DNA of 64,000 nt from Syncephalis plumigaleata (taxonomy: Eukaryota; Zoopagomycota; Zoopagomycetes; Zoopagales; Piptocephalidaceae). The stretch lies in NCBI GenBank assembly GCA_025201365.1, contig JAIXMF010000005.1, positions 744,001 through 808,000 of the forward strand, written 5' to 3'. Both the position numbers and the translations under genes were made by a program. The notes under the pieces were generated by a model. The model did not search any database and was not told where the DNA came from. It worked only from the letters and a program-made list of their open reading frames with translations. Positions 1 through 64,000 of the stretch are shown piece by piece. Numbering within the stretch: the first letter of the stretch is position 1; each line of letters begins with the position of its first letter.

Positions 1-802
1 AATAATAACAATAATATGTATAGTGAACGCACAACTATTGTATCGATTAACCGATTTGAACGAAAGAAAAACATAGCACTGGCTATTCGAGCATTTGTCA
101 AATTAAGAGATGATGCCATCGTGTCGAATGATGAATTCCAACAATTACGACTTGTCATTGCTGGTTAGTTGATAAACTCGATGCTGATTACACGCCTCAC
201 GCTAATCTTACTCGATAGGCGGTTACGACAAGCGTGTTATCGAGAATGTCGAGTATCTCGCCGAGCTAGATCAATTGGCCAAGATGGATTATAATCTCGT
301 CACGTATACGGCATGGGATCATACGCTATCTACACCGGAACATGCGCAAGTAGTATTCCTACCGTCATTCGACGAGGTACAACGCAGCTATCTATTGGAT
401 CAGGCACGATGCCTGGTTTACACGCCGAGTGGCGAGCATTTCGGTATTGTACCGGTAGAGGCAATGTACGCCAAATTACCGGTGGTTGCCGTGGCAGATG
501 GCGGTCCCACCGAGACCGTTCTCAACGACGAGACAGGCTACCTATGTCAGGCTAATCCGACGGAATTTGCCACGGCCATCGGGCGTCTACTATCCAAGGA
601 GGCATCGGCCACCATGGGGGAACAAGGTCGCGAATGGGTGCGTCGTCAGTTCACATTGACGGCATTCGTGGATAGACTCGACGAGATGCTGTCCAATCTG
701 GCTGCACTGCCTAAATCGCGCGAGCACTCATTACTTGAACCGTTACTACTATTTGTTCTTAGTGTTCTAATGCCATTCTTCGTGTTTCTCTACTTTTATT
801 AA
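1..802 (+). CDS. ALG2: ALG2 alpha-1,3/1,6-mannosyltransferase, C-terminal part (cut by left edge)
   Basis: ALG2 adds the second and third mannose to the dolichol-linked oligosaccharide on the cytosolic face of the ER. Two exons are visible, 1-163 and 219-802, joined across a 55-bp intron (GTTAGT donor, TAG acceptor) with the frame kept as VIAGGYDK. The first exon carries the GT4 signature SINRFERKKN. The second carries the E-X7-E sugar-nucleotide region SGEHFGIVPVEAM followed by ADGGPTETV. The last ~20 residues form a hydrophobic segment, as in fungal ALG2 membrane-anchored tails. The N-terminal half lies outside the window. The stop is TAA at 800-802. Family identity is firm. Confidence 0.93.
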
Positions 803-927
803 CCATGCTTATGGCGAGCATATTCATGCATTGCATGCCATACATCATGTATAAGAGATCTAATGAATAATCGACGAGATGCAAGATGATAACGGATACG
901 AGGGTGATATCCACTGTTGTTATTCTA

Positions 928-1516
928 TTAATAAAGATGACGAAAGTTTATTTCATGTACCGTGTCAATTTGACTGTAGGCACCGGAGATAATCTGGACG
1001 GATGTCAAGTCTTTGGCAACATTCGGTTTTTTGTCGTAGTACTTTCGTATGAATTTGCCCTGCATCTTGCCATAGTCATGTCGATCGAGAATGTCCACCT
1101 TATTCATCTCATTCTGCAGTGCTGTCGTTGCCTTCGTCGTGTCGTCCTCTTCTTGACTAGGCCATGCAATGCCAAAGATTGACAGAAACATGAGGGCGCG
1201 AATAACGTAGCTCGTATCATGAATGACATGATCGATAGCGCTGCGCATGACATCAATCTTTTGCGTATTCGAAGTGTGCTTCTTCTCTATCTCGAATAGT
1301 ATAAATGTAAAACAGGCAAGTGCCGTGAAACATGTATACTATCATAGTATCACGATAAGTAACATGTCATGCACCTATTATGCTTGCAATGTCAAAAGTG
1401 AACATACCTGAATGAAGCGTGCCTTTATTACTAAATTCTTACGTAGTTGATATGTCTTCCAAGCGAACCATAATGCTAGCACATCAACATGAATTAGCCT
1501 GTCATTCATGTACATG

Positions 1517-1601
<85 letters not shown>

Positions 1602-3125
1602 GTGATGTCAATTCATCGTTGACTTACTAAATCCACCAAAGTTTATAATGCCCACGTAGTTGGTGCCTCGTGCCATCTTACTTAGATGCGTGCTGTTTTG
1701 CACTTTAGTCAGTGTAATGCCGTATAATGCTAGCATGCGAAGAACAAATGCAACAATGCTCACGAGTAGATCGATAATCACGAAGAGTCGGAAGCTCACA
1801 AGGGTTGGAAATGCAAATAATCGTTTGCCAAGAAATGACCTAATCACCATCTACGATTAATAACAATTGCTTACATAATGATATCGATTACTTGCCAGTA
1901 CAAAAGAATCAAGTCAAATGGTATTTTGGATAGTGTGTCATTAATGAGAGCAAGTACGTGCCCCGAGAAACTAATGTACGGCAAAGGAAGGTGGAGCATT
2001 AAGACTAGTGGTACATGTATACATGTATTAGTCGACGAGATAGACACGATTAAACTAAATAATGCGGCTACATTATCTGATTGTAACTTACCAATACAAT
2101 AAACAAATGTTACAGAAAAGACCGCTATACGAAGATCCCTTTTGATTTTACGAAAGAATAGTAATCGTAGTAAACGACCATAGGCATACAGTGTGGCGAG
2201 AGATATCTACGTGCAATAAAGCGTTTAGTCGATGCTATTTACCGTATACGTGTATCTATATACTACTTACGACAAAAATGAATATCCAATGATGTACCAT
2301 GTATTTCGGTGATAGAAACCTCTCATTCCATGGACCTTTTTCTTTTAGATCATAATAATAATAATAGCAATAATAATACATCCACGAGTTAATCTTGTAA
2401 TTGATTACTACATCGTATCATTTGTCATCATTCGCTTTCCTTACCTTGAATGGCAACATACTGGAATGCAGGTGTTTTACTCAACTCTTCCTCAAGTATC
2501 TCGCTATGGGCACGATCCACCAAGGTTACCTTAATGGATGGTGGACCATCGGGTATTATAGAGGGATTACTAGTTCTATAGCCAATGGTATCGGGACCCC
2601 ATAGTGGTATGGTACGCGTTTCACGATCGAGTAATATGAGCAGGCTGGCCAACGGATACCCTAATTGTTGGTGTAATTCCTTCGATTGTATCTGAACTGC
2701 ATCACCAATCTAAATGATCATCGAGTAATCAGTGATGATTTGACAAATAAGCACTTGTGACATACCTGTGCAATAGTTTTACATTCAACATCGTAGGCTT
2801 CATTGATATTTATAACAAAGGCTATCGTTGCTGTGGCCGTGGCATTTATCGTTCCATTGATGGCTTTTAACGCGGATACCGAGGAATTGGCCCGTTTAAT
2901 ATCGAGTAGCGTGCAATTCTTGGTATCATTGTTGAAATACCAACGCACCGCTAAACCCGTTTGATTATAATACGGTTGCTGATGTAGGAAATAATCGGAT
3001 GTAGGCATTGTACGAACAGTATTATGATTATCAAAGATAGCGAACAGTTCAGCCTGACCGGTATCCATGCCGTCAAGTAGCCAAAATACTAGTAAACATA
3101 AATACTTCCATTGAACAAGGTACAT
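928..3125 (-). CDS. 7TM receptor-like membrane protein with glycosylated ectodomain
   Basis: Not assigned to a named family. The start is ATG at 3125, opening a hydrophobic signal peptide (WKYLCLLVFWLLDG). An ectodomain of about 200 residues with many N-X-S/T sites follows. Exons by eye: 3125-2766, 2709-2445, 2335-2271, 2206 to about 1892 (read through, no intron needed), about 1850-1628, 1475-1408 and about 1335-928. The later exons encode about seven hydrophobic segments, e.g. HHWIFIFV, FRLFVIIDLLVSIVAFVLRM and ALACFTFILFE, so the layout is signal peptide, ectodomain, 7TM, cytosolic tail. This resembles GOST/GPR180-type or fungal GPCR-like proteins, but I see no diagnostic motif. The intron between 1627 and 1476 holds a (GAT)28 microsatellite. 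The junction near 1850-1892 is uncertain. Confidence 0.6.
1517..1600. repeat. (CAT)28 microsatellite
   Basis: Twenty-eight uninterrupted CAT units fill 84 bp inside an intron of the minus-strand 7TM gene, where they read (ATG)n/(GAT)n. Shorter CAT tracts lie at about 18271-18297 and 30552-30578. Read forward the tract gives a meaningless poly-Ile frame. Confidence 0.98.
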
Positions 3126-3828
3126 GCTGAGAATGAATAGGAGGAATAGGAGAATGAAGAAATGCTAATGAATAGTAGTTGCTTATGCTTATGCTTATGC
3201 TGTTGTTAAATAACAAGACCAAGTGGAACGAAAACAAAGGGAAATCTACCATTGTTCGATAGCGTTTCTTTTCGTCGACTTTGACGAAACCGTATCTTCA
3301 CCTTTGAAAATGATCACTAGTTTACATTGGCATGCTAGTCACACCTGTATTACTATGTCGAGCTATACTCACTACGAGTAGAACTACTATACCGGATTGC
3401 TACTAAATCGATATTCAGTTATGTCTTGGTCTATTAGATCAATGAGGATAAACGATATACTAATAGCAATAACAATATACATTTATTCTTATGCTTATTA
3501 TACTTGTTGCACGCGATAGATAAACCCTCACACGCACACGAGAGAACAATGAATTGATCAATGCTGATGCCTTTGCCAGTTGTATGGATAAACTCATCTT
3601 ATCTCATTTATGCTTGCTTGCATTCCCTATTCTTAACTACAACTAGCATTCTACAAATGATAGATGTCATGGATAAATAGAATGCTGTCCAATGATGGAG
3701 ATTATTTGTCAAATGCTAGCTCTCTTTAATTAGTAAATTGATCAAGAAATAAAAATGGCGATGATTATATCGAGTACGTTCACCGCTCTACTTCATTTAG
3801 CTCTTCTCTTTCTTTCTTTCTCCACATT
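3126..3828. other. Divergent intergenic region between the 7TM gene and selenoprotein H
   Basis: About 700 bp with no convincing coding region. It must hold the promoters of both divergent genes. A short tract of TTATGC units (about 3178-3200) and scattered homopolymers are present. A 70-codon frame from 3755 overlaps the first selenoprotein H exon in another phase and looks spurious. Confidence 0.6.
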
Positions 3829-4574
3829 ATGCCACCAGAATCACCGCCATCCAGGTCAACACGCCGTAGTACGCGTCAAACCAAGCGACCTTACACGTCG
3901 TCTGAAGTATCTAAACGTGTCGACAAAGGAACACGTAAAACAACCACCACAACAACTAGTAGTTTAACAGATTCGACTGAGATAACACCATTATCCAAAG
4001 TAGACTCAATAACTACGAGTGATAATCCATTAACGGTGGTATTTGAGCATTGGTGAGTCTGTCTGAATATATCTATTCATCTATCTAATATGCTAATCGT
4101 GATATTAGTAAAAGCTGACGAGTATATGGCCGGAATGCCAGCAGTATTAGCGATGTAACTATTTCATTATTGCTGCTATCATCATTTATAACTTCTACTA
4201 ATTTACTCTAATAGATGATCCTAGAACATTTCCCTAATGCTGTCATCCGGGTAAACGAGACAAAGCCTCGATCGAAAAGCTTTGAGATCACCATTCATAC
4301 GAGTGATAATTCTACTATATCAGATGGTCAACTAGTTTGGAGTGGTATTAAAAAGGTAAGCAAAGCAGTAGGATAATAGCCATACAATAACTACATGCAA
4401 ATAAACGAATCAGTATGCTAATGATCTGTTATTATAATTAAAAAGGGCCCACCACGAAAGGAGAAATTCCCTGATCCTGTAGCTATCGTGCAAATGATCA
4501 AAGAAGCCGTGCTTGGTACTGATACATCAACATCAGCATCGGCATCAGCATCAGCATCAGCATCTGCTCATTAG
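3829..4574 (+). CDS. SELENOH: Selenoprotein H with in-frame UGA (Sec) codon
   Basis: Nuclear Rdx-family thiol-redox protein. Four exons: 3829-4052, 4109-4154, 4215-4355, 4446-4574. Exon 1 encodes a basic Ser/Thr-rich N-terminus resembling the nuclear-localisation region of animal SELENOH and ends in TVVFEH plus TG. The 46-bp second exon completes Cys and reads C-K-S-(TGA)-R-V-Y-G-R-N-A, matching animal SELENOH (CTSU followed by RVYGRNA). Exon 3 gives VNETKPRSKSFEITIHT and LVWSGIKK. Exon 4 gives GPPRKEKFPDP, the family's closing motif, then an Ala/Ser tail. All exons join in phase only if TGA at 4116-4118 is read through as Sec. TGA is an ordinary stop elsewhere in the window (EMC2, the siderophore synthetase), so this is recoding and not code reassignment. 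Confidence 0.9.
4116..4118 (+). other. UGA selenocysteine codon in CxxU motif
   Basis: The TGA occupies the U of the C-x-x-U redox motif, with conserved RVYGRNA directly after it and an open frame through two more spliced exons. Confidence 0.88.
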
Positions 4575-5187
4575 TTACACTGCTCTAATGAATGACGCGC
4601 AATAATAGCGATGAACCTAGCACTGACGATTACTCGGCGTATAAACCTAAATATCCATCGCTACACAAAGTATATACTTTTAAAGCGAACGTCGTAGTAG
4701 TCTGACTAGCTTTTATATCTAAATCTACATGCTAGATATAATAATGGTTGTTCTTGCTATATTCAAGTCATGCATTAGATGATAAGTTAGAATTGATTAA
4801 CTAGTAATAGTAATAAACAGATATATCAATTCATTATTGACATTCTAAAGATGATATGAATAGTAACTGCACTATTTATTTAATAGATTGTATATGTGTA
4901 TGTATAACATATATTGCTCAATGGATTGCTTATTCATCTATTCATTCATGGATGATGATGATGATGATGACAAGCTTATTTGGAATATGACCATGAATAA
5001 ACATGATTAGTTATTTATAAGAAGATGAAGATGAAGAAAACGAACGAACAAACTAAATTGCCATATCCAATCGATCTAATAGTCGCATTGTAATCAATAA
5101 ACATGCTACGCACACACACACACTAATATAATGATAACACAACCGTGCTTAGTCTTCCTTATAGGTTGTTGTTGCTAACTATGCTCC
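4575..5187 (+). other. Selenoprotein H 3' region, expected to hold a SECIS element
   Basis: About 610 bp between the convergent selenoprotein H and kinesin genes. A SECIS should lie here. I found no textbook one by eye. The best candidate is at 4703-4738: TGAC, then TAGC pairing with GCTA, an AAA in the apical part at 4721-4723, and GATA on the 3' side. Its central helix has mismatches and its lower helix is weak. AATAAA-like signals lie around 4812. Confidence 0.35.
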
Positions 5188-8549
<3,362 letters not shown>

Positions 8550-9846
8550 GATGGCGTGCACGCGTATGTCTGCTTGTCTGACTGTATGCTTGTCTGTCTG
8601 ACTGTATGCCTGTTTGTGATGGATGAGAAAGGAAGCGAGCGAGCGAGCGAGTAAGTAAGCGTGACTATGCTTCCAAGTGACAAGGCAAACCTCACGCGTG
8701 TCGTGGCAGTTGATTGTGTGGTTACGGCCAACCCTTCGGTAGAGATAATATAAGTGTATATATGCGAGTGTGTGTATATGTGTATCCAATAGAATAACTG
8801 CAAGCTTGCCTAGATATGCACTATTACCGCCAATGCTTATCGGTTAATATTTGCTGTACTAACAGTAACAATGATGATAGGGTTGTGTAAGTACGAGGAA
8901 TAAACAGAGAAAGAGGCAGAGAAACAAAAGACCGCCAACGTTGATGCTTACCACTAATAGTGCATATACAAGCGGTAGAAAAGGTAAATAGTAAAAAAGG
9001 ATATTTCAGATGAATAGCAATGTTAATACGGCCTATACGCGACCATAAGTCTCAAGCGTATATGGAAACCAAACAATGCGTTCGAATTTGATAACACAAA
9101 TGAAAGAGTAAGGAAGTTGACGAGATTTGAAGAATAAAAAGTAAGAAGCAGGTAAGCAGGTAAGAAGAAGGAGAGAAAGGAGAGAGGAGAAGAGAGAGAG
9201 AACGACAAGCGGAGTAATGGTGTAATCGACGGAAAAAGAAACGATGCAGCACTACGTGCCACTTCTACACTATGCCGTCTCCTTTCCGTCACAGTAACTT
9301 GCACTACTGCTGCTATTACTATACTATTGAGAGTATATAACAAGAACCTTATCAGCTTGATAGTAATAGAAGCTGGTATACAATTAGACAAAGATGGATA
9401 TTGGCAATGTGTTCCACGAGTAAAAGCAATAATGTTACGACTAGTAAGATACTATTTACAAATCCATTCATGCTACTTCTTATATACGCATTATCTATAC
9501 ATTTCATGATTGCTTATCTATTCATAGAATCACATTACTATTGTCATAGAATCTTGCTACATAAATGTAGATGTATATCCGATGATTGATCAAATGAACA
9601 CTTTTAGTAGTACAATAAGTAAAATGCTCATACAGATCATTTATTAAATGATTGCTCACTCGGTTACTACTAGTAGTAGCAGTGTTATTGATCCTTTTAT
9701 TCACCTATTCGTGTTCACTCTTTTGCCCAATCCTTCCTGTTCCTCCTCCTCTTGCTCTTCTTCTTGTCTATTTCATTGAACGTAGCGTGGACGTTTACGT
9801 AGCTATATCGTTGCTCTCTCTCTATATACATTGACTAATCTATAGT
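8550..9846. other. Intergenic, divergent kinesin-13 / EMC2 promoters
   Basis: About 1.3 kb with no supported gene. It holds GCGA and AGAG simple-sequence tracts, a GAGA-rich stretch at about 9170-9210 and TATATG-type runs. Hydrophobic frames here (for instance the minus-strand one at 9023-9391) are translations of purine/pyrimidine-skewed sequence. Confidence 0.6.
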
Positions 9847-11184
9847 ATGACCCAGTCAGTGTCCTTATCGAATAGTCAGTTGGCTGCCACGCTGGCTGAA
9901 TATCGTCAGCGGTGTGACGGACCACCTGACCTCGTAGTGCAATATGGTGAACAACTAATGCTAGCTGGTTATACGTCACAACTTGGTGATGAAGTATGGG
10001 CGTTCTACGAGCAACTATTTGTGGCTGCGCTACATACGGCACGATGGCCCTTGGCTCAAGTAAGAAGTGCAAGCTAATAATAATAGTAGTAGTAGAAACT
10101 AACGTGGATTACCCTTGATCGTTCTAGTCTTGTCTAGATGCACTTAATGCACGTTTTCCCGGTTCAACGCGTGTTGGTCGTCTCGAGGGTATGCTACACG
10201 AGGCCAAGGGCAATATCGAGGTAGCGAGTAATTTGTACGCTTCACTTCTAGAGACCGACGAAACAAATATGGTGAGTGGTCATCAATTATAAGCTAGAAC
10301 TACGAGAAGTAACCGGTGATTGTTTATTCATATTGCAATAATACAACACGATAGTTGGCAGCAAAACGACATATCGTCATTCTAAAGCAAACTGGCCGTA
10401 TACAAAATGCTATTACTGCACTGACGAACTATCTCGACACGTACTACTCGGATCAAGAAGCATGGATGGAGTTATGCGAGTTATATCTAAATGAATGCAT
10501 GCAAGTAGACAATAGATCAATGCATATATATATAACGAGCAATCAAATCATCTAACCTACAAGCGATCTATACTATTGTGTATTTCCAGGTATGCTCAAG
10601 CTATATTCTGTATGGAAGAAGTGATTGTTATGCAACCTCAGAATCCAGGTTTTCATCTCAAATATGCCGAGGTAAGATGAATAATGCCAGTGTGTATGTC
10701 ACTCATTACCCCTTAGACATGCTAACAATTGGCAATAATCATAGATACTGTATACAACTGGTCAAATTGCCTTGGCTCTTAAAGAGTATTGCCGTGTAGT
10801 TGAACTGAGTCCAACTCAGATACGAGCATGGTATGGCGTTAAACTGGTAGGTATAATCGTAATGAACATGCTTAATGATTAATGATTGTATAGTGTACTA
10901 CGCAATTGTTGAAATCGCGTTCCACCACGTCAAATACTGGTAGTGGACATGCAACAGTGACAACAACCACATCATCATCATCATCACGTAGTCATGGCTT
11001 AGTGACGCAATCGGTGGAACCACCTACTGAGAAGATACTTTACGAATTAGATGCACTCGCTACTGATCGATTATCTGCAGCTTATGCGCGTGGTCCTGCA
11101 ACAACCTCGACTGGATCATCGCCAGTGAATGTACGATCCGTTGTTGATATTTGGCTTCGTAATCGATCAGTGTCCAAGAATTGA
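9847..11184 (+). CDS. EMC2: ER membrane protein complex subunit 2 (TPR protein)
   Basis: Cytosolic TPR scaffold of the EMC insertase, which inserts tail-anchored and multipass proteins. Six exons: 9847-10059, 10128-10271, 10355-10500, 10590-10671, 10745-10846, 10894-11184. Recognisable blocks are GDEVWAFYEQLFVAAL, RVGRLEGMLHEAKG, DQEAWMELCELYL, FCMEEVIVMQPQNP and ILYTTGQI, in the same order as animal EMC2. The third intron uses a GC donor (GCAAGT at 10501). Only that site restores the conserved ECMYAQAIFCMEE junction. The C-terminal exon adds a Ser/Thr-rich insert before a short helical end and a TGA stop. Confidence 0.93.
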
Positions 11185-11945
11185 AGACAATGAAAATACT
11201 CTAGGATATCATCGTAATAAATGTATTTAAAAGAACATGTCTAATTTTCATTCCTATTGTTATTAATGTGTCATTTATACAAGTGAAGAGAGATAATAGC
11301 AAATAACAATGAATAGAAAACTGATCGAGGAAAAAAGAAAAGAAAAGTGATGAATGATCTCTGTCGTATTTGAACAGCTACTAATATATATGTATAGATA
11401 TATAATAGGATTGACTGCTCATCAAGATGAACTAACAAAGAACAACATGAATGACTGAATGAATGAATAGATGAATAGCAACAATATGATATTCCTACTC
11501 TTCTTTGGAAGTGTATATAATTAGGTACCTGTCCAGCATCATCATCGTCATCGCCATCGTCAATCAATCAATCAATCAATCAGTCAGTCAGTTAGAAAGA
11601 AATAGCCAAAAGAATACTAGCGTGTAAGTGTGTAGACGCAAATGAACAATGGTCTATCTCACATCAAGCAATTGTGTGATGGCTTTTATGGTGATGATAT
11701 GGAGGAGAGGATAGCGCAAGAAATAAATCATGAAAACGCAATCAAAACATGCTAAGGAGAAGGAGAACAAATGAAAAATGAATATTGCCGTAGTAGTAGT
11801 AGTAGTAGTAATGGTGAGGTAGTGAAAGTAGTATACGGGCTGAGAAACAAGTGCAAAAACAAACAAACAAACGAACGAACAAACAACAAAACACAAATGA
11901 CAAGTATGATGATGATGATGGTTGACTACTGAAGAAAAGAAATGT
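11185..11945. other. Convergent intergenic region (EMC2 and PDE 3' ends)
   Basis: About 760 bp with no supported gene. It holds polyadenylation-like AATAAA at about 11216, an (AATC)n then (AGTC)n tract at about 11561-11593, (AGT)n at about 11790-11810 and AAAC/AACG repeats at about 11860-11890. Confidence 0.65.
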
Positions 11946-14386
11946 CTAGCTGAACAAGTAATCGGCTACCGCATCAGAGAATCGTCGTTGACTACATACG
12001 CTAAGACGACTTGATAAACGACGTGCCACTGTAGCTGGTGGTGTTGGCATAGCCACTGCTGTACCATTGGACGTACGTGTGATACACTCGCCAGATAATG
12101 GTCGACGAGGACGGGCCACCACATCTGATTTGACTGACAACTGCGAGTTGGAGCGATGCTTGTTCTTTTTCAGACCTGGATACGGCAGGGAGAGACGGCG
12201 TGCATGTGCGGTTGCTTCTTCCCCGAGAACACGCTCGTTAGCACGTCGAGATGAACCGGCAATGCTGGGTGAGCTAGCACTGATGGCATTGTGTTTCTCG
12301 ATTGTGCCGCCAATTCCGAGGCACGTATTTCCTCCCATGTGGTCTTGTTAGAGGATAGTTGGTCCACGGTATACTGCAGTTCAGGGAACACTTGAGATAC
12401 CGCGGCGAATAGTGGCATTGCTAATGCGCTGATAAAGTCGATCTGCGACTTGGCCTGTGCTACGGGTGAATCGTCGACCGGCATCGACACGGGTACACCC
12501 ATCTTTTTCTCTAATTCTGATTGCATTGCAAACTCACGCAGCAGTTCTTGACTCCACTGACGGGCAATCTTGAATGGTCGTGTCGCATTACAAATGTCGG
12601 CACACTTGATGATGGCGGCGGTTAATAGACGACGATCCGAATCGGTGACGGGCGTGTCGATATTGGCCAATTGTTGAATACGATCGGATTGCCCGTGAAT
12701 TTGACGTACGTAATCAAAATGCGTGCCCATATCAGTAGCAAGAATGGCATTGACTACTGTGGAACGGAAATCTACACACACACACATCATTGATTGATTG
12801 ATTAGTTAGTTAATTAGCTATAATCACATTATGCAATAATAAAGTCATTTACCTTTAAATACGGGACTTTGATCGTTATCATAAAAGTTCAATCCATGCT
12901 TACGCATCAATAGGAATAGTGATGTGGCATGATAGTTCTCGAGTACCGACTGATCGTTGTATAGTTCGGCGAGTGGCGTGCGCGCATTAATCATGTAAAA
13001 GTTGTTAACACCAGGATGACCCACGTCATGTCCAAGACTGGCCACCATCAATGCGAACACGTCCTTTGCTCGGAACACACGATGAAGAGCGGCGTGTCTC
13101 TTTTGCGCTGCATCGTCCAGCTCTTTTGATTCTCTTTTATCATTAGGAATGATCCCCAATGCGTTAAGGATGTAGAATGTAGCCTGTAATACATCGACTG
13201 CATGATAGAAATCGTGATATGGATTGGTGGCATGATACGAACTACGAATGGCCAATATAAAGCGATGCAGTGTATCTAGATGATCATTTTGAATGATTAT
13301 ATTGTTAACTACTATTGCTACTATTGTTATAATTTACTATCGATGCTTACCTTGCGTTGCGTGAATAGTCTCCAATCCATCCATCGACATCACTTTTACG
13401 AATATAATTTCTACACAACGAAGAAGGTCCTCGTCCGATAGATCGTGTGGACAGAATGACCAGCTATTCAGTTGAAGACATAGAAATTGGTGCCGCTCCT
13501 GAGCAGCATTGCTATCTAGACGTGGAAAATCTAAAGGATCCACACGACGAAACGGTGGCGTATAATAGTTGACTATCATTTCCGCAAGACTGCAAAACAA
13601 CAATCTTCAAGTTAGTACGCAATTGATTGACAATCTCAATAGGGTAAACACGCATTAATAATGCTATTTCTTTCACTTACGTTGCATCTCTCGAGAATGT
13701 TTCCGCTAAACGTTCTTCTAAGAACTCGCCGTTATACTGACGTAGACGAGCCATTTCTAGCGCGTTCACCGGCACTTGGAACTCGCCATCCTTCCTGAGT
13801 CGACGTAGCACGTTCAACCATAGCGTTTTAACTACCTCGGACCCAATGGGTTTTACAAGGTAGTCCGCGGCACCCAAGTTGAGGCAATGGGTCATCAGGT
13901 CGGGCGATGGGTTATGCGAGCAAACGATGGGATACACCTGCTTGATGAGGCCGGCTTGTAGTTCGTCGGCCACCACCTTCAAGAAATCCAAACCGTACAT
14001 GTCCTCTAATTCCACGCCAGAATCGTGTTTGGGCGCTTCATCCTCTTGGGAGAGAAATGATCCAAATCAATGAGAAGGATCGTGTTACGACCGGGATGCT
14101 GAGTGTGCAGACTGGACAAGGCGATTTGTCCGCAGGTAACCGCGGTGACATGCGAATAAGTCTCGAGCAAGGCCTGAATGAATTCTAATGCTTGTCTATT
14201 CTCCTCTCTAACCGCCGCTGGATCCTGCGGTCTACGATAACGCTCACAATGACAGGGGCCTGTCAAGTATTTACGACCATACGATGTAACGTGCGGACAG
14301 GCGGTGCGTGCAACGTATAGGCCAGAGCCACTGTCGTTCAAATACGTGCTGCCGACTAGTAGAACATTACAGCCGGCCGGGTCCAT
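11946..14386 (-). CDS. RegA-like 3',5'-cyclic nucleotide phosphodiesterase with receiver-like domain
   Basis: Hydrolyses cAMP/cGMP. The start is ATG at 14386. Exons: 14386 to about 13681 (junction issue near 14046), 13589-13351, 13275-12853, 12771-11946. The N-terminus resembles a response-regulator receiver: VLLVGS (first strand, usual acidic pair missing), TILLIDLDHF (third strand with possible phospho-Asp) and GAADYLVKPI (Lys-Pro motif). The PDEase I domain follows: NPYHDFYHAVDV, GHDVGHPGVNNFY, KCADICNATRP. The tail is basic and Ser/Arg-rich with possible PKA sites (RRLSLP, RRFSDA). Between the third receiver strand and EDEAPKHD the frame shifts by one base. Either a base is missing in CCC at about 14048, or 14088-14045 (GTAACA...AAG) is a 44-bp intron that would remove that strand. 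A second change lies near 12300. Confidence 0.88.
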
Positions 14387-17300
14387 CGATGTAATTAGCG
14401 ATCACACGCAGATAATGCGCGATACTATTATAGTTTTATAGCTGCAGATAGGCACGACAGGTGTGTATTGCTGTTGTTGTTACTATTGTAGTATAGATCT
14501 GATACACTGTTTAGCCCTTGTGTCCCCTATTCAAATAGTCGAGCAACTAACTACTTGCTGCTTCTGTTGCTGCTGCTAGCTAATCACAAGTTTGTACGCG
14601 CGTGTATGTGTGTATACTCGTCGACAATCAGATCGTTGGACTATTTCGTCGTCGTTGTTGTTGTTGTTGGTTAAGTCGGCTAGGTTAGGGCTGATACCAA
14701 AAAGGTGAATATATATATATGTGTGTATATATGTGTATATATGTTGTATGTGTTATTAGTGGCAGAATGAGAAAGAACAATTGAAAAGGAGAGCGTTGAG
14801 GCTAGTGATAATAGTGGTGCTGATAATAACAAACTGTTTCTAGAAGAATCGGTCGGTTATTGCGTCAACACAACGCAATTCAAAAAGTGTGGTGGCAAGG
14901 GACGTACACACACGCACACACAAAAGTAATAATCAAAGGATGTGGTCTCTAAATTAAGTAAAACGAATAAGCAAGCGTAAGTAAGTGTAAGTAAAATAAA
15001 GTGAATTAAAACGTAATATCAGGTGACCATGGCCCGATGATCGTCATGGAACAAATTAAAACAGAGTCTGATAAACGAATTATGCACTTATATACTAAAG
15101 AAAAGTATGAAAGTGACTGTGTTGCTCGTCATGTAATGCTTACCTTGTGTCGTTAGATTGGATATAATGGCTTCCCGTTACTTTCTATCTAACTAATGAA
15201 CGGAATGCTGAATCGAGGATCGTCTATCATCAACGTGATGAATAAGCCTGGCAAATAAAAGGGAAGACTATGTCAAGGCGTGCTTACCAATAAATACCAA
15301 GTACTGATGAAGACAGAAAGACAGGATCGTCAGGCTAACTGTAGGTGGTAAAAGCGAGAAACGAATAAAGACTATACGGTCAGTAGGGTGGTTAGCAAAG
15401 TTTCTTGATATGGTGCAAGCTACAAGGCGTGCTTGCATAAGTTACGCATACGTTAATGATCGTATTGCACACTACTAATATTAGCACAGAGAGAAGGGAT
15501 ATGATAGACTAGCTTTGGATGTGGATAGTGCTAGTAATAATGGAAATATACTTTTATCGTACTACTACTCGAACAAGAGAGAGAGAAGCAAGTGTATGCC
15601 GCAGCCAACGATGAAAGAGCAAAACTATCGTCGCTGTTCTATGGTTTGAAAGTGGTCTGACGCTTCGAGGAATATATATATATGTGTGTGTGTGTGTGCC
15701 ACGCTTAATAAAGATGGAAAAGTTGTATGGCAGTGGTGGTAATACGATAGAGAAGAAGAAGTAATTAGAAAAGAAAAGAGAAACAGCCAAAGTACCAACA
15801 ACTACTATGAGATCTAGTGTGAGGAAAAAGAAACAGACAGATCTAAGCGTATGTATGTATGCATGTACGTATGTATAATCGACCGAGGCTGACAGATGAG
15901 AAAAAGCCAGTATTGCCTTTGCCGCGTGGCAGCCAACAAGCGAAAAAACAGGTAATAAAAGTAGTACTGGCAATAGTAGTGCTTGATGAATATGATAGAA
16001 CAATGTCAACTAAAACACTTGGCCATGCAACCCGCATACACCCGTAAAAGTAGATATGCGAGCAATAACAACAACCGTAGCATACTAGCAGCAGCAGCAG
16101 TAGTAGTAGTAGTAGTATGCAGAAAAACGTGACCGTTGTACCTAGTGTAGCGCAAAGAAAAAAGAAAGTTTTATCGTTCACTTACCAGTTTACTATTGGT
16201 ATCGTTAAAGGAAGGCGAGAAGAAAGGAGAGTGAGTGATCACGAGCGTATTTATTATACGAGGGTGTGATTCGCACGGCACTACTAATAATAACAATGAA
16301 GAGAAAGCGAATACGTAACTCTGGCCACACTATATGGTGTATACACACAAGATTAAACGGTGAAAGAAGAGTTAATAAGCGAGAATATTATAATAGTTGT
16401 AGAGAGAGAGAGAGAGATGCGTGATAAAGAAGGAATCGCGCCTATAATTATATGTACTACTACGCCAAGGGAAAAAATAACGTTCACTTCCGCGTGAAAG
16501 AGAATAATCAAAATGAACAGCAGAAAGAGAAAGAAAGAAGGGGAAAGAGAGAGAGAGAGAGAGAGAGACGTGGAGTGTATGAGACTGACAACACTTACCT
16601 ATTTGCTCGCTTATTTGCTTATTATGCCCAGACGCGTATGCACTATCGAGTGGAAGGATAGGAATGTTGTCGTTCTTTTTGGCTACTGTGGGGCGTGCGT
16701 GTAGGAAGAAGAAAGTGGAAAAAAGGTGAATAAAGAGAGAAAGAGCACGACTCGAAGTAGAGATAGCGAGTTCACACGCGGAGTTTAAGAAGTAAAAGGA
16801 GTTAATACTAGGATGGCGAGCAGGCAAAGAATATGGTAGAAAGCGTTTCTGACAACAGCAGTGACAACAACAACAACAGACTGTATGGCTCTAGAGATAT
16901 TCACACTAGTGACAACAAAAAGGATAATGTCGTTCAGGGAGTATGAATGTAATAACGAAAGGAAAAAATGAAATAGTAAAGGTATGTATGTATGTGTATA
17001 TATAAAAAGGGACGATAACGATAACAAAGTGATAGCTACTAATAGGCTAAGCACAAGGTGAGTAAGTAGAGTTAAGTAGGAAGGAAAGAGAAAGAGAAAG
17101 AGAAAGAGAGAGAATGTGTATGAGACGTCTGAGGCAATGAGGCGGGTAAGGAAGTGGTGTTTTAGTATAAGTGTAGATAGTGGCTGCAACAGCAGGTATG
17201 TGTGTAATATAGGTAGCAGCTGTATAGTGGTAATAATCAAATGAAGACTATGCGGGCTAGTGTATGTGTAATGAAAGAGCAAAGGAAACTGTTGCCATAA

Positions 17301-17966
17301 CCGATTAGAACGAGTACTGCAACTACAATAGCAAAAGAAGTAGCAGTAGAACAGAGAAGCAACAGCAACAACGACTGCCGAGGGATAGAAATGAGGAAGA
17401 AACGGAAAAGAAAGGCGAATACGGCACCAATATCAAACCTTAACCACTTCAGCTCAGCCGCCTATTTGCTCCGCATGCACTGTGTATGCTTGTGTGTGTG
17501 TTTGTGTGTGTATGGGTGCGTTTGTGCGTATAGTAATGACAATAGTAGGAGAACTGGCTTACTCTGTTTGACAATAGGATAGCGCAACGCACTTGAGGCA
17601 GTTCTGATCAACTAGTATAGCAATAAAAAGAAATGCCGTGCTTATGCCAACGACGACATGTAGTGCTGCCATTGTGTTGGCACGACTGTGGTTCATCTAA
17701 TCGCATGCTTGTGTACCAGGGTGCGCGCATGACATCTAAACATGTGCGGAAATGAACACAACAGTAGTATGGTTGTAAGCACACACATACACACATGAAC
17801 CATGAAATGATCTCCTTTCCGCTCATCCGCATGTAGCTTTACAGCATGAGCTTGTATGGTTAAGGCTAAGGGTCACATGCTGTCACATATCCATTGCATT
17901 GGAGGATATCTAGTTATGATGATGATACCATACGGCAGATACTTAATCACTGAACTCATTCGTAGA
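14387..17966. other. Gene-poor region rich in simple repeats
   Basis: About 3.6 kb upstream of the PDE without a convincing coding exon. It is strongly strand-skewed (purine-rich on +) with (GA)n at about 16548-16570, (GAAA)n at about 17085-17110, TATATG/TGTG runs near 14708-14750 and 15672-15700, and (CAG)/(TAG)n at about 16087-16117. Several minus-strand GTAAG donors (about 15140, 15286, 16184, 16600) could belong to untranslated first exons of the PDE gene. I saw no tRNA or rRNA. Confidence 0.5.
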
Positions 17967-18244
17967 TCATCTAATAGCAAAGGCAATCTATAAAGATGAA
18001 AGAGGAATGATGCGGTATTATCGACTCTACTATTCTATATCTCTCTATCTCTCATCTCTTCATTTCTCTCTCTCACTTCGTTAGAATATTACCTCTTTCG
18101 TACTGAAGGCTGGATTTACTTCCCCGAGTTTAGCATCAAGGAGATATTGTGAAATTGCATTTTGTAACATAACCGGTTTCCACTTTACTCGACTGTTCAG
18201 TTTGACTAGTGAGAGAATACGCATGCACAGAATATACATCAATC
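17967..18244 (-). CDS. Possible terminal exons of an unrecognised membrane protein
   Basis: An open stretch 18244-18093, flanked by an ATTAG acceptor and a GTAATA donor, reads GLMYILCMRILSLVKLNSRV, then WKPVMLQNAISQYLLDAKLG and VNPAFSTKE. Splicing to a TATAG acceptor near 17985 gives IAFAIR and a TGA at 17967-17969. Upstream the minus strand has a (GAT)n tract, as in the 7TM gene's intron, and the hydrophobic segment loosely resembles FVLRMLALYGI of that gene. This could be the remnant of a related gene or chance. No upstream exons were confirmed. Confidence 0.25.
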
Positions 18245-18838
18245 CTAATGCTATCGTAGAGGCATAGTAGCATCATCATCATCATCATCATCATCATGCT
18301 CAAGAATAATAACAAATCTGTACAAGGGTATGGCAAAGCATGCCCGTGCGTACATGCAGCTATTCATGCAGTTCTCTATTCAAACATGTGGACCAGCCAA
18401 GGCCAACTATTTGGATGATCTAGAGATGCACTCATTTGTCCTATTAATAGTTAGACAGGCTGGATCTGCGTTGTAATGGTACAATCGTTTAGCCATGCTT
18501 GATGCTTGACTGCAACTGGCTCTTGTGAATACTTGTTTATTATAACTACACCGTAAATAAACTATAACTAGTAGTAGTGTACTACTAGCATGCAAACAGT
18601 AATCATTTATGATATGCACCAATGGATTAATCAACAAAGGTATCAACTTATGGTAGTGTAGTGTGTCAAGTAAACACGAATATGCTATAACAATTTATCA
18701 ATGGGACAACAGTTACCGTTTACCTTTTTTTCCTCCTTTCTCTGCTACTGATCAGTTCCAATTAGCATCGAATTACGTATTTATCTGTTGTTTCAACAAA
18801 GAGCGGTAGAAAGGTCCTTGTAATAGCAGCTTTATAAT
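18245..18838. other. Intergenic upstream of LSM8
   Basis: About 590 bp. It holds a (CAT)9 tract at about 18271-18297 and a frame at 18407-18646 (minus) that I cannot link to anything. It must contain the LSM8 promoter. Confidence 0.4.
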
Positions 18839-19376
18839 ATGTCGGCACTCGACAAATTTGTTGATCGTATCCTTGTCACGTATTATATATGTATATATAT
18901 ATATACCACAGCGAAATAACTGTATTTACTAGGTTGTCATTAATAAAAAGTATCATTACTACATACTCGCCCAATCTAGAGCTTATATCGGTGGTAACGA
19001 GTGATGGACGCGTCATTCTCGTAAGACTTATATATACACACGTAGTAATGGAGTAGCGCCTCTTTATATTAAACTTGATTATTAGGGAATTCTACGAGGA
19101 TTCGATCAAACGACCAATATCGTGTTGGAACGTTGTTATGAGCGCGTATTCTCTGCCGATGAAGGTGTTCAAGTAGTCTCCCTAGGATTATACGTCATTC
19201 GTGGTGATAATGTGTAAGTGACACTTGTAACAATAGTAACACTTGTAATACTAATAACAATAACACTTTAATTCATATTATGTAGCGTACTCGTCGGTGA
19301 AGTAGACACTGAGGTCGATTCAGTGATTGATTATCCTAACATTAAAGCGGAACCACTTCGTCCATTGCATCATTAA
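18839..19376 (+). CDS. LSM8: U6 snRNA-associated Sm-like protein LSM8
   Basis: Nuclear LSM2-8 ring subunit that binds the 3' oligo-U of U6 snRNA. Four short exons: 18839-18866, about 18980-19020, 19086-19213, 19286-19376. The product starts MSALDKFVD. The Sm1 motif is LISVVTSDGRVILGILRGFD, then TTNIVLERCYERVF. Sm2 is LGLYVIRGDNVVLVGEVD. It ends NIKAEPLRPLHH, close to the animal LSM8 C-terminus. Length is about 95 aa, typical of the family. The first splice junction is the least certain. The stop lies 11 bp from the stop of the convergent next gene. Confidence 0.92.
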
Positions 19377-19387
19377 ATACTTTTGTT

Positions 19388-21203
19388 TTATATCAATCGC
19401 ACCATATTGTCTCGTGTACTACGATCAATATCGACCAATGCATTGGCCACTAGCGTGTAGACAGCCCGTACTGCTTGTTGCGCATCGCATTGTTGGTCTA
19501 GTGCAAGGTGTAGAACTTGTTCCTTTAATTGTGCAAATGGAAGCTCACCATTGTTGTTGTGTAGTGTTTGCAGTACAAGTGCCGCCATCATAGTCTCACC
19601 CGGTATAGATGTTCCATCGCCAGTAGTAGTACTAGTAGTAGTACTAGTAGTGGGCATGGACACTTTACCAAATGCTATACGATCCACCAACCATTCTGAT
19701 ATGTTTCTATTACACGACATTTCATTAGATAAATAATACTATATGAGAAAGAGTATGTCTGTCTAATATTCATACCTGGCTAATAGAGTATCTGCATCAA
19801 ATGGTATGCATTGCTCAGTCTCAGTAATAATATCCGCTAGTGTTTGCTTCAATGATTCCTAATATGAAAAAGAAAGCCATTAGTAATAATATCGATTGTC
19901 GTTGATTATTCATATTACATGATTCACAATATCCATAGTATCTTCATGACTTGATAATCGCTTGAATGATTACATCTAGATTAGCGTATAGTTGACTATT
20001 TAACCATCTTGCTACTTACTTTATTACGCTTTATGGCCAACTTTAACTTCTCCATTGCTTTCGTCGATGCCAATGGTGTAGAATCGTATCTGGCCATGAT
20101 TCTGTATCTTCACTCTTTTCCTTTTCTTTCTTTTCTTCTTTGTCTACATTTTTATTATTATTACTATTCAAATGGCAATCATGTCATCAATACTAACCAA
20201 GATCGTCCAACTGTCGTCGTTTCTCCATAATTGCTGCTTGTACCTCTTGAATCATCTAGTATCCATGTTAATTGCTTGTTAATTAACATTAATAGTCTAC
20301 GCTTTATTACCTCTAGAGTAACAATAGACGACTCATTTGTATTGATGGATGCCGTGGCTGCCTCTACTGCCTTTTCCTGTTCGTCAACTGCTTGTAATTG
20401 TGCTAATGTTGTATCTATCGACTCGATCTATATCATTTCATTTAGTAATAATCAACTTAATAGTCAATAGTCATTACCTTCTTGTTATTTCTTGCCATTT
20501 CCGTTCTAATTCCTTGATACTATTTTGCTCTCGTTTCATAGCATCTTCGATCTGTTTCGATTCATCATCCTCAGCCATGGATTCATCTTGCTTTCTCTTT
20601 TCCTTTTCTACTTGTTGCATTTCTCGCTAAATGATTACTAGTTATAGCATCAAATAATATACATATACAATATATACGATACACATTACATTACCTCTTG
20701 TAGTTTGTCATCTAATGTTGGATATCTGCCACACATCTTCATATCGTTTATTCATCTCAGCAAGTAGGTCACGAGCTTCATTAGATCACTATTTTACATT
20801 GATAGCATGACTCGCTATCGTCAAGTTAACTTGCTAGTCTTACCAAACTCCATCAATGCCATAACCGCGTCAAGTAGTTTACCAACATTTTGCTCGTTCT
20901 CTGACGGTGCCTTTGATCGAAGACGCGTAATTTGACTAGTGTCACCATCACGGTTATTCTCATACAATAACGCATAATAGGTGTATACTCACTTGTAGAT
21001 GGCAGCCTTGCTTGGGTCACCTGCAATGACATTGCCACGCTCGTCTGTAAATAACGCGCGTTCATATTGACCTGCTACCCGTGATCCAGTCGTGTTGCCA
21101 AGTATAAACGGTTCAGTATATTGTGGTTTCCCATTTCAACTTTGGCCACACGTTCTGACGACTGAACCATAGAGTCCAGTAACTCGCTCCATTGCTGTGT
21201 CAT
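19388..21203 (-). CDS. Coiled-coil kinetochore-like protein, CENP-K candidate
   Basis: Multi-exon gene starting at ATG 21203 (MTQQWSELLDSMVQSSERVA). The middle exons encode charged coiled coil (REMQQVEKEKRKQDESMA, KELERKWQEITRR, LAQLQAVDEQEKAVEAA). The C-terminal exons read LKQTLADIITETEQCIPFDA, NISEWLVDRIAF, a Thr-rich insert, then TLVANALVDIDRSTRDNMVR. This order echoes CENP-K: coiled coil, LLSTLGEFLEDHFPLP-type segment, then a C-terminal LLLRNGIALRHPEDPTRIRL-type block. CENP-K belongs to the inner-kinetochore CCAN. The match is distant. The first junction (near 21090) and a one-base frame change near 20735 are unresolved. Confidence 0.5.
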
Positions 21204-21597
21204 GGTTGCGCTAAACGATAACAACAATAGCCGTAGTAGCAAATAATAACAAAGGAAAAAGAAACGTGATTATCCTTGTTGTTTTCCTGTTGAGAAGTCA
21301 CGTGAATTAGTAACGCGATGATGTGATTTCCGCAACCAATCAATGAATAGCGATGATAAGAAGTATTTTTTTCTATTGATTTACTCGTAAAACTTGAATC
21401 GATAAAATGTTTTATCAATCCATCATCTGTCATATAAAAAGTCGAAGAAATCCTGCGTTCGTTTCCCTCCACGTCTTCTATCGTCATTATCTTATTTTGC
21501 TGGTCTCACTCTCTACCCTGTCGCTTGTTTCTACTTGTCTAGACAGCTACTGTTCCACTACAACCACAGCAACAAGGAGTGTAATAAAGATAACAAA
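21204..21597. other. Divergent promoter region, CENP-K-like / SHMT
   Basis: About 390 bp between two divergent starts. Nothing coding is supported. Confidence 0.6.
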
Positions 21598-23181
21598 ATG
21601 GCTTCCATAACCGTATCAGTTGATTCATGGGTAAGTAGTAGTGGAATATATCGTGCATCTTACATATTGATACGTTATATGACGACATGTACTTACAATA
21701 TGGTATTAGAACACGTGTTTGAACACACCTCTAGAGGTGGAGGATCCAGAAATCTATGACTTGATCGAGAAGGAGAAATATCGTCAGTTCTCTGGTCTAG
21801 AGCTTATCGCCTCCGAGAATTTTACCTCCCAGGCGGTGATGGAGGCCAATGGATCTGCACTGACGAACAAGTACTCGGAGGGTAAGTAGCAGCGTGGTAG
21901 TGCAAGCTTTACAATGGAAACAAGCATGAATGTTGATCATATCTCCTCCCCTCTCTACGTATAACTAACTATAGGACTTCCCGGTGCCCGTTACTATGGT
22001 GGCAACGAGTATATCGATGAAATCGAGAATCTATGTCGTGCCCGTGCTTTGAAGGCCTTCCGCTTGAATCCCGAGGAATGGGGCGTCAATGTACAGCCGT
22101 ACTCTGGCAGCACGGCCAATTTTAGCGCACTTACCGCCATGATTCAACCACAGGATCGTTTGATGGGACTCGACCTTCCATCGGGTGGCCATTTAACGCA
22201 CGGCTACCAGACGGCCAAGAAGAAGATTTCCTCCAGTTCGATCTACTTCCAATCGATGCCATATCAAGTGGACCACAACACCGGTCTCATCGATTACGAG
22301 CGACTCGAGGAGAACGCCAAGCTATTCCGACCACGTTTGCTCATCTGCGGTGCCAGTGCCTATCCACGTGAATGGGATTACGCTCGTTTCCGTAAGATTG
22401 CCGATCAACACGGTGCCTACGTGATGGCCGATATCGCTCATATCAGCGGATTGGTGGCCAGCGAGGAGGCAGTGAGTCCGTTCACGTATTGCGATGTTGT
22501 CACCACCACTACGCACAAGACGCTACGTGGTCCACGTGCCGGTCTGATCTTCTTCCGCAAGAACGGTCCGGGCGATAGGGCCGATCTCGAGGCACGCGTC
22601 AACCAAGCGGTATTCCCCTCGAACCAGGGTGGTCCACACAATAACACTATCGCTGCAGTGGCCGTGGCCTTGAAACAAGCCGGATCAGAGGAGTTCCGTC
22701 AATATGCGCAACAAGTACGCGCTAATGCCTCGCATCTAGCCCAAGCATTGACCAACTACGGCTACAAGATTGCCACCAACGGTACCGACAACCATCTTAT
22801 TCTATGGGATCTACGTCCTGTCAAATTGACCGGTAGCAAGTTCGAGAAGATCTGTGACATGGTACACATCACTATTAACAAGAACTCGGTACACGGTGAC
22901 GTTAGCGCGTTGACTCCCGGTGGCTGTCGAATTGGCACTGCTGCCTTGACTTCCCGTAGTTTCAAGACAAAGGACTTTGACAAGGTGGCCGAATTCTTGC
23001 ATCGTGCCGTTCAAATTGCACTTGCCGCGCAAGAGAAGGCAGGCAGCAACTACTCAAAGACTTTGTCGCTGTATTGACCAACAACGATGATATTGCCACC
23101 CTTCGCAAGGATGTAATCGAGTTTGCCACCACCTTCCCAATGCCAGGTTTCGATGCCACGAAGATTAAACGATTCGAGTAG
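21598..23181 (+). CDS. SHMT: Serine hydroxymethyltransferase (PLP enzyme)
   Basis: Interconverts serine and glycine with transfer of the one-carbon unit to tetrahydrofolate. Exons 21598-21630, 21710-21880 and 21975-23181. There is no targeting peptide, so it is probably the cytosolic form. Hallmarks are [20 protein letters not shown], the PLP-lysine motif [17 protein letters not shown], and [18 protein letters not shown]. At 23049/23050 the conserved frame slips by one base. Continuing in the original frame gives a premature stop at 23075-23077, whereas the other frame gives [14 protein letters not shown], then [12 protein letters not shown] and a stop at 23179-23181, the normal SHMT end. A single missing A (AA for AAA, Lys) explains it. 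The rest is highly conserved with no decay, so an assembly error is most likely. Confidence 0.95.
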
Positions 23182-23802
23182 AATAGCATGATTATAGCTG
23201 ATATACCTAGTTGCAAGTGCCGCGTATATCAATAGCGGATATGTAACGATTTTATGAAATAAATAATGCGAGCACATCAAGTATAAACATATTTGACCGC
23301 GAATGTTCACCTGTACATGCATTATCCAACTCGTGTATCATATACGAATGAATTGATATGATGGTTATTTTTAATCTCATCAATATCACACTACACGTTA
23401 TAACGTAATCAAAATGAGTAATGCTGCTCGTGTTGTCATATCGCTCGATATAGATTTAGTATCGTTTCAATGAGTACGCTTGTCCTTGTACAGCATCGTG
23501 GTGTTAAGTATTATTGGAAGGTATGCACGCGCAATTGTATGAAAAGCATCATGATCTGAAACCATTCATCACAGATGGCTTACTCCCTATTACTATTATT
23601 ACTTTTTCTGTTATTATTGTCAAGGACTACATTATGAAATAAACTGGTTATTACGCATTATAAATAGCATGATGATTAGCGACGATTATAGATGGCAACA
23701 GCATTCGCACTCGTGTCTTCATTCCATGCTTATTTAGATTTTTTTACTACTACCACTACCACTACTACTACTACAGCCAACGAAGACGATTTTATTACAA
23801 CA
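23182..23802. other. Intergenic, SHMT to subtilase-like gene
   Basis: About 620 bp. The AATAAA at 23258 is a plausible SHMT polyadenylation signal. An (ACT)n tract lies at 23747-23773. Otherwise nothing is seen. Confidence 0.6.
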
Positions 23803-25719
23803 ATGCTCCTTCTAAACTCAATAAAGATAAGCGGTGCTTTATTGCTGCTAGCTATAGCACAGCATGCTACCGCGGAATTGGCCAAAGAGTTCGTTCTCAA
23901 TGATTCAGGAAGAGGACCTTACATTATATCAAAGCTCACTGGAGGACACCTGCCATTGACACCTTACTACGATGTGACAGGAGTAAAGAAGGCGAGCGAG
24001 GAACAAGTTAAATATACAGGAAAAGAAATAAGCATTGGCATCATCGGTGCTGATATTAACATTAAGAAATCCGGACTACTGGTTAATATACCATTCCCTG
24101 GTGATAGAAGAAATTCTCGACATATACCCTCTGGTGGCGTACTCAAGAACATCGTATATCGACAAGATTTGGTTGGAGACCAATTTGATGGAACGGATCA
24201 CCCTCCAGAAATTACGCATGATGATGAATGGTGCAATAAGCGTACCACTAGAATGGCCGGCATAATAGGTGCGAATAGCGAGACATTCAAAGGCATTGCT
24301 CCCAATGCAAAGATAGGTGTCTTTCGAGTATTCGGCTGTAGAGGTCACACGACAACGACAGCGGTGCTTAATGCTTTGAATAAGGCTATCCGTCAAAAAA
24401 TGAACATCATCACGCTTCCCGAGATTAAATATGTCGACGACAAGAAGGCTGAATTAGAAATGGCCATCGAACAAGCAGCCACTGCCGGTATCATCCTCAT
24501 TGCCGCGGTAGAACAGGGCGACTCACCCAATCAGGATACTTTCAGTACAATCGTGAGCATGTTATTGCAGTTGGCGGTGCTATAACCCCTATCGTGGTGG
24601 CCATTGGTTCAAGGATAAAAAGAGCAAGAAAAGGATTGAGTTTACGACGACTTGCGATACTATGCCATATATCCTTGATGGTGCTCGAGTAGCCGATGCC
24701 AAGGAACTTACTGGTGCGATGAATATTGCGAGACTATCAAAATCGGGTGTTACTGCATTGGCAGGAAAGGTCGTTATAGCGGATAAATATCAGAGTGAAT
24801 GGAGCACGGTGATACGAAGTATGAAGAGATACAAAGTGAAAGGAATGATTGTGACCAGCCATGATAAACTTATTTACAAATGCGATATTCCGGTATACTT
24901 TTTGACAAAAGACAAGGCTAACTACATAGCACGCGAGTACAAGAATACCGAGTTCGATTTCAGCATTCAACATGGCAACACCAATGAAGGCGGCAAGACT
25001 ACACTCGATGGAAGGACAATGCCCGCTCGTCATCTCATAGAGACTCTGCGACCAGACATTCTAGCACCAAGCCACGATCTAGTTACCGTGTCAGAAAGTA
25101 ATGCATTCAGTATGTGCATTATAGTGGTGCATCTGCAGCGGTTGCTTACGTTGCCGGTGCTGCAGCATTGTTACTCGAAGCACTTCATGGTCATCCCGTT
25201 AACTCTAAGATAGTCAGATATGCCATGCAGAATAGTGCAACACCGATTTATGAGCCATCATCGAAGCATCTCTTACCCGTTAACTATCAGTACTATGGAA
25301 TGCTAAATGTGCACAAGCTACTCCATAATGGCTTGAATGCCACTCCCTCCTTGATCGTAGTGACGGGTGTGAATCAAATACACACGAGAGCCATTCAATT
25401 GTCTACAACGTATAACACGACGAAAAGATACAGAATAATTCATAAGCCTGCAGGTACTATAATCAGATTAGACGATAACACTTCCAGAGTAGATTATAGT
25501 CCTGAATTAATGGCACAAGTTGTCAAGGATTACTCGGTGGATGTACCACGTAGATCGAGTAGAGAGGTTAAGATTGGTATCATGCTCCCGGCTTCCCTCA
25601 TGCCAGCCAGGTTCACCTACTCTGGTTACATTGTATTCGATCCAGAGCCAACTGTATCCGAGGAACCATCGGATGAGGCCATTTACATTCCATATCTTGG
25701 ATTTGTTGGTGCAATATAA
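23803..25719 (+). CDS. Secreted subtilase-like protein with PA domain, catalytic residues apparently altered
   Basis: ATG 23803 is preferred over 23692 because it opens a signal peptide (MLLLNSIKISGALLLLAIAQ). Layout: propeptide-like start, subtilase fold, PA insert (GKVVIADKYQSEWSTVIRSM), then YSGASAAVAYVAGAAALLLE, the equivalent of the GTSMAxPxVAG Ser motif, and a beta-rich C-terminus. It resembles fungal Vpr-type subtilases. Where active enzymes have DTGI and HGTHVAG, this reads IGIIGADINI and KRTTRMAGIIGAN, so the Asp is displaced and the His is missing. It is either a pseudoprotease or a decaying gene. The frame changes three times between about 24540 and 25140, each with the sense of one missing base, so sequence error may explain those changes but not the missing His. 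No introns are seen. Confidence 0.7.
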
Positions 25720-26195
25720 GCATTGCTACCGTAGTAGTGTTTATTTATAGTTCATGTTTGTTCTTCAATAAACTCAACATGAATACAAATATCCTAAAAG
25801 AAGATCATGTAAACAAAAGTTTTAAACATACGACAGTATCAGTTGCCACGGTTCCATTACTAGGATGTGAACAATTTCATAGACATGATCAAAAGTATGT
25901 TTTACACTAATTAAGAGGGAGGAAAAAAGAAAAATACTAGTCACAATGACGTAACATATTAATATAGCGTCGTTTCTCTCCCTCCTTCCCACTTGATCTG
26001 CAATCTATTCTACAAATTCGATTGACTCTACCACTACCACTACTACCACTACTACTTTCCCTTCACAACCACTGTTTGAATAATCGATATTTGCCATATT
26101 TACCTATTCTCCATTTAGTAGATAACAAGAACGAATAAGCCACACATAAACATAAACATACATCGAGATACATAACAGCAACGTATCCACTCGCT
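25720..26195. other. Intergenic region
   Basis: About 475 bp with AATAAA at 25768, (ACTACC)n at about 26030-26055 and nothing coding. Confidence 0.65.
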
Positions 26196-26860
26196 ATGAT
26201 GGATCCTGGTCTATCCTTCATTCAGGGTGAGTTGCAAACCGAAGAAGTCTATGGGCTCCTCAACAACGCCACTCTGTGGCTGCGTTGGATAGTCTCAACT
26301 ATAATCACGCGTACCGTCCCGTTGAATCCGACTATGACCCGGTGGCACTACGCGAAGACGACTACTGTCCTTATTGCCAGAAATCCGAAGTGTTGCGCGA
26401 TTTTTGCTCGTGTGTAAGCACTGATCGTAGTCAAGGCTCAGGTTCCCATTGCGACTGCGCCGGTTCGTGTACGTGTGTCACCTGTAAGCCATGGCGACAA
26501 CAAGATCAGACTAGTCAGTCATCGATCGTGAATCGAGGAAGGAATAGAATCCGTTTCGCAGAGGACACTGGCATGACCAGTCACGTCAAGGATAACAGCG
26601 ACAGTCATCAGCATCATCAATCGTTGTCGCAGTCACCGGCGTATCGTCGTCGACAGAGTCGCTCGCTTCACTCGAATGTCGATCGGGAACGTGAAATGGC
26701 CATTGCAGCCCGTGAGACCGGCATCAGGAATGTGCGTCGTCGTACCATGTCGGCCGGTGCCCCAAATGACGTGCGTGTCTTTCTGAAGCATAGTTCATTC
26801 TGCGAGTGTTGTGGATCAGGTGTTGGCTGCCAATGTGGCCGTATCTGTTATTGTGATTAA
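26196..26860 (+). CDS. Cys-rich protein of unknown function
   Basis: I do not recognise this family. From about 26276 an open frame encodes about 195 aa with clustered cysteines: DDYCPYCQK, FCSCV, HCDCAGSCTCVTC, then a basic Ser/Arg/His-rich middle (RRRQSRSLHS, VRRRTMSAG) and a second cluster at the end, CECCGSGVGCQCGRICYC. CxC and CxxC spacing suggests metal binding. No ATG opens this frame. The ATG at 26196 (MMDPGLSFIQGELQTEEVYG) lies in a frame that would join it with one missing base near 26270; a GTGAGT at about 26227 does not splice in phase to any visible acceptor. The start therefore remains uncertain. Confidence 0.55.
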
Positions 26861-27276
26861 TATCGTACAGCATTAGTTAGTGTGATTGTTGTCACTTAAG
26901 GTGTGCTAGTACAATGACGACAATCAGCATTCCTCTCTTCCCTTGCTTCTCTCCCTTCATCCACATCCACATCCACTGTTGCTGGCATCATGTACATTCA
27001 TTCTATCATCAACGTGTGACCGGTCAACAGTGCATTTCCATGTATATAAGCAACCGCACTCATTTACATTTCAATGTCTTTATTGCAGTACACAAGGATA
27101 CGAGTATTAAATTGATGGACATATTGTTATGTGAATAACAGCCTCTAATGAATAGACATCATGTTTGTTGTTTACGCGTAGTTTAATAATAAATTTTATT
27201 GTCCTATTTTGATAATCAATCATACTCTTTCCACTACAGTACGTCACAATGTGCATCCCTACGTTATGAGTTATCG
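26861..27276. other. Convergent intergenic region
   Basis: About 415 bp between the Cys-rich gene and the sorting nexin 3' ends. AT-rich, nothing coding. Confidence 0.65.
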
Positions 27277-30067
27277 TTAACCGGCACTGGTACGACGAGC
27301 ACCCCAGCCCCAATCAGAGAACATGCTACCGCCTACGTATGATCCGCGTGCCTTTGATTTGAGGAATGACCCAACTGATCCTACACCATCTACTACACCA
27401 CCTACAACGCTTGTTACACTCGCCACCGAGGTAGGACGAGTCAATGGTAATTCCTCCAATTCCTTCGCAAATCGAGTGGGTTGGCGTGGTGATTCCGCCT
27501 GTTGCGAATAAGCAGGTTCATCGAATAAAGCACGAGCTTGTCGTAATTTCTCTAGCATCTATCATTTCATTGACAATGATGAGTAAATACTGAATCACTC
27601 CATTGCTAGACCCGCTTACCTTTTCGTAATGGTCAATTTCATTATCGAGATAATTCACTGCCATGTCGCGGAAATCACGCGTTCTTTCATCGTGGTATCG
27701 ATCCACTTCGGCTAGCGTTACATTGTATACAGTCTCGCATCGCGATTTAATATCCTCTGCATCAAAGTCCTTTTTTATGTAATGTGACATGATATTGTGT
27801 CGGTCATTAGTAGATCCATTCAATAAACTAATCAAATGACATACCTCTGGTCGTTCTAATGTACCATCTTCGGCAAATCCTTCACCAAGTACTTCTTGAT
27901 ATCTTCTATGTGCACCAATATGCATTTCTACCAATGGCTATTGTAATAGAATAGAATACATGTTATTAGGCTATATAATACATATACGTATCATTCATAT
28001 TATTCTATTCTCAACTAACCGCTTGAGCTATGGATGTACCCGTATAGGTACGTAGATTCTCTAGCCATGGTGTCAATCTCTCCTGAACCTATAATGGATT
28101 AAGCGATGATCATTGTGATTAGTAGATGGTATGCTACCGTTTAGTGTACTTACATGTTGCTCACGGAGCTCACATGTATCTTGCAGTATTTCAGCTGCTG
28201 ATTGCAATGATTTAGTCAAGCAGAGACATTCTACGCTTCCATGTTAATATTTCTACATTACTATCATCATTACTGTTTATCATTACATACCGTGACAGCC
28301 ATCTCGCCAGCACCAAATGCCTTCATCGTTGACTGGCTCGTATCCTTCGGTTTCAGTTCCCGTAATTAAACGAAGCAAACCTAGTCCAAATCGTTTGTGT
28401 TGATTCTTTGCATCTATACGCATGTAGCATTAGCAATACTGCAATGCATGTAACCGTCATCATGTAGCTGACCTGTGTAAAGATCTTTATAACTTTGTGC
28501 TGCCTCGATAATCGACGGTAGGTAACGATCGATAGCACGAGTATGCGCGTGGAATCGTTCTATTGTTTCAACATCCCTATGATAGACTTCTTATTAGTGC
28601 CATGCTCGTCTACCTATTATGTAGCTTCACTCTAGTTATCTTACCCATCATCATCTACATTGAATTCGGGTGATAGACATGCTGGAAGAATGCATGCCCA
28701 ACAATTCGATCTGCCTCAAACTTCTTCTCTTGTCTTCGCCACTCCTACATGATATTCGTGTGTTAGCACGACTAGATAATGACGAAGTATCAGTCATAAC
28801 ATACCGATTCATCAGTGCAGTTTAGAAAGTGAGTAAATATATCCGAGTAGCGTACTACTGGATGTCGAGCTAATCGATTAATAAATCGTTCAAGTGCTCG
28901 ACGACGACGCTCGATAAATTCCTCATTGAAACGACCTATTACAGCATTAATAAGTATGTGCATATGTATGCTCCAATGGCATTATTGTATAATAATTACC
29001 TGAGAATTGCTTTTCAGGTAGAGCAGGCAGGATAAGGGCGGAGAATTTAAGTTCCAATCGACGATGTAACCATTGAAATTGACTAAATCGACGTTCTACT
29101 GTTACGGACACGCCTTGTGCAAACTATTACATCGTGTAAATGTTTGATTACTTCAAAACTACTCGACTAACTAACAGCTTACCTCGGAAGTCACTTGATA
29201 CACGGTGTACTCTTGCATGCCAGCCATCTTTGCTCGTTTCTCCGGATCATGCACTCTTACATGGAATTCCGGTGCTTTGTGTCGCCAAGCAGGACCATTC
29301 TAATCGTTATATATAATAATAACAATAATGAATCAGTAATGGTATATCTCTGTGTATATATCTATATGTATACCTCAATGTAATGCTTATCTGACTCTGA
29401 TGGTACACTATCGACATCGACTCCCTTATTGAAACCGCCACCACTCGTACCATCCTCTTCTTCGTGGATATGCTGGAGTGCAGCCATATTGTTAGCAGGC
29501 TGTGTATTACGTCGTCCTCCATAGAGAATAAACTCCTCAACACCCGATGTAACAAATCGACTGAATCTATTTAGCTGTCGTTTCACCAATAATTGATTGC
29601 GTACACTTGGTGGGACACTAGTACTTGTGGAGGTGGAGGTAGCCGAGCGTGACATTCCCATGGTGGAAGTGGTACCGACCGATGATAGCATGGATGGGGC
29701 CAGACTATGCGTTGGCGAGGGTGACCGCGGTTGCAAATCAAAGTCGGCTCCATACTGTAGACACGACAAGATGTGTGTTAGCGTATTGATAATGAATCGT
29801 GTATCCGTCCATTTTACTTGCCGTAATGTAAGACTCGGGCACAAGTCCTTGCACGCCATCCTTCTCGCAGACCCACCATCCATCGGCTACTCGTTCACGC
29901 ACGACAGTTAGCAGGTCACCCTCTTCGAAGATCAGTTCGTGATACTCCGTATGTCCATTAAACGAGTAGAGCGCTCGTACAGTACGTGGTGGAAGGTCAG
30001 GTGCGGTAGGCGTAGATCGACCACTAAGTGATTCCTCGCCTGTAGTCGGAGTAGGTGTGGTGGCCAT
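27277..30067 (-). CDS. SH3-PX-BAR sorting nexin (SNX9/18/33-like)
   Basis: The start is ATG at 30067 (MATTPTPTTGEESLSG). The first exons encode an SH3 domain: RALYSFNGHTEYHELIFEEG, DGWWVCEKDG, GLVPESYI. A Ser/Thr-rich linker follows, then a PX domain across several exons: EYTVYQVTSE, VERRFSQFQWLHRRLELKF, LPALPEKQFSGRFNEEFIER. The remaining exons, of about 80-200 bp, encode an alpha-helical region consistent with a BAR domain. SNX9-type proteins bind phosphoinositides and couple membrane curvature to dynamin, actin and endocytosis. The last exon (27558-27277) is low-complexity. Internal exon borders between 28000 and 29100 were not all resolved. Confidence 0.82.
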
Positions 30068-31024
30068 CTCAACAATAGCAGTTGGTATCAATACAGCACG
30101 CCCTAAACACTAGTTGCTACACTTGCTTGTTATGACTATAAACAACGGTGACAGCTGTAATTATGCAACTGCAGTCTTGGATAGTAGTGACTACTGCAAT
30201 GATAGAAGAGATAGCCAATGGTATAGATGAAGGAAAGCTATAAACGAGCTAGCTGTATATGCATATACACACCGCTAATATCGGAAGAAGCAGAAAAAAG
30301 ATGAATAAATGAATACAGTCGACTATGTGAATATTTCCAGGATAGAATGCCGAATAACTTGAATAGTCTTTATAGACTAGATTGCTACAAGTAGCGAAGA
30401 GATAGAGAAGGAATAGAAAAGTAGGAAAGTAAAGAATAGTAAAAGAGCTCGTTCGTCGACTAGTTAGTTAGAGCTGAGTGTTTATTGTCGCTGTTCCTGC
30501 TGATGTTGCTATTTTGTTACATACCATTGAAAACCCGATCTCACACTATCAACATCATCATCATCATCATCATCATCAGTATAAGCAAAAGTTCTGTAAT
30601 CCTTCAGTTACCGCGGTCACACCTCATTGACCTCGTGACCAAGTAATCACATTCTTCCTTTGTACAAATAGTAACTGATCATTTGTACATGCATCCATTT
30701 ACATCATCTCATACTGGTGAATATGCGCTGTAGATTTACTCTCGGATAATAACTTGTATTTATTATAATTTACAACAAGTAGAATGCATTACAAATGACG
30801 TAACTAGTCAATCATAGCTTGTAGTTGAAATAAAGTACATATGGCTTGCGGCAATACTTTCATCAGGCTGTGATACATCATCTCGATTGATTCTAGTCTC
30901 CAATGATATTGCTGTATAGCCTCACATTTATTGCTGACTATTACGATGCAACTACTGTTCAATGCTATTACTCGTCTATGATAACTACGTAGAATATCTT
31001 GATGTATCCAAATGACATCATTTG
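30068..31024. other. Intergenic region
   Basis: About 960 bp with a (CAT)9 tract at about 30552-30578 and no supported coding region. It must contain the sorting nexin promoter. Confidence 0.6.
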
Positions 31025-31390
31025 TTAGTCTCGTTCAGGTAATATTGCACGTAACGCATTGAATAGCTGATGCTTCTCCTCTCGTAGCATTCTCAATCGT
31101 TCTTCTAGTGCTTCTGCTTCCGCTTCCAATGCTTGGCGACGTTGTTCTCTACCCTCACTCGATACTCTTTCTTCATTATCGGTAGACTTGACCTGGTCAT
31201 TGTTGTTTGTCTCGTTAGATTCCACTATCGTTTCTGACAATTCAGTATGCTCATTTTCAGTATCACACTCTGCTTTATACATTTGTCGATAGAACGAGAA
31301 TTTGATGGCAGATTTCGGTGACTCACTCTCCAACACCAACACTTTATCTTCTCGATTAGTTTGACAATCTACAGGCGGTGTCTCTGACAT
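31025..31390 (-). CDS. Small acidic coiled-coil protein, unknown
   Basis: A single open frame of 121 aa from ATG 31390 (MSETPPVDCQTNREDKVLVL). It is rich in Glu/Ser/Asn and ends in a predicted leucine-rich coiled coil: ALEAEAEALEERLRMLREEK, then HQLFNALRAILPERD. No intron is needed. I do not recognise the family. The composition shift from acidic N-terminus to clean heptad-like C-terminus argues it is real. The frame is open another 75 codons upstream, with poor composition. Confidence 0.5.
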   Translation of the reverse strand: MSETPPVDCQTNREDKVLVLESESPKSAIKFSFYRQMYKAECDTENEHTELSETIVESNETNNNDQVKSTDNEERVSSEGREQRRQALEAEAEALEERLRMLREEKHQLFNALRAILPERD

Positions 31391-31690
31391 GATGTGTAAA
31401 CGAACAAATGTGAATGCAACGCGAAAAGAGAGAAAGGAAAATGAGATTGATTTGATTTGAAAAAAATCAACAATAAATACATACAGTTGTTTTTCCAACC
31501 GATTAGCGCATTTATCCTTTAACGTTTGCAGTTTATTAATCAATAGATTAACACAATAGTTAACACCATTATCATCATAGAAATGACAATTGATATAGCA
31601 TGATAATAATAACAATTCAGTATTAGTAATGGATCATTTATTGATAGCGATAACTATCATCATCAATTCTATAAGGTAGATGATACAAGT
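31391..31690. other. Intergenic flank of the repeat cluster
   Basis: AT-rich sequence between the small coiled-coil gene and the repeat cluster; nothing is recognised here. Confidence 0.45.
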
Positions 31691-33440
31691 GTACAAGAAT
31701 AGTTGGATATTGCCATGTCATGTACTTACAAGTAGTAATAAACTAGTATGATAGATAAATTATGATGATAATGCTTACGGTTAATTGCATCGAGAGCAAC
31801 GAGTGAACAAATAGAATACACGATAAACAATGTCATAAACAAGCAGTAACTAGTAGAATGACTGACTTGTCACGAACGAGCAAGGAATGAGCAAGGAAGG
31901 GTGCATGAACGCGTATGCCAGTTTATTTGAAGAAGCAACATATGCTTGTAGGTAGATAGAGTATGTAGATGGCAGTAAACAAATAAAATACAAATAAAAG
32001 CATGACGTAAGGGTGGCATACAAACAGATGACGGAAAAGAGCGGTAAAAGTAAAAGGTGCATGTCGGTATAGATCAAATGATTCATGTTTATTAATATTG
32101 CTAGTGGATACTTGTCAATGATGGATGGCAATGAGTGTTGGCAGTAAGCATTAGCATGGTTGATTATCCCGGCATGTTGTCGTTGTTGTTGAGTATTAGT
32201 TGATTGACATTTAGAATGGGAATTAGTACATATTATCTGGATATTGTCACTTGTATTAGCAATGAATAGAAATGTCAACTTACCGAATAGAATGGAAATA
32301 GTATGTAGTCAACAGCGTTGACAGTTGGATGTTATAATTGTAATATTGTTAGTGTATTGTAATAAATGAACTTACCTGGTATTAATATTATGAATGAATG
32401 AATGGATACAATAAAGTGTTAAGATATGTTATGTCCCCATCATATCCGCAGCCGCACCCTCGGCCATGCTGGATGGTCACGGACATGCTACGTTAAAACA
32501 GTTGGAAAGCCTTGCGACAATATATATATTGCTATATTGTTGAGTGCTAATGTAATGTCATTCGCTAGTCTTTTTTAGACAGCTGCTGAATACTATCAAT
32601 CCATTGCTGGAGACCGTATTATAAACCATGGATCTATAGCAGAGATCATTAACTGACCGTCAATGCCATAGAGCCATGGCGCAGCTAGCATTAGAATGCT
32701 TCACAAATGAGCATTACAATATCATCAAGCAATAAGCACTATGGAGGGCAGGTATACGACCATTTATTATCAATGGTCATACACGCATTGACAATACGGT
32801 AGTGATGTCGGCGAAGCATCACCGCCATAGACAATGGTTGCCGCATCCATAGTGTTTCGCAATATATTCAACTGTAGTACGTACAAAAGGGATCAGTGAA
32901 TTAGCACATTTATACAAATGTATTTGTGCTAATGGGACATAACATAATAAATGAGGGGATTGGGATATGGAGATATGAATAAAAGTACAATTAGAATGCG
33001 ATAGGATAGCGCGAATAAAGAATGATTAAACATACACAAAAACATATCATTAAGGTCAGTCACCACAATACCAAGTAAGCTAGGCTTCCTTCTCCCAGCG
33101 AAGGCAGCAGCATGATGATCAAATATCATGGCAAAGCGTAACTTATATGATATTATGATGGCAAATTGACCTAAACACATATCAATACAGAATAAAGATA
33201 TGTATCCAAGTATTTGCAAACCTATACATTTCATAATACTCACATAATAGAGAGGCTACCCAGCTACATTAGCAACTTAATGACCTGTAGAAACAATGAA
33301 ACATCAGAAACGATGTCAAGAACCTCATATCAATTTGGCAATGATTTTTCTACGATCATGAAAAGACATTTCCCGTTTTGCAGTAGCTTCATATTATGTA
33401 AATATACGGATGTCCGCAAGCAAGTAATGTAGAACACCGA
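31690..33440. repeat. Intergenic repeat family, copy A
   Basis: Blocks of this interval recur in the window at high similarity. 31755-32060 matches 62075-62380; 32065-32306 matches 36550-36797 and 61378-61640; 32300-32480 matches 62908-63060; 32740-33290 matches, more weakly, 63355-63930. No reading frame is conserved between copies, so it is probably non-coding. Conserved minus-strand GGTAAGT motifs (32278-32284 and 32370-32376) look like splice donors. Hairpins lie at 32758-32778 and 32901-32932. No transposase, reverse transcriptase or long terminal repeat was seen. Confidence 0.8.
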
Positions 33441-34130
33441 AACCCGTTACAGGTATCGATATTACACTGAGTTGAAAAAGAGTCAACTACGCTCATTACC
33501 GCGCTCAACGCTACGCTACACGCAAACAGTTTACAGAGCACTGACCTATTTCGCTATGTGTATGTTTAAACAAAGAAAAAAATAAATAGTTCATTTGAAT
33601 GACAAAGAAGAGAAGAGTAAAGAGAAGAGTAAAGAGAAGAGAAGTGGTGTGAGTCATTGAATAGCTCACTATGTAGTGAGTGCTAAGGACACCGTCTGAT
33701 TGGCCATTGTGGTTATACAAACTTCAGTATTTGGTAATAAATGTTTCAGTGATAGCGATAGCAATCGTCTACCTTATAGCACTGTTGACGATACAAGCGT
33801 AGCAGTATAGCTTGATATTCACATGTCATGTACTTGCAAGCAGCAATAAGCAGTATAAAAATACGATACAAAGCATACCGTGTAGTATACGAATGCTATT
33901 CGCTTTGCAAAACATATACTCGAATACCTTTCCTTACCATCGTATATTTTGTATACATCCGTGCAATATTCTCCGTTTCGTTTATATTTCTTTCCTTCTT
34001 TTTTTGTATAGTTTACGACCACAATACCTTTCCTTGCCTGTATATTCCCTATCACATTCCACAACCATTTATATACATACCTTTCTTGTAGCTTTATACG
34101 CTATAGCAGCATTAAGCTAGCACGCCTACC
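33441..34130. other. Intergenic upstream of the CDC20-like gene
   Basis: About 690 bp. It contains a small further match (about 33822-33860 resembles 31710-31750), an AGAGAAGAGTAA tandem at about 33608-33640, and CTTTCCTT repeats. No gene is supported. Confidence 0.5.
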
Positions 34131-36163
34131 ATGGAGCAAGTGAGTGACAGAGGAGCTACGGCTCGAGGGAGAAGACGCTCTCGGCGAAACCGACGAAACC
34201 GAACGGCCACTGCTGCTGCTGCCACCTTACGATCTCCTTCATTGTCGTCGCTGGATAGAGTGGCATCGCGACTATCACCACCACCAACGACAACAGAAGC
34301 ATCATTAGTATTAGCAACAGAAGCTGCAGCACTAATGGAGGCTACAGCCGCAACCATGGCGGTTGCAAAATTACCGGCTTCAACGGCGACCGCCTGTGCG
34401 ATGTCAGCAATACTGACGGCAGCAGCAACAGCAACAAAAGAGGCTACCACGGCAAATCTATTGACCGCTGCAGCTGCATTGCTGCCATCTTCATCATCTA
34501 CACCAGTAACAGCAGACGTAACATCATCGCCATCTTCATCGCCATACTTCATCATCAGCAACAACAACAACAACAAGTGCATCAATAGAAATTAGTTCAT
34601 GGCTATTATCACAAGCAGGATCATCCTCCGATAGGGATACATATCTTGTGTCGAAGACTTCGACAGAGTCCGCTATTAGTAAGTGATGATATCATCTAAT
34701 TTCTTTATTATAATGATTACTAACAAATTAATACTTAGGCCATTATTATGATGTTGATGATAGAGATGCGCATATTGCCTTGTTTGGTGAGGACCCGTAT
34801 TATCGACCTCATACGGTAATACTAAATACACCTCCGTTCTATTCAAGCTATCGTCGAGCCAGCCTACCATCAACTTTTATGACACCTAATGGAGATATAG
34901 AATCGCAGTGGTCGTTGACCAACAATTACGACGGAGATAGTCGACTAAGCAATGCGTCAGCACATAGTTATCAATCTGACGTAGTTCGTGTGTCCCGTAC
35001 CACTACGCTAAATTTCGGTTCACCATCTCGATCGACCAATTACCGACATTACAATATATTCGACAATATAGATTACGCTGATGTACCACGTGTATCACCG
35101 AGACAGTTTGCATCATCATTGGCCGCGTCAAGTAATATCTTCAGACCAACTAGCCTTAGTGTTTTGGCACAACCACGCATGCCATTAGTGTCGGCATCAT
35201 CACGTCCAACCAAAGTGTTACATGCGCCAGGAATGGCCGATGACTACCATCTAAATCTACTAGATTGGTCTAGTAGCAACTTATTGGGTGTGGGACTGGG
35301 ACGAGATGTTTACATATGGAATGCGGCAACAAGCGGTGTAACAAAACTAGGCGAAGTAGACCGTGACGATTCAGTTACATGTCTAAGTTGGGAGCCGCAG
35401 GTAAGTAGTATAGAATATTTTATTATACAATAGAAACATTGATACTTATCATTTATTTAGAGTGGCCTTTTAGCCGTCGGCACAAAAGAAGGAGCTGTTC
35501 AGTTATGGGACATACAGCGAAAGAGTATAGTAAAGGAGTACATACATCATGATCGTCGTGTATGTGCGATTGCATGGCGCGACGCGATATTTGATCGGGT
35601 GGACGTAGTCGAGGTATCGCACAACAAGATATACGCTGTCCACTAGCCGGTATGCAACGATTAAAGGCCATCGTGGGGAAGTATGTAGTTTACGATGGAA
35701 TCCATCCAACACACAACTAGCCAGCGGTGCCAACGACAACCAGGTGCTTATATGGGACAAATGTCGTTCCTACTCGCATTTATCGGTTCCAAGATCACTT
35801 CGATACTGTGAAGGCTATCACATGGTCACCGCATCAAGGAGGATTGCTAGCCACGGGTGGTGGCACACAAGATGGATACATTCGATTTTGGGATACCCTT
35901 CGATGGTCATCCCTTGATATGTCGACACACAATCTCAAGTATGCAATCTTGCATGGTCACTTCATAGTAACGAACTGGTGTCTACTCATGGATACGCGCA
36001 AAACGACTTGCGCATCTGGCGTTATCCCGATCCACAACAAGTGAATACATTCAATGGACACGCAAAAGGTGTTCTTTACATGGCAATGTCACCGGATGGT
36101 CGTACGGTGGCAACAGGCTCGCCCGATGAATCTATTTGTTTATGGGACGTATTCAATCATTAG
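34131..36163 (+). CDS. CDC20/CDH1 (Fizzy) family WD40 protein, divergent
   Basis: APC/C activator family. The WD40 propeller is clear: APGMADDYHLNLLDWSSSNL, VYIWNAATSG, GLLAVGTKEGAVQLWDIQRK, GEVCSLRWNP, LASGANDNQVLIWD, DTVKAITWSPHQGGLLATGG, STHGYAQNDLRIWRYPDP and MSPDGRTVATGSPDESICLW, the exact order of CDC20. Exon borders seen: donor near 34680 with acceptor near 34739, and donor at 35401 with acceptor near 35460. The N-terminus is Ala/Ser/Thr-rich with no DRFIP-type C-box that I can find, and the protein stops just after blade seven with no Ile-Arg tail. Four or so frame changes fall between 35570 and 35960, and another in exon 1. It may be a meiotic-type divergent paralogue, a decaying copy, or a normal gene with sequence errors. 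Confidence 0.75.
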
Positions 36164-37330
36164 CGTATTGATACGCTTTAAGCCAACATAGCACCATCTA
36201 ACTTGGCCATTCATTAATGATAATGCACGACAATACTTTGCAATTACTAACATTTGACTTGATACAAATATGTGCAATCATTACCAATAAACAATTACAT
36301 TTTTAGTGAAATAGTCAATCGTATGAAACAATGTATAGCTTGTCTTTATTGTTATGTGTATGATGGTAGTAGAGTGGAATAAATGACTTGCATTACTGAT
36401 GAAAATGCCGGAATAGTAGAATGGAATGAGTGTATGGAATGATTGATGCGGGATGAAAGAGAAGAGCGAGTAGACTAGAATACAATGTTTATCTGGCAAG
36501 TAGAAGATAATGAAGCAATAATGGGATAGGAAGGGATACAGTAATGACATGTTGATAGAGATCAAATTGATCCACGTTTATTAATACTGTTAGTGGGTAC
36601 TTGTCGATGATGGATGGCAATGAGTGTTGGCTGTAAGCATTAGCATGGTTGATTATTCCGGTATGTTGTCGTTATTGTTGAATATTAGTTGATTGACATT
36701 TAGAATGGGAATTAGTACATATTGTCTGGATATTGTCACTTGTATTAGCAATGAATAGAAATGTCGACTTACCGAATAGAATGGAAATAGTATGCAGCTA
36801 GCATCATTGGCATTCGAATCAGCATTTGTATATTATTCATTTGCTATTCGTAGATTGCTTCTAAAGCAGAATGGATTACATATTTATTCAATAAATAGCT
36901 AGATGATCGAATAAATCAGTTAGTATTTAATGTTTACGCAATGAATGATGGATTAATAGACCATATGAACTTGTATCAATGTATTATTGACCTGCATATT
37001 TATGCATACATGTATTGTTTGTATTGCTTTTGTTGAAACGTGCTAGTCTACGTACAATCTTGTTAATCAAGAGTATCGGACATGTAGTGTATATCTTATT
37101 GGTATTAATGCAAGAGTAGAAGCAGAGTGCAGTAGACTACCGCAAACAAAATGGAAATAGACAAATAATAGGCCACCACAGGTAAGGATAAAGCGGTGAG
37201 CTGTATATAGGATAGTATTGATTAACACGGTAAATAAATCATATAAAATACCGTAAGTGTTAACATGATTATTATTTATTCGTAAAAGCAAAAGGATAAC
37301 TGCGCAAATTGGATGGAAAAGCACTGTATA
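36164..37330. repeat. Intergenic repeat family, copy B
   Basis: 36333-36540 matches 61215-61375 and, in part, 62800-62900. 36550-36797 is the core shared with copies A and C. 36800-37200 matches 61640-62040 closely over its whole length. The conserved minus-strand donor-like motif is at 36767-36773. No coding region is seen. 36164-36330 is the 3' flank of the CDC20-like gene. Confidence 0.8.
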
Positions 37331-37497
37331 TGAATTATCGTTACATATTAAAGATACTTGATTGATATCAGTATTGACTAATGTTCTATTATATATACAT
37401 ATGGTATTATTACTAGATAATAAGTAAACTTTGCATTGATATAATTAATTCAACAAATAGATGCGTGTATAATCCACATCAATCATTGTCATGTTTA

Positions 37498-38251
37498 CTA
37501 AACAGCGAGACAAAATGCATTAACAATGGTGTACATGCTTTTAGATTCATACTTGTATGTAATATAGCCTAATAAACGTGTAATCATAGTATTAATTACT
37601 ATTTCTATTATTACGCGTATATACGTATCTACAACTTACCATCTCGTGTATTATCCCAGTAGCATGCATTGGCAGCATGAATACCGGCATCCGTACGTTG
37701 CAGTATAACACATGTCACTAGTATATTTGTATCAGCATTATACCATAATCATTAGTATTCTATATATTCTACTTACCAATATACTTGTAGGACATCTTTA
37801 ACTCGCCTAATTTGACTAGGGATCGTTCAACAATTGCTGCATTCCAGCCTGCTAGACGACTATGCTGATAATGCTCACCACTTAGTACATCTTCCGTTAC
37901 CTATTCCCTTCGTGTCAATAGATATGTCGGTACAAGTATGTAGAATCCATTTACCTCTTTGATGATAGCTTCCACTTGTTCAGCTGGATATGTACTCTAT
38001 TACGTAAGTTAGCCGAGTATATTCCTCATTGTTACATACTACCACTATTACTACAACAGTAATACTCTTACCTTTGGCAGTGGTGGTGGTGGTGGTGGTG
38101 CCGTAGACGATGATGTCTCTTCTGTAGTCGAGTCAGGCGTTGCATTCGCTTCATCCCTTACATCTGAACCAGTAGACGACTTTGACCTGCTCATCTCCAT
38201 ATGTACTGATTCAAAGGTGTGCGTTTCAGACAATATCGTGTTGTCTTCCAT
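37498..38251 (-). CDS. DYNLT1: Tctex-type dynein light chain
   Basis: Light chain of cytoplasmic or axonemal dynein that binds intermediate chain and cargo. Five exons: 38251-38072, 37996-37955, 37900-37777, 37717-37640, 37568-37498. Exon 1 gives an acidic, Ser-rich and Pro-rich extension. The Tctex domain follows: YPAEQVEAIIKE, EDVLSGEHYQHSRLAGWNAA, VERSLVKLGELKMSYKYI, VTCVILQRTDAGIHAANACY, WDNTRDG, and the last exon YKYESKSMYTIVNAFCLAV, ending like animal DYNLT1 (MYCIVSAF). All junctions keep phase. The ~60-residue N-terminal extension is longer than in typical DYNLT proteins. Confidence 0.9.
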
Positions 38252-38477
38252 TGTGCTATAATACTATCGATATAACTAGGGTAATACGGTGGATGACGAG
38301 ATAGGTGCCAGTGCAAGTGCAAGATAGACGAGTGGAGAAGTATACGCAATAAGTAGAGGAAAATTACACCTTTGTGCATGAGATACATATATCATCCACC
38401 ACGTCATGACTTTTTCTTGTCGCTCGCTTCACCATCTATTCACTACTGTTTGTAATCTCTTTATCGTAGTCGACACA

Positions 38478-39586
38478 ATGCCAGAACAAGCAACAGCAAC
38501 AGCAACAAGTGCAACAGCGGGTGCAGCAGCAGCAGTGAGCAGTACAGGAGCTCAAAATGCTGAGCGACTATTGCTTCTATTAAAGAGTACTCGCGGTGCC
38601 AGTTGTGTTAATCTTATTCAACAGGTTCTCTCAGCACCTGGTGTTTATGTATTTGCAGAATTCCTCGAGGCTGCCAATGTACAAGAGGTACATAGTAGCA
38701 CAATTAGACAAGCATTATTACTGATAGAAACATGTACAATAGCTAGCCAAGGATGCTTCACATGCTGCCTACGTGGAACTACTAAAGATATTCTCATATG
38801 GCACTTTTAGTGATTATTTCGGTAAATAAGCCTATCTTTGACTATTAGCAATCATCTATCTAATCGAATATTGGCAATAATAGAGAGACAGAGTACATTG
38901 CCCGTCCTTGATAGTAAGCAACTATCGAAGTTACGTCAATTGACAATTGTTTCATTGGCAGCACAACGACAAGTAAGCATATATATATATATATATATAG
39001 TCAAATACTACTACTATTATTATTATTGCTAAGCAAATACCATCTACTAATGTTTTATTTCCATTATAGACATTGCCATATTATCAGCTAATGCAAGCTC
39101 TTCATCTAAGTGAACTACATGAAATGGAAAGCTTAGTGATTGAAACTATTTACGGCGGCATTCTACGTGGTCGACTCGATCAACGTGCCAATGAACTACA
39201 TGTCGATTACGCCATGGGTCGTGATTTATCGCCTGGTCAATTGGACACACTAGCACAGACAATCGATACATGGTAATGATCTCGTCTTATACTCAAGTTA
39301 CTCGATTAATATGTATCTATTTATTAGGTGTGATAAGATTGATCATGCACTTCATGGATTGGATGAACGATTGGCACTTGCCCGTGATGCAGCCAAGGGT
39401 AACGTGCGACTTAAGCAGAAACACGAAGAAGAATGTGAAGCGACCAAGCAAGCAATAACCGCTAAATTCAATAGTCAGCGTGGTCGTGTAGCAGCAGGGG
39501 CAGGAGGAGCAGTGGGAGGTAAAGCAAATGAACCTCGACTTGAACGTGTACCCAGTGCAGGTTACAAGCGTTCCTCGCATAAATAA
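38478..39586 (+). CDS. CSN7: COP9 signalosome subunit 7
   Basis: PCI-domain subunit of the COP9 signalosome, which removes NEDD8 from cullins. Five exons: 38478-38687, 38743-38821, 38884-38972, 39070-39272, 39328-39586. The product opens with an Ala/Thr-rich stretch, then [20 protein letters not shown] and [19 protein letters not shown]. Splicing restores [23 protein letters not shown] part: [60 protein letters not shown]. The C-terminal helical tail is basic. The match to animal COPS7 is end to end. Confidence 0.94.
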
Positions 39587-39750
39587 TAGGAATAAATAGG
39601 ATGATTCGTATATATTTATATTTATATATTTATTACTATCAATTAAGCATAATGGCATGACATATCATATGGATATACTAGAGAAAAAGTTACAGGAATC
39701 AACTTAGCAGTGGTATTGTTCTTATAGAGGATTGGATGTATGACTACTAG

Positions 39751-39782
39751 TCAGTCAGTCAGTCAGTCAGTCAGTCAGTCAG
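39751..39782. repeat. (TCAG)8 microsatellite
   Basis: Eight tandem TCAG units directly 3' of the Borealin stop codon, in the CSN7/Borealin convergent spacer. Confidence 0.95.
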
Positions 39783-39785
39783 CTA

Positions 39786-40971
39786 CTAATCCATATTCTG
39801 CATAAGACGTGCTAGTTGCGACTGCATTCTAGCCAATCTATCCTTGACCTGTTGTCGTTCAGCATCACCTAGATTACGTACATTCGAGGGAGATATGGCA
39901 GGATCCAGTTCCAATACTTGATCCTTGCCTAAAGGTAGTGTAATAACCGTTTCAGGTGAAGTGATCGGCACGAGTGATGGCTCACGTCGTAATGTAAGTC
40001 GTTTTGATGTATGTTTCGATTTAGTCTGAGCTACCGGTGTTGTCAAGGCCGTCTTACGACTATTCGCCTTATTCATCGCTCTACTTGTCATGAGTGGTGT
40101 TTTCGGAAGACGACTACTTAGTTTAGGTGTTGCCATTTGTGCAGTAACACTAGTAGCGGTTGTGGTTGTAGTAGTTGTAGTAGTAGTAGCAGCAGTAGTA
40201 GTAGCATTAAATGCCAATGGTGGTGGTGGTGGTGCATTCATGGCAGATTGAGCTGTACGTGATCGTGTATTAATGGTACGTTTACGTGCTGATCGAGGAA
40301 TACGCGATGGTCGCATTGAACGCGTAACTGGTCGTGTGCTCGTTTGTTTCACTACCTTTTTATCATCTTCACAATCAGTATTGGTAGTACTGGTAGTAGT
40401 AGTGGATGATGTAGTATCTTTTGCTTTACGACTAGTATCAGGTGTAGATGGTTGGACAATGTCTGACTTCTTTATATCACTGCTAGATGTACTATTGAGT
40501 TGTGCCAAATATTGCGGTATATTACATTGATGTTCCTCGTAGAATACGCGTACAGCCATTTGTCGCACTTGTACAGGCATCATCGCTAGTCGTGCTTCAT
40601 ACTCGGCTCTAATCGATGCTACGAGTTCTTCGGTTCGTTTCTCCAATGCTGCACACTTCAACACGACTACTCAGTTGTTATTATAAGAAGTTAATAGACA
40701 TATCTTAGTCATACATGTACACATACTATTATTATTATTACTTACCTTGTTCATTGTACTCTCTCTGCCAATCCATAGTTTCTGTTGTTCCAGTATTCGT
40801 ACTATGTGTATTTGTTATAGTACCTTCACTTGTGGTAGTAACGGTGTTCATCGATGATGTCACAACAACACTTGAACTCTCATTACTAGTTGTTGTGCTG
40901 CTGTTTGTTGTTGTTTTCTTACGACTAGTGGTGCTTCTAACCGTACGCTTACGTGTTTTACGAGCAGCCAT
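39786..40971 (-). CDS. Borealin-like chromosomal passenger complex subunit
   Basis: Borealin joins INCENP and Survivin and targets Aurora B to centromeres. Exons 40971-40746 and 40666-39786. Features in order: basic N-terminus (MAARKTRKRTVR), a Thr/Ser-rich stretch, then the Nbl1/Borealin N-domain helix LEKRTEELVASIRAEYEARL, MMPVQVRQMAVRVFYEE (compare LPxxMRxMxWLDY in animals). A long basic, Thr-rich disordered region has many S/T-P sites. The C-terminal domain is PETVITLPLGKDQVLELDP with a closing helix RLARMQSQLARLMQNM, matching animal Borealin (IFLTVPVGxGxxL, then a helix). Confidence 0.8.
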
Positions 40972-41360
40972 TATGAGATATGAGACAATAACACAAGAAG
41001 AAAGGACAAGATGTGTTGAATCAACGGTAAGAATGTAAAAGGTAAATAAAAGAAAAATCCACGTCTCTATTATTATTAATTCATTAACAATGAGATGATG
41101 ACTATTATAATGATGACATCTTCATTTTTACTCTTTTCGAATTATTTATTATTATAATTAGAAAGAAGCAAATGATATGATGAACTAGAATATAAAATAC
41201 TTCGTATTAGCAGAGTGCATAGACGAAGTAAAAGTGGATTTGAATATACAATGCATGGTTTGTGTGTGCGTATGTGTGTGTGTCTGTTCTTCCTACTAAG
41301 ATTATTATGTACATACACAATAGTAGCACGTTATAGAATGATATTACGTCAATCTAGCTA
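40972..41360. other. Intergenic region
   Basis: About 390 bp between Borealin and HbrB-1. AT-rich with a TGTG tract near 41260-41285; nothing coding. Confidence 0.65.
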
Positions 41361-42862
41361 TTAGCCTAGACGTCGACCGGCAGGTGGAATAGGCCCGGTA
41401 GTTGATCGTGTCCATCGACGATACGTAGCATTGGGACGGCGTAGATCTCGTTGTTGCGACATGATAACGTGCCATCGTCGCATTAATGCATGCCATACAT
41501 GAACGGCACGTCGTCGTTGTTCCGGATTAGCCGAGATATTACAAATGATTCCCGTCATTTGTACGATACGAGCCATGGTCTCTCGTGTTTCACCATCAGC
41601 AGTGGCGGGTATCTTTGTGAATTGCGCTAATTATTATTAAGCGTATTAGTCATGTATATCTTAATAAATAAATAGGTATATATATACTGTTGACTTACCT
41701 ATAATTTGTTCAGAGATGGGTAGAAACACTTGATCGCGGAAACTTGTCAATATTTGTTCGCGTAGATTAAACGATTCAGGTACACGACGATTCAATAAGC
41801 TTTGTAATGGCATAAATACACAGAGTAAATAGGCTAGGACATCAGTGTGGAAAAAGTGCCATGTATCCGCTAACCAGGGGAGTAGTGCATCCTCAGAGGG
41901 TAGATGTTGCAATTGCGCATTCAGGTTCAACATGCCATGATTAAGAATACGAGTGAAGTCCACCAGTAGTGTTGAACGATCTCGTTCATAGATGCACTGT
42001 CTTCATTGTAGAACACACATATAAATTACTCGAGAATAACATCAGTAATGATAGCATCATCATCTACTTACTTTACCAATGCAGCCAAATCCTCCATACA
42101 GCCGTGAACAGCCTCGCCATTGAATAAAGGCAGTACAGTCATGCCGATCCGTGTCCAGTCGTCAATCATAGCTGCATCGGTGGCTTGTGTTACATCAAGC
42201 ACGACACCGCGCGCATCCAATGACGATAGCGATTTTAGCGAGTTCGACGATGCATTATTACTTAGGAAGGCGTCCTTTCCCGTAGATTCAGGGTAGCCGT
42301 TCACCGGGATGCCTAACGTGTTAATAGCATTTATATTACTACACGGTGTTGGTAAAACCATTGGTATCGCGCCATTACCTCCTGCACTAGCCACTCTCAT
42401 CAGCGTATATTGATCACGGTCTGCTTTGCCATAGAGTGGGTGTGCCCGTGTATTGCTAGGGGTCAATGCGTCGCGTTCCACCGAGGATGTAGTACCAGCT
42501 CGTGGCTTACCCTTACGCATACCGCTCGTCAACATGGGGATATCCGGCGATAGCGTGTGCATCGAGTAGTTGACATACTCGTCGGGTGAGAGACCAGCCG
42601 ACGCGGGTGACTGATACGACGGCGACTTCTTCTGGGATCTCGGCGATTTCAACGTCATCTTTGCTCGTTGCGTTATAGGCGACATTAGCAAACGACTCGG
42701 CTTACCCGGTCGTAATGATTGCGCAAGCGACGCTTCACCGGATGAGCCAGTACGTCCTCGCATTAAATATCCATCGCCAGCTGTTGTTGACTGCGATATA
42801 GCAGAGGAGGATGCAGGTGGTTTCACTCGTGCCGATGCCGCAACAATATCAAAAATATCCAT
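41361..42862 (-). CDS. HbrB/Bit61 (PRR5-type) TORC2 protein, copy 1
   Basis: Three exons: 42862-42072, about 41980-41695, about 41630-41361. The start is ATG at 42862 (MDIFDIVAASARVKPP). A Ser-rich disordered N-terminal half precedes the HbrB domain: WTRIGMTVLPLFNGEAVHGC, MEDLAALVK, DFTRILNHGMLNLN, WHFFHTDVLAYLLCVFMPLQ, REQILTSFRDQVFLPI. HbrB-like proteins (Bit61 in yeast, PRR5/Protor in animals) are peripheral TORC2 subunits bound through Rictor/Avo3. The C-terminal exon is Arg-rich. A second copy lies 7 kb away in the opposite orientation. Confidence 0.85.
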
Positions 42863-43440
42863 GGTAATTGATAAGGTAAGATAATAAGCGAGAACAATAG
42901 CAAGAATTACCGTGTTGAGTGCAGATGTGGAACAGCGTACCGGCGCAGCACCAGAACAACGCAATTACAGTAGCCACAAGAGTATCCTTAACAATAAAGA
43001 ATTAATAGCCGTATACGCAAATGAATAAGTGATGTAGAGCAAAAGTAAAGTGATAGGAATAGTGGGAGAACAAGAGTGAGGAGAAGGAAAAGAAGAGTAA
43101 ACTTTAAAAAAATACTTTTCTGAGACTGTAAACATTGAGGATATTGTGAGGAGAGAGCGAATGAATGGATAACCGTTTGAGTAATGCGTGGTGTGTCAAG
43201 TGGCATCTCCTGTGTTTTATGAGTGAATGGACTAAGCCACTACTACTACTGTCATCATCATCATTGATCATTGATCAGGAAAAGAAAAACAAGATAAACA
43301 ATTGAAATAGAGATGGAGTTTGAAATGAGTTAACTATTTGTTGGTTGCACTCGTGGCAAAACAATACTGCGTGTTATCTCTTTAGTTAGTATCTTTTTTT
43401 ATTTGTTTGCTATTCCATCTACACTTACTTTGTTGTTGCA
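42863..43440. other. Divergent promoter region, HbrB-1 / TPT transporter
   Basis: About 580 bp. No supported gene. It includes a (CAT)n-like tract at about 43250-43265 and homopurine stretches. Confidence 0.6.
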
Positions 43441-44949
43441 ATGTTGACAAGAGCCGCTACTCGACGTCAAAAGGAGGATTCCAGTAGTCCTGATGAGGAC
43501 ACGCCGTTGCAAGCTGCTTCGTCTATTGAACCATCTGTGAAGGAAAAGAAGAGTGTTACATCCAGTGATTACTCGTACATGTGGCTTGCCTCTTACTTTT
43601 TCTTCAATCTTACCTTAACCCTATACAATAAGGCCGTGCTACAAACGCTCAAATTCGGTTTTCCATGGACACTCACTGGTATACATGCGTTTTTTGGCAC
43701 GCTAGGTGCTTGACTACTAGCTCAGACTGGTGTGTTTACACCGGCCAAACTTAGTGCGCGTGAATACTATGTGATGATACTGTTCTCCATTCTGTATACC
43801 ATTAATATCGCAGTGAGCAATGTATCATTGTAAGTAGTGATGCTTGTTTGTTAGTTTATTTGTCTTTGTTAACCAATTAATGTAAATAGACATATGGTGA
43901 CTGTACCTGTAAGCGATAAATAGATATAACATCATACAATACGTGCAATCCACTAATCTTCGCGTAGTTTCACCAAGTAGTACGAGCCATGACACCTGTG
44001 TTCACCGTGATACTATCCTGGTGGTTCCTAGGTCGTACCTATTCCGCTATGACATTCTTATCCCTTGTACCGGTAAGTGTTTATTAGTTGTTCATTGTAG
44101 ACTATTTAACTGACACGCTATCATAGTTGATTCTAGGCATTTCCCTAGCTACATTTGGCGAATACAATTATACGGCACTTGGTGAGTACACTCGGTACAA
44201 GCTAGGATAATGGAAATGTCATGTCATACTCATACTTATACTGTAAAATAGGCTTTTTCCTAACCGTATTAGGAGCCGTTCTAGCAGCGATAAAGACCAT
44301 CGTTACCAATCGAGTACAAGTGGGTGGATTAAAGTTACATCCGCTCGATTTACTCTTGCGTATGTCGCCCTTGGCTTGTATTCAAACGGTGATTTACGCG
44401 TTCATCACGGGTGAATCAACTGCATTGGCTCAGTTCATCTCAACGGAAATGAACTGGCGAGTGGCAGTAATACTATCAGTCAATGGTATGATCGCTTTCA
44501 TGTTGAATGTCGTCAGTTTCACCGCCAATAAAAAGACATCAGCCCTTACAATGACAGTGGCCGGTAAGTGTTTCTTTCTTTATTCGTTAAATGAATCGAA
44601 TCTACTGATTCATCCTAAATTAACACGATACCACTTGCAGGCAATGTCAAACAAGTACTATCGATTGTCATGGCTGTATTCTTGTTCAATCTCACCATTA
44701 CAGGAATAAATGCCTTGGGTATTGCCATTACATTATTAGGTGGTAAGTTGGATTGAAGTGTTATATTTCATCTAATAATTCATCATTGAATAATACATGT
44801 ATATAACGGATAATACGATTAATAGGTGCATGGTACACGTAAGTCATTATTTACTAATTAAATTGTTTCGATGATTAACCAATACTATTCATCTATCATA
44901 GGGCAATTGAATACCAAGAGAAACAGCGTAAAGTACAAAAAACCGAATA
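43441..44949 (+). CDS. TPT-family nucleotide-sugar / triose-phosphate-type transporter (SLC35E-like)
   Basis: Ten-TM drug/metabolite transporter of the Golgi/ER. Eight exons starting at ATG 43441; an Arg/Ser-rich cytosolic N-terminus, then MWLASYFFFNLTLTLYNKAV, FGFPWTLTGIHAFFGTLGA, VFTPAKLSAREYYVM, HQVVRAMTPVFTVILSWWFL, ATFGEYNYTALGFFLTVLGA, LHPLDLLLRMSPLA, NKKTSALTMTVAGNVKQVLS and a soluble KQRKVQKTE end. Exon 7 (44826-44838) is a 13-bp microexon that keeps the phase. One in-frame TGA stands at 43711-43713, between GTLGA and LLAQTGVFTP, where homologues have an ordinary residue, commonly Tyr. The frame is intact on both sides, so this is a substitution or sequence error and not a splice problem. 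Substrate cannot be told from sequence. Confidence 0.85.
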
Positions 44950-44986
44950 AAGCATAGATTTTTTGTATTGCTCGTGATTTATTCGT

Positions 44987-46967
44987 CTACTCGTTTTGCC
45001 TTTCCAATTTCTGTAATTGTGGCTTTCCATTCTCGTCCAATGCTACCTTGAATCCTGCTTCAGCCAAGGCAGGATGTTGTGATGCTGCCACCGGTGTTAA
45101 TTGCGCAACAAGCTCTTGATTGGCCATATTGTCCTCTAGAAGACATCGAACAGCCATAATGGCATATTCACGTATAAATGGATTACGATCATCCATAGAA
45201 CACTGGCCTAGTATTAGAGCTAGTCCGCCCAGTTCTCTAATCTATTGATAATAACAATACGAGAATGATTATTGACAATGCGACAACTATCGTTATCATC
45301 AACAATACTTACCTGATCCTGAATGGTGACTTGTTGATATGCCACATTACCTAAAAGTCGTACTGTATCTCGTTTGACGCAGTTGAAACCATCGAAATCA
45401 ATTTGACTTGATGCCGATGTTGCTTTATCAGCACTACTATTTGATACAGGTGTAGCACGCGGAATTGCTTGTTCAGAAGCACCCAATAGTTCTATACTCC
45501 ATTAGTTAGCTTATATTACTATATATATATATATATATATCACTCTACCAATAGTACGTGGTATTAATCCTTCAAGTTGACCAATGAGTATCGGTTGTAC
45601 CAATGACTGATGAATTAATATTTGTAAAAGTAATAAAAGACACGCACAGTGATCATCAAATGGCATAGTCAATGATGATGATGATGATGATGATGACGAT
45701 GATGCTGTTGTATCTGTATCATTAATAGCAGAAGAAGAAGAACGTAATAGCTTGATCGATTGTAGGGCAATATCCTGATACAATTCATGGATTGCATTCA
45801 TATTCTCTGATTCGAATAAATAATCGGTATGTGTGTTAAGATGAGCATCTATAAATTTGAGTGCAATCGCTAATGGTGATGATAACCAACGTGTTCTAAT
45901 ACAGAATAACATTCATTCATTCATTTACTCATTCATTACTTGACTAGTGTTCAATTGATTCACTCACCTGTTATGAGGAGAATAGAGTGTTTGTACTAGT
46001 GGTGACAATAGATTATGCTCCATAAAGGTAATAATAAGCGTATGTAATAGTTCGAAATCTTCATTTTGCTCATTCTTATGCAAATGATCAGCCCATGATA
46101 GAATATCACCCAGTAGCCATGTTACATCCTGGATTAACAATCGACTAATACGTGAACTGAATTTACACGAATTAACCAGAAATACAAGGAATACCATTCG
46201 TGTTGATGCATCATCTGTATAAACTATAGATCTAACTCATCCATAGTAAGTTAACTGTTTAACGACGTAGCAACATCTATTCAGTACCTAAGTGCATCAC
46301 TATCCTTTGTAAGATACGTGTGCCATAACTGCCAGGCAACTTGTTCATTATTAGCGATTAGATTGCATAACGACTGGACGGCCACTTTAATGGTCAGTTG
46401 CTCTAAAAGAATAGTGCATTTGCATTGTTATTATAGATTCTAATCGTATCACTCATTGTACCTGTTGCCATATCGTTACTAGCTTGAACGGTAGTTGGTA
46501 CAGTGGCCATCACTGTAAGTATCAACGTAACCAATTGATGTTCCCTGTGAACAAGTGATAGAATCAATGACATGAGCTATAACGACATCCACTACAGTCA
46601 ATACATACATGATAGCCTGTTGATTTTGCGGTGAATTCGGTGCAAGTCCTCGTAATAATCGTAGTACAGCAAGTGTAGACGCTATATAAACTCGTGAATC
46701 CTTCTGCCATTCATTGTTCAATATCTCAACAATGGAATGAAGCAACAGCCATGCAGATTCATCTTTGGCAAAGCTTTCACTATATTAATAGTTGCATTGC
46801 GCGCTAAGTAGATTCGTTAAATAGCTAGCTAATAAATACTATTACCGTGTGGTAGACAAGCATTCCACTAGTGATCCAATACACGTTGCCACTTTAACGT
46901 CATTATCAGGCTCATTTTGCTTTAAACGTTCCAGCACTTGTTCATTCAAAATAGTAAGCAATTCCAT
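44987..46967 (-). CDS. ATXN10: Ataxin-10 family armadillo-like protein
   Basis: The start is ATG at 46967 (MELLTILNEQVLERLKQNEP). About seven exons encode a helical-repeat protein. The C-terminal Ataxin-10 domain is clear: VLRLLRGLAPNSPQNQQAIM, a piece GFNCVKRDTVRLLGNVAYQQ, and DDRNPFIREYAIMAVRCLLE, close to the animal motif of NNPFLREWAIYAIRNLxE. It ends QKLERQNE. A short Ser run encoded by GATGAT repeats lies near 45685. In yeasts and animals ataxin-10 is implicated in cytokinesis and cilia. Its stop is 37 bp from the stop of the convergent TPT gene. Confidence 0.8.
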
Positions 46968-47386
46968 ATTCGAAGGAGAAAGAATTGGATGATTTTTAAT
47001 TCGAATAATAAATAAATAATAAGCAAATGTGAAAAGAAATGGAATAGTGTTAACAAGCTATGATGAATTGACAGGAACATTTAGTAAATGACAATATGGA
47101 TGCTTGCTTCATTCAGTGCATTGTTATAATGACATTCGAGATGATTTAGATAGCAACCTTCAATCAAGCAGAATGAAATGATGACGCAGTACATGTGCTA
47201 CCGAGCAACATCCTCTATGCATTGAGAAGCATTCATCAGTTTGTACAACTTGATGTGTCAATTGCTACTATAGTTGATTTATTCGATTAATCATTCAGTT
47301 CATAGAAAGTATTAGCATGTGTTATGGTTTAATGACGTATAAACACTACTCTTATTAACTAATGTAGTATGATTTATTGATACTTG
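46968..47386. other. Intergenic region
   Basis: About 420 bp, AT-rich, nothing coding. Upstream of ATXN10 and downstream of the F-box gene. Confidence 0.65.
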
Positions 47387-49019
47387 TTATAATTCACCGT
47401 ATTCCTGTATAATTTGCATACGGTTGTAAACGGAGCTACATAGTATACCAACCATTGTATATACATCTATCTCTTCTCTTGGAATTGCAGTCTTTAATTT
47501 GCGTAATACTTTTTTTGTATTAATATCCACAAGTAATTTAGGATCTTCCGAATCCTGGGGTGTAATCAAGTATAAACTTCCTATGACATGATAATATGAC
47601 TCCGCGCCTGGAAATCGTAATATTTGATCGTCACTACAAGATAAATCTGTCCATACTTCCTTAGGGATACCTTTTAAATATTTACATTTAAATCCGAGCT
47701 GTAGCACTGGGATTGGCAGATGGTTATCAGATATAGTATAACAGTTTTGTGGAGTACTACATTCGCCGCTTAATGCTGCATCATGAATTATAAAGGAATA
47801 GTCTTCCTCGTCTCTAACTAGCTGTAGTATCATGTGCGAGTCAGGTGAATTAAAAGCGAATTCTAGACGATCTAGCAGGATTTCATCAGGTAGTTGAAAC
47901 CAGCCATTTCGTAATTGTACAACAGGATTATTACTCGAGAATTGATATAATGCCCATTCAATACGATCTGTATCATCATCTTTGACTAGTTTTGCTGTGT
48001 ATATTATTGCTGTATTATTGGTTGTTTTGTAGAAACGAGTTGCATGCCATGTATTACCAATGTTTCCTGGACACATGATACTATTATCTATATCGAATAC
48101 CATTATCTCGTCTGAATATATTGATTATTAGTACTAGTTATATTGCATCATTGTATAGTTACTACACCGACCTTTAAAAATTAATATATTATCGACTGTC
48201 TCTTCTAATTGACGCACTAGCAATACCCATTTCCCTTTGATTTTTTTCACTTCATATGGTGCTGGAACATCGAATGTAGTTAAAACGTCATTGTATTTGC
48301 GGGTAAATATTGCTACATTATAGTCGGTATCGTACTCGTATCTAAAAGGAAATACGGCTATATAATGATCACCCAAGACAAACGTGTAACGAGTATTGGT
48401 GCCATTATCCAGCGAAACAACATTGGGTAATGCGGGAAATGTACTTTCACATTCAATACTATTGCTTGATCTAAGATTTGAATGTGGTAGAAGCTCCAAA
48501 GCATAATAATTTTGCATTCTAGGTTTGTTTGAATGCTCCCCTCCTATAATCGCTAGATTATTAAACGTAACTCGCGTGTGATGCCTTATTTTATCCGGGT
48601 ACCGTCCCATATAAATACGCGTGGTATTGCACCGTTCAAATCGCCAATTATTCTCGGTGCTCACTCGTCGACGATATGTGTTGTACCAGTCCACGTTCTC
48701 TAGTAGATCGGCTCGTTTATCCGATGTACATGGATTGTTGACATCCGTGCGTATACACCATAATACGAAATCCATTTCTTTAGTATAATAGGCTCCCGAT
48801 AGGAAATCCCTATGGTATAGTGCTTGCCATAATATTAGGTCATTTCGAATACTGCTTCTTAACGAGCGACAACATGCTGATAAACGCAATAATTCGATAT
48901 GACCAAGTAGACTACGAAAAGGCACGCTGGTCATGAAATGGAAGACTATTTAGACAGTCTAGTAATCTACAAGACGAGTTGGAATTACTCGATATTTCAG
49001 CAGTAGTAGTAGTAGACAT
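47387..49019 (-). CDS. F-box protein
   Basis: Probable SCF substrate receptor. The N-terminus reads LLDCLNSLPFHDQRAF, then LLGHIELLRLSACCRSLRSS and LILWQALYHRDF, an F-box in order (LPxx..., ELLRLSxxCRxLR, lWxxLyxRDF). The two halves are in different frames at about 48920 (TTTT), consistent with one extra base there. The alternative is a shorter protein starting at ATG 48934 with half an F-box. A second exon (from about 48119) encodes a beta-rich C-terminal region, perhaps a propeller, ending YNRMQIIQEYGEL. The intron 48170-48120 has a GTCGGT donor. The target is unknown. Confidence 0.6.
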
Positions 49020-49769
49020 AGTGGAATGGAATAAGAAAGATGATATGGGATAGAGAAATACCATTACTTTTAAATGTTCAAGAAAAGGAGGACAAGGACA
49101 ACGAAGAACCAAACAACAACTAACAACTTAACCATGATGGTTATCGCTTTCACATCTAAATACGTGAGTTTTAGTATGTTGTTTTATACAGTATAATAAT
49201 AGTAATGAAGAAGAAAGTCATATATTGTACTAAAACGCAGGACACTTGCCATTTATAAACAGTCGTGTTTGTGTGTCCATTATACGAATGGTCGTCTGCA
49301 ATGTTCACGCGAACAAACACATCCGAGCACGCTCATTCACTCATTCACGAGTCACATGCATACAGACCCGCACGGCCAACGAATGCTGAAGGCCCTTGAA
49401 ATGCAGCTGACATGCGTGCATCTCAACTTGTCCCGTCTCTCTTCACTCTTCTCTTCTCTCTTTCCTCTCGTCCGTTCACTCGCTCACTTTTTGTTCTTTC
49501 TCTCGCTTTCTTCGTTCCTTGCTCGTTTGTTCCCGTCTTCTATTCCTTATTTCTCCTTTTTTCCATTGTTAATAATAACAACAACAATAATAATAATACT
49601 CTCCATAATACCTGCCATCTTTGTTTATACACGACACCATCAGTTCTTGTCATATCTTTGTTCAAATTGTTGTAGAGTCTCCGTCATTTATTAGATATAC
49701 TACCATCATCATCATCATCACCATATCATCATCATCACCATCACCGTCACCATATCACCATCATTCAGC
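49020..49769. other. Divergent promoter region, F-box / HbrB-2
   Basis: About 750 bp. Pyrimidine-rich on + (CTCTTC and TTCTTT runs at about 49430-49570), (AAT)n at about 49570-49596 and (CATCAC)n at 49703-49765 just before the HbrB-2 ATG. Hydrophobic frames here are low-complexity artefacts. Confidence 0.55.
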
Positions 49770-51666
49770 ATGGCCCTATCCCGGTTTTTAGCCTCAAACG
49801 AGGAAACAAAACTAAACCCCGAAAGCCCTACTAGTAACCAGTTCCATTTCCTATTAAATGACGACTACGTGGACCCTGTGCCGGAAGGCATTATTATAGA
49901 CGATCAGCCAATCGAGTTTCCACATCGTCGTTCAATTGACATGTCAGAAACCGAGCATGAATCATTCGCTGTTGATGCCATTGCTGGCAGTCTATTGCTC
50001 GACGAACGATGTCGATACATGTCCAACACCTCTGGATGGTCGTACTATCGTGCAAGCAAGCGTGGACAACAGTCGCCCAATCCTCTGTATCGCGATATAG
50101 ACACGGAATCATTATCCGATGATGACTACGTACCAGGAGCCGCGCTTAATAGCACCTGCTCGACTCCCACTTCCACCGAGGGCATTCTTTCATCCCGCGG
50201 TGGATTCCGTCTTTTACGACCTCGAGGCTCGTTCTTCTCCCTTCATTCAAACTCGTCCGATCGTAGTAAGAAAGCCGATAGAAAGCGACAGCGTCCGAAT
50301 CTACGAGTAGATACATCGGGCAGGCCGCAACGAGAATCGTTCTTTGATATGCTAAGCGATCAAAGTGGCAGTCAACTATTCGGCTGTTTCAAGTCTAACT
50401 CGCATAACGCGCTCTACGACTGTCGTCCACGCACCTCGTCACTACCTCATGTTGATCGAGGTCGAAAAGTAACGGATTTATTCCCGTTCAGTAATAGTAA
50501 TAGTAGTAGTAACAACAATAGCAACAGTCATAGCAATACTACTCAGCAAGGACGACCACGACGATCTTCTGATCAGCATTTAGCACCAGCACCTGAGAAA
50601 CGACGTCCCAAACTTGCCATTAGCGTGCCCAATCTACAGAATCGCATCCAACGTTGTGCATCCTCATTGGGCTTGCTACGTAGCACTTCGTCCATTCCGC
50701 ATTCGCCTGCCTCGGATGTAGGTCAGACACCCGTTACACCAGATCAAGGCTACTACTCGCCCGGTCTATTCAGTATGAGTGACCTGGATGGTGATAGCAC
50801 TAAAGGACAGGTGACGCGGAAGCAGACCGACAATCAAGATACGTACACGGCCAATGAAATCGACGAATACTACGACGACGAGTTTCCCGGTGCACTGCCA
50901 GTTTCAGCAACTGATTCCCTCGATGCCGGCAATCTAATTAGCGAGGTCATCTCGGCTAATAAAGACTATGGCGCACCAGACGAATGGCAGGATGTGTTCA
51001 TTAGACTTATGGCTTTATTTAACGAAGAGTATGTCAGCGCTTGTCTCGAGGATATTGCCCTCGTGGTAAGGTAAGCTAATCGTTCATCGTATTGTGCGCA
51101 TTGCCGTTCCACCCGCGCTAATCCATCCAATAGACGCTGTGCTGTACGAAGAATCCCTGAAAATATAAAAGATAGCATTACTGCATTTTTAGATGCTGGA
51201 ATGTACGCGTTATACTCGCGAATTGCAGGGTTGACCGGTCCCACACTACTCGCGGAAATGGCACGTCTTTGGCGGCATTTCCACTCGCACATAATGTCGT
51301 ATCTAGGAGCAGCATTCCGCGGAATACGTCACTTTTCAGTGCGCGATCTATTGTTGTGCAGTTTTCGCGATCACATATTCCTTCCGATGGCCAAACCACT
51401 TGAAGGTACGCGCTACCATCATACGAATGCAAAAACAATACTAATGTTCATGCAATGTAGATGTGTTTTCCCTTTTAAAAGCCGATGACAACATTCGACG
51501 CAAAGAGGAAGCTGCCAGCGTAGTGCAAATGTGCGGTCTACTACTCAATGCATCGCGATCATGTCCCTGTCAGGCTGATGTGGCCGCTATTTGGAAGCGA
51601 CTAACCGCCCAATGGCGATCAGTCAGCGTCAAGCATCTCCCTATTCCATTAACTGCATACGTTTAG
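49770..51666 (+). CDS. HbrB/Bit61 (PRR5-type) TORC2 protein, copy 2
   Basis: Three exons: 49770-51070, 51134-51405, 51461-51666. A long disordered Ser/Arg-rich N-terminal region (about 400 aa, with RRSSDQHL and SFFDMLSDQSG) precedes the HbrB domain: EWQDVFIRLMALFNEEYVSA, CLEDIALVVRRCAVRRIPEN, AEMARLWRHFHSHIMSYLGA, VRDLLLCSFRDHIFLPMAKP. Both introns sit at the same places as in copy 1, after LVV/LVK and after PLEG/QIIG, so the copies are true paralogues. The WRHFHSHIMSYL and FRDHIFLPM blocks correspond to WHFFHTDVLAYL and FRDQVFLPI of copy 1. Confidence 0.85.
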
Positions 51667-52275
51667 CCCATTTCTTTCTTTTCTCTACGTTTATTATATA
51701 TCGAATCTAACGTGTATTTTTATCATTATTCGCAACATTTTTTATTAGAAGCCATTGCTTCTCAATTATGAGATCATTAAATATACTAGAACCCAATAAA
51801 TATCAGACTGTATTGAGTTACACGCATCAACAAATATCAATACTAGATTAATAATACTTTGTATTTCGTATTGATTGGCCGTTATCTCCACAAGTTCATG
51901 GCTGTTATCGGCAATGACATGCTTCGTAAATGGCAAATGCGAGCAAGCTAGAATGAGCAATCGAATGATAATATTATGCCCTGTCTATGCAGAAACAAGA
52001 TATTCAAATGAGCTAGACTGCTACTATATCCACATCAAGTATTAATAAAAGTAATGATATCAACATGAATGAATCCATTATAGATGTCGTAAGAAGAATA
52101 TATCATTGGAAATTAGTTTGACTAATAAATACTAGTCAACGCAATAATAATACAATCTTGATGCACAAATGAACACATTACATTGTGCAATACAATAAAG
52201 CAACAAGCATGATTACACCTGACATTTATTATCGTTGTTATTTGTTATTATTTATTGTTATTATTAGAATAAAAA
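51667..52275. other. Intergenic region 3' of HbrB-2 and of U2
   Basis: About 610 bp, AT-rich, with TTATTA repeats just 3' of the U2 gene. Nothing coding. Confidence 0.65.
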
Positions 52276-52462
52276 GGCGGTTCGGCGCACTCGGTCGAAG
52301 GTGAAAAGACCGGCGCACCGTCCGACAGTCCGTTGCAAGCAACTGCAACTGCCGACCTTCCCAAAAATCGGTCTGATTACTTCTCTCCGTTGGAGAGATA
52401 TCAGCAATCAAACTGATAAGAACAGATACTACACTTGATCTAAGCCAATGGCTAGAGAGGAT
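52276..52462 (-). ncRNA. RNU2: U2 spliceosomal snRNA
   Basis: The minus strand carries, in order, a 5' stem-loop (CTCTCTAGCC with GGCTTAGATC), the invariant branch-point-recognition stretch ATCAAGTGTAGTATCTG, TTCTTATCAGTTTGAT (stem IIa side), an Sm site GATTTTTGG at about 52364, and two 3' stem-loops. The last hairpin pairs GGTGCGC with GTGCGCC (GU wobbles) around a GGTC/GACC extension. Length of about 187 nt matches the usual U2. The 5' end is set by homology at 52462 and the 3' end by the terminal hairpin at about 52276. The stem IIa/IIb area (ATATCTCTCC / GGAGAG) differs from animals. Confidence 0.95.
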
Positions 52463-53271
52463 TACCCGCCCATCATTGGCTGTCGTGGCTCGCGCGCCTT
52501 TAATCGGCCGTATTACTAGTGGGATCACCACCTCGGCAACTGGCCTCCTTGAACCAATGGACACACATGCACACACACACGCACACTGGTATAAATATGT
52601 CAATCACACCATCACCCATGCTACAAATTGCTTTTCATTTTTACTCTTTTTTCCCCTTCTACTATTCTTTCGTTAATAAAGCGTCTACACCGCGTATTTA
52701 TTTATTTATTTGCTTATTCGTGTTCTCGTGTCAGCCATGTCTCTACCCTCTACGCCTTCATACTCGTTGTGTGTCGTCGTGTCACTATCGTTCTGGTAGT
52801 GGTGCGGCCAATGACCTCAAGGATCCACGCGTTAGAGGGAGAATAAACACGCCACCTTCGCTGAAGGCGCCGACGTATCCATACGGCTGAGGCTGCTTTT
52901 TGGTATTAGGATGGCTACATGCATTCTTACTTGCATCATCAAACTGAGCGGTAGTTCTGCAGTGGCAGTTGCTGCTACAGATACATATATCCATTAGTTT
53001 TGTAGATATAAATAAAGAGTTGTAACATTTGAACATCAATCATTCGAATGGTTTAATGTCTACTATTTCATGTGCAATAACCATACCAATGCTAAAGTGT
53101 AATACTAGATCGACTACATCCTCTAATGTATACCCAGTAAATAGTATGGAGTATACAACAACGATATTGCTATGTAATAAAATGCCTAATGATGTTTATT
53201 AAGATGTGCAATAATGATAATAATGATAATAATATGGTTTTCATACAAGCAATGCTGGTAGTCAATCGCGC
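52463..53271. other. Intergenic region, U2 promoter side
   Basis: About 810 bp between the U2 5' end and the 3' end of the siderophore synthetase. A TATAAATA on + at about 52590 has no clear relation to U2. Short open frames (e.g. 52519-52890) have no recognisable homology. No second snRNA was seen. Confidence 0.5.
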
Positions 53272-55710
53272 TTGATACTTGCATCCATGATTGTTTGGAC
53301 TTGCTCGTCATCCCATTCCATGTCGTTTTCATTGCGATATAAAAGGACATTTGGAACGCATAGGTACACGTACTAGCGAAAGAAGGAGATATCGTTAGAT
53401 GGATACAATCAAACAGTAGAGCAGCTGTATAGGTTCATAATACTTACATCACGATATAGACCCTGCATCTTCATTTTAACAAAGCATTTGAGCTCAACTC
53501 GTGGTTTTATGAAGAAGCGATATAGGCCGGAATCTACCGGTACAACGCGACATAGATCGTCACGAACAATCTGCCATCCCTTCCCGTTGTAGTGAAGACC
53601 AAGTGCTCGGATTAAGCTGTGTAAATGGCACTGAATTGCCGTATGGTATATTAAATCGTACACCTGTGGACACTCGACCATTAGCATGCTATGTATCATT
53701 TAGACAGCCTTCTTGGCAATACTCACCTTGTCCAATGTGCCGGCAATACAGCAACTATCGGGCAATACATCCAATTGCTCGTTTAGCGTACGCTTTAATG
53801 TTTCCTGATGACCCATAACGCCACCAAAATCGCGTACTACAAATCCAACTAGCTTGCCGGTTTGTTTGTCAAAGCGAGCCAGTGTGTTTTGACCATGAGC
53901 CTCAAAGGCAAATCCATACTTGTGCGCGGGTGTCAAGAATGCCTTTAGATAGAGTGCTGCGTATCTGTATCAATTACATCGTGTATTAGCATTATGTGGT
54001 GTCGCATTAGCACATGTCAGCTACCTTTCGAAAAAGGCCACTCGTTTAGCCTCGGTATCCAGATTGAATGCCGTCACGACAAATGGCACACCATTGGCAT
54101 TACGCTCAACAAGTGCAGCACAAACAATGACATGCTCATTATCTCCCGTCTTCTGGATTGCCTCTTCGCGGATAATGCACGACAAATGCTTAGCAACATC
54201 CGTATCAGGATGTGTAATGACAGCGCTGGCCACCTCCTTTGCCACCTTGAGGATATCGGCATTGTCGGCCACCAGCTTGTCAAGCAGCCCGATCATACCG
54301 GGCCCCATGTGTGTGGTCCATGGCGTGATAGTACGCAGTGCCGACGTCACTTTAATACCCAGGCATAGCTTGATGGCCCATTCCGGATGCTCAACGGGCA
54401 CCACTGTACGTAGCGATGCTTGTGCTTTGGCGGGCAACGTACCAGGCAGCAGTTTGACTTGTGGAAATCGCGCAAAGATATTCGGTAGCTGACGTGGATG
54501 TGCCGGTAGCACCACATAGCGTGATGCATCGGGAATGGCCGCTCGCGTCTCCTTGGGCATCAATCGGCTGATGTGGTGCTCATAGTCACCGCGTAGTGTG
54601 ACGTCATCACGCGGCACACTCACAAAGCAAATATCAAGCATGCTGAGATCAGTTCCTACTGGAAGTGCTTCCAACGGCGGTAGAGCAAAACGAGCCTTGT
54701 GCATCTAGGTGTACGGTTAGCGCGTCTTTCTTTCTCCTCCACTTGATGTTGTTTCGTGTGTTTGTCTATTGGTTGTCATGTAACTTACGGGATGCGTAGC
54801 ATGTCCCTCAACGATACTTTGTTCCCATTGAATTGGCGTAGATGCCAGTGTAGGAGTGGCATTTCTATGCTCAAACGCATACTCCACTTGATTCATGGAA
54901 CTGGCTAGCTCGCCACATAGTTCGGCAGTGGATTCGCTGGACTGTTGCTGCCAATGGCCCACAGCTCGCATCAATTGGCAAGCATCGAGGGATTCGGTCA
55001 ATAGCACGGACTGGCCATCGATATCCTACATTAGCAATTATATAGCGGCATTAGCGAGCATGCTACTTTGACTAAGCAATAACACCAACCTCGCTAGACA
55101 AGGTAATAGCATGCTTGTTGTCGTTATTATTGGCATCTTCATTTGACACGACAACATATGCCACTGTTTCCAGATCTTCTGGATGTAGGAATGAAACATG
55201 CGGCAAACGGCCTTCTTCATGCTTATCAACAATGGGATAATGGTATAAAGGGACCATAAAATCGCCAGTCTTTACCGATCTTGATGCTGGCTCATGGCTT
55301 GGTGTGCGTATCCAGCACCATAGACGCGATGATGATGACGATGTCGTACTTAGACGACCGGTGATGACATGGCAATCGACCAGTTGCTCATTGACGACAC
55401 AGCTGAGCAGACGCGAGAATGTGGCATGATGTGCCTGGTGGGTGGTGTTATAAAAACGAGCAGGTACAATGGACTTGCTCGCCTTCTTGTTGGATAGATC
55501 GCTACTATTCAACAAGTGGCCATGACTAACCGAGGATACAAGCGTTGGCATGGGTGACATTCTGACGATGGAGGAATAGCAAAGTGAAGAAACGAGTGCA
55601 CGACGTGAGGATACGTTAAACGTTGACGGAATCTGATAAGAACGGGACAGTTGTAATGGCAGAGCAAGTCGAGCCGGTAGGAAACAGCGCCATTTATTTA
55701 AGCCATTCAT
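53272..55710 (-). CDS. IucA/IucC-type NIS siderophore synthetase
   Basis: NRPS-independent siderophore synthetases adenylate a carboxylate (citrate type) and condense it with an amine or alcohol; fungal rhizoferrin synthetase belongs here. About six exons. Motifs in order: VEGHATHPMHKARFALP (family GHPxHPxxKxRxGF), VVLPAHPRQLPN (PxHPWQ, Trp replaced by Arg), ASLRTV, AIKLCLGIKVTSALRTI, FEAHGQNTLARFD (ExHxQN) and GFVVRDFGG (RDxxG). The last exon reads VPNVLLYRNENDMEWDDEQV and ends in TGA at 53272-53274. The start at ATG 55710 gives an Arg-rich, acid-free N-terminus (MNGLNKWRCFLPARLALPLQ) that looks like a mitochondrial presequence; ATG 55560 (MSPMPTLVSS) is the alternative. Introns show it is a resident eukaryotic gene. 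Confidence 0.9.
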
Positions 55711-56818
55711 TTATGTTCTCAGCACTGGCAACCTCGGCTAATTCGAGAAACGAAACGAGTAAAGCATAGGCTAATAGGGAAGACCAATTGTAAACAGGCA
55801 AGAAGCAAGTACGAACGAGCAAAACTCGCATTGTTCCTTGAACAGTCGTGGCAGTATTTCTCATTGGCGTGCTTAGAGCCTTGGTGATTGCTTTTCGTTA
55901 CACGCATGCTATACACGCCCCTTTTTTAGATGTATAGTCGACGGGATATTATCGATGCGAGAACCCCTTTCGCATAGGATTACTTGTTTAGACAGAGTGG
56001 CATTAGCCGTCTCATCTGATAAGCGTCATATTCTCACTTACTCATTCGCTCATTCATACATGTGTTGCATAGTAATTCATTTGTTGCTGAATAGCAATAG
56101 CCTGCTTTATTACAATGCCATCAATGATTATTTCTAATTGTTGCTCTCGCTACTCTATCAACCAAAAGTGAAGCTGTTTAAGCATATCCATTGAGCTGTA
56201 GAAACATTCAAGGTGTTTATACTCAATATTAGCATAGAAAATGAACAGGTTACAGTAAGGCAGGTCACTATGGCTATGACACCCATGTGTTACATTTTTA
56301 GCCAAGTTATGCGGCATGATGACGGATTAAAATAGTCTCATCTGATATTCTCGGTCGCAGCATCTGATATGATTTTGTCGTGAATGAAACACGAGTTCGG
56401 GTATTATCGGAAGTTCGGCTTTATTGCTAATGAAGAGTGTCCAGTAGAATGCAACGAACAAGTAGTACATGCTGCCATTATCATCTGAAAATCAAGCAAA
56501 GATGGGTGGTATGGTGCGCGTAGAATGTTCTTCGTAGTCATGACGCTCTTCTATCTGATGACCTGTGTGTTCTTTGCTCCATAACATCAGATATCCACCA
56601 TCATGCCACCACAACACATCTTATTCCTAGCAGTAAGGCCTCTATTTTGCCGATACTTCATATTGAAGCCAACAATATGCTCAATAAATATTAATACAAT
56701 TGTATGAATCTGTTTATTGTTACTCTTGTTACGATGAATGCTAATGAACCCGATACAACATACGTTCTACTCTATCTGTAATATGCTTATTCTTTGGATT
56801 TCTTTCGTTTCTCCTTCT
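55711..56818. other. Intergenic region
   Basis: About 1.1 kb with no supported coding region. The siderophore synthetase promoter must lie in the first part. I looked for GATA-type iron-regulatory sites; GATAA/TTATC-like motifs occur but no more than expected in AT-rich DNA. Confidence 0.5.
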
Positions 56819-58014
56819 TTACTTTCTTCTCTTTCTTCTCTTTCTTCTTCTCTTCTTGCTTTTCTTCTTTGATGAACTATCCCGAGCATCCATATCTTCA
56901 TCGACGTGTTTTCTCTTCTTTTTCACTACTTTTTCCGTATCCATTCGCCTTTGTTCCAAGCAGGTCCCATCACTTCCAGGCTCATCCGCTTTCATTATTA
57001 CTGGCGACACTGACGTAGTCAGCACTTCTACACGCGCTAATTTGGCCGGTTGCTCAACTCGTGCACCTTTACGCGCTGTACGACCCTCACATGCTGCGAA
57101 CAATTCGGCATCTGTAATGCGAACACTGTAGTCTCGTCCATCATCATCATCATCATCATCATCCGATTCTGAGCTAGAACCATTAGATGTAGCGTCATCG
57201 ACCGGTGCCGTTTTGTTTACGTTTGATGGCAGTCCATTGGACCCACTGTAGTCTACATGTCAGTACAATCGTTTACTCTTCTCTTCATTGCATTAACCTA
57301 CACTGTACCCGTCAATCCACCACCTGCACTTGCCACAAATGTACCACGCATCCATATAGGCACTGCTGCTGGTTTCGTTGCTACTTTAGCCGTATCTTCT
57401 ACATCGCTCTTATCCTCCGTATCTGCTGCCTTTTTGCTCTTTTTCTCCTTCTTCTCTTTCTTCTTCTTTTCCTTCTTCTTCTCTTTATTGTGCTTCGATG
57501 GTCGCTCTGTACTAATAATACCCATACGATTTCGTTCTACACCGCCTTTACTCGAAGTACTGAGCATGACCTAGCATTGCCATTCAGATGCGATTAATCC
57601 TCGATTGCACCAACGCTCCCTATTGCCACTTACACCACTGTCGCCTTTCTCCACTTTTATTGCACTAGAACTCTTGTTGTACACATGATCCCACCATGCA
57701 AATCCCCAAGTATCGCTACCGGAACCCAACTATATTATGGCAACAAGTATACTCGATGTTATTCATCCATGTTAATTGACAATATCTGTAAGTAACACTA
57801 CATACACCCTTCGAGTCGTCTTTTTTAGCCAGCGATATGGCTCGAGTGATACCCTCTCCCTCACGACCTAGACCTTTTCCACTAATACATTCATATTAAT
57901 ACATGTACATAGCCAGTTGTCGTCATATGCTATCCCTTACTCCTTCCAGCCGTATTTGCTGAGCTGTTTAGCTGCAAACTCGCCATAACGATGCTCATTG
58001 GTAGGCACTGTCAT
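56819..58014 (-). CDS. GPATCH4: G-patch protein GPATCH4-like
   Basis: Nucleolar G-patch protein thought to activate a DEAH helicase such as DHX15. The start is ATG at 58014 (MTVPTNEHRYGEFAAKQLSK, YGWKE). The G-patch continues GKGLGREGEGITRAISLAKK across short exons. Then GFAWWDHVYNKSSSAI, with splicing from a GTAAGT donor (about 57625) to GVMLSTSSKGGVERNRMG, a Lys-rich stretch (KKEKKEKKSKK), an acidic Asp run, the GPATCH4 hallmark ELFAACEGRTARKGARVEQP (animals: ACEGRTAHKAAR) and a Lys/Arg-rich nucleolar-type tail. The frame of the last 25 residues is uncertain within low-complexity sequence. Confidence 0.85.
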
Positions 58015-58276
58015 TACAAGTAGGTTACTTGTTGCAAAGATTAAAAATAAAATAAAAATAAAAGTAAAAATTCAGCATTTGATGAAATGGCATTGTTGTG
58101 TGCATGTGTTGCAATGTAGTATAAATCCATTGCTTCTTTAGTCTCTCCTCAGTTCCTCACCATCACAACTGACGATATTCCGTTCTCTTCCACTTATCAA
58201 CCAGTTGCTTTTCAAATCTTACTTTATTCGCTGTCAGACTCAGCCATTGCCAACACAGCCTGTGCCGTGATTCACT
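58015..58276. promoter_or_regulatory. Short divergent promoter, GPATCH4 / COX7A-like
   Basis: Only 262 bp separate the two divergent start codons, so both promoters must lie here. An (AATAAAA)n-like tract occurs at 58043-58067. No TATA box is assigned. Confidence 0.55.
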
Positions 58277-58626
58277 ATGCGTTTCCTTATTAACCGTGCC
58301 AATCGAGTTGTTGAACGTCAACGCTTCTTCCAGGTATTGCATATATCCTAATATTGTCGCGTCAGCTGAATTGAAGCAACTACTACACATCAAACACTCT
58401 GCTAACCACTTCTCTGTCACGCGCAGACTGGACCCTTGTTTGTCTGGCAAAAGACCGGTCGTGATCGTGTCGTCAATCTTGTGTTTGGCACTTTGATTAC
58501 TGGTGGAGTTATTGCATCCACTGCCGGTCTAGCTAGCATGGCCACCGTAAGTGCTTTCCAGTTAAATGAATAAAAGGGGAGGTATACGCGCTATTCAGCT
58601 AACATCTATTTGTACAGGGCAAATAA
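58277..58626 (+). CDS. Small mitochondrial membrane protein, cytochrome c oxidase subunit 7A-like
   Basis: Three exons, 58277-58333, 58427-58546 and 58618-58626, give 61 aa. The N-terminus is basic (MRFLINRANRVVERQRFFQ). GPLFVWQKTGRDRVVNLVFG follows, then one TM segment TLITGGVIASTAGLASMATG and a Lys end. The order (xxFQ, P-V/L-xx-K-x-G-x-D-x-V, one TM, short tail) fits COX7A of animals and fungi, whose single helix packs on complex IV. Exon 3 codes only two residues and the stop, an unusually small terminal exon. Another one-helix inner-membrane subunit is possible. Confidence 0.6.
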
Positions 58627-59915
58627 TTGCTATTGCCGCTGTTGACATCGACTTACTTGCCGTTCATTAGCAGCCGGATCTATCATGCATACATTGTCTA
58701 GTATAGCTGGATGTGGATGTCCATTGATTCATTATGGCTATACGTCGTTGCATACACGTTTATTTGCAGCATGTCATGTTAATGCGGTAAACAAGATCAT
58801 TTCCATACTTCCATACTCGTCTCCATTAAGTATCAATGACCATAATTAATCAAAGTGATTCCCTATGCTATTGTGTAAATGTTCGTAGTCATTATTGATC
58901 AGAAATACTACAAATAACACTAGTGACAAGAAGCAAAGAAGGCAATGCGTGCATCATCACCATCATCACATTGTATGATCATTGATGGAAGAAGTAGTTG
59001 CTACGAACAATTACATTAACACGACAATTGTGCAATGACAAACTAATGAACTAGCGTGTCATTACATGGCAGTAGAATGGTGTATAATTGCAAACTAACT
59101 CATTGGTAGCTATTTAAACAATATCATGGAGGATACAGCTTTTATTCCCGTTCATTATCCATAGTGAATGGATTGTATTGCGTATACATTAACTGCACCA
59201 GCAATGCTAATAGTATATGACTGACCATACATCTTTATTGTATTGAGCAGTGCTGCTTCAATAGAATATGAATTCATCGATCGTAATTAACAGCATGCCT
59301 ATAATAACTGAATAAACCATTCAGCAACAGGCAAACAATTACATAATATCATTATGTTCATGCTATGACATGCTAGTATCTAATCGATTACACGTATCTC
59401 GACAATGTACTTTGTTATTTACGAATAAACTAATCAACGAGCAACCAAGTTAGTCTACAGTCATTCCAATATCATGAATAGCTTGCACATATGATTATGA
59501 AGTATGCGAATATCTGTAATAGCATGACTGACAATTATTCCATTTATTTGATGTAATGTAATCTCTTATTTAGCATTGAACACTCTATCCATCGATAAAG
59601 AAATCATTATAAACAACAAGTATATGAGCAAATCTGATGCAAATGGATAGTACACTTACAAATATCATAATTAATATACAATAACGATTGACCCTATTCA
59701 TAATAAAGCATTCTTTAATGTTATTCGATAGCTACTGTAGGTTTGTCTATAGATTGTAAGCATGGTTGATTCGGTCAAGTAGACGGTGTTTAGCAATACT
59801 ACGGAGGTGTAAGCAGCATGATAACCGCTCTCTCTATTAGCAATTTGGAGGTCGCTGAAAGGAAGGAAACAAGGATAGAACTAGTGGAAACACGATATGC
59901 TTTATCAATCTATCC
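58627..59915. other. Intergenic region
   Basis: About 1.3 kb of AT-rich sequence with no coding support. No similarity to the A/B/C repeat family was noticed. Confidence 0.55.
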
Positions 59916-60320
59916 TTAAAAAGGGCCATGACACAATACGACAACATGGTCAACCAACAAACGAGATAGCTGTTCCAACTTTGCTGCCTCGCTTATTTCG
60001 CATAACATGCTGTTGCTGTTACCGCATGGTGCTAGATTTAAGAAACGATTGATTCGCCCTTTTACTAATGTCACATCGTTTAATCCCCTTATTAGATTAG
60101 GAACGTGGTTTCTTATGACGCACATTTGTTTGACGTGTATTGATACAATAAGGACTTCATGGTTAGTAGAAAGAGAAAAGAGGATACTATGATTATTGAA
60201 AACATGTACCCCAATGAATACTAAAGATGTTGTGTAAGTGATTAACACGCGAATAGCAACGTCATCTCGAACATAAAAGCAGCGTATTGTTTGTGGCTTT
60301 ATTCGATACTTTACACTCAT
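59916..60320 (-). CDS. Hypothetical ORF, doubtful
   Basis: An uninterrupted 134-codon frame from ATG 60320, with protein-like composition in its second half (LIRGLNDVTLVKGRINRFLN, SEAAKLEQLSRLLVDHVVVL). It is unspliced, not recognised, and its start lies about 100 bp upstream of the divergent next gene. It may be chance. Confidence 0.2.
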   Translation of the reverse strand: MSVKYRIKPQTIRCFYVRDDVAIRVLITYTTSLVFIGVHVFNNHSILFSLSTNHEVLIVSIHVKQMCVIRNHVPNLIRGLNDVTLVKGRINRFLNLAPCGNSNSMLCEISEAAKLEQLSRLLVDHVVVLCHGPF

Positions 60321-60419
60321 CTACAACGACTGCAACGACCACACCTTCACCTATCGCTCTTCTTTCAAGTAACGCTTAAACTTATTTCTAACGGATTATC
60401 GACAGTTCTATATAACAAC

Positions 60420-61025
60420 ATGGTCTCCTTCCGGTCATTATCGTTCACCGCCATCGTAGTCTTGGCCATCCTTGGTAGTGCCAGTGCTACTCCTATGAAT
60501 CCACCTCCTGGTTCCCAGTCTCTAACTGGCGGACAGGGCAACTCACAGCTGCAAGTAGGGCAGAGAGGAGGCTTAAAACGAGCATCGAGCCAGGAACTGA
60601 TAAGAGATCAAGAATTGGTAAAGAACCAGCGACCCACATTCGAACTGTCACCAGCTGTCCTAGAGCAAATATTAGCGCAATTGGAACAGGAATTATGGGG
60701 CGAGGACCAGGAAGCAAATCTACAAAAAGAGATATTAAGAAGACAGAAACTAGCAATCCAGCAGCGAGATGTACCCGAGTTGCGACAGATACTAGTGCTA
60801 ACGGAACAAGCTTTATCGCGAACGGAGCAGAAAATAGCTCAACGTCAAGTGATAATAGAACAGCTGAAACAAACACCCGAGCGGCTACTATCACTCCAAC
60901 AGCAAATGTTATTATACCAAATGGAACAAGTATTACCGCAGCTACAAGAGAGATATGTGCTATTGCAACAGCGAGTTGCCGAACAGAAACATTTAATAGC
61001 GCTACACCAACGACCACGTCAATGA
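60420..61025 (+). CDS. Secreted Gln-rich coiled-coil protein, unknown
   Basis: Single exon of about 201 aa from ATG 60420. A clean signal peptide (MVSFRSLSFTAIVVLAILGS, cleavage after ASA) is followed by a Gly/Gln/Ser/Pro-rich segment, then continuous Gln/Glu/Leu helix: VLEQILAQLEQELWGEDQEA, LRQILVLTEQALSRTEQKIA, LLSLQQQMLLYQMEQVLPQL. No Cys. The helical part has coiled-coil character with many hydrophobic residues at 3-4 spacing. No family is recognised. A secreted or cell-wall structural role is possible, but this is inference from the signal peptide alone. Confidence 0.6.
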   Translation: MVSFRSLSFTAIVVLAILGSASATPMNPPPGSQSLTGGQGNSQLQVGQRGGLKRASSQELIRDQELVKNQRPTFELSPAVLEQILAQLEQELWGEDQEANLQKEILRRQKLAIQQRDVPELRQILVLTEQALSRTEQKIAQRQVIIEQLKQTPERLLSLQQQMLLYQMEQVLPQLQERYVLLQQRVAEQKHLIALHQRPRQ

Positions 61026-61146
61026 TCTAATACAAGATATACGCCAACGACTGATTTAGCTACTGTTTTGAGTTTCTAAACTGAGTTTAATGATATTGCT
61101 AAACAATAATAGAACAGTATTTTGGATTAATAAACAATAGATGAAT

Positions 61147-64000
61147 TCAAATAACTAATGTGTATATATAGTACATTATGTAATCATTGTCATTTGTATT
61201 GGAATGTTTGGATAGAGAAACAAGCAATGTAGAATGGAATGATTGATGCTGGATGAAAGAGAGGAACGAGTAGGCTAAGATAGAGAGTTGATCTGGCAAG
61301 TAGAAGGCAATGAAGCAATAGTGGGATAGAAGGATATAGAATAGAAAGAGTAGCAATGTAAATGGTATACAATAATGACATGTCGATAGAGGTCAAATTG
61401 ATTCACGTTTATTAATATTGCTAGTGGATACTTGTCAATGATGGATGGCAATGGGTGTTGGCAGTAAGCATTAACATGGTTGATTATCCCGGTATCTGTC
61501 GTTATTGTTGAATATTAGTTGATAGACATTTAGAATGGGAATTAGTACATATTGTCTGGATATTGCCACTTGTATTAGCAGTGAATAGAAATGTCAACTT
61601 ACCGAATAGAATGGAGATAGTATGTAGTCAATATCATTGACATTTTGTATTAGTACTTGTGCCTGATTCATTTATTGTTCGTAGATTGCTTCTAAAGCAG
61701 AATGGATTACATGTTTATTCAATAAATAGCTAGATGATCGAATAAATCAGTTGGTATTTGATGTTTACGCAATGAATGATGGATTAATAGACCAGATGGA
61801 CTGGTATCAATGTATTATTGACCTGTATATTTATGCATACTTGTATTGTTTGTATTGCTTTCGTTGAAACGTGCTAGTATATGTACAGTTTTATTAATGA
61901 GGTGTATCGGACCTGTAGTATATATCATATTGGTATTAGTGCACGAGTGAGTAGAAGTAAAGTGCAGTAGACTACTGCAAACAAAATAGAAATAGACAAA
62001 TAATAGGCCACCACAGGTAAGGATAGCGCAGTTGGCTGTATTCGATGAGCATTTTAAGTCGTGTATATATTAAATAAACTATGATGATAATGCATACGAT
62101 TGATTGCATAGAGAGCAACGAAAGAACAAATAGAATACACGACAAACAATATAATAAACAGGCAGTAACTAGTAGAATGACTGACTTGTCACGAAGGAGC
62201 AAGGAATGAGCAAGGAAGGGTGCATGAACACGTATGTCAGTTTATTTGAAGAAGCAGTGTATGCTTGTGGGTCAATAGAGTATGTAGATGGCAGTAAACA
62301 AATAAAAATACAAATAAAAGCATGACGTAATAGTGGCATACAAACAGATGACGGAAAAGAGTGGTAAAAGTAAAAGGTACATATTACAACGAGAGCAGTG
62401 AACGCTTAAACATTGATAAATAAGCAGGGCAGTGATAGCAAACAAAGGACTAGAACGAACAATAAACAATGCTTATTGGTATAGTAATAATAACGACAAG
62501 TGAGCATGTAAACAGTTTAGAGGAAGAGAAAGAGGAAAGCAAAGAGATAAATAAAGGTCATAGAGATAGTATGACGGAATAGCTGCTATTGGGAATGTGT
62601 ATGCTAAAGTGAAAGAGAAAGTAAGTGAAATGCGAATGACACGAAGAAGACGCGTATTACTGAGAAAGTAAATGACAAGGGAAATGAACAATAGGTGGAA
62701 TAGTGAATACATGTAGTGTGAACTGACAGTAGTGGCAAGCATGTATATGTAGTGGGATGAAGTAGCATTTGTGAACGTAGTGAATTGTAGGAAGCAATGG
62801 ACAGTTTATCTTTATTGCTATGTGTATAATGGTAGTAGAATGGAATAAATGGCTTACATTACTGATAGAAATGCCGGAATAGTAGAATGAGTAATGTAGA
62901 ATGGAATGTAGTCAATATCGTTGACAGTTGGATGTTTTAATTGTAATATTGTTAGTGTATTGTAATAAATGAACTTACCTGTAATTAATACTTACGAATG
63001 AATGAATGAATGGATTGTAATAAAGTAATAAAATATGTTATGTCCCCATCATATCCGCTATCTTCGGACCGGGCCTTCCCATCCATAAGTGAAGCGCCAT
63101 GCTAATACAGTTGAATGTCTTGCGACAAATATCACTATATTACTAAAAATTAATGTAATTGCATTTGGAGTACGTGCCTATCAACATATGTACGTCCACC
63201 CACCACAGGTGAACATACATTGCTTCGTGTGGTTGTGCAAATTAATACTAGCAAGTAACCATTACTGCTATCGTATTAATTACGAAGCTGTTGATAGGGA
63301 TGCTGTCGTCACAAATGCGCTTACATCAACATTTAGCAATAGGGACTACGGTGGCCGGTATATGGTCATTGATCACAAGTGGAAACACACACACTTGTGG
63401 CAATGACCATATACACATTGACTGATATGGACGATGATTGTTGGCTAGGCGACCACCGCCATAGAACAATGCTGCCACGGCCGTAGTCGTTCGCGATATA
63501 TTCAACCGCGCACATGCAATGGGATCAGTAAACTAGCAATGTAATGTATCTAAATACATATGGGCTAGTTTGGACATAACATAAAAAGGGAGGGAGGATT
63601 TTGATGTACATAGGCATATTGCAGTTTGAATAGAATAGAGCGAATAAAAAATGATTAAACATACACGAAAACATACCATTAAATAACGTCAGTCATCATA
63701 ATATCAAGTAAACTAGACTCCCTTCTCCAGCGAAGGCAGCAACATGATGGTCAAATATCATGGCAAAGCGTCGTTTAAGTGATACTATGGTGGCAAATTG
63801 ACCTAAACACATATCAATATAGAATAAAGATACATGTTCAAGTATTTGCAATCCAATACATTTCATAATACTTGTATAATAGATGGACTATCACGCTACA
63901 TTACAACTTAATGATCTATAGAAACAGTGCAGCAGCTGTCCCAGATTATAGCCAGGATCCCTCAATGTGAGATAAATATAAATATTACCTGGGACAAGGA
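61147..64000. repeat. Intergenic repeat family, copy C (runs to right edge)
   Basis: The longest copy. 61215-61375 matches B 36400-36540; 61378-61640 is the core shared with A and B; 61640-62040 matches B 36800-37200; 62075-62380 matches A 31755-32060; 62800-62900 matches B 36340-36440; 62908-63060 matches A 32300-32480; 63355-63930 matches A 32740-33290. C thus contains blocks otherwise split between A and B. Donor-like motifs lie on the minus strand at 61597-61603 and 62973-62979. A strong hairpin is at 63359-63413 and another at 63531-63570. No conserved open frame, target-site duplication or element ends were found. Confidence 0.8.

Follow-up and report, generated by a model that had tools for sequence, protein, structure and literature searches.

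Selenocysteine in fungi and the SELENOH gene of Syncephalis plumigaleata

Fungi were, to our knowledge, long held to lack selenoproteins. Nine early-branching selenocysteine (Sec)-using fungi, spread over Chytridiomycota, Zoopagomycota and Mucoromycota, are reported in the accessible text of PMC11378755, and seven of the nine are Harpellales according to that of PMC10386755. In the initial annotation of the locus described here, Sec was said to be known only from a few early-branching fungal lineages. Since seven species are Harpellales and at least one must belong to each of the other phyla, the accessible parts of the two papers would appear to leave no room for Zoopagales among the nine. 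For Zancudomyces, the Sec machinery and SelenoH are described together with their expression in the accessible part of PMC12611240. The DNA analyzed here, first taken to be from a "probable fungal-grade" genome, comes indeed from a fungus, the mycoparasitic Syncephalis plumigaleata (Zoopagomycota, Zoopagomycotina, Zoopagales). No link of Syncephalis with selenocysteine or a selenoprotein was found in the literature searched, which included few subscription papers; the accessible text of PMC10386755 names both Syncephalis and Sec without linking them, and the literature found on S. plumigaleata contained no "selen" term.

The assembly searched comprises 32.6 Mb in 383 contigs. The window, the stretch of 64 kb that was analyzed as a whole, corresponds to C329:744001-808000, and positions given without a contig number refer to it. 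It carries a gene for selenoprotein H (SELENOH) with the following parts.

3829..4052, plus strand: exon 1, with the ATG at 3829, a basic, Thr/Ser-rich N-terminus and the beginning of the Rdx domain (..TVVFEHC)
4109..4154, plus strand: exon 2, 46 bp, encoding CKSU-RVYGRNASSISD, placed by splice enumeration and by the S. fuscata frame test described below
4116..4118, plus strand: in-frame TGA, the putative selenocysteine codon, residue 78 and U of CxxU
4215..4355, plus strand: exon 3, placed by splice enumeration and alignment
4446..4574, plus strand: exon 4, with the GPPRKEKFP motif, an SAS-repeat tail and the TAG stop at 4572-4574

The introns are 56, 60 and 90 bp long, and the conceptual protein has 179 residues (MPPESPP...TVVFEH-CKS-(TGA)-RVYGRNASSISDMILEHFPN...GIKKGPPRKEKFPD...); codon 78 is TGA, and the reading frame ends at a TAG. 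Splicing was assessed by enumerating the GT-AG pairs that lie within short ranges of the exon boundaries first proposed. Four four-exon models preserved the phase, and because each of them held a single internal stop besides the final TAG, no splice choice within the ranges tried escapes an internal stop. Exon 2 was in the SELENOH frame in two of the four models, one retaining CKS-TGA-RVYGRNA and the other, with an acceptor 6 bases later, dropping KS. Skipping exon 2 would break the phase, since this exon is 46 bp long. The two structural claims from which this work started, that the four exons join in phase with TGA 4116-4118 read through and that this TGA falls exactly on the U of CxxU, were thus borne out, the second by the enumerated model with CKS-TGA-RVYGRNA.

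With Cys put in the place of Sec, the SELENOH protein matched the Pfam family Rdx (PF10262) at 4.8e-10 and 39.9 bits (cut-off 22.6) over residues 69-156, and the CxxU redox motif is present by sequence as TVVFEH-CKSU-RVYGRNA. The C-terminal motif GPPRK.KFP was invariant across an alignment of eight rows. The N-terminus was basic by eye and also resembled that of a protein of Syncephalis fuscata (P0001). A comparison with the PDB by sequence gave no significant match (best 0.72), and when another copy of SELENOH was sought at the DNA level, nothing but this gene and brief low-complexity matches came up. At the level of sequence, we consider it confirmed, far beyond chance, that this is a real SELENOH gene with an in-frame TGA. 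It shares with animal SELENOH (Rdx, PF10262) the CxxU site, the GPPRK.KFP end, the N-terminus, which is basic by eye, and the Rdx domain, and RVYGRNA after CxxU presumably corresponds to the animal residues as well. Unlike the animal gene, it has a Thr/Ser-rich N-terminus, an SAS repeat at the C-terminus and four exons separated by short introns, and it lies in a fungal genome.

Selenocysteine machinery and further selenoprotein genes

A tRNA-Sec was found in two identical copies, on contig C1 and on the small contig C65, scoring 74.7 bits against Rfam RF01852 (gathering score 47), and the same tRNA was called tRNA-SeC(tca) by ARAGORN. It has the UCA anticodon, a long acceptor arm and a 6-bp D stem, with two non-standard pairs; the other four of the six places from this search were tRNA-Ser. 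SepSecS lies on C35; the deposited S. plumigaleata protein matched TIGR03531 at 1e-157, and the joined exons matched the PDB SepSecS at 4e-109. SPS matched PDB SEPHS1 at 5e-97. The remaining machinery genes and the two further genes with an in-frame TGA, one of them SPS itself, were located as follows.

C318, about 1533.0-1530.6 kb, minus strand: eEFSec (PDB eEFSec 2.8e-39; euk_SelB_III above its cut-off)
C223, 626.3 kb, minus strand: PSTK (TIGR03575 1.1e-15), with a like-scoring place on C58
C362, 203.3 kb: L7Ae domain of SBP2, with a like-scoring place on C335
C101, 37785-36223, minus strand: SPS gene (locus L025), in which the SPS2 Sec site is an in-frame TGA and one intron is GC-AG
C223:388428-388430 (locus L052, 1929-1931): in-frame TGA at the Sec site of a GPX4-like GPx (PDB GPX4 4.2e-59)

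The matches of PSTK, eEFSec and SBP2 rest on partial, hand-joined exons. For PSTK, a stretch of 182 residues joined by hand, part of the protein, served as the query, and its 57.8 bits against TIGR03575 lie below the whole-protein cut-off of 382; a further place from this search, on C2, was taken as KTI12, the KTI12 profile being covered from end to end. The best PDB match of the SBP2 domain was SECIS-binding protein 2 (8.6e-11), the next best L7Ae protein reaching 0.03. The initial annotation had expected tRNA-Sec, SBP2, eEFSec, SPS and SepSecS in the genome and had made its reading depend on a genome-wide check for them. All five are encoded, PSTK is encoded too, and the reading came through the check.

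The SPS gene reads SSYAGLKG-TGA-GCK|VPQ, and we take the position of its TGA to be the Sec site of animal SPS2. Two introns of 69 and 54 nt that stay open in frame were removed from the SPS model by judgement, guided by strong GT-AG ends and the junctions GCK|VPQ and HKY|GAH. A search for GPx found one locus, in two pieces and of the GPX4 type. MsrA (locus L062, C318:1259367) carries Cys at its catalytic site (GCFW). TGA therefore stands at the Sec site in three of the four genes examined (SELENOH, SPS and GPx), with Cys in the fourth, MsrA, and by sequence the predicted selenoprotein genes found are SELENOH and at least two more, SPS and GPx. As its Cys-type MsrA indicates, not every redox enzyme of S. 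plumigaleata uses Sec. A search of the genome for the Rdx family found nothing and missed the known SELENOH too, its domain being split over three exons; since SELENOH itself was missed, SELENOW and SELENOT may still be encoded in the genome. A Sec-containing thioredoxin reductase was sought by the DNA pattern for GCUG-stop (0 matches with the reversed pattern as a control), and all six places obtained were, by eye, without a thioredoxin-reductase-like reading upstream; an intron-interrupted gene could escape this search.

Read directly from the DNA are the structure of SELENOH, the TGA at its conserved site, the machinery genes, the two other TGA sites and the TGA stop of a serine hydroxymethyltransferase gene described below. 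From these, it appears almost certain that the UGA at 4116-4118 of the SELENOH gene of this mycoparasite is decoded as Sec by way of SECIS, SBP2, eEFSec and Sec-tRNA-Sec. The SELENOH mRNA would be spliced from four exons, and the ribosome would not stop at UGA 4116-4118, where eEFSec with Sec-tRNA-Sec(UCA) would be recruited by SBP2 sitting on a 3'UTR SECIS. Sec would be synthesized by SerRS, PSTK and SepSecS together with SPS, presumably a selenoprotein itself, and the inserted Sec would complete the redox site CxxU in a protein that is small, basic and thioredoxin-like. Transcription, splicing, Sec insertion, the SECIS nature of the hairpin and a redox or nuclear role of the protein are what we infer; a role of this kind is known for animal SELENOH. 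The original proposal, a fungal SELENOH whose Sec is encoded by UGA, is supported by the Rdx match, the Sec machinery genes and the two further TGA sites.

Zoopagales seem by sequence to be a further Sec-using fungal lineage. S. plumigaleata resembles the Harpellales in being a zygomycete fungus with both SELENOH and the Sec machinery, as far as the accessible part of PMC12611240 goes. It differs in position, the Harpellales being treated under Kickxellomycotina in the accessible text of PMC10386755 and Syncephalis belonging to Zoopagomycotina. The presence of an SPS with TGA, a GPX4-like GPx with TGA and two near-consensus SECIS-like elements is a statement on Syncephalis alone. A multi-gene Sec system in Zoopagales would extend the fungal exception to another subphylum and would fit vertical inheritance with repeated loss, and a GPX4-like selenoenzyme would be added for a fungus.

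SECIS-like elements

Most fungal selenoproteins are reportedly without a consensus SECIS (Mariotti 2019). Two SECIS-like elements of putative function were found in S. plumigaleata.

4624..4706, plus strand: SECIS-like element in the 3'UTR of SELENOH, 50 nt after the stop
C101, 36155-36098, minus strand: SECIS-like type II element in the 3'UTR of SPS, in which A-UGAC and a 12-bp helix are followed by CAAA, by 25 apical nt that include a hairpin, and by UGAC

In the SELENOH element, C (4623) precedes UGAC (4624-4627), which is followed by a 13-bp helix II (4628-4640 with 4689-4702, one bulge) and by AUAAACC, its AAA (4643-4645) standing at the 5' side of an apical region, 48 nt long, with a hairpin of its own; UGAC (4703-4706) closes the element. 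According to the accessible text of PMC11227280, the first GA of eukaryotic SECIS is preceded by AU, rarely GU. Measured against the consensus [A/G]UGA..AA..GA with a helix II of 10-14 bp, the SPS element conforms (AUGA), and the SELENOH element has CUGA. Common to both elements and to the eukaryotic type II SECIS, as given in that part of PMC11227280, are UGA..GA under a helix of 12-13 bp, AA left unpaired in the 5' strand and an additional helix at the apex. The SELENOH element departs from it by its CUGA, its 48-nt apical region and the lack of an Rfam match; the Rfam SECIS models gave no match in the SPS 3'UTR either. When the two elements were aligned with MAFFT, their helices were out of register.

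The 226-nt sequence downstream of the SELENOH stop gave a better fold than 199 of 200 shuffled sequences (z -3.16). For the elements themselves, the z-score was -2.75 in SELENOH and only -1.31 in SPS, compared with -1.14 and -1.59 for two hairpins of the GPx 3'UTR. A scan for the SECIS layout on both strands of the 64-kb window returned two places, of which the SELENOH element was the better one (27 vs 20 points), and in 61.7 kb from 14 other loci the only place was the SPS element. These counts come from a widened scan written after the SELENOH fold was known; the first scan, limited to a spacing of at most 56 nt, had found the SPS element and missed that of SELENOH. Shuffled 3'UTRs reached the real score in 0 of 1000 cases for SELENOH and 2 of 1000 for SPS, and showed any match at a lower threshold in 15 and 7 of 1000, respectively. 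When seven other triplets were put in place of the 5' TGA, the window gave 0 to 4 matches against 2 for TGA, two of the seven giving more and five fewer. Taken alone, the motif is therefore not enriched; what counts in its favor is where it lies and how it scores. After GPx, a relaxed scan to 1180 nt past the stop found no SECIS-like element, and a hairpin of the 3'UTR (L052, about 2640-2690) with a 12-bp stem by eye was rejected as a SECIS, being without the UGA quartet.

The deviations of the SELENOH element could also be explained by an altered signal, the hairpin not being a SECIS at all and GPx having no signal of the usual kind. Such an explanation would replace one step of the proposed decoding and is compatible with the rest. 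It draws on CUGA in place of AUGA, on the 48-nt apical part without an Rfam match, on the missing element after GPx and on the two triplets that outnumber TGA for the same layout in the window. Set against it are the location of the SELENOH element directly after the stop, its 13-bp helix II, the register of AAA and UGA/GA, a score attained by none of the 1000 shuffles, and the SPS element with its AUGA and AA. We regard insertion by an altered signal as less likely than not. A further reading, to which we give somewhat less than even weight, is that Zoopagales are an unreported Sec-decoding lineage with a near-ancestral type II SECIS in some genes (SPS) and an altered one in others, namely SELENOH with its CUGA and 48-nt apical part and GPx with none recognizable. 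If it were true, a single genome would capture a fungal SBP2 whose recognition of SECIS is changing, and one could use it to test how the consensus SECIS was lost from fungal Sec insertion. The SECIS-like elements provide concrete sequences for testing Sec signalling in fungi.

Relatives, hidden annotation and origin of the genes

Formally, an in-frame TGA is a stop, and the gene could be a decayed or truncated SELENOH copy with a product of 77 residues. This is very improbable, given that the reading frame, the splice sites and the conserved GPPRKEKFP, RVYGRNA and TKPRSKSFEI are all kept downstream of the TGA, that two more genes have a TGA exactly at the Sec site and that the Sec machinery is present in the genome. 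Decoding of the TGA as Sec is also favored by the closest relative. In a collection of about 5.8 billion proteins, the best of seven matches to SELENOH was S. fuscata BDF19DRAFT_478949 (P0001, 8.8e-23), which is 45% identical in the alignment and has the same N-terminus and C-terminal domain. It differs in that its Sec exon is translated in a different frame in the deposited model, so that CxxU is missing: both ends match SELENOH, and TVKADEYTAEMQPIWAM stands at the place expected for CxxU. Exon 2 of S. plumigaleata, when the same bases are read in another frame, yields LKADEYMAGMPAVLAM, a peptide akin, by eye, to that of S. fuscata.

For a frame test, the S. fuscata peptide was back-translated with all codons and read two bases on. 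KSURVYGRNA was possible at 10 of 10 positions, a result reached by none of 5000 shuffled targets (best 8). The position of U allows Sec (TGA), Gly or Arg, and the longer stretch CKS..DMI fits at 12 of 18 positions. The test is strong for the presence of the Sec exon and suggestive for its TGA. Since the gene caller left the Sec frame, a stop codon in that frame seems likely, and S. fuscata probably also has SELENOH as a selenoprotein, misannotated. A near-identical deposited SELENOH of S. plumigaleata was not found among proteins of about 49-313 aa; a longer or fused model would escape. The warning that ordinary annotation would mishandle the Sec exon thus came true in S. fuscata, where the deposited model crosses the exon outside the SELENOH frame, an example of how such genes are concealed by automatic annotation.

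The six remaining matches, the metagenomic SELENOH-like proteins P0002-P0007, all have W at the Sec position. This is what a code reading TGA as Trp would yield, and UGA might likewise be read as Cys or Trp in S. plumigaleata, through a reassigned or leaky code. We consider such a code extremely improbable. One argument comes from another gene in the window.

21965-23077, plus strand: serine hydroxymethyltransferase (SHMT), with a TGA stop 26 residues past the end of the Pfam domain

TGA still works as a stop, since SHMT terminates at it soon after its domain; the lack of an inner TGA in the SHMT piece is uninformative, because the piece is a single stop-to-stop frame. In addition, the Sec site is the only inner TGA in SELENOH, in SPS and in the GPx part, and among the tRNAs examined at the candidate loci the anticodon UCA occurs only on tRNA-Sec. 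The W of the metagenomic proteins is more simply explained by the gene caller's use of code 4; with TGA called as Trp, these proteins are probably more hidden selenoproteins.

Among the SepSecS matches listed, the deposited S. plumigaleata protein showed 94% identity over 98%, followed by S. pseudoplumigaleata and S. fuscata (75% each). A tree was computed from 23 rows chosen by hand among the 120 matches listed of 3169. It split 15 animals from 7 fungi at 99/99 and joined the three Syncephalis at 100/100; it gave no firm order among the fungi and Polysphondylium, with a long-branch warning for Entophlyctis and Polysphondylium. By sequence, the tree argues against acquisition from animals and is consistent with vertical descent. 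Syncephalis is cultured on host fungi, so that mixed DNA is possible in principle, but an origin of the Sec genes from a contaminant (host fungus, animal or protist) of the mycoparasite culture is hardly credible when the closest relatives are Syncephalis for SELENOH and, among the matches listed, for SepSecS, when the tree sets the animals apart and the three Syncephalis together, and when the genes sit on 0.4- to 3-Mb contigs and have comparably short introns. The chytrids Polychytrium aggregatum (P0014) and Entophlyctis helioformis (P0080) were also among the SepSecS matches listed, which suggests, from the sequences, further Sec-using fungi.

Small contigs of the assembly duplicate parts of larger contigs (C65 and C1 at 94-99% in three pieces, C110 and C35 at 98%) and look like retained second haplotypes in a diploid assembly; C223/C58 and C362/C335 are probably further haplotig pairs, judged by like scores only. 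Besides SELENOH and SHMT, the window holds the following features.

52276-52462, minus strand: U2 spliceosomal RNA gene (132 bits)
23692-24585, plus strand: subtilase (S8) exon, by Pfam
39786-40670, minus strand: Borealin/Nbl1-like protein, by Pfam
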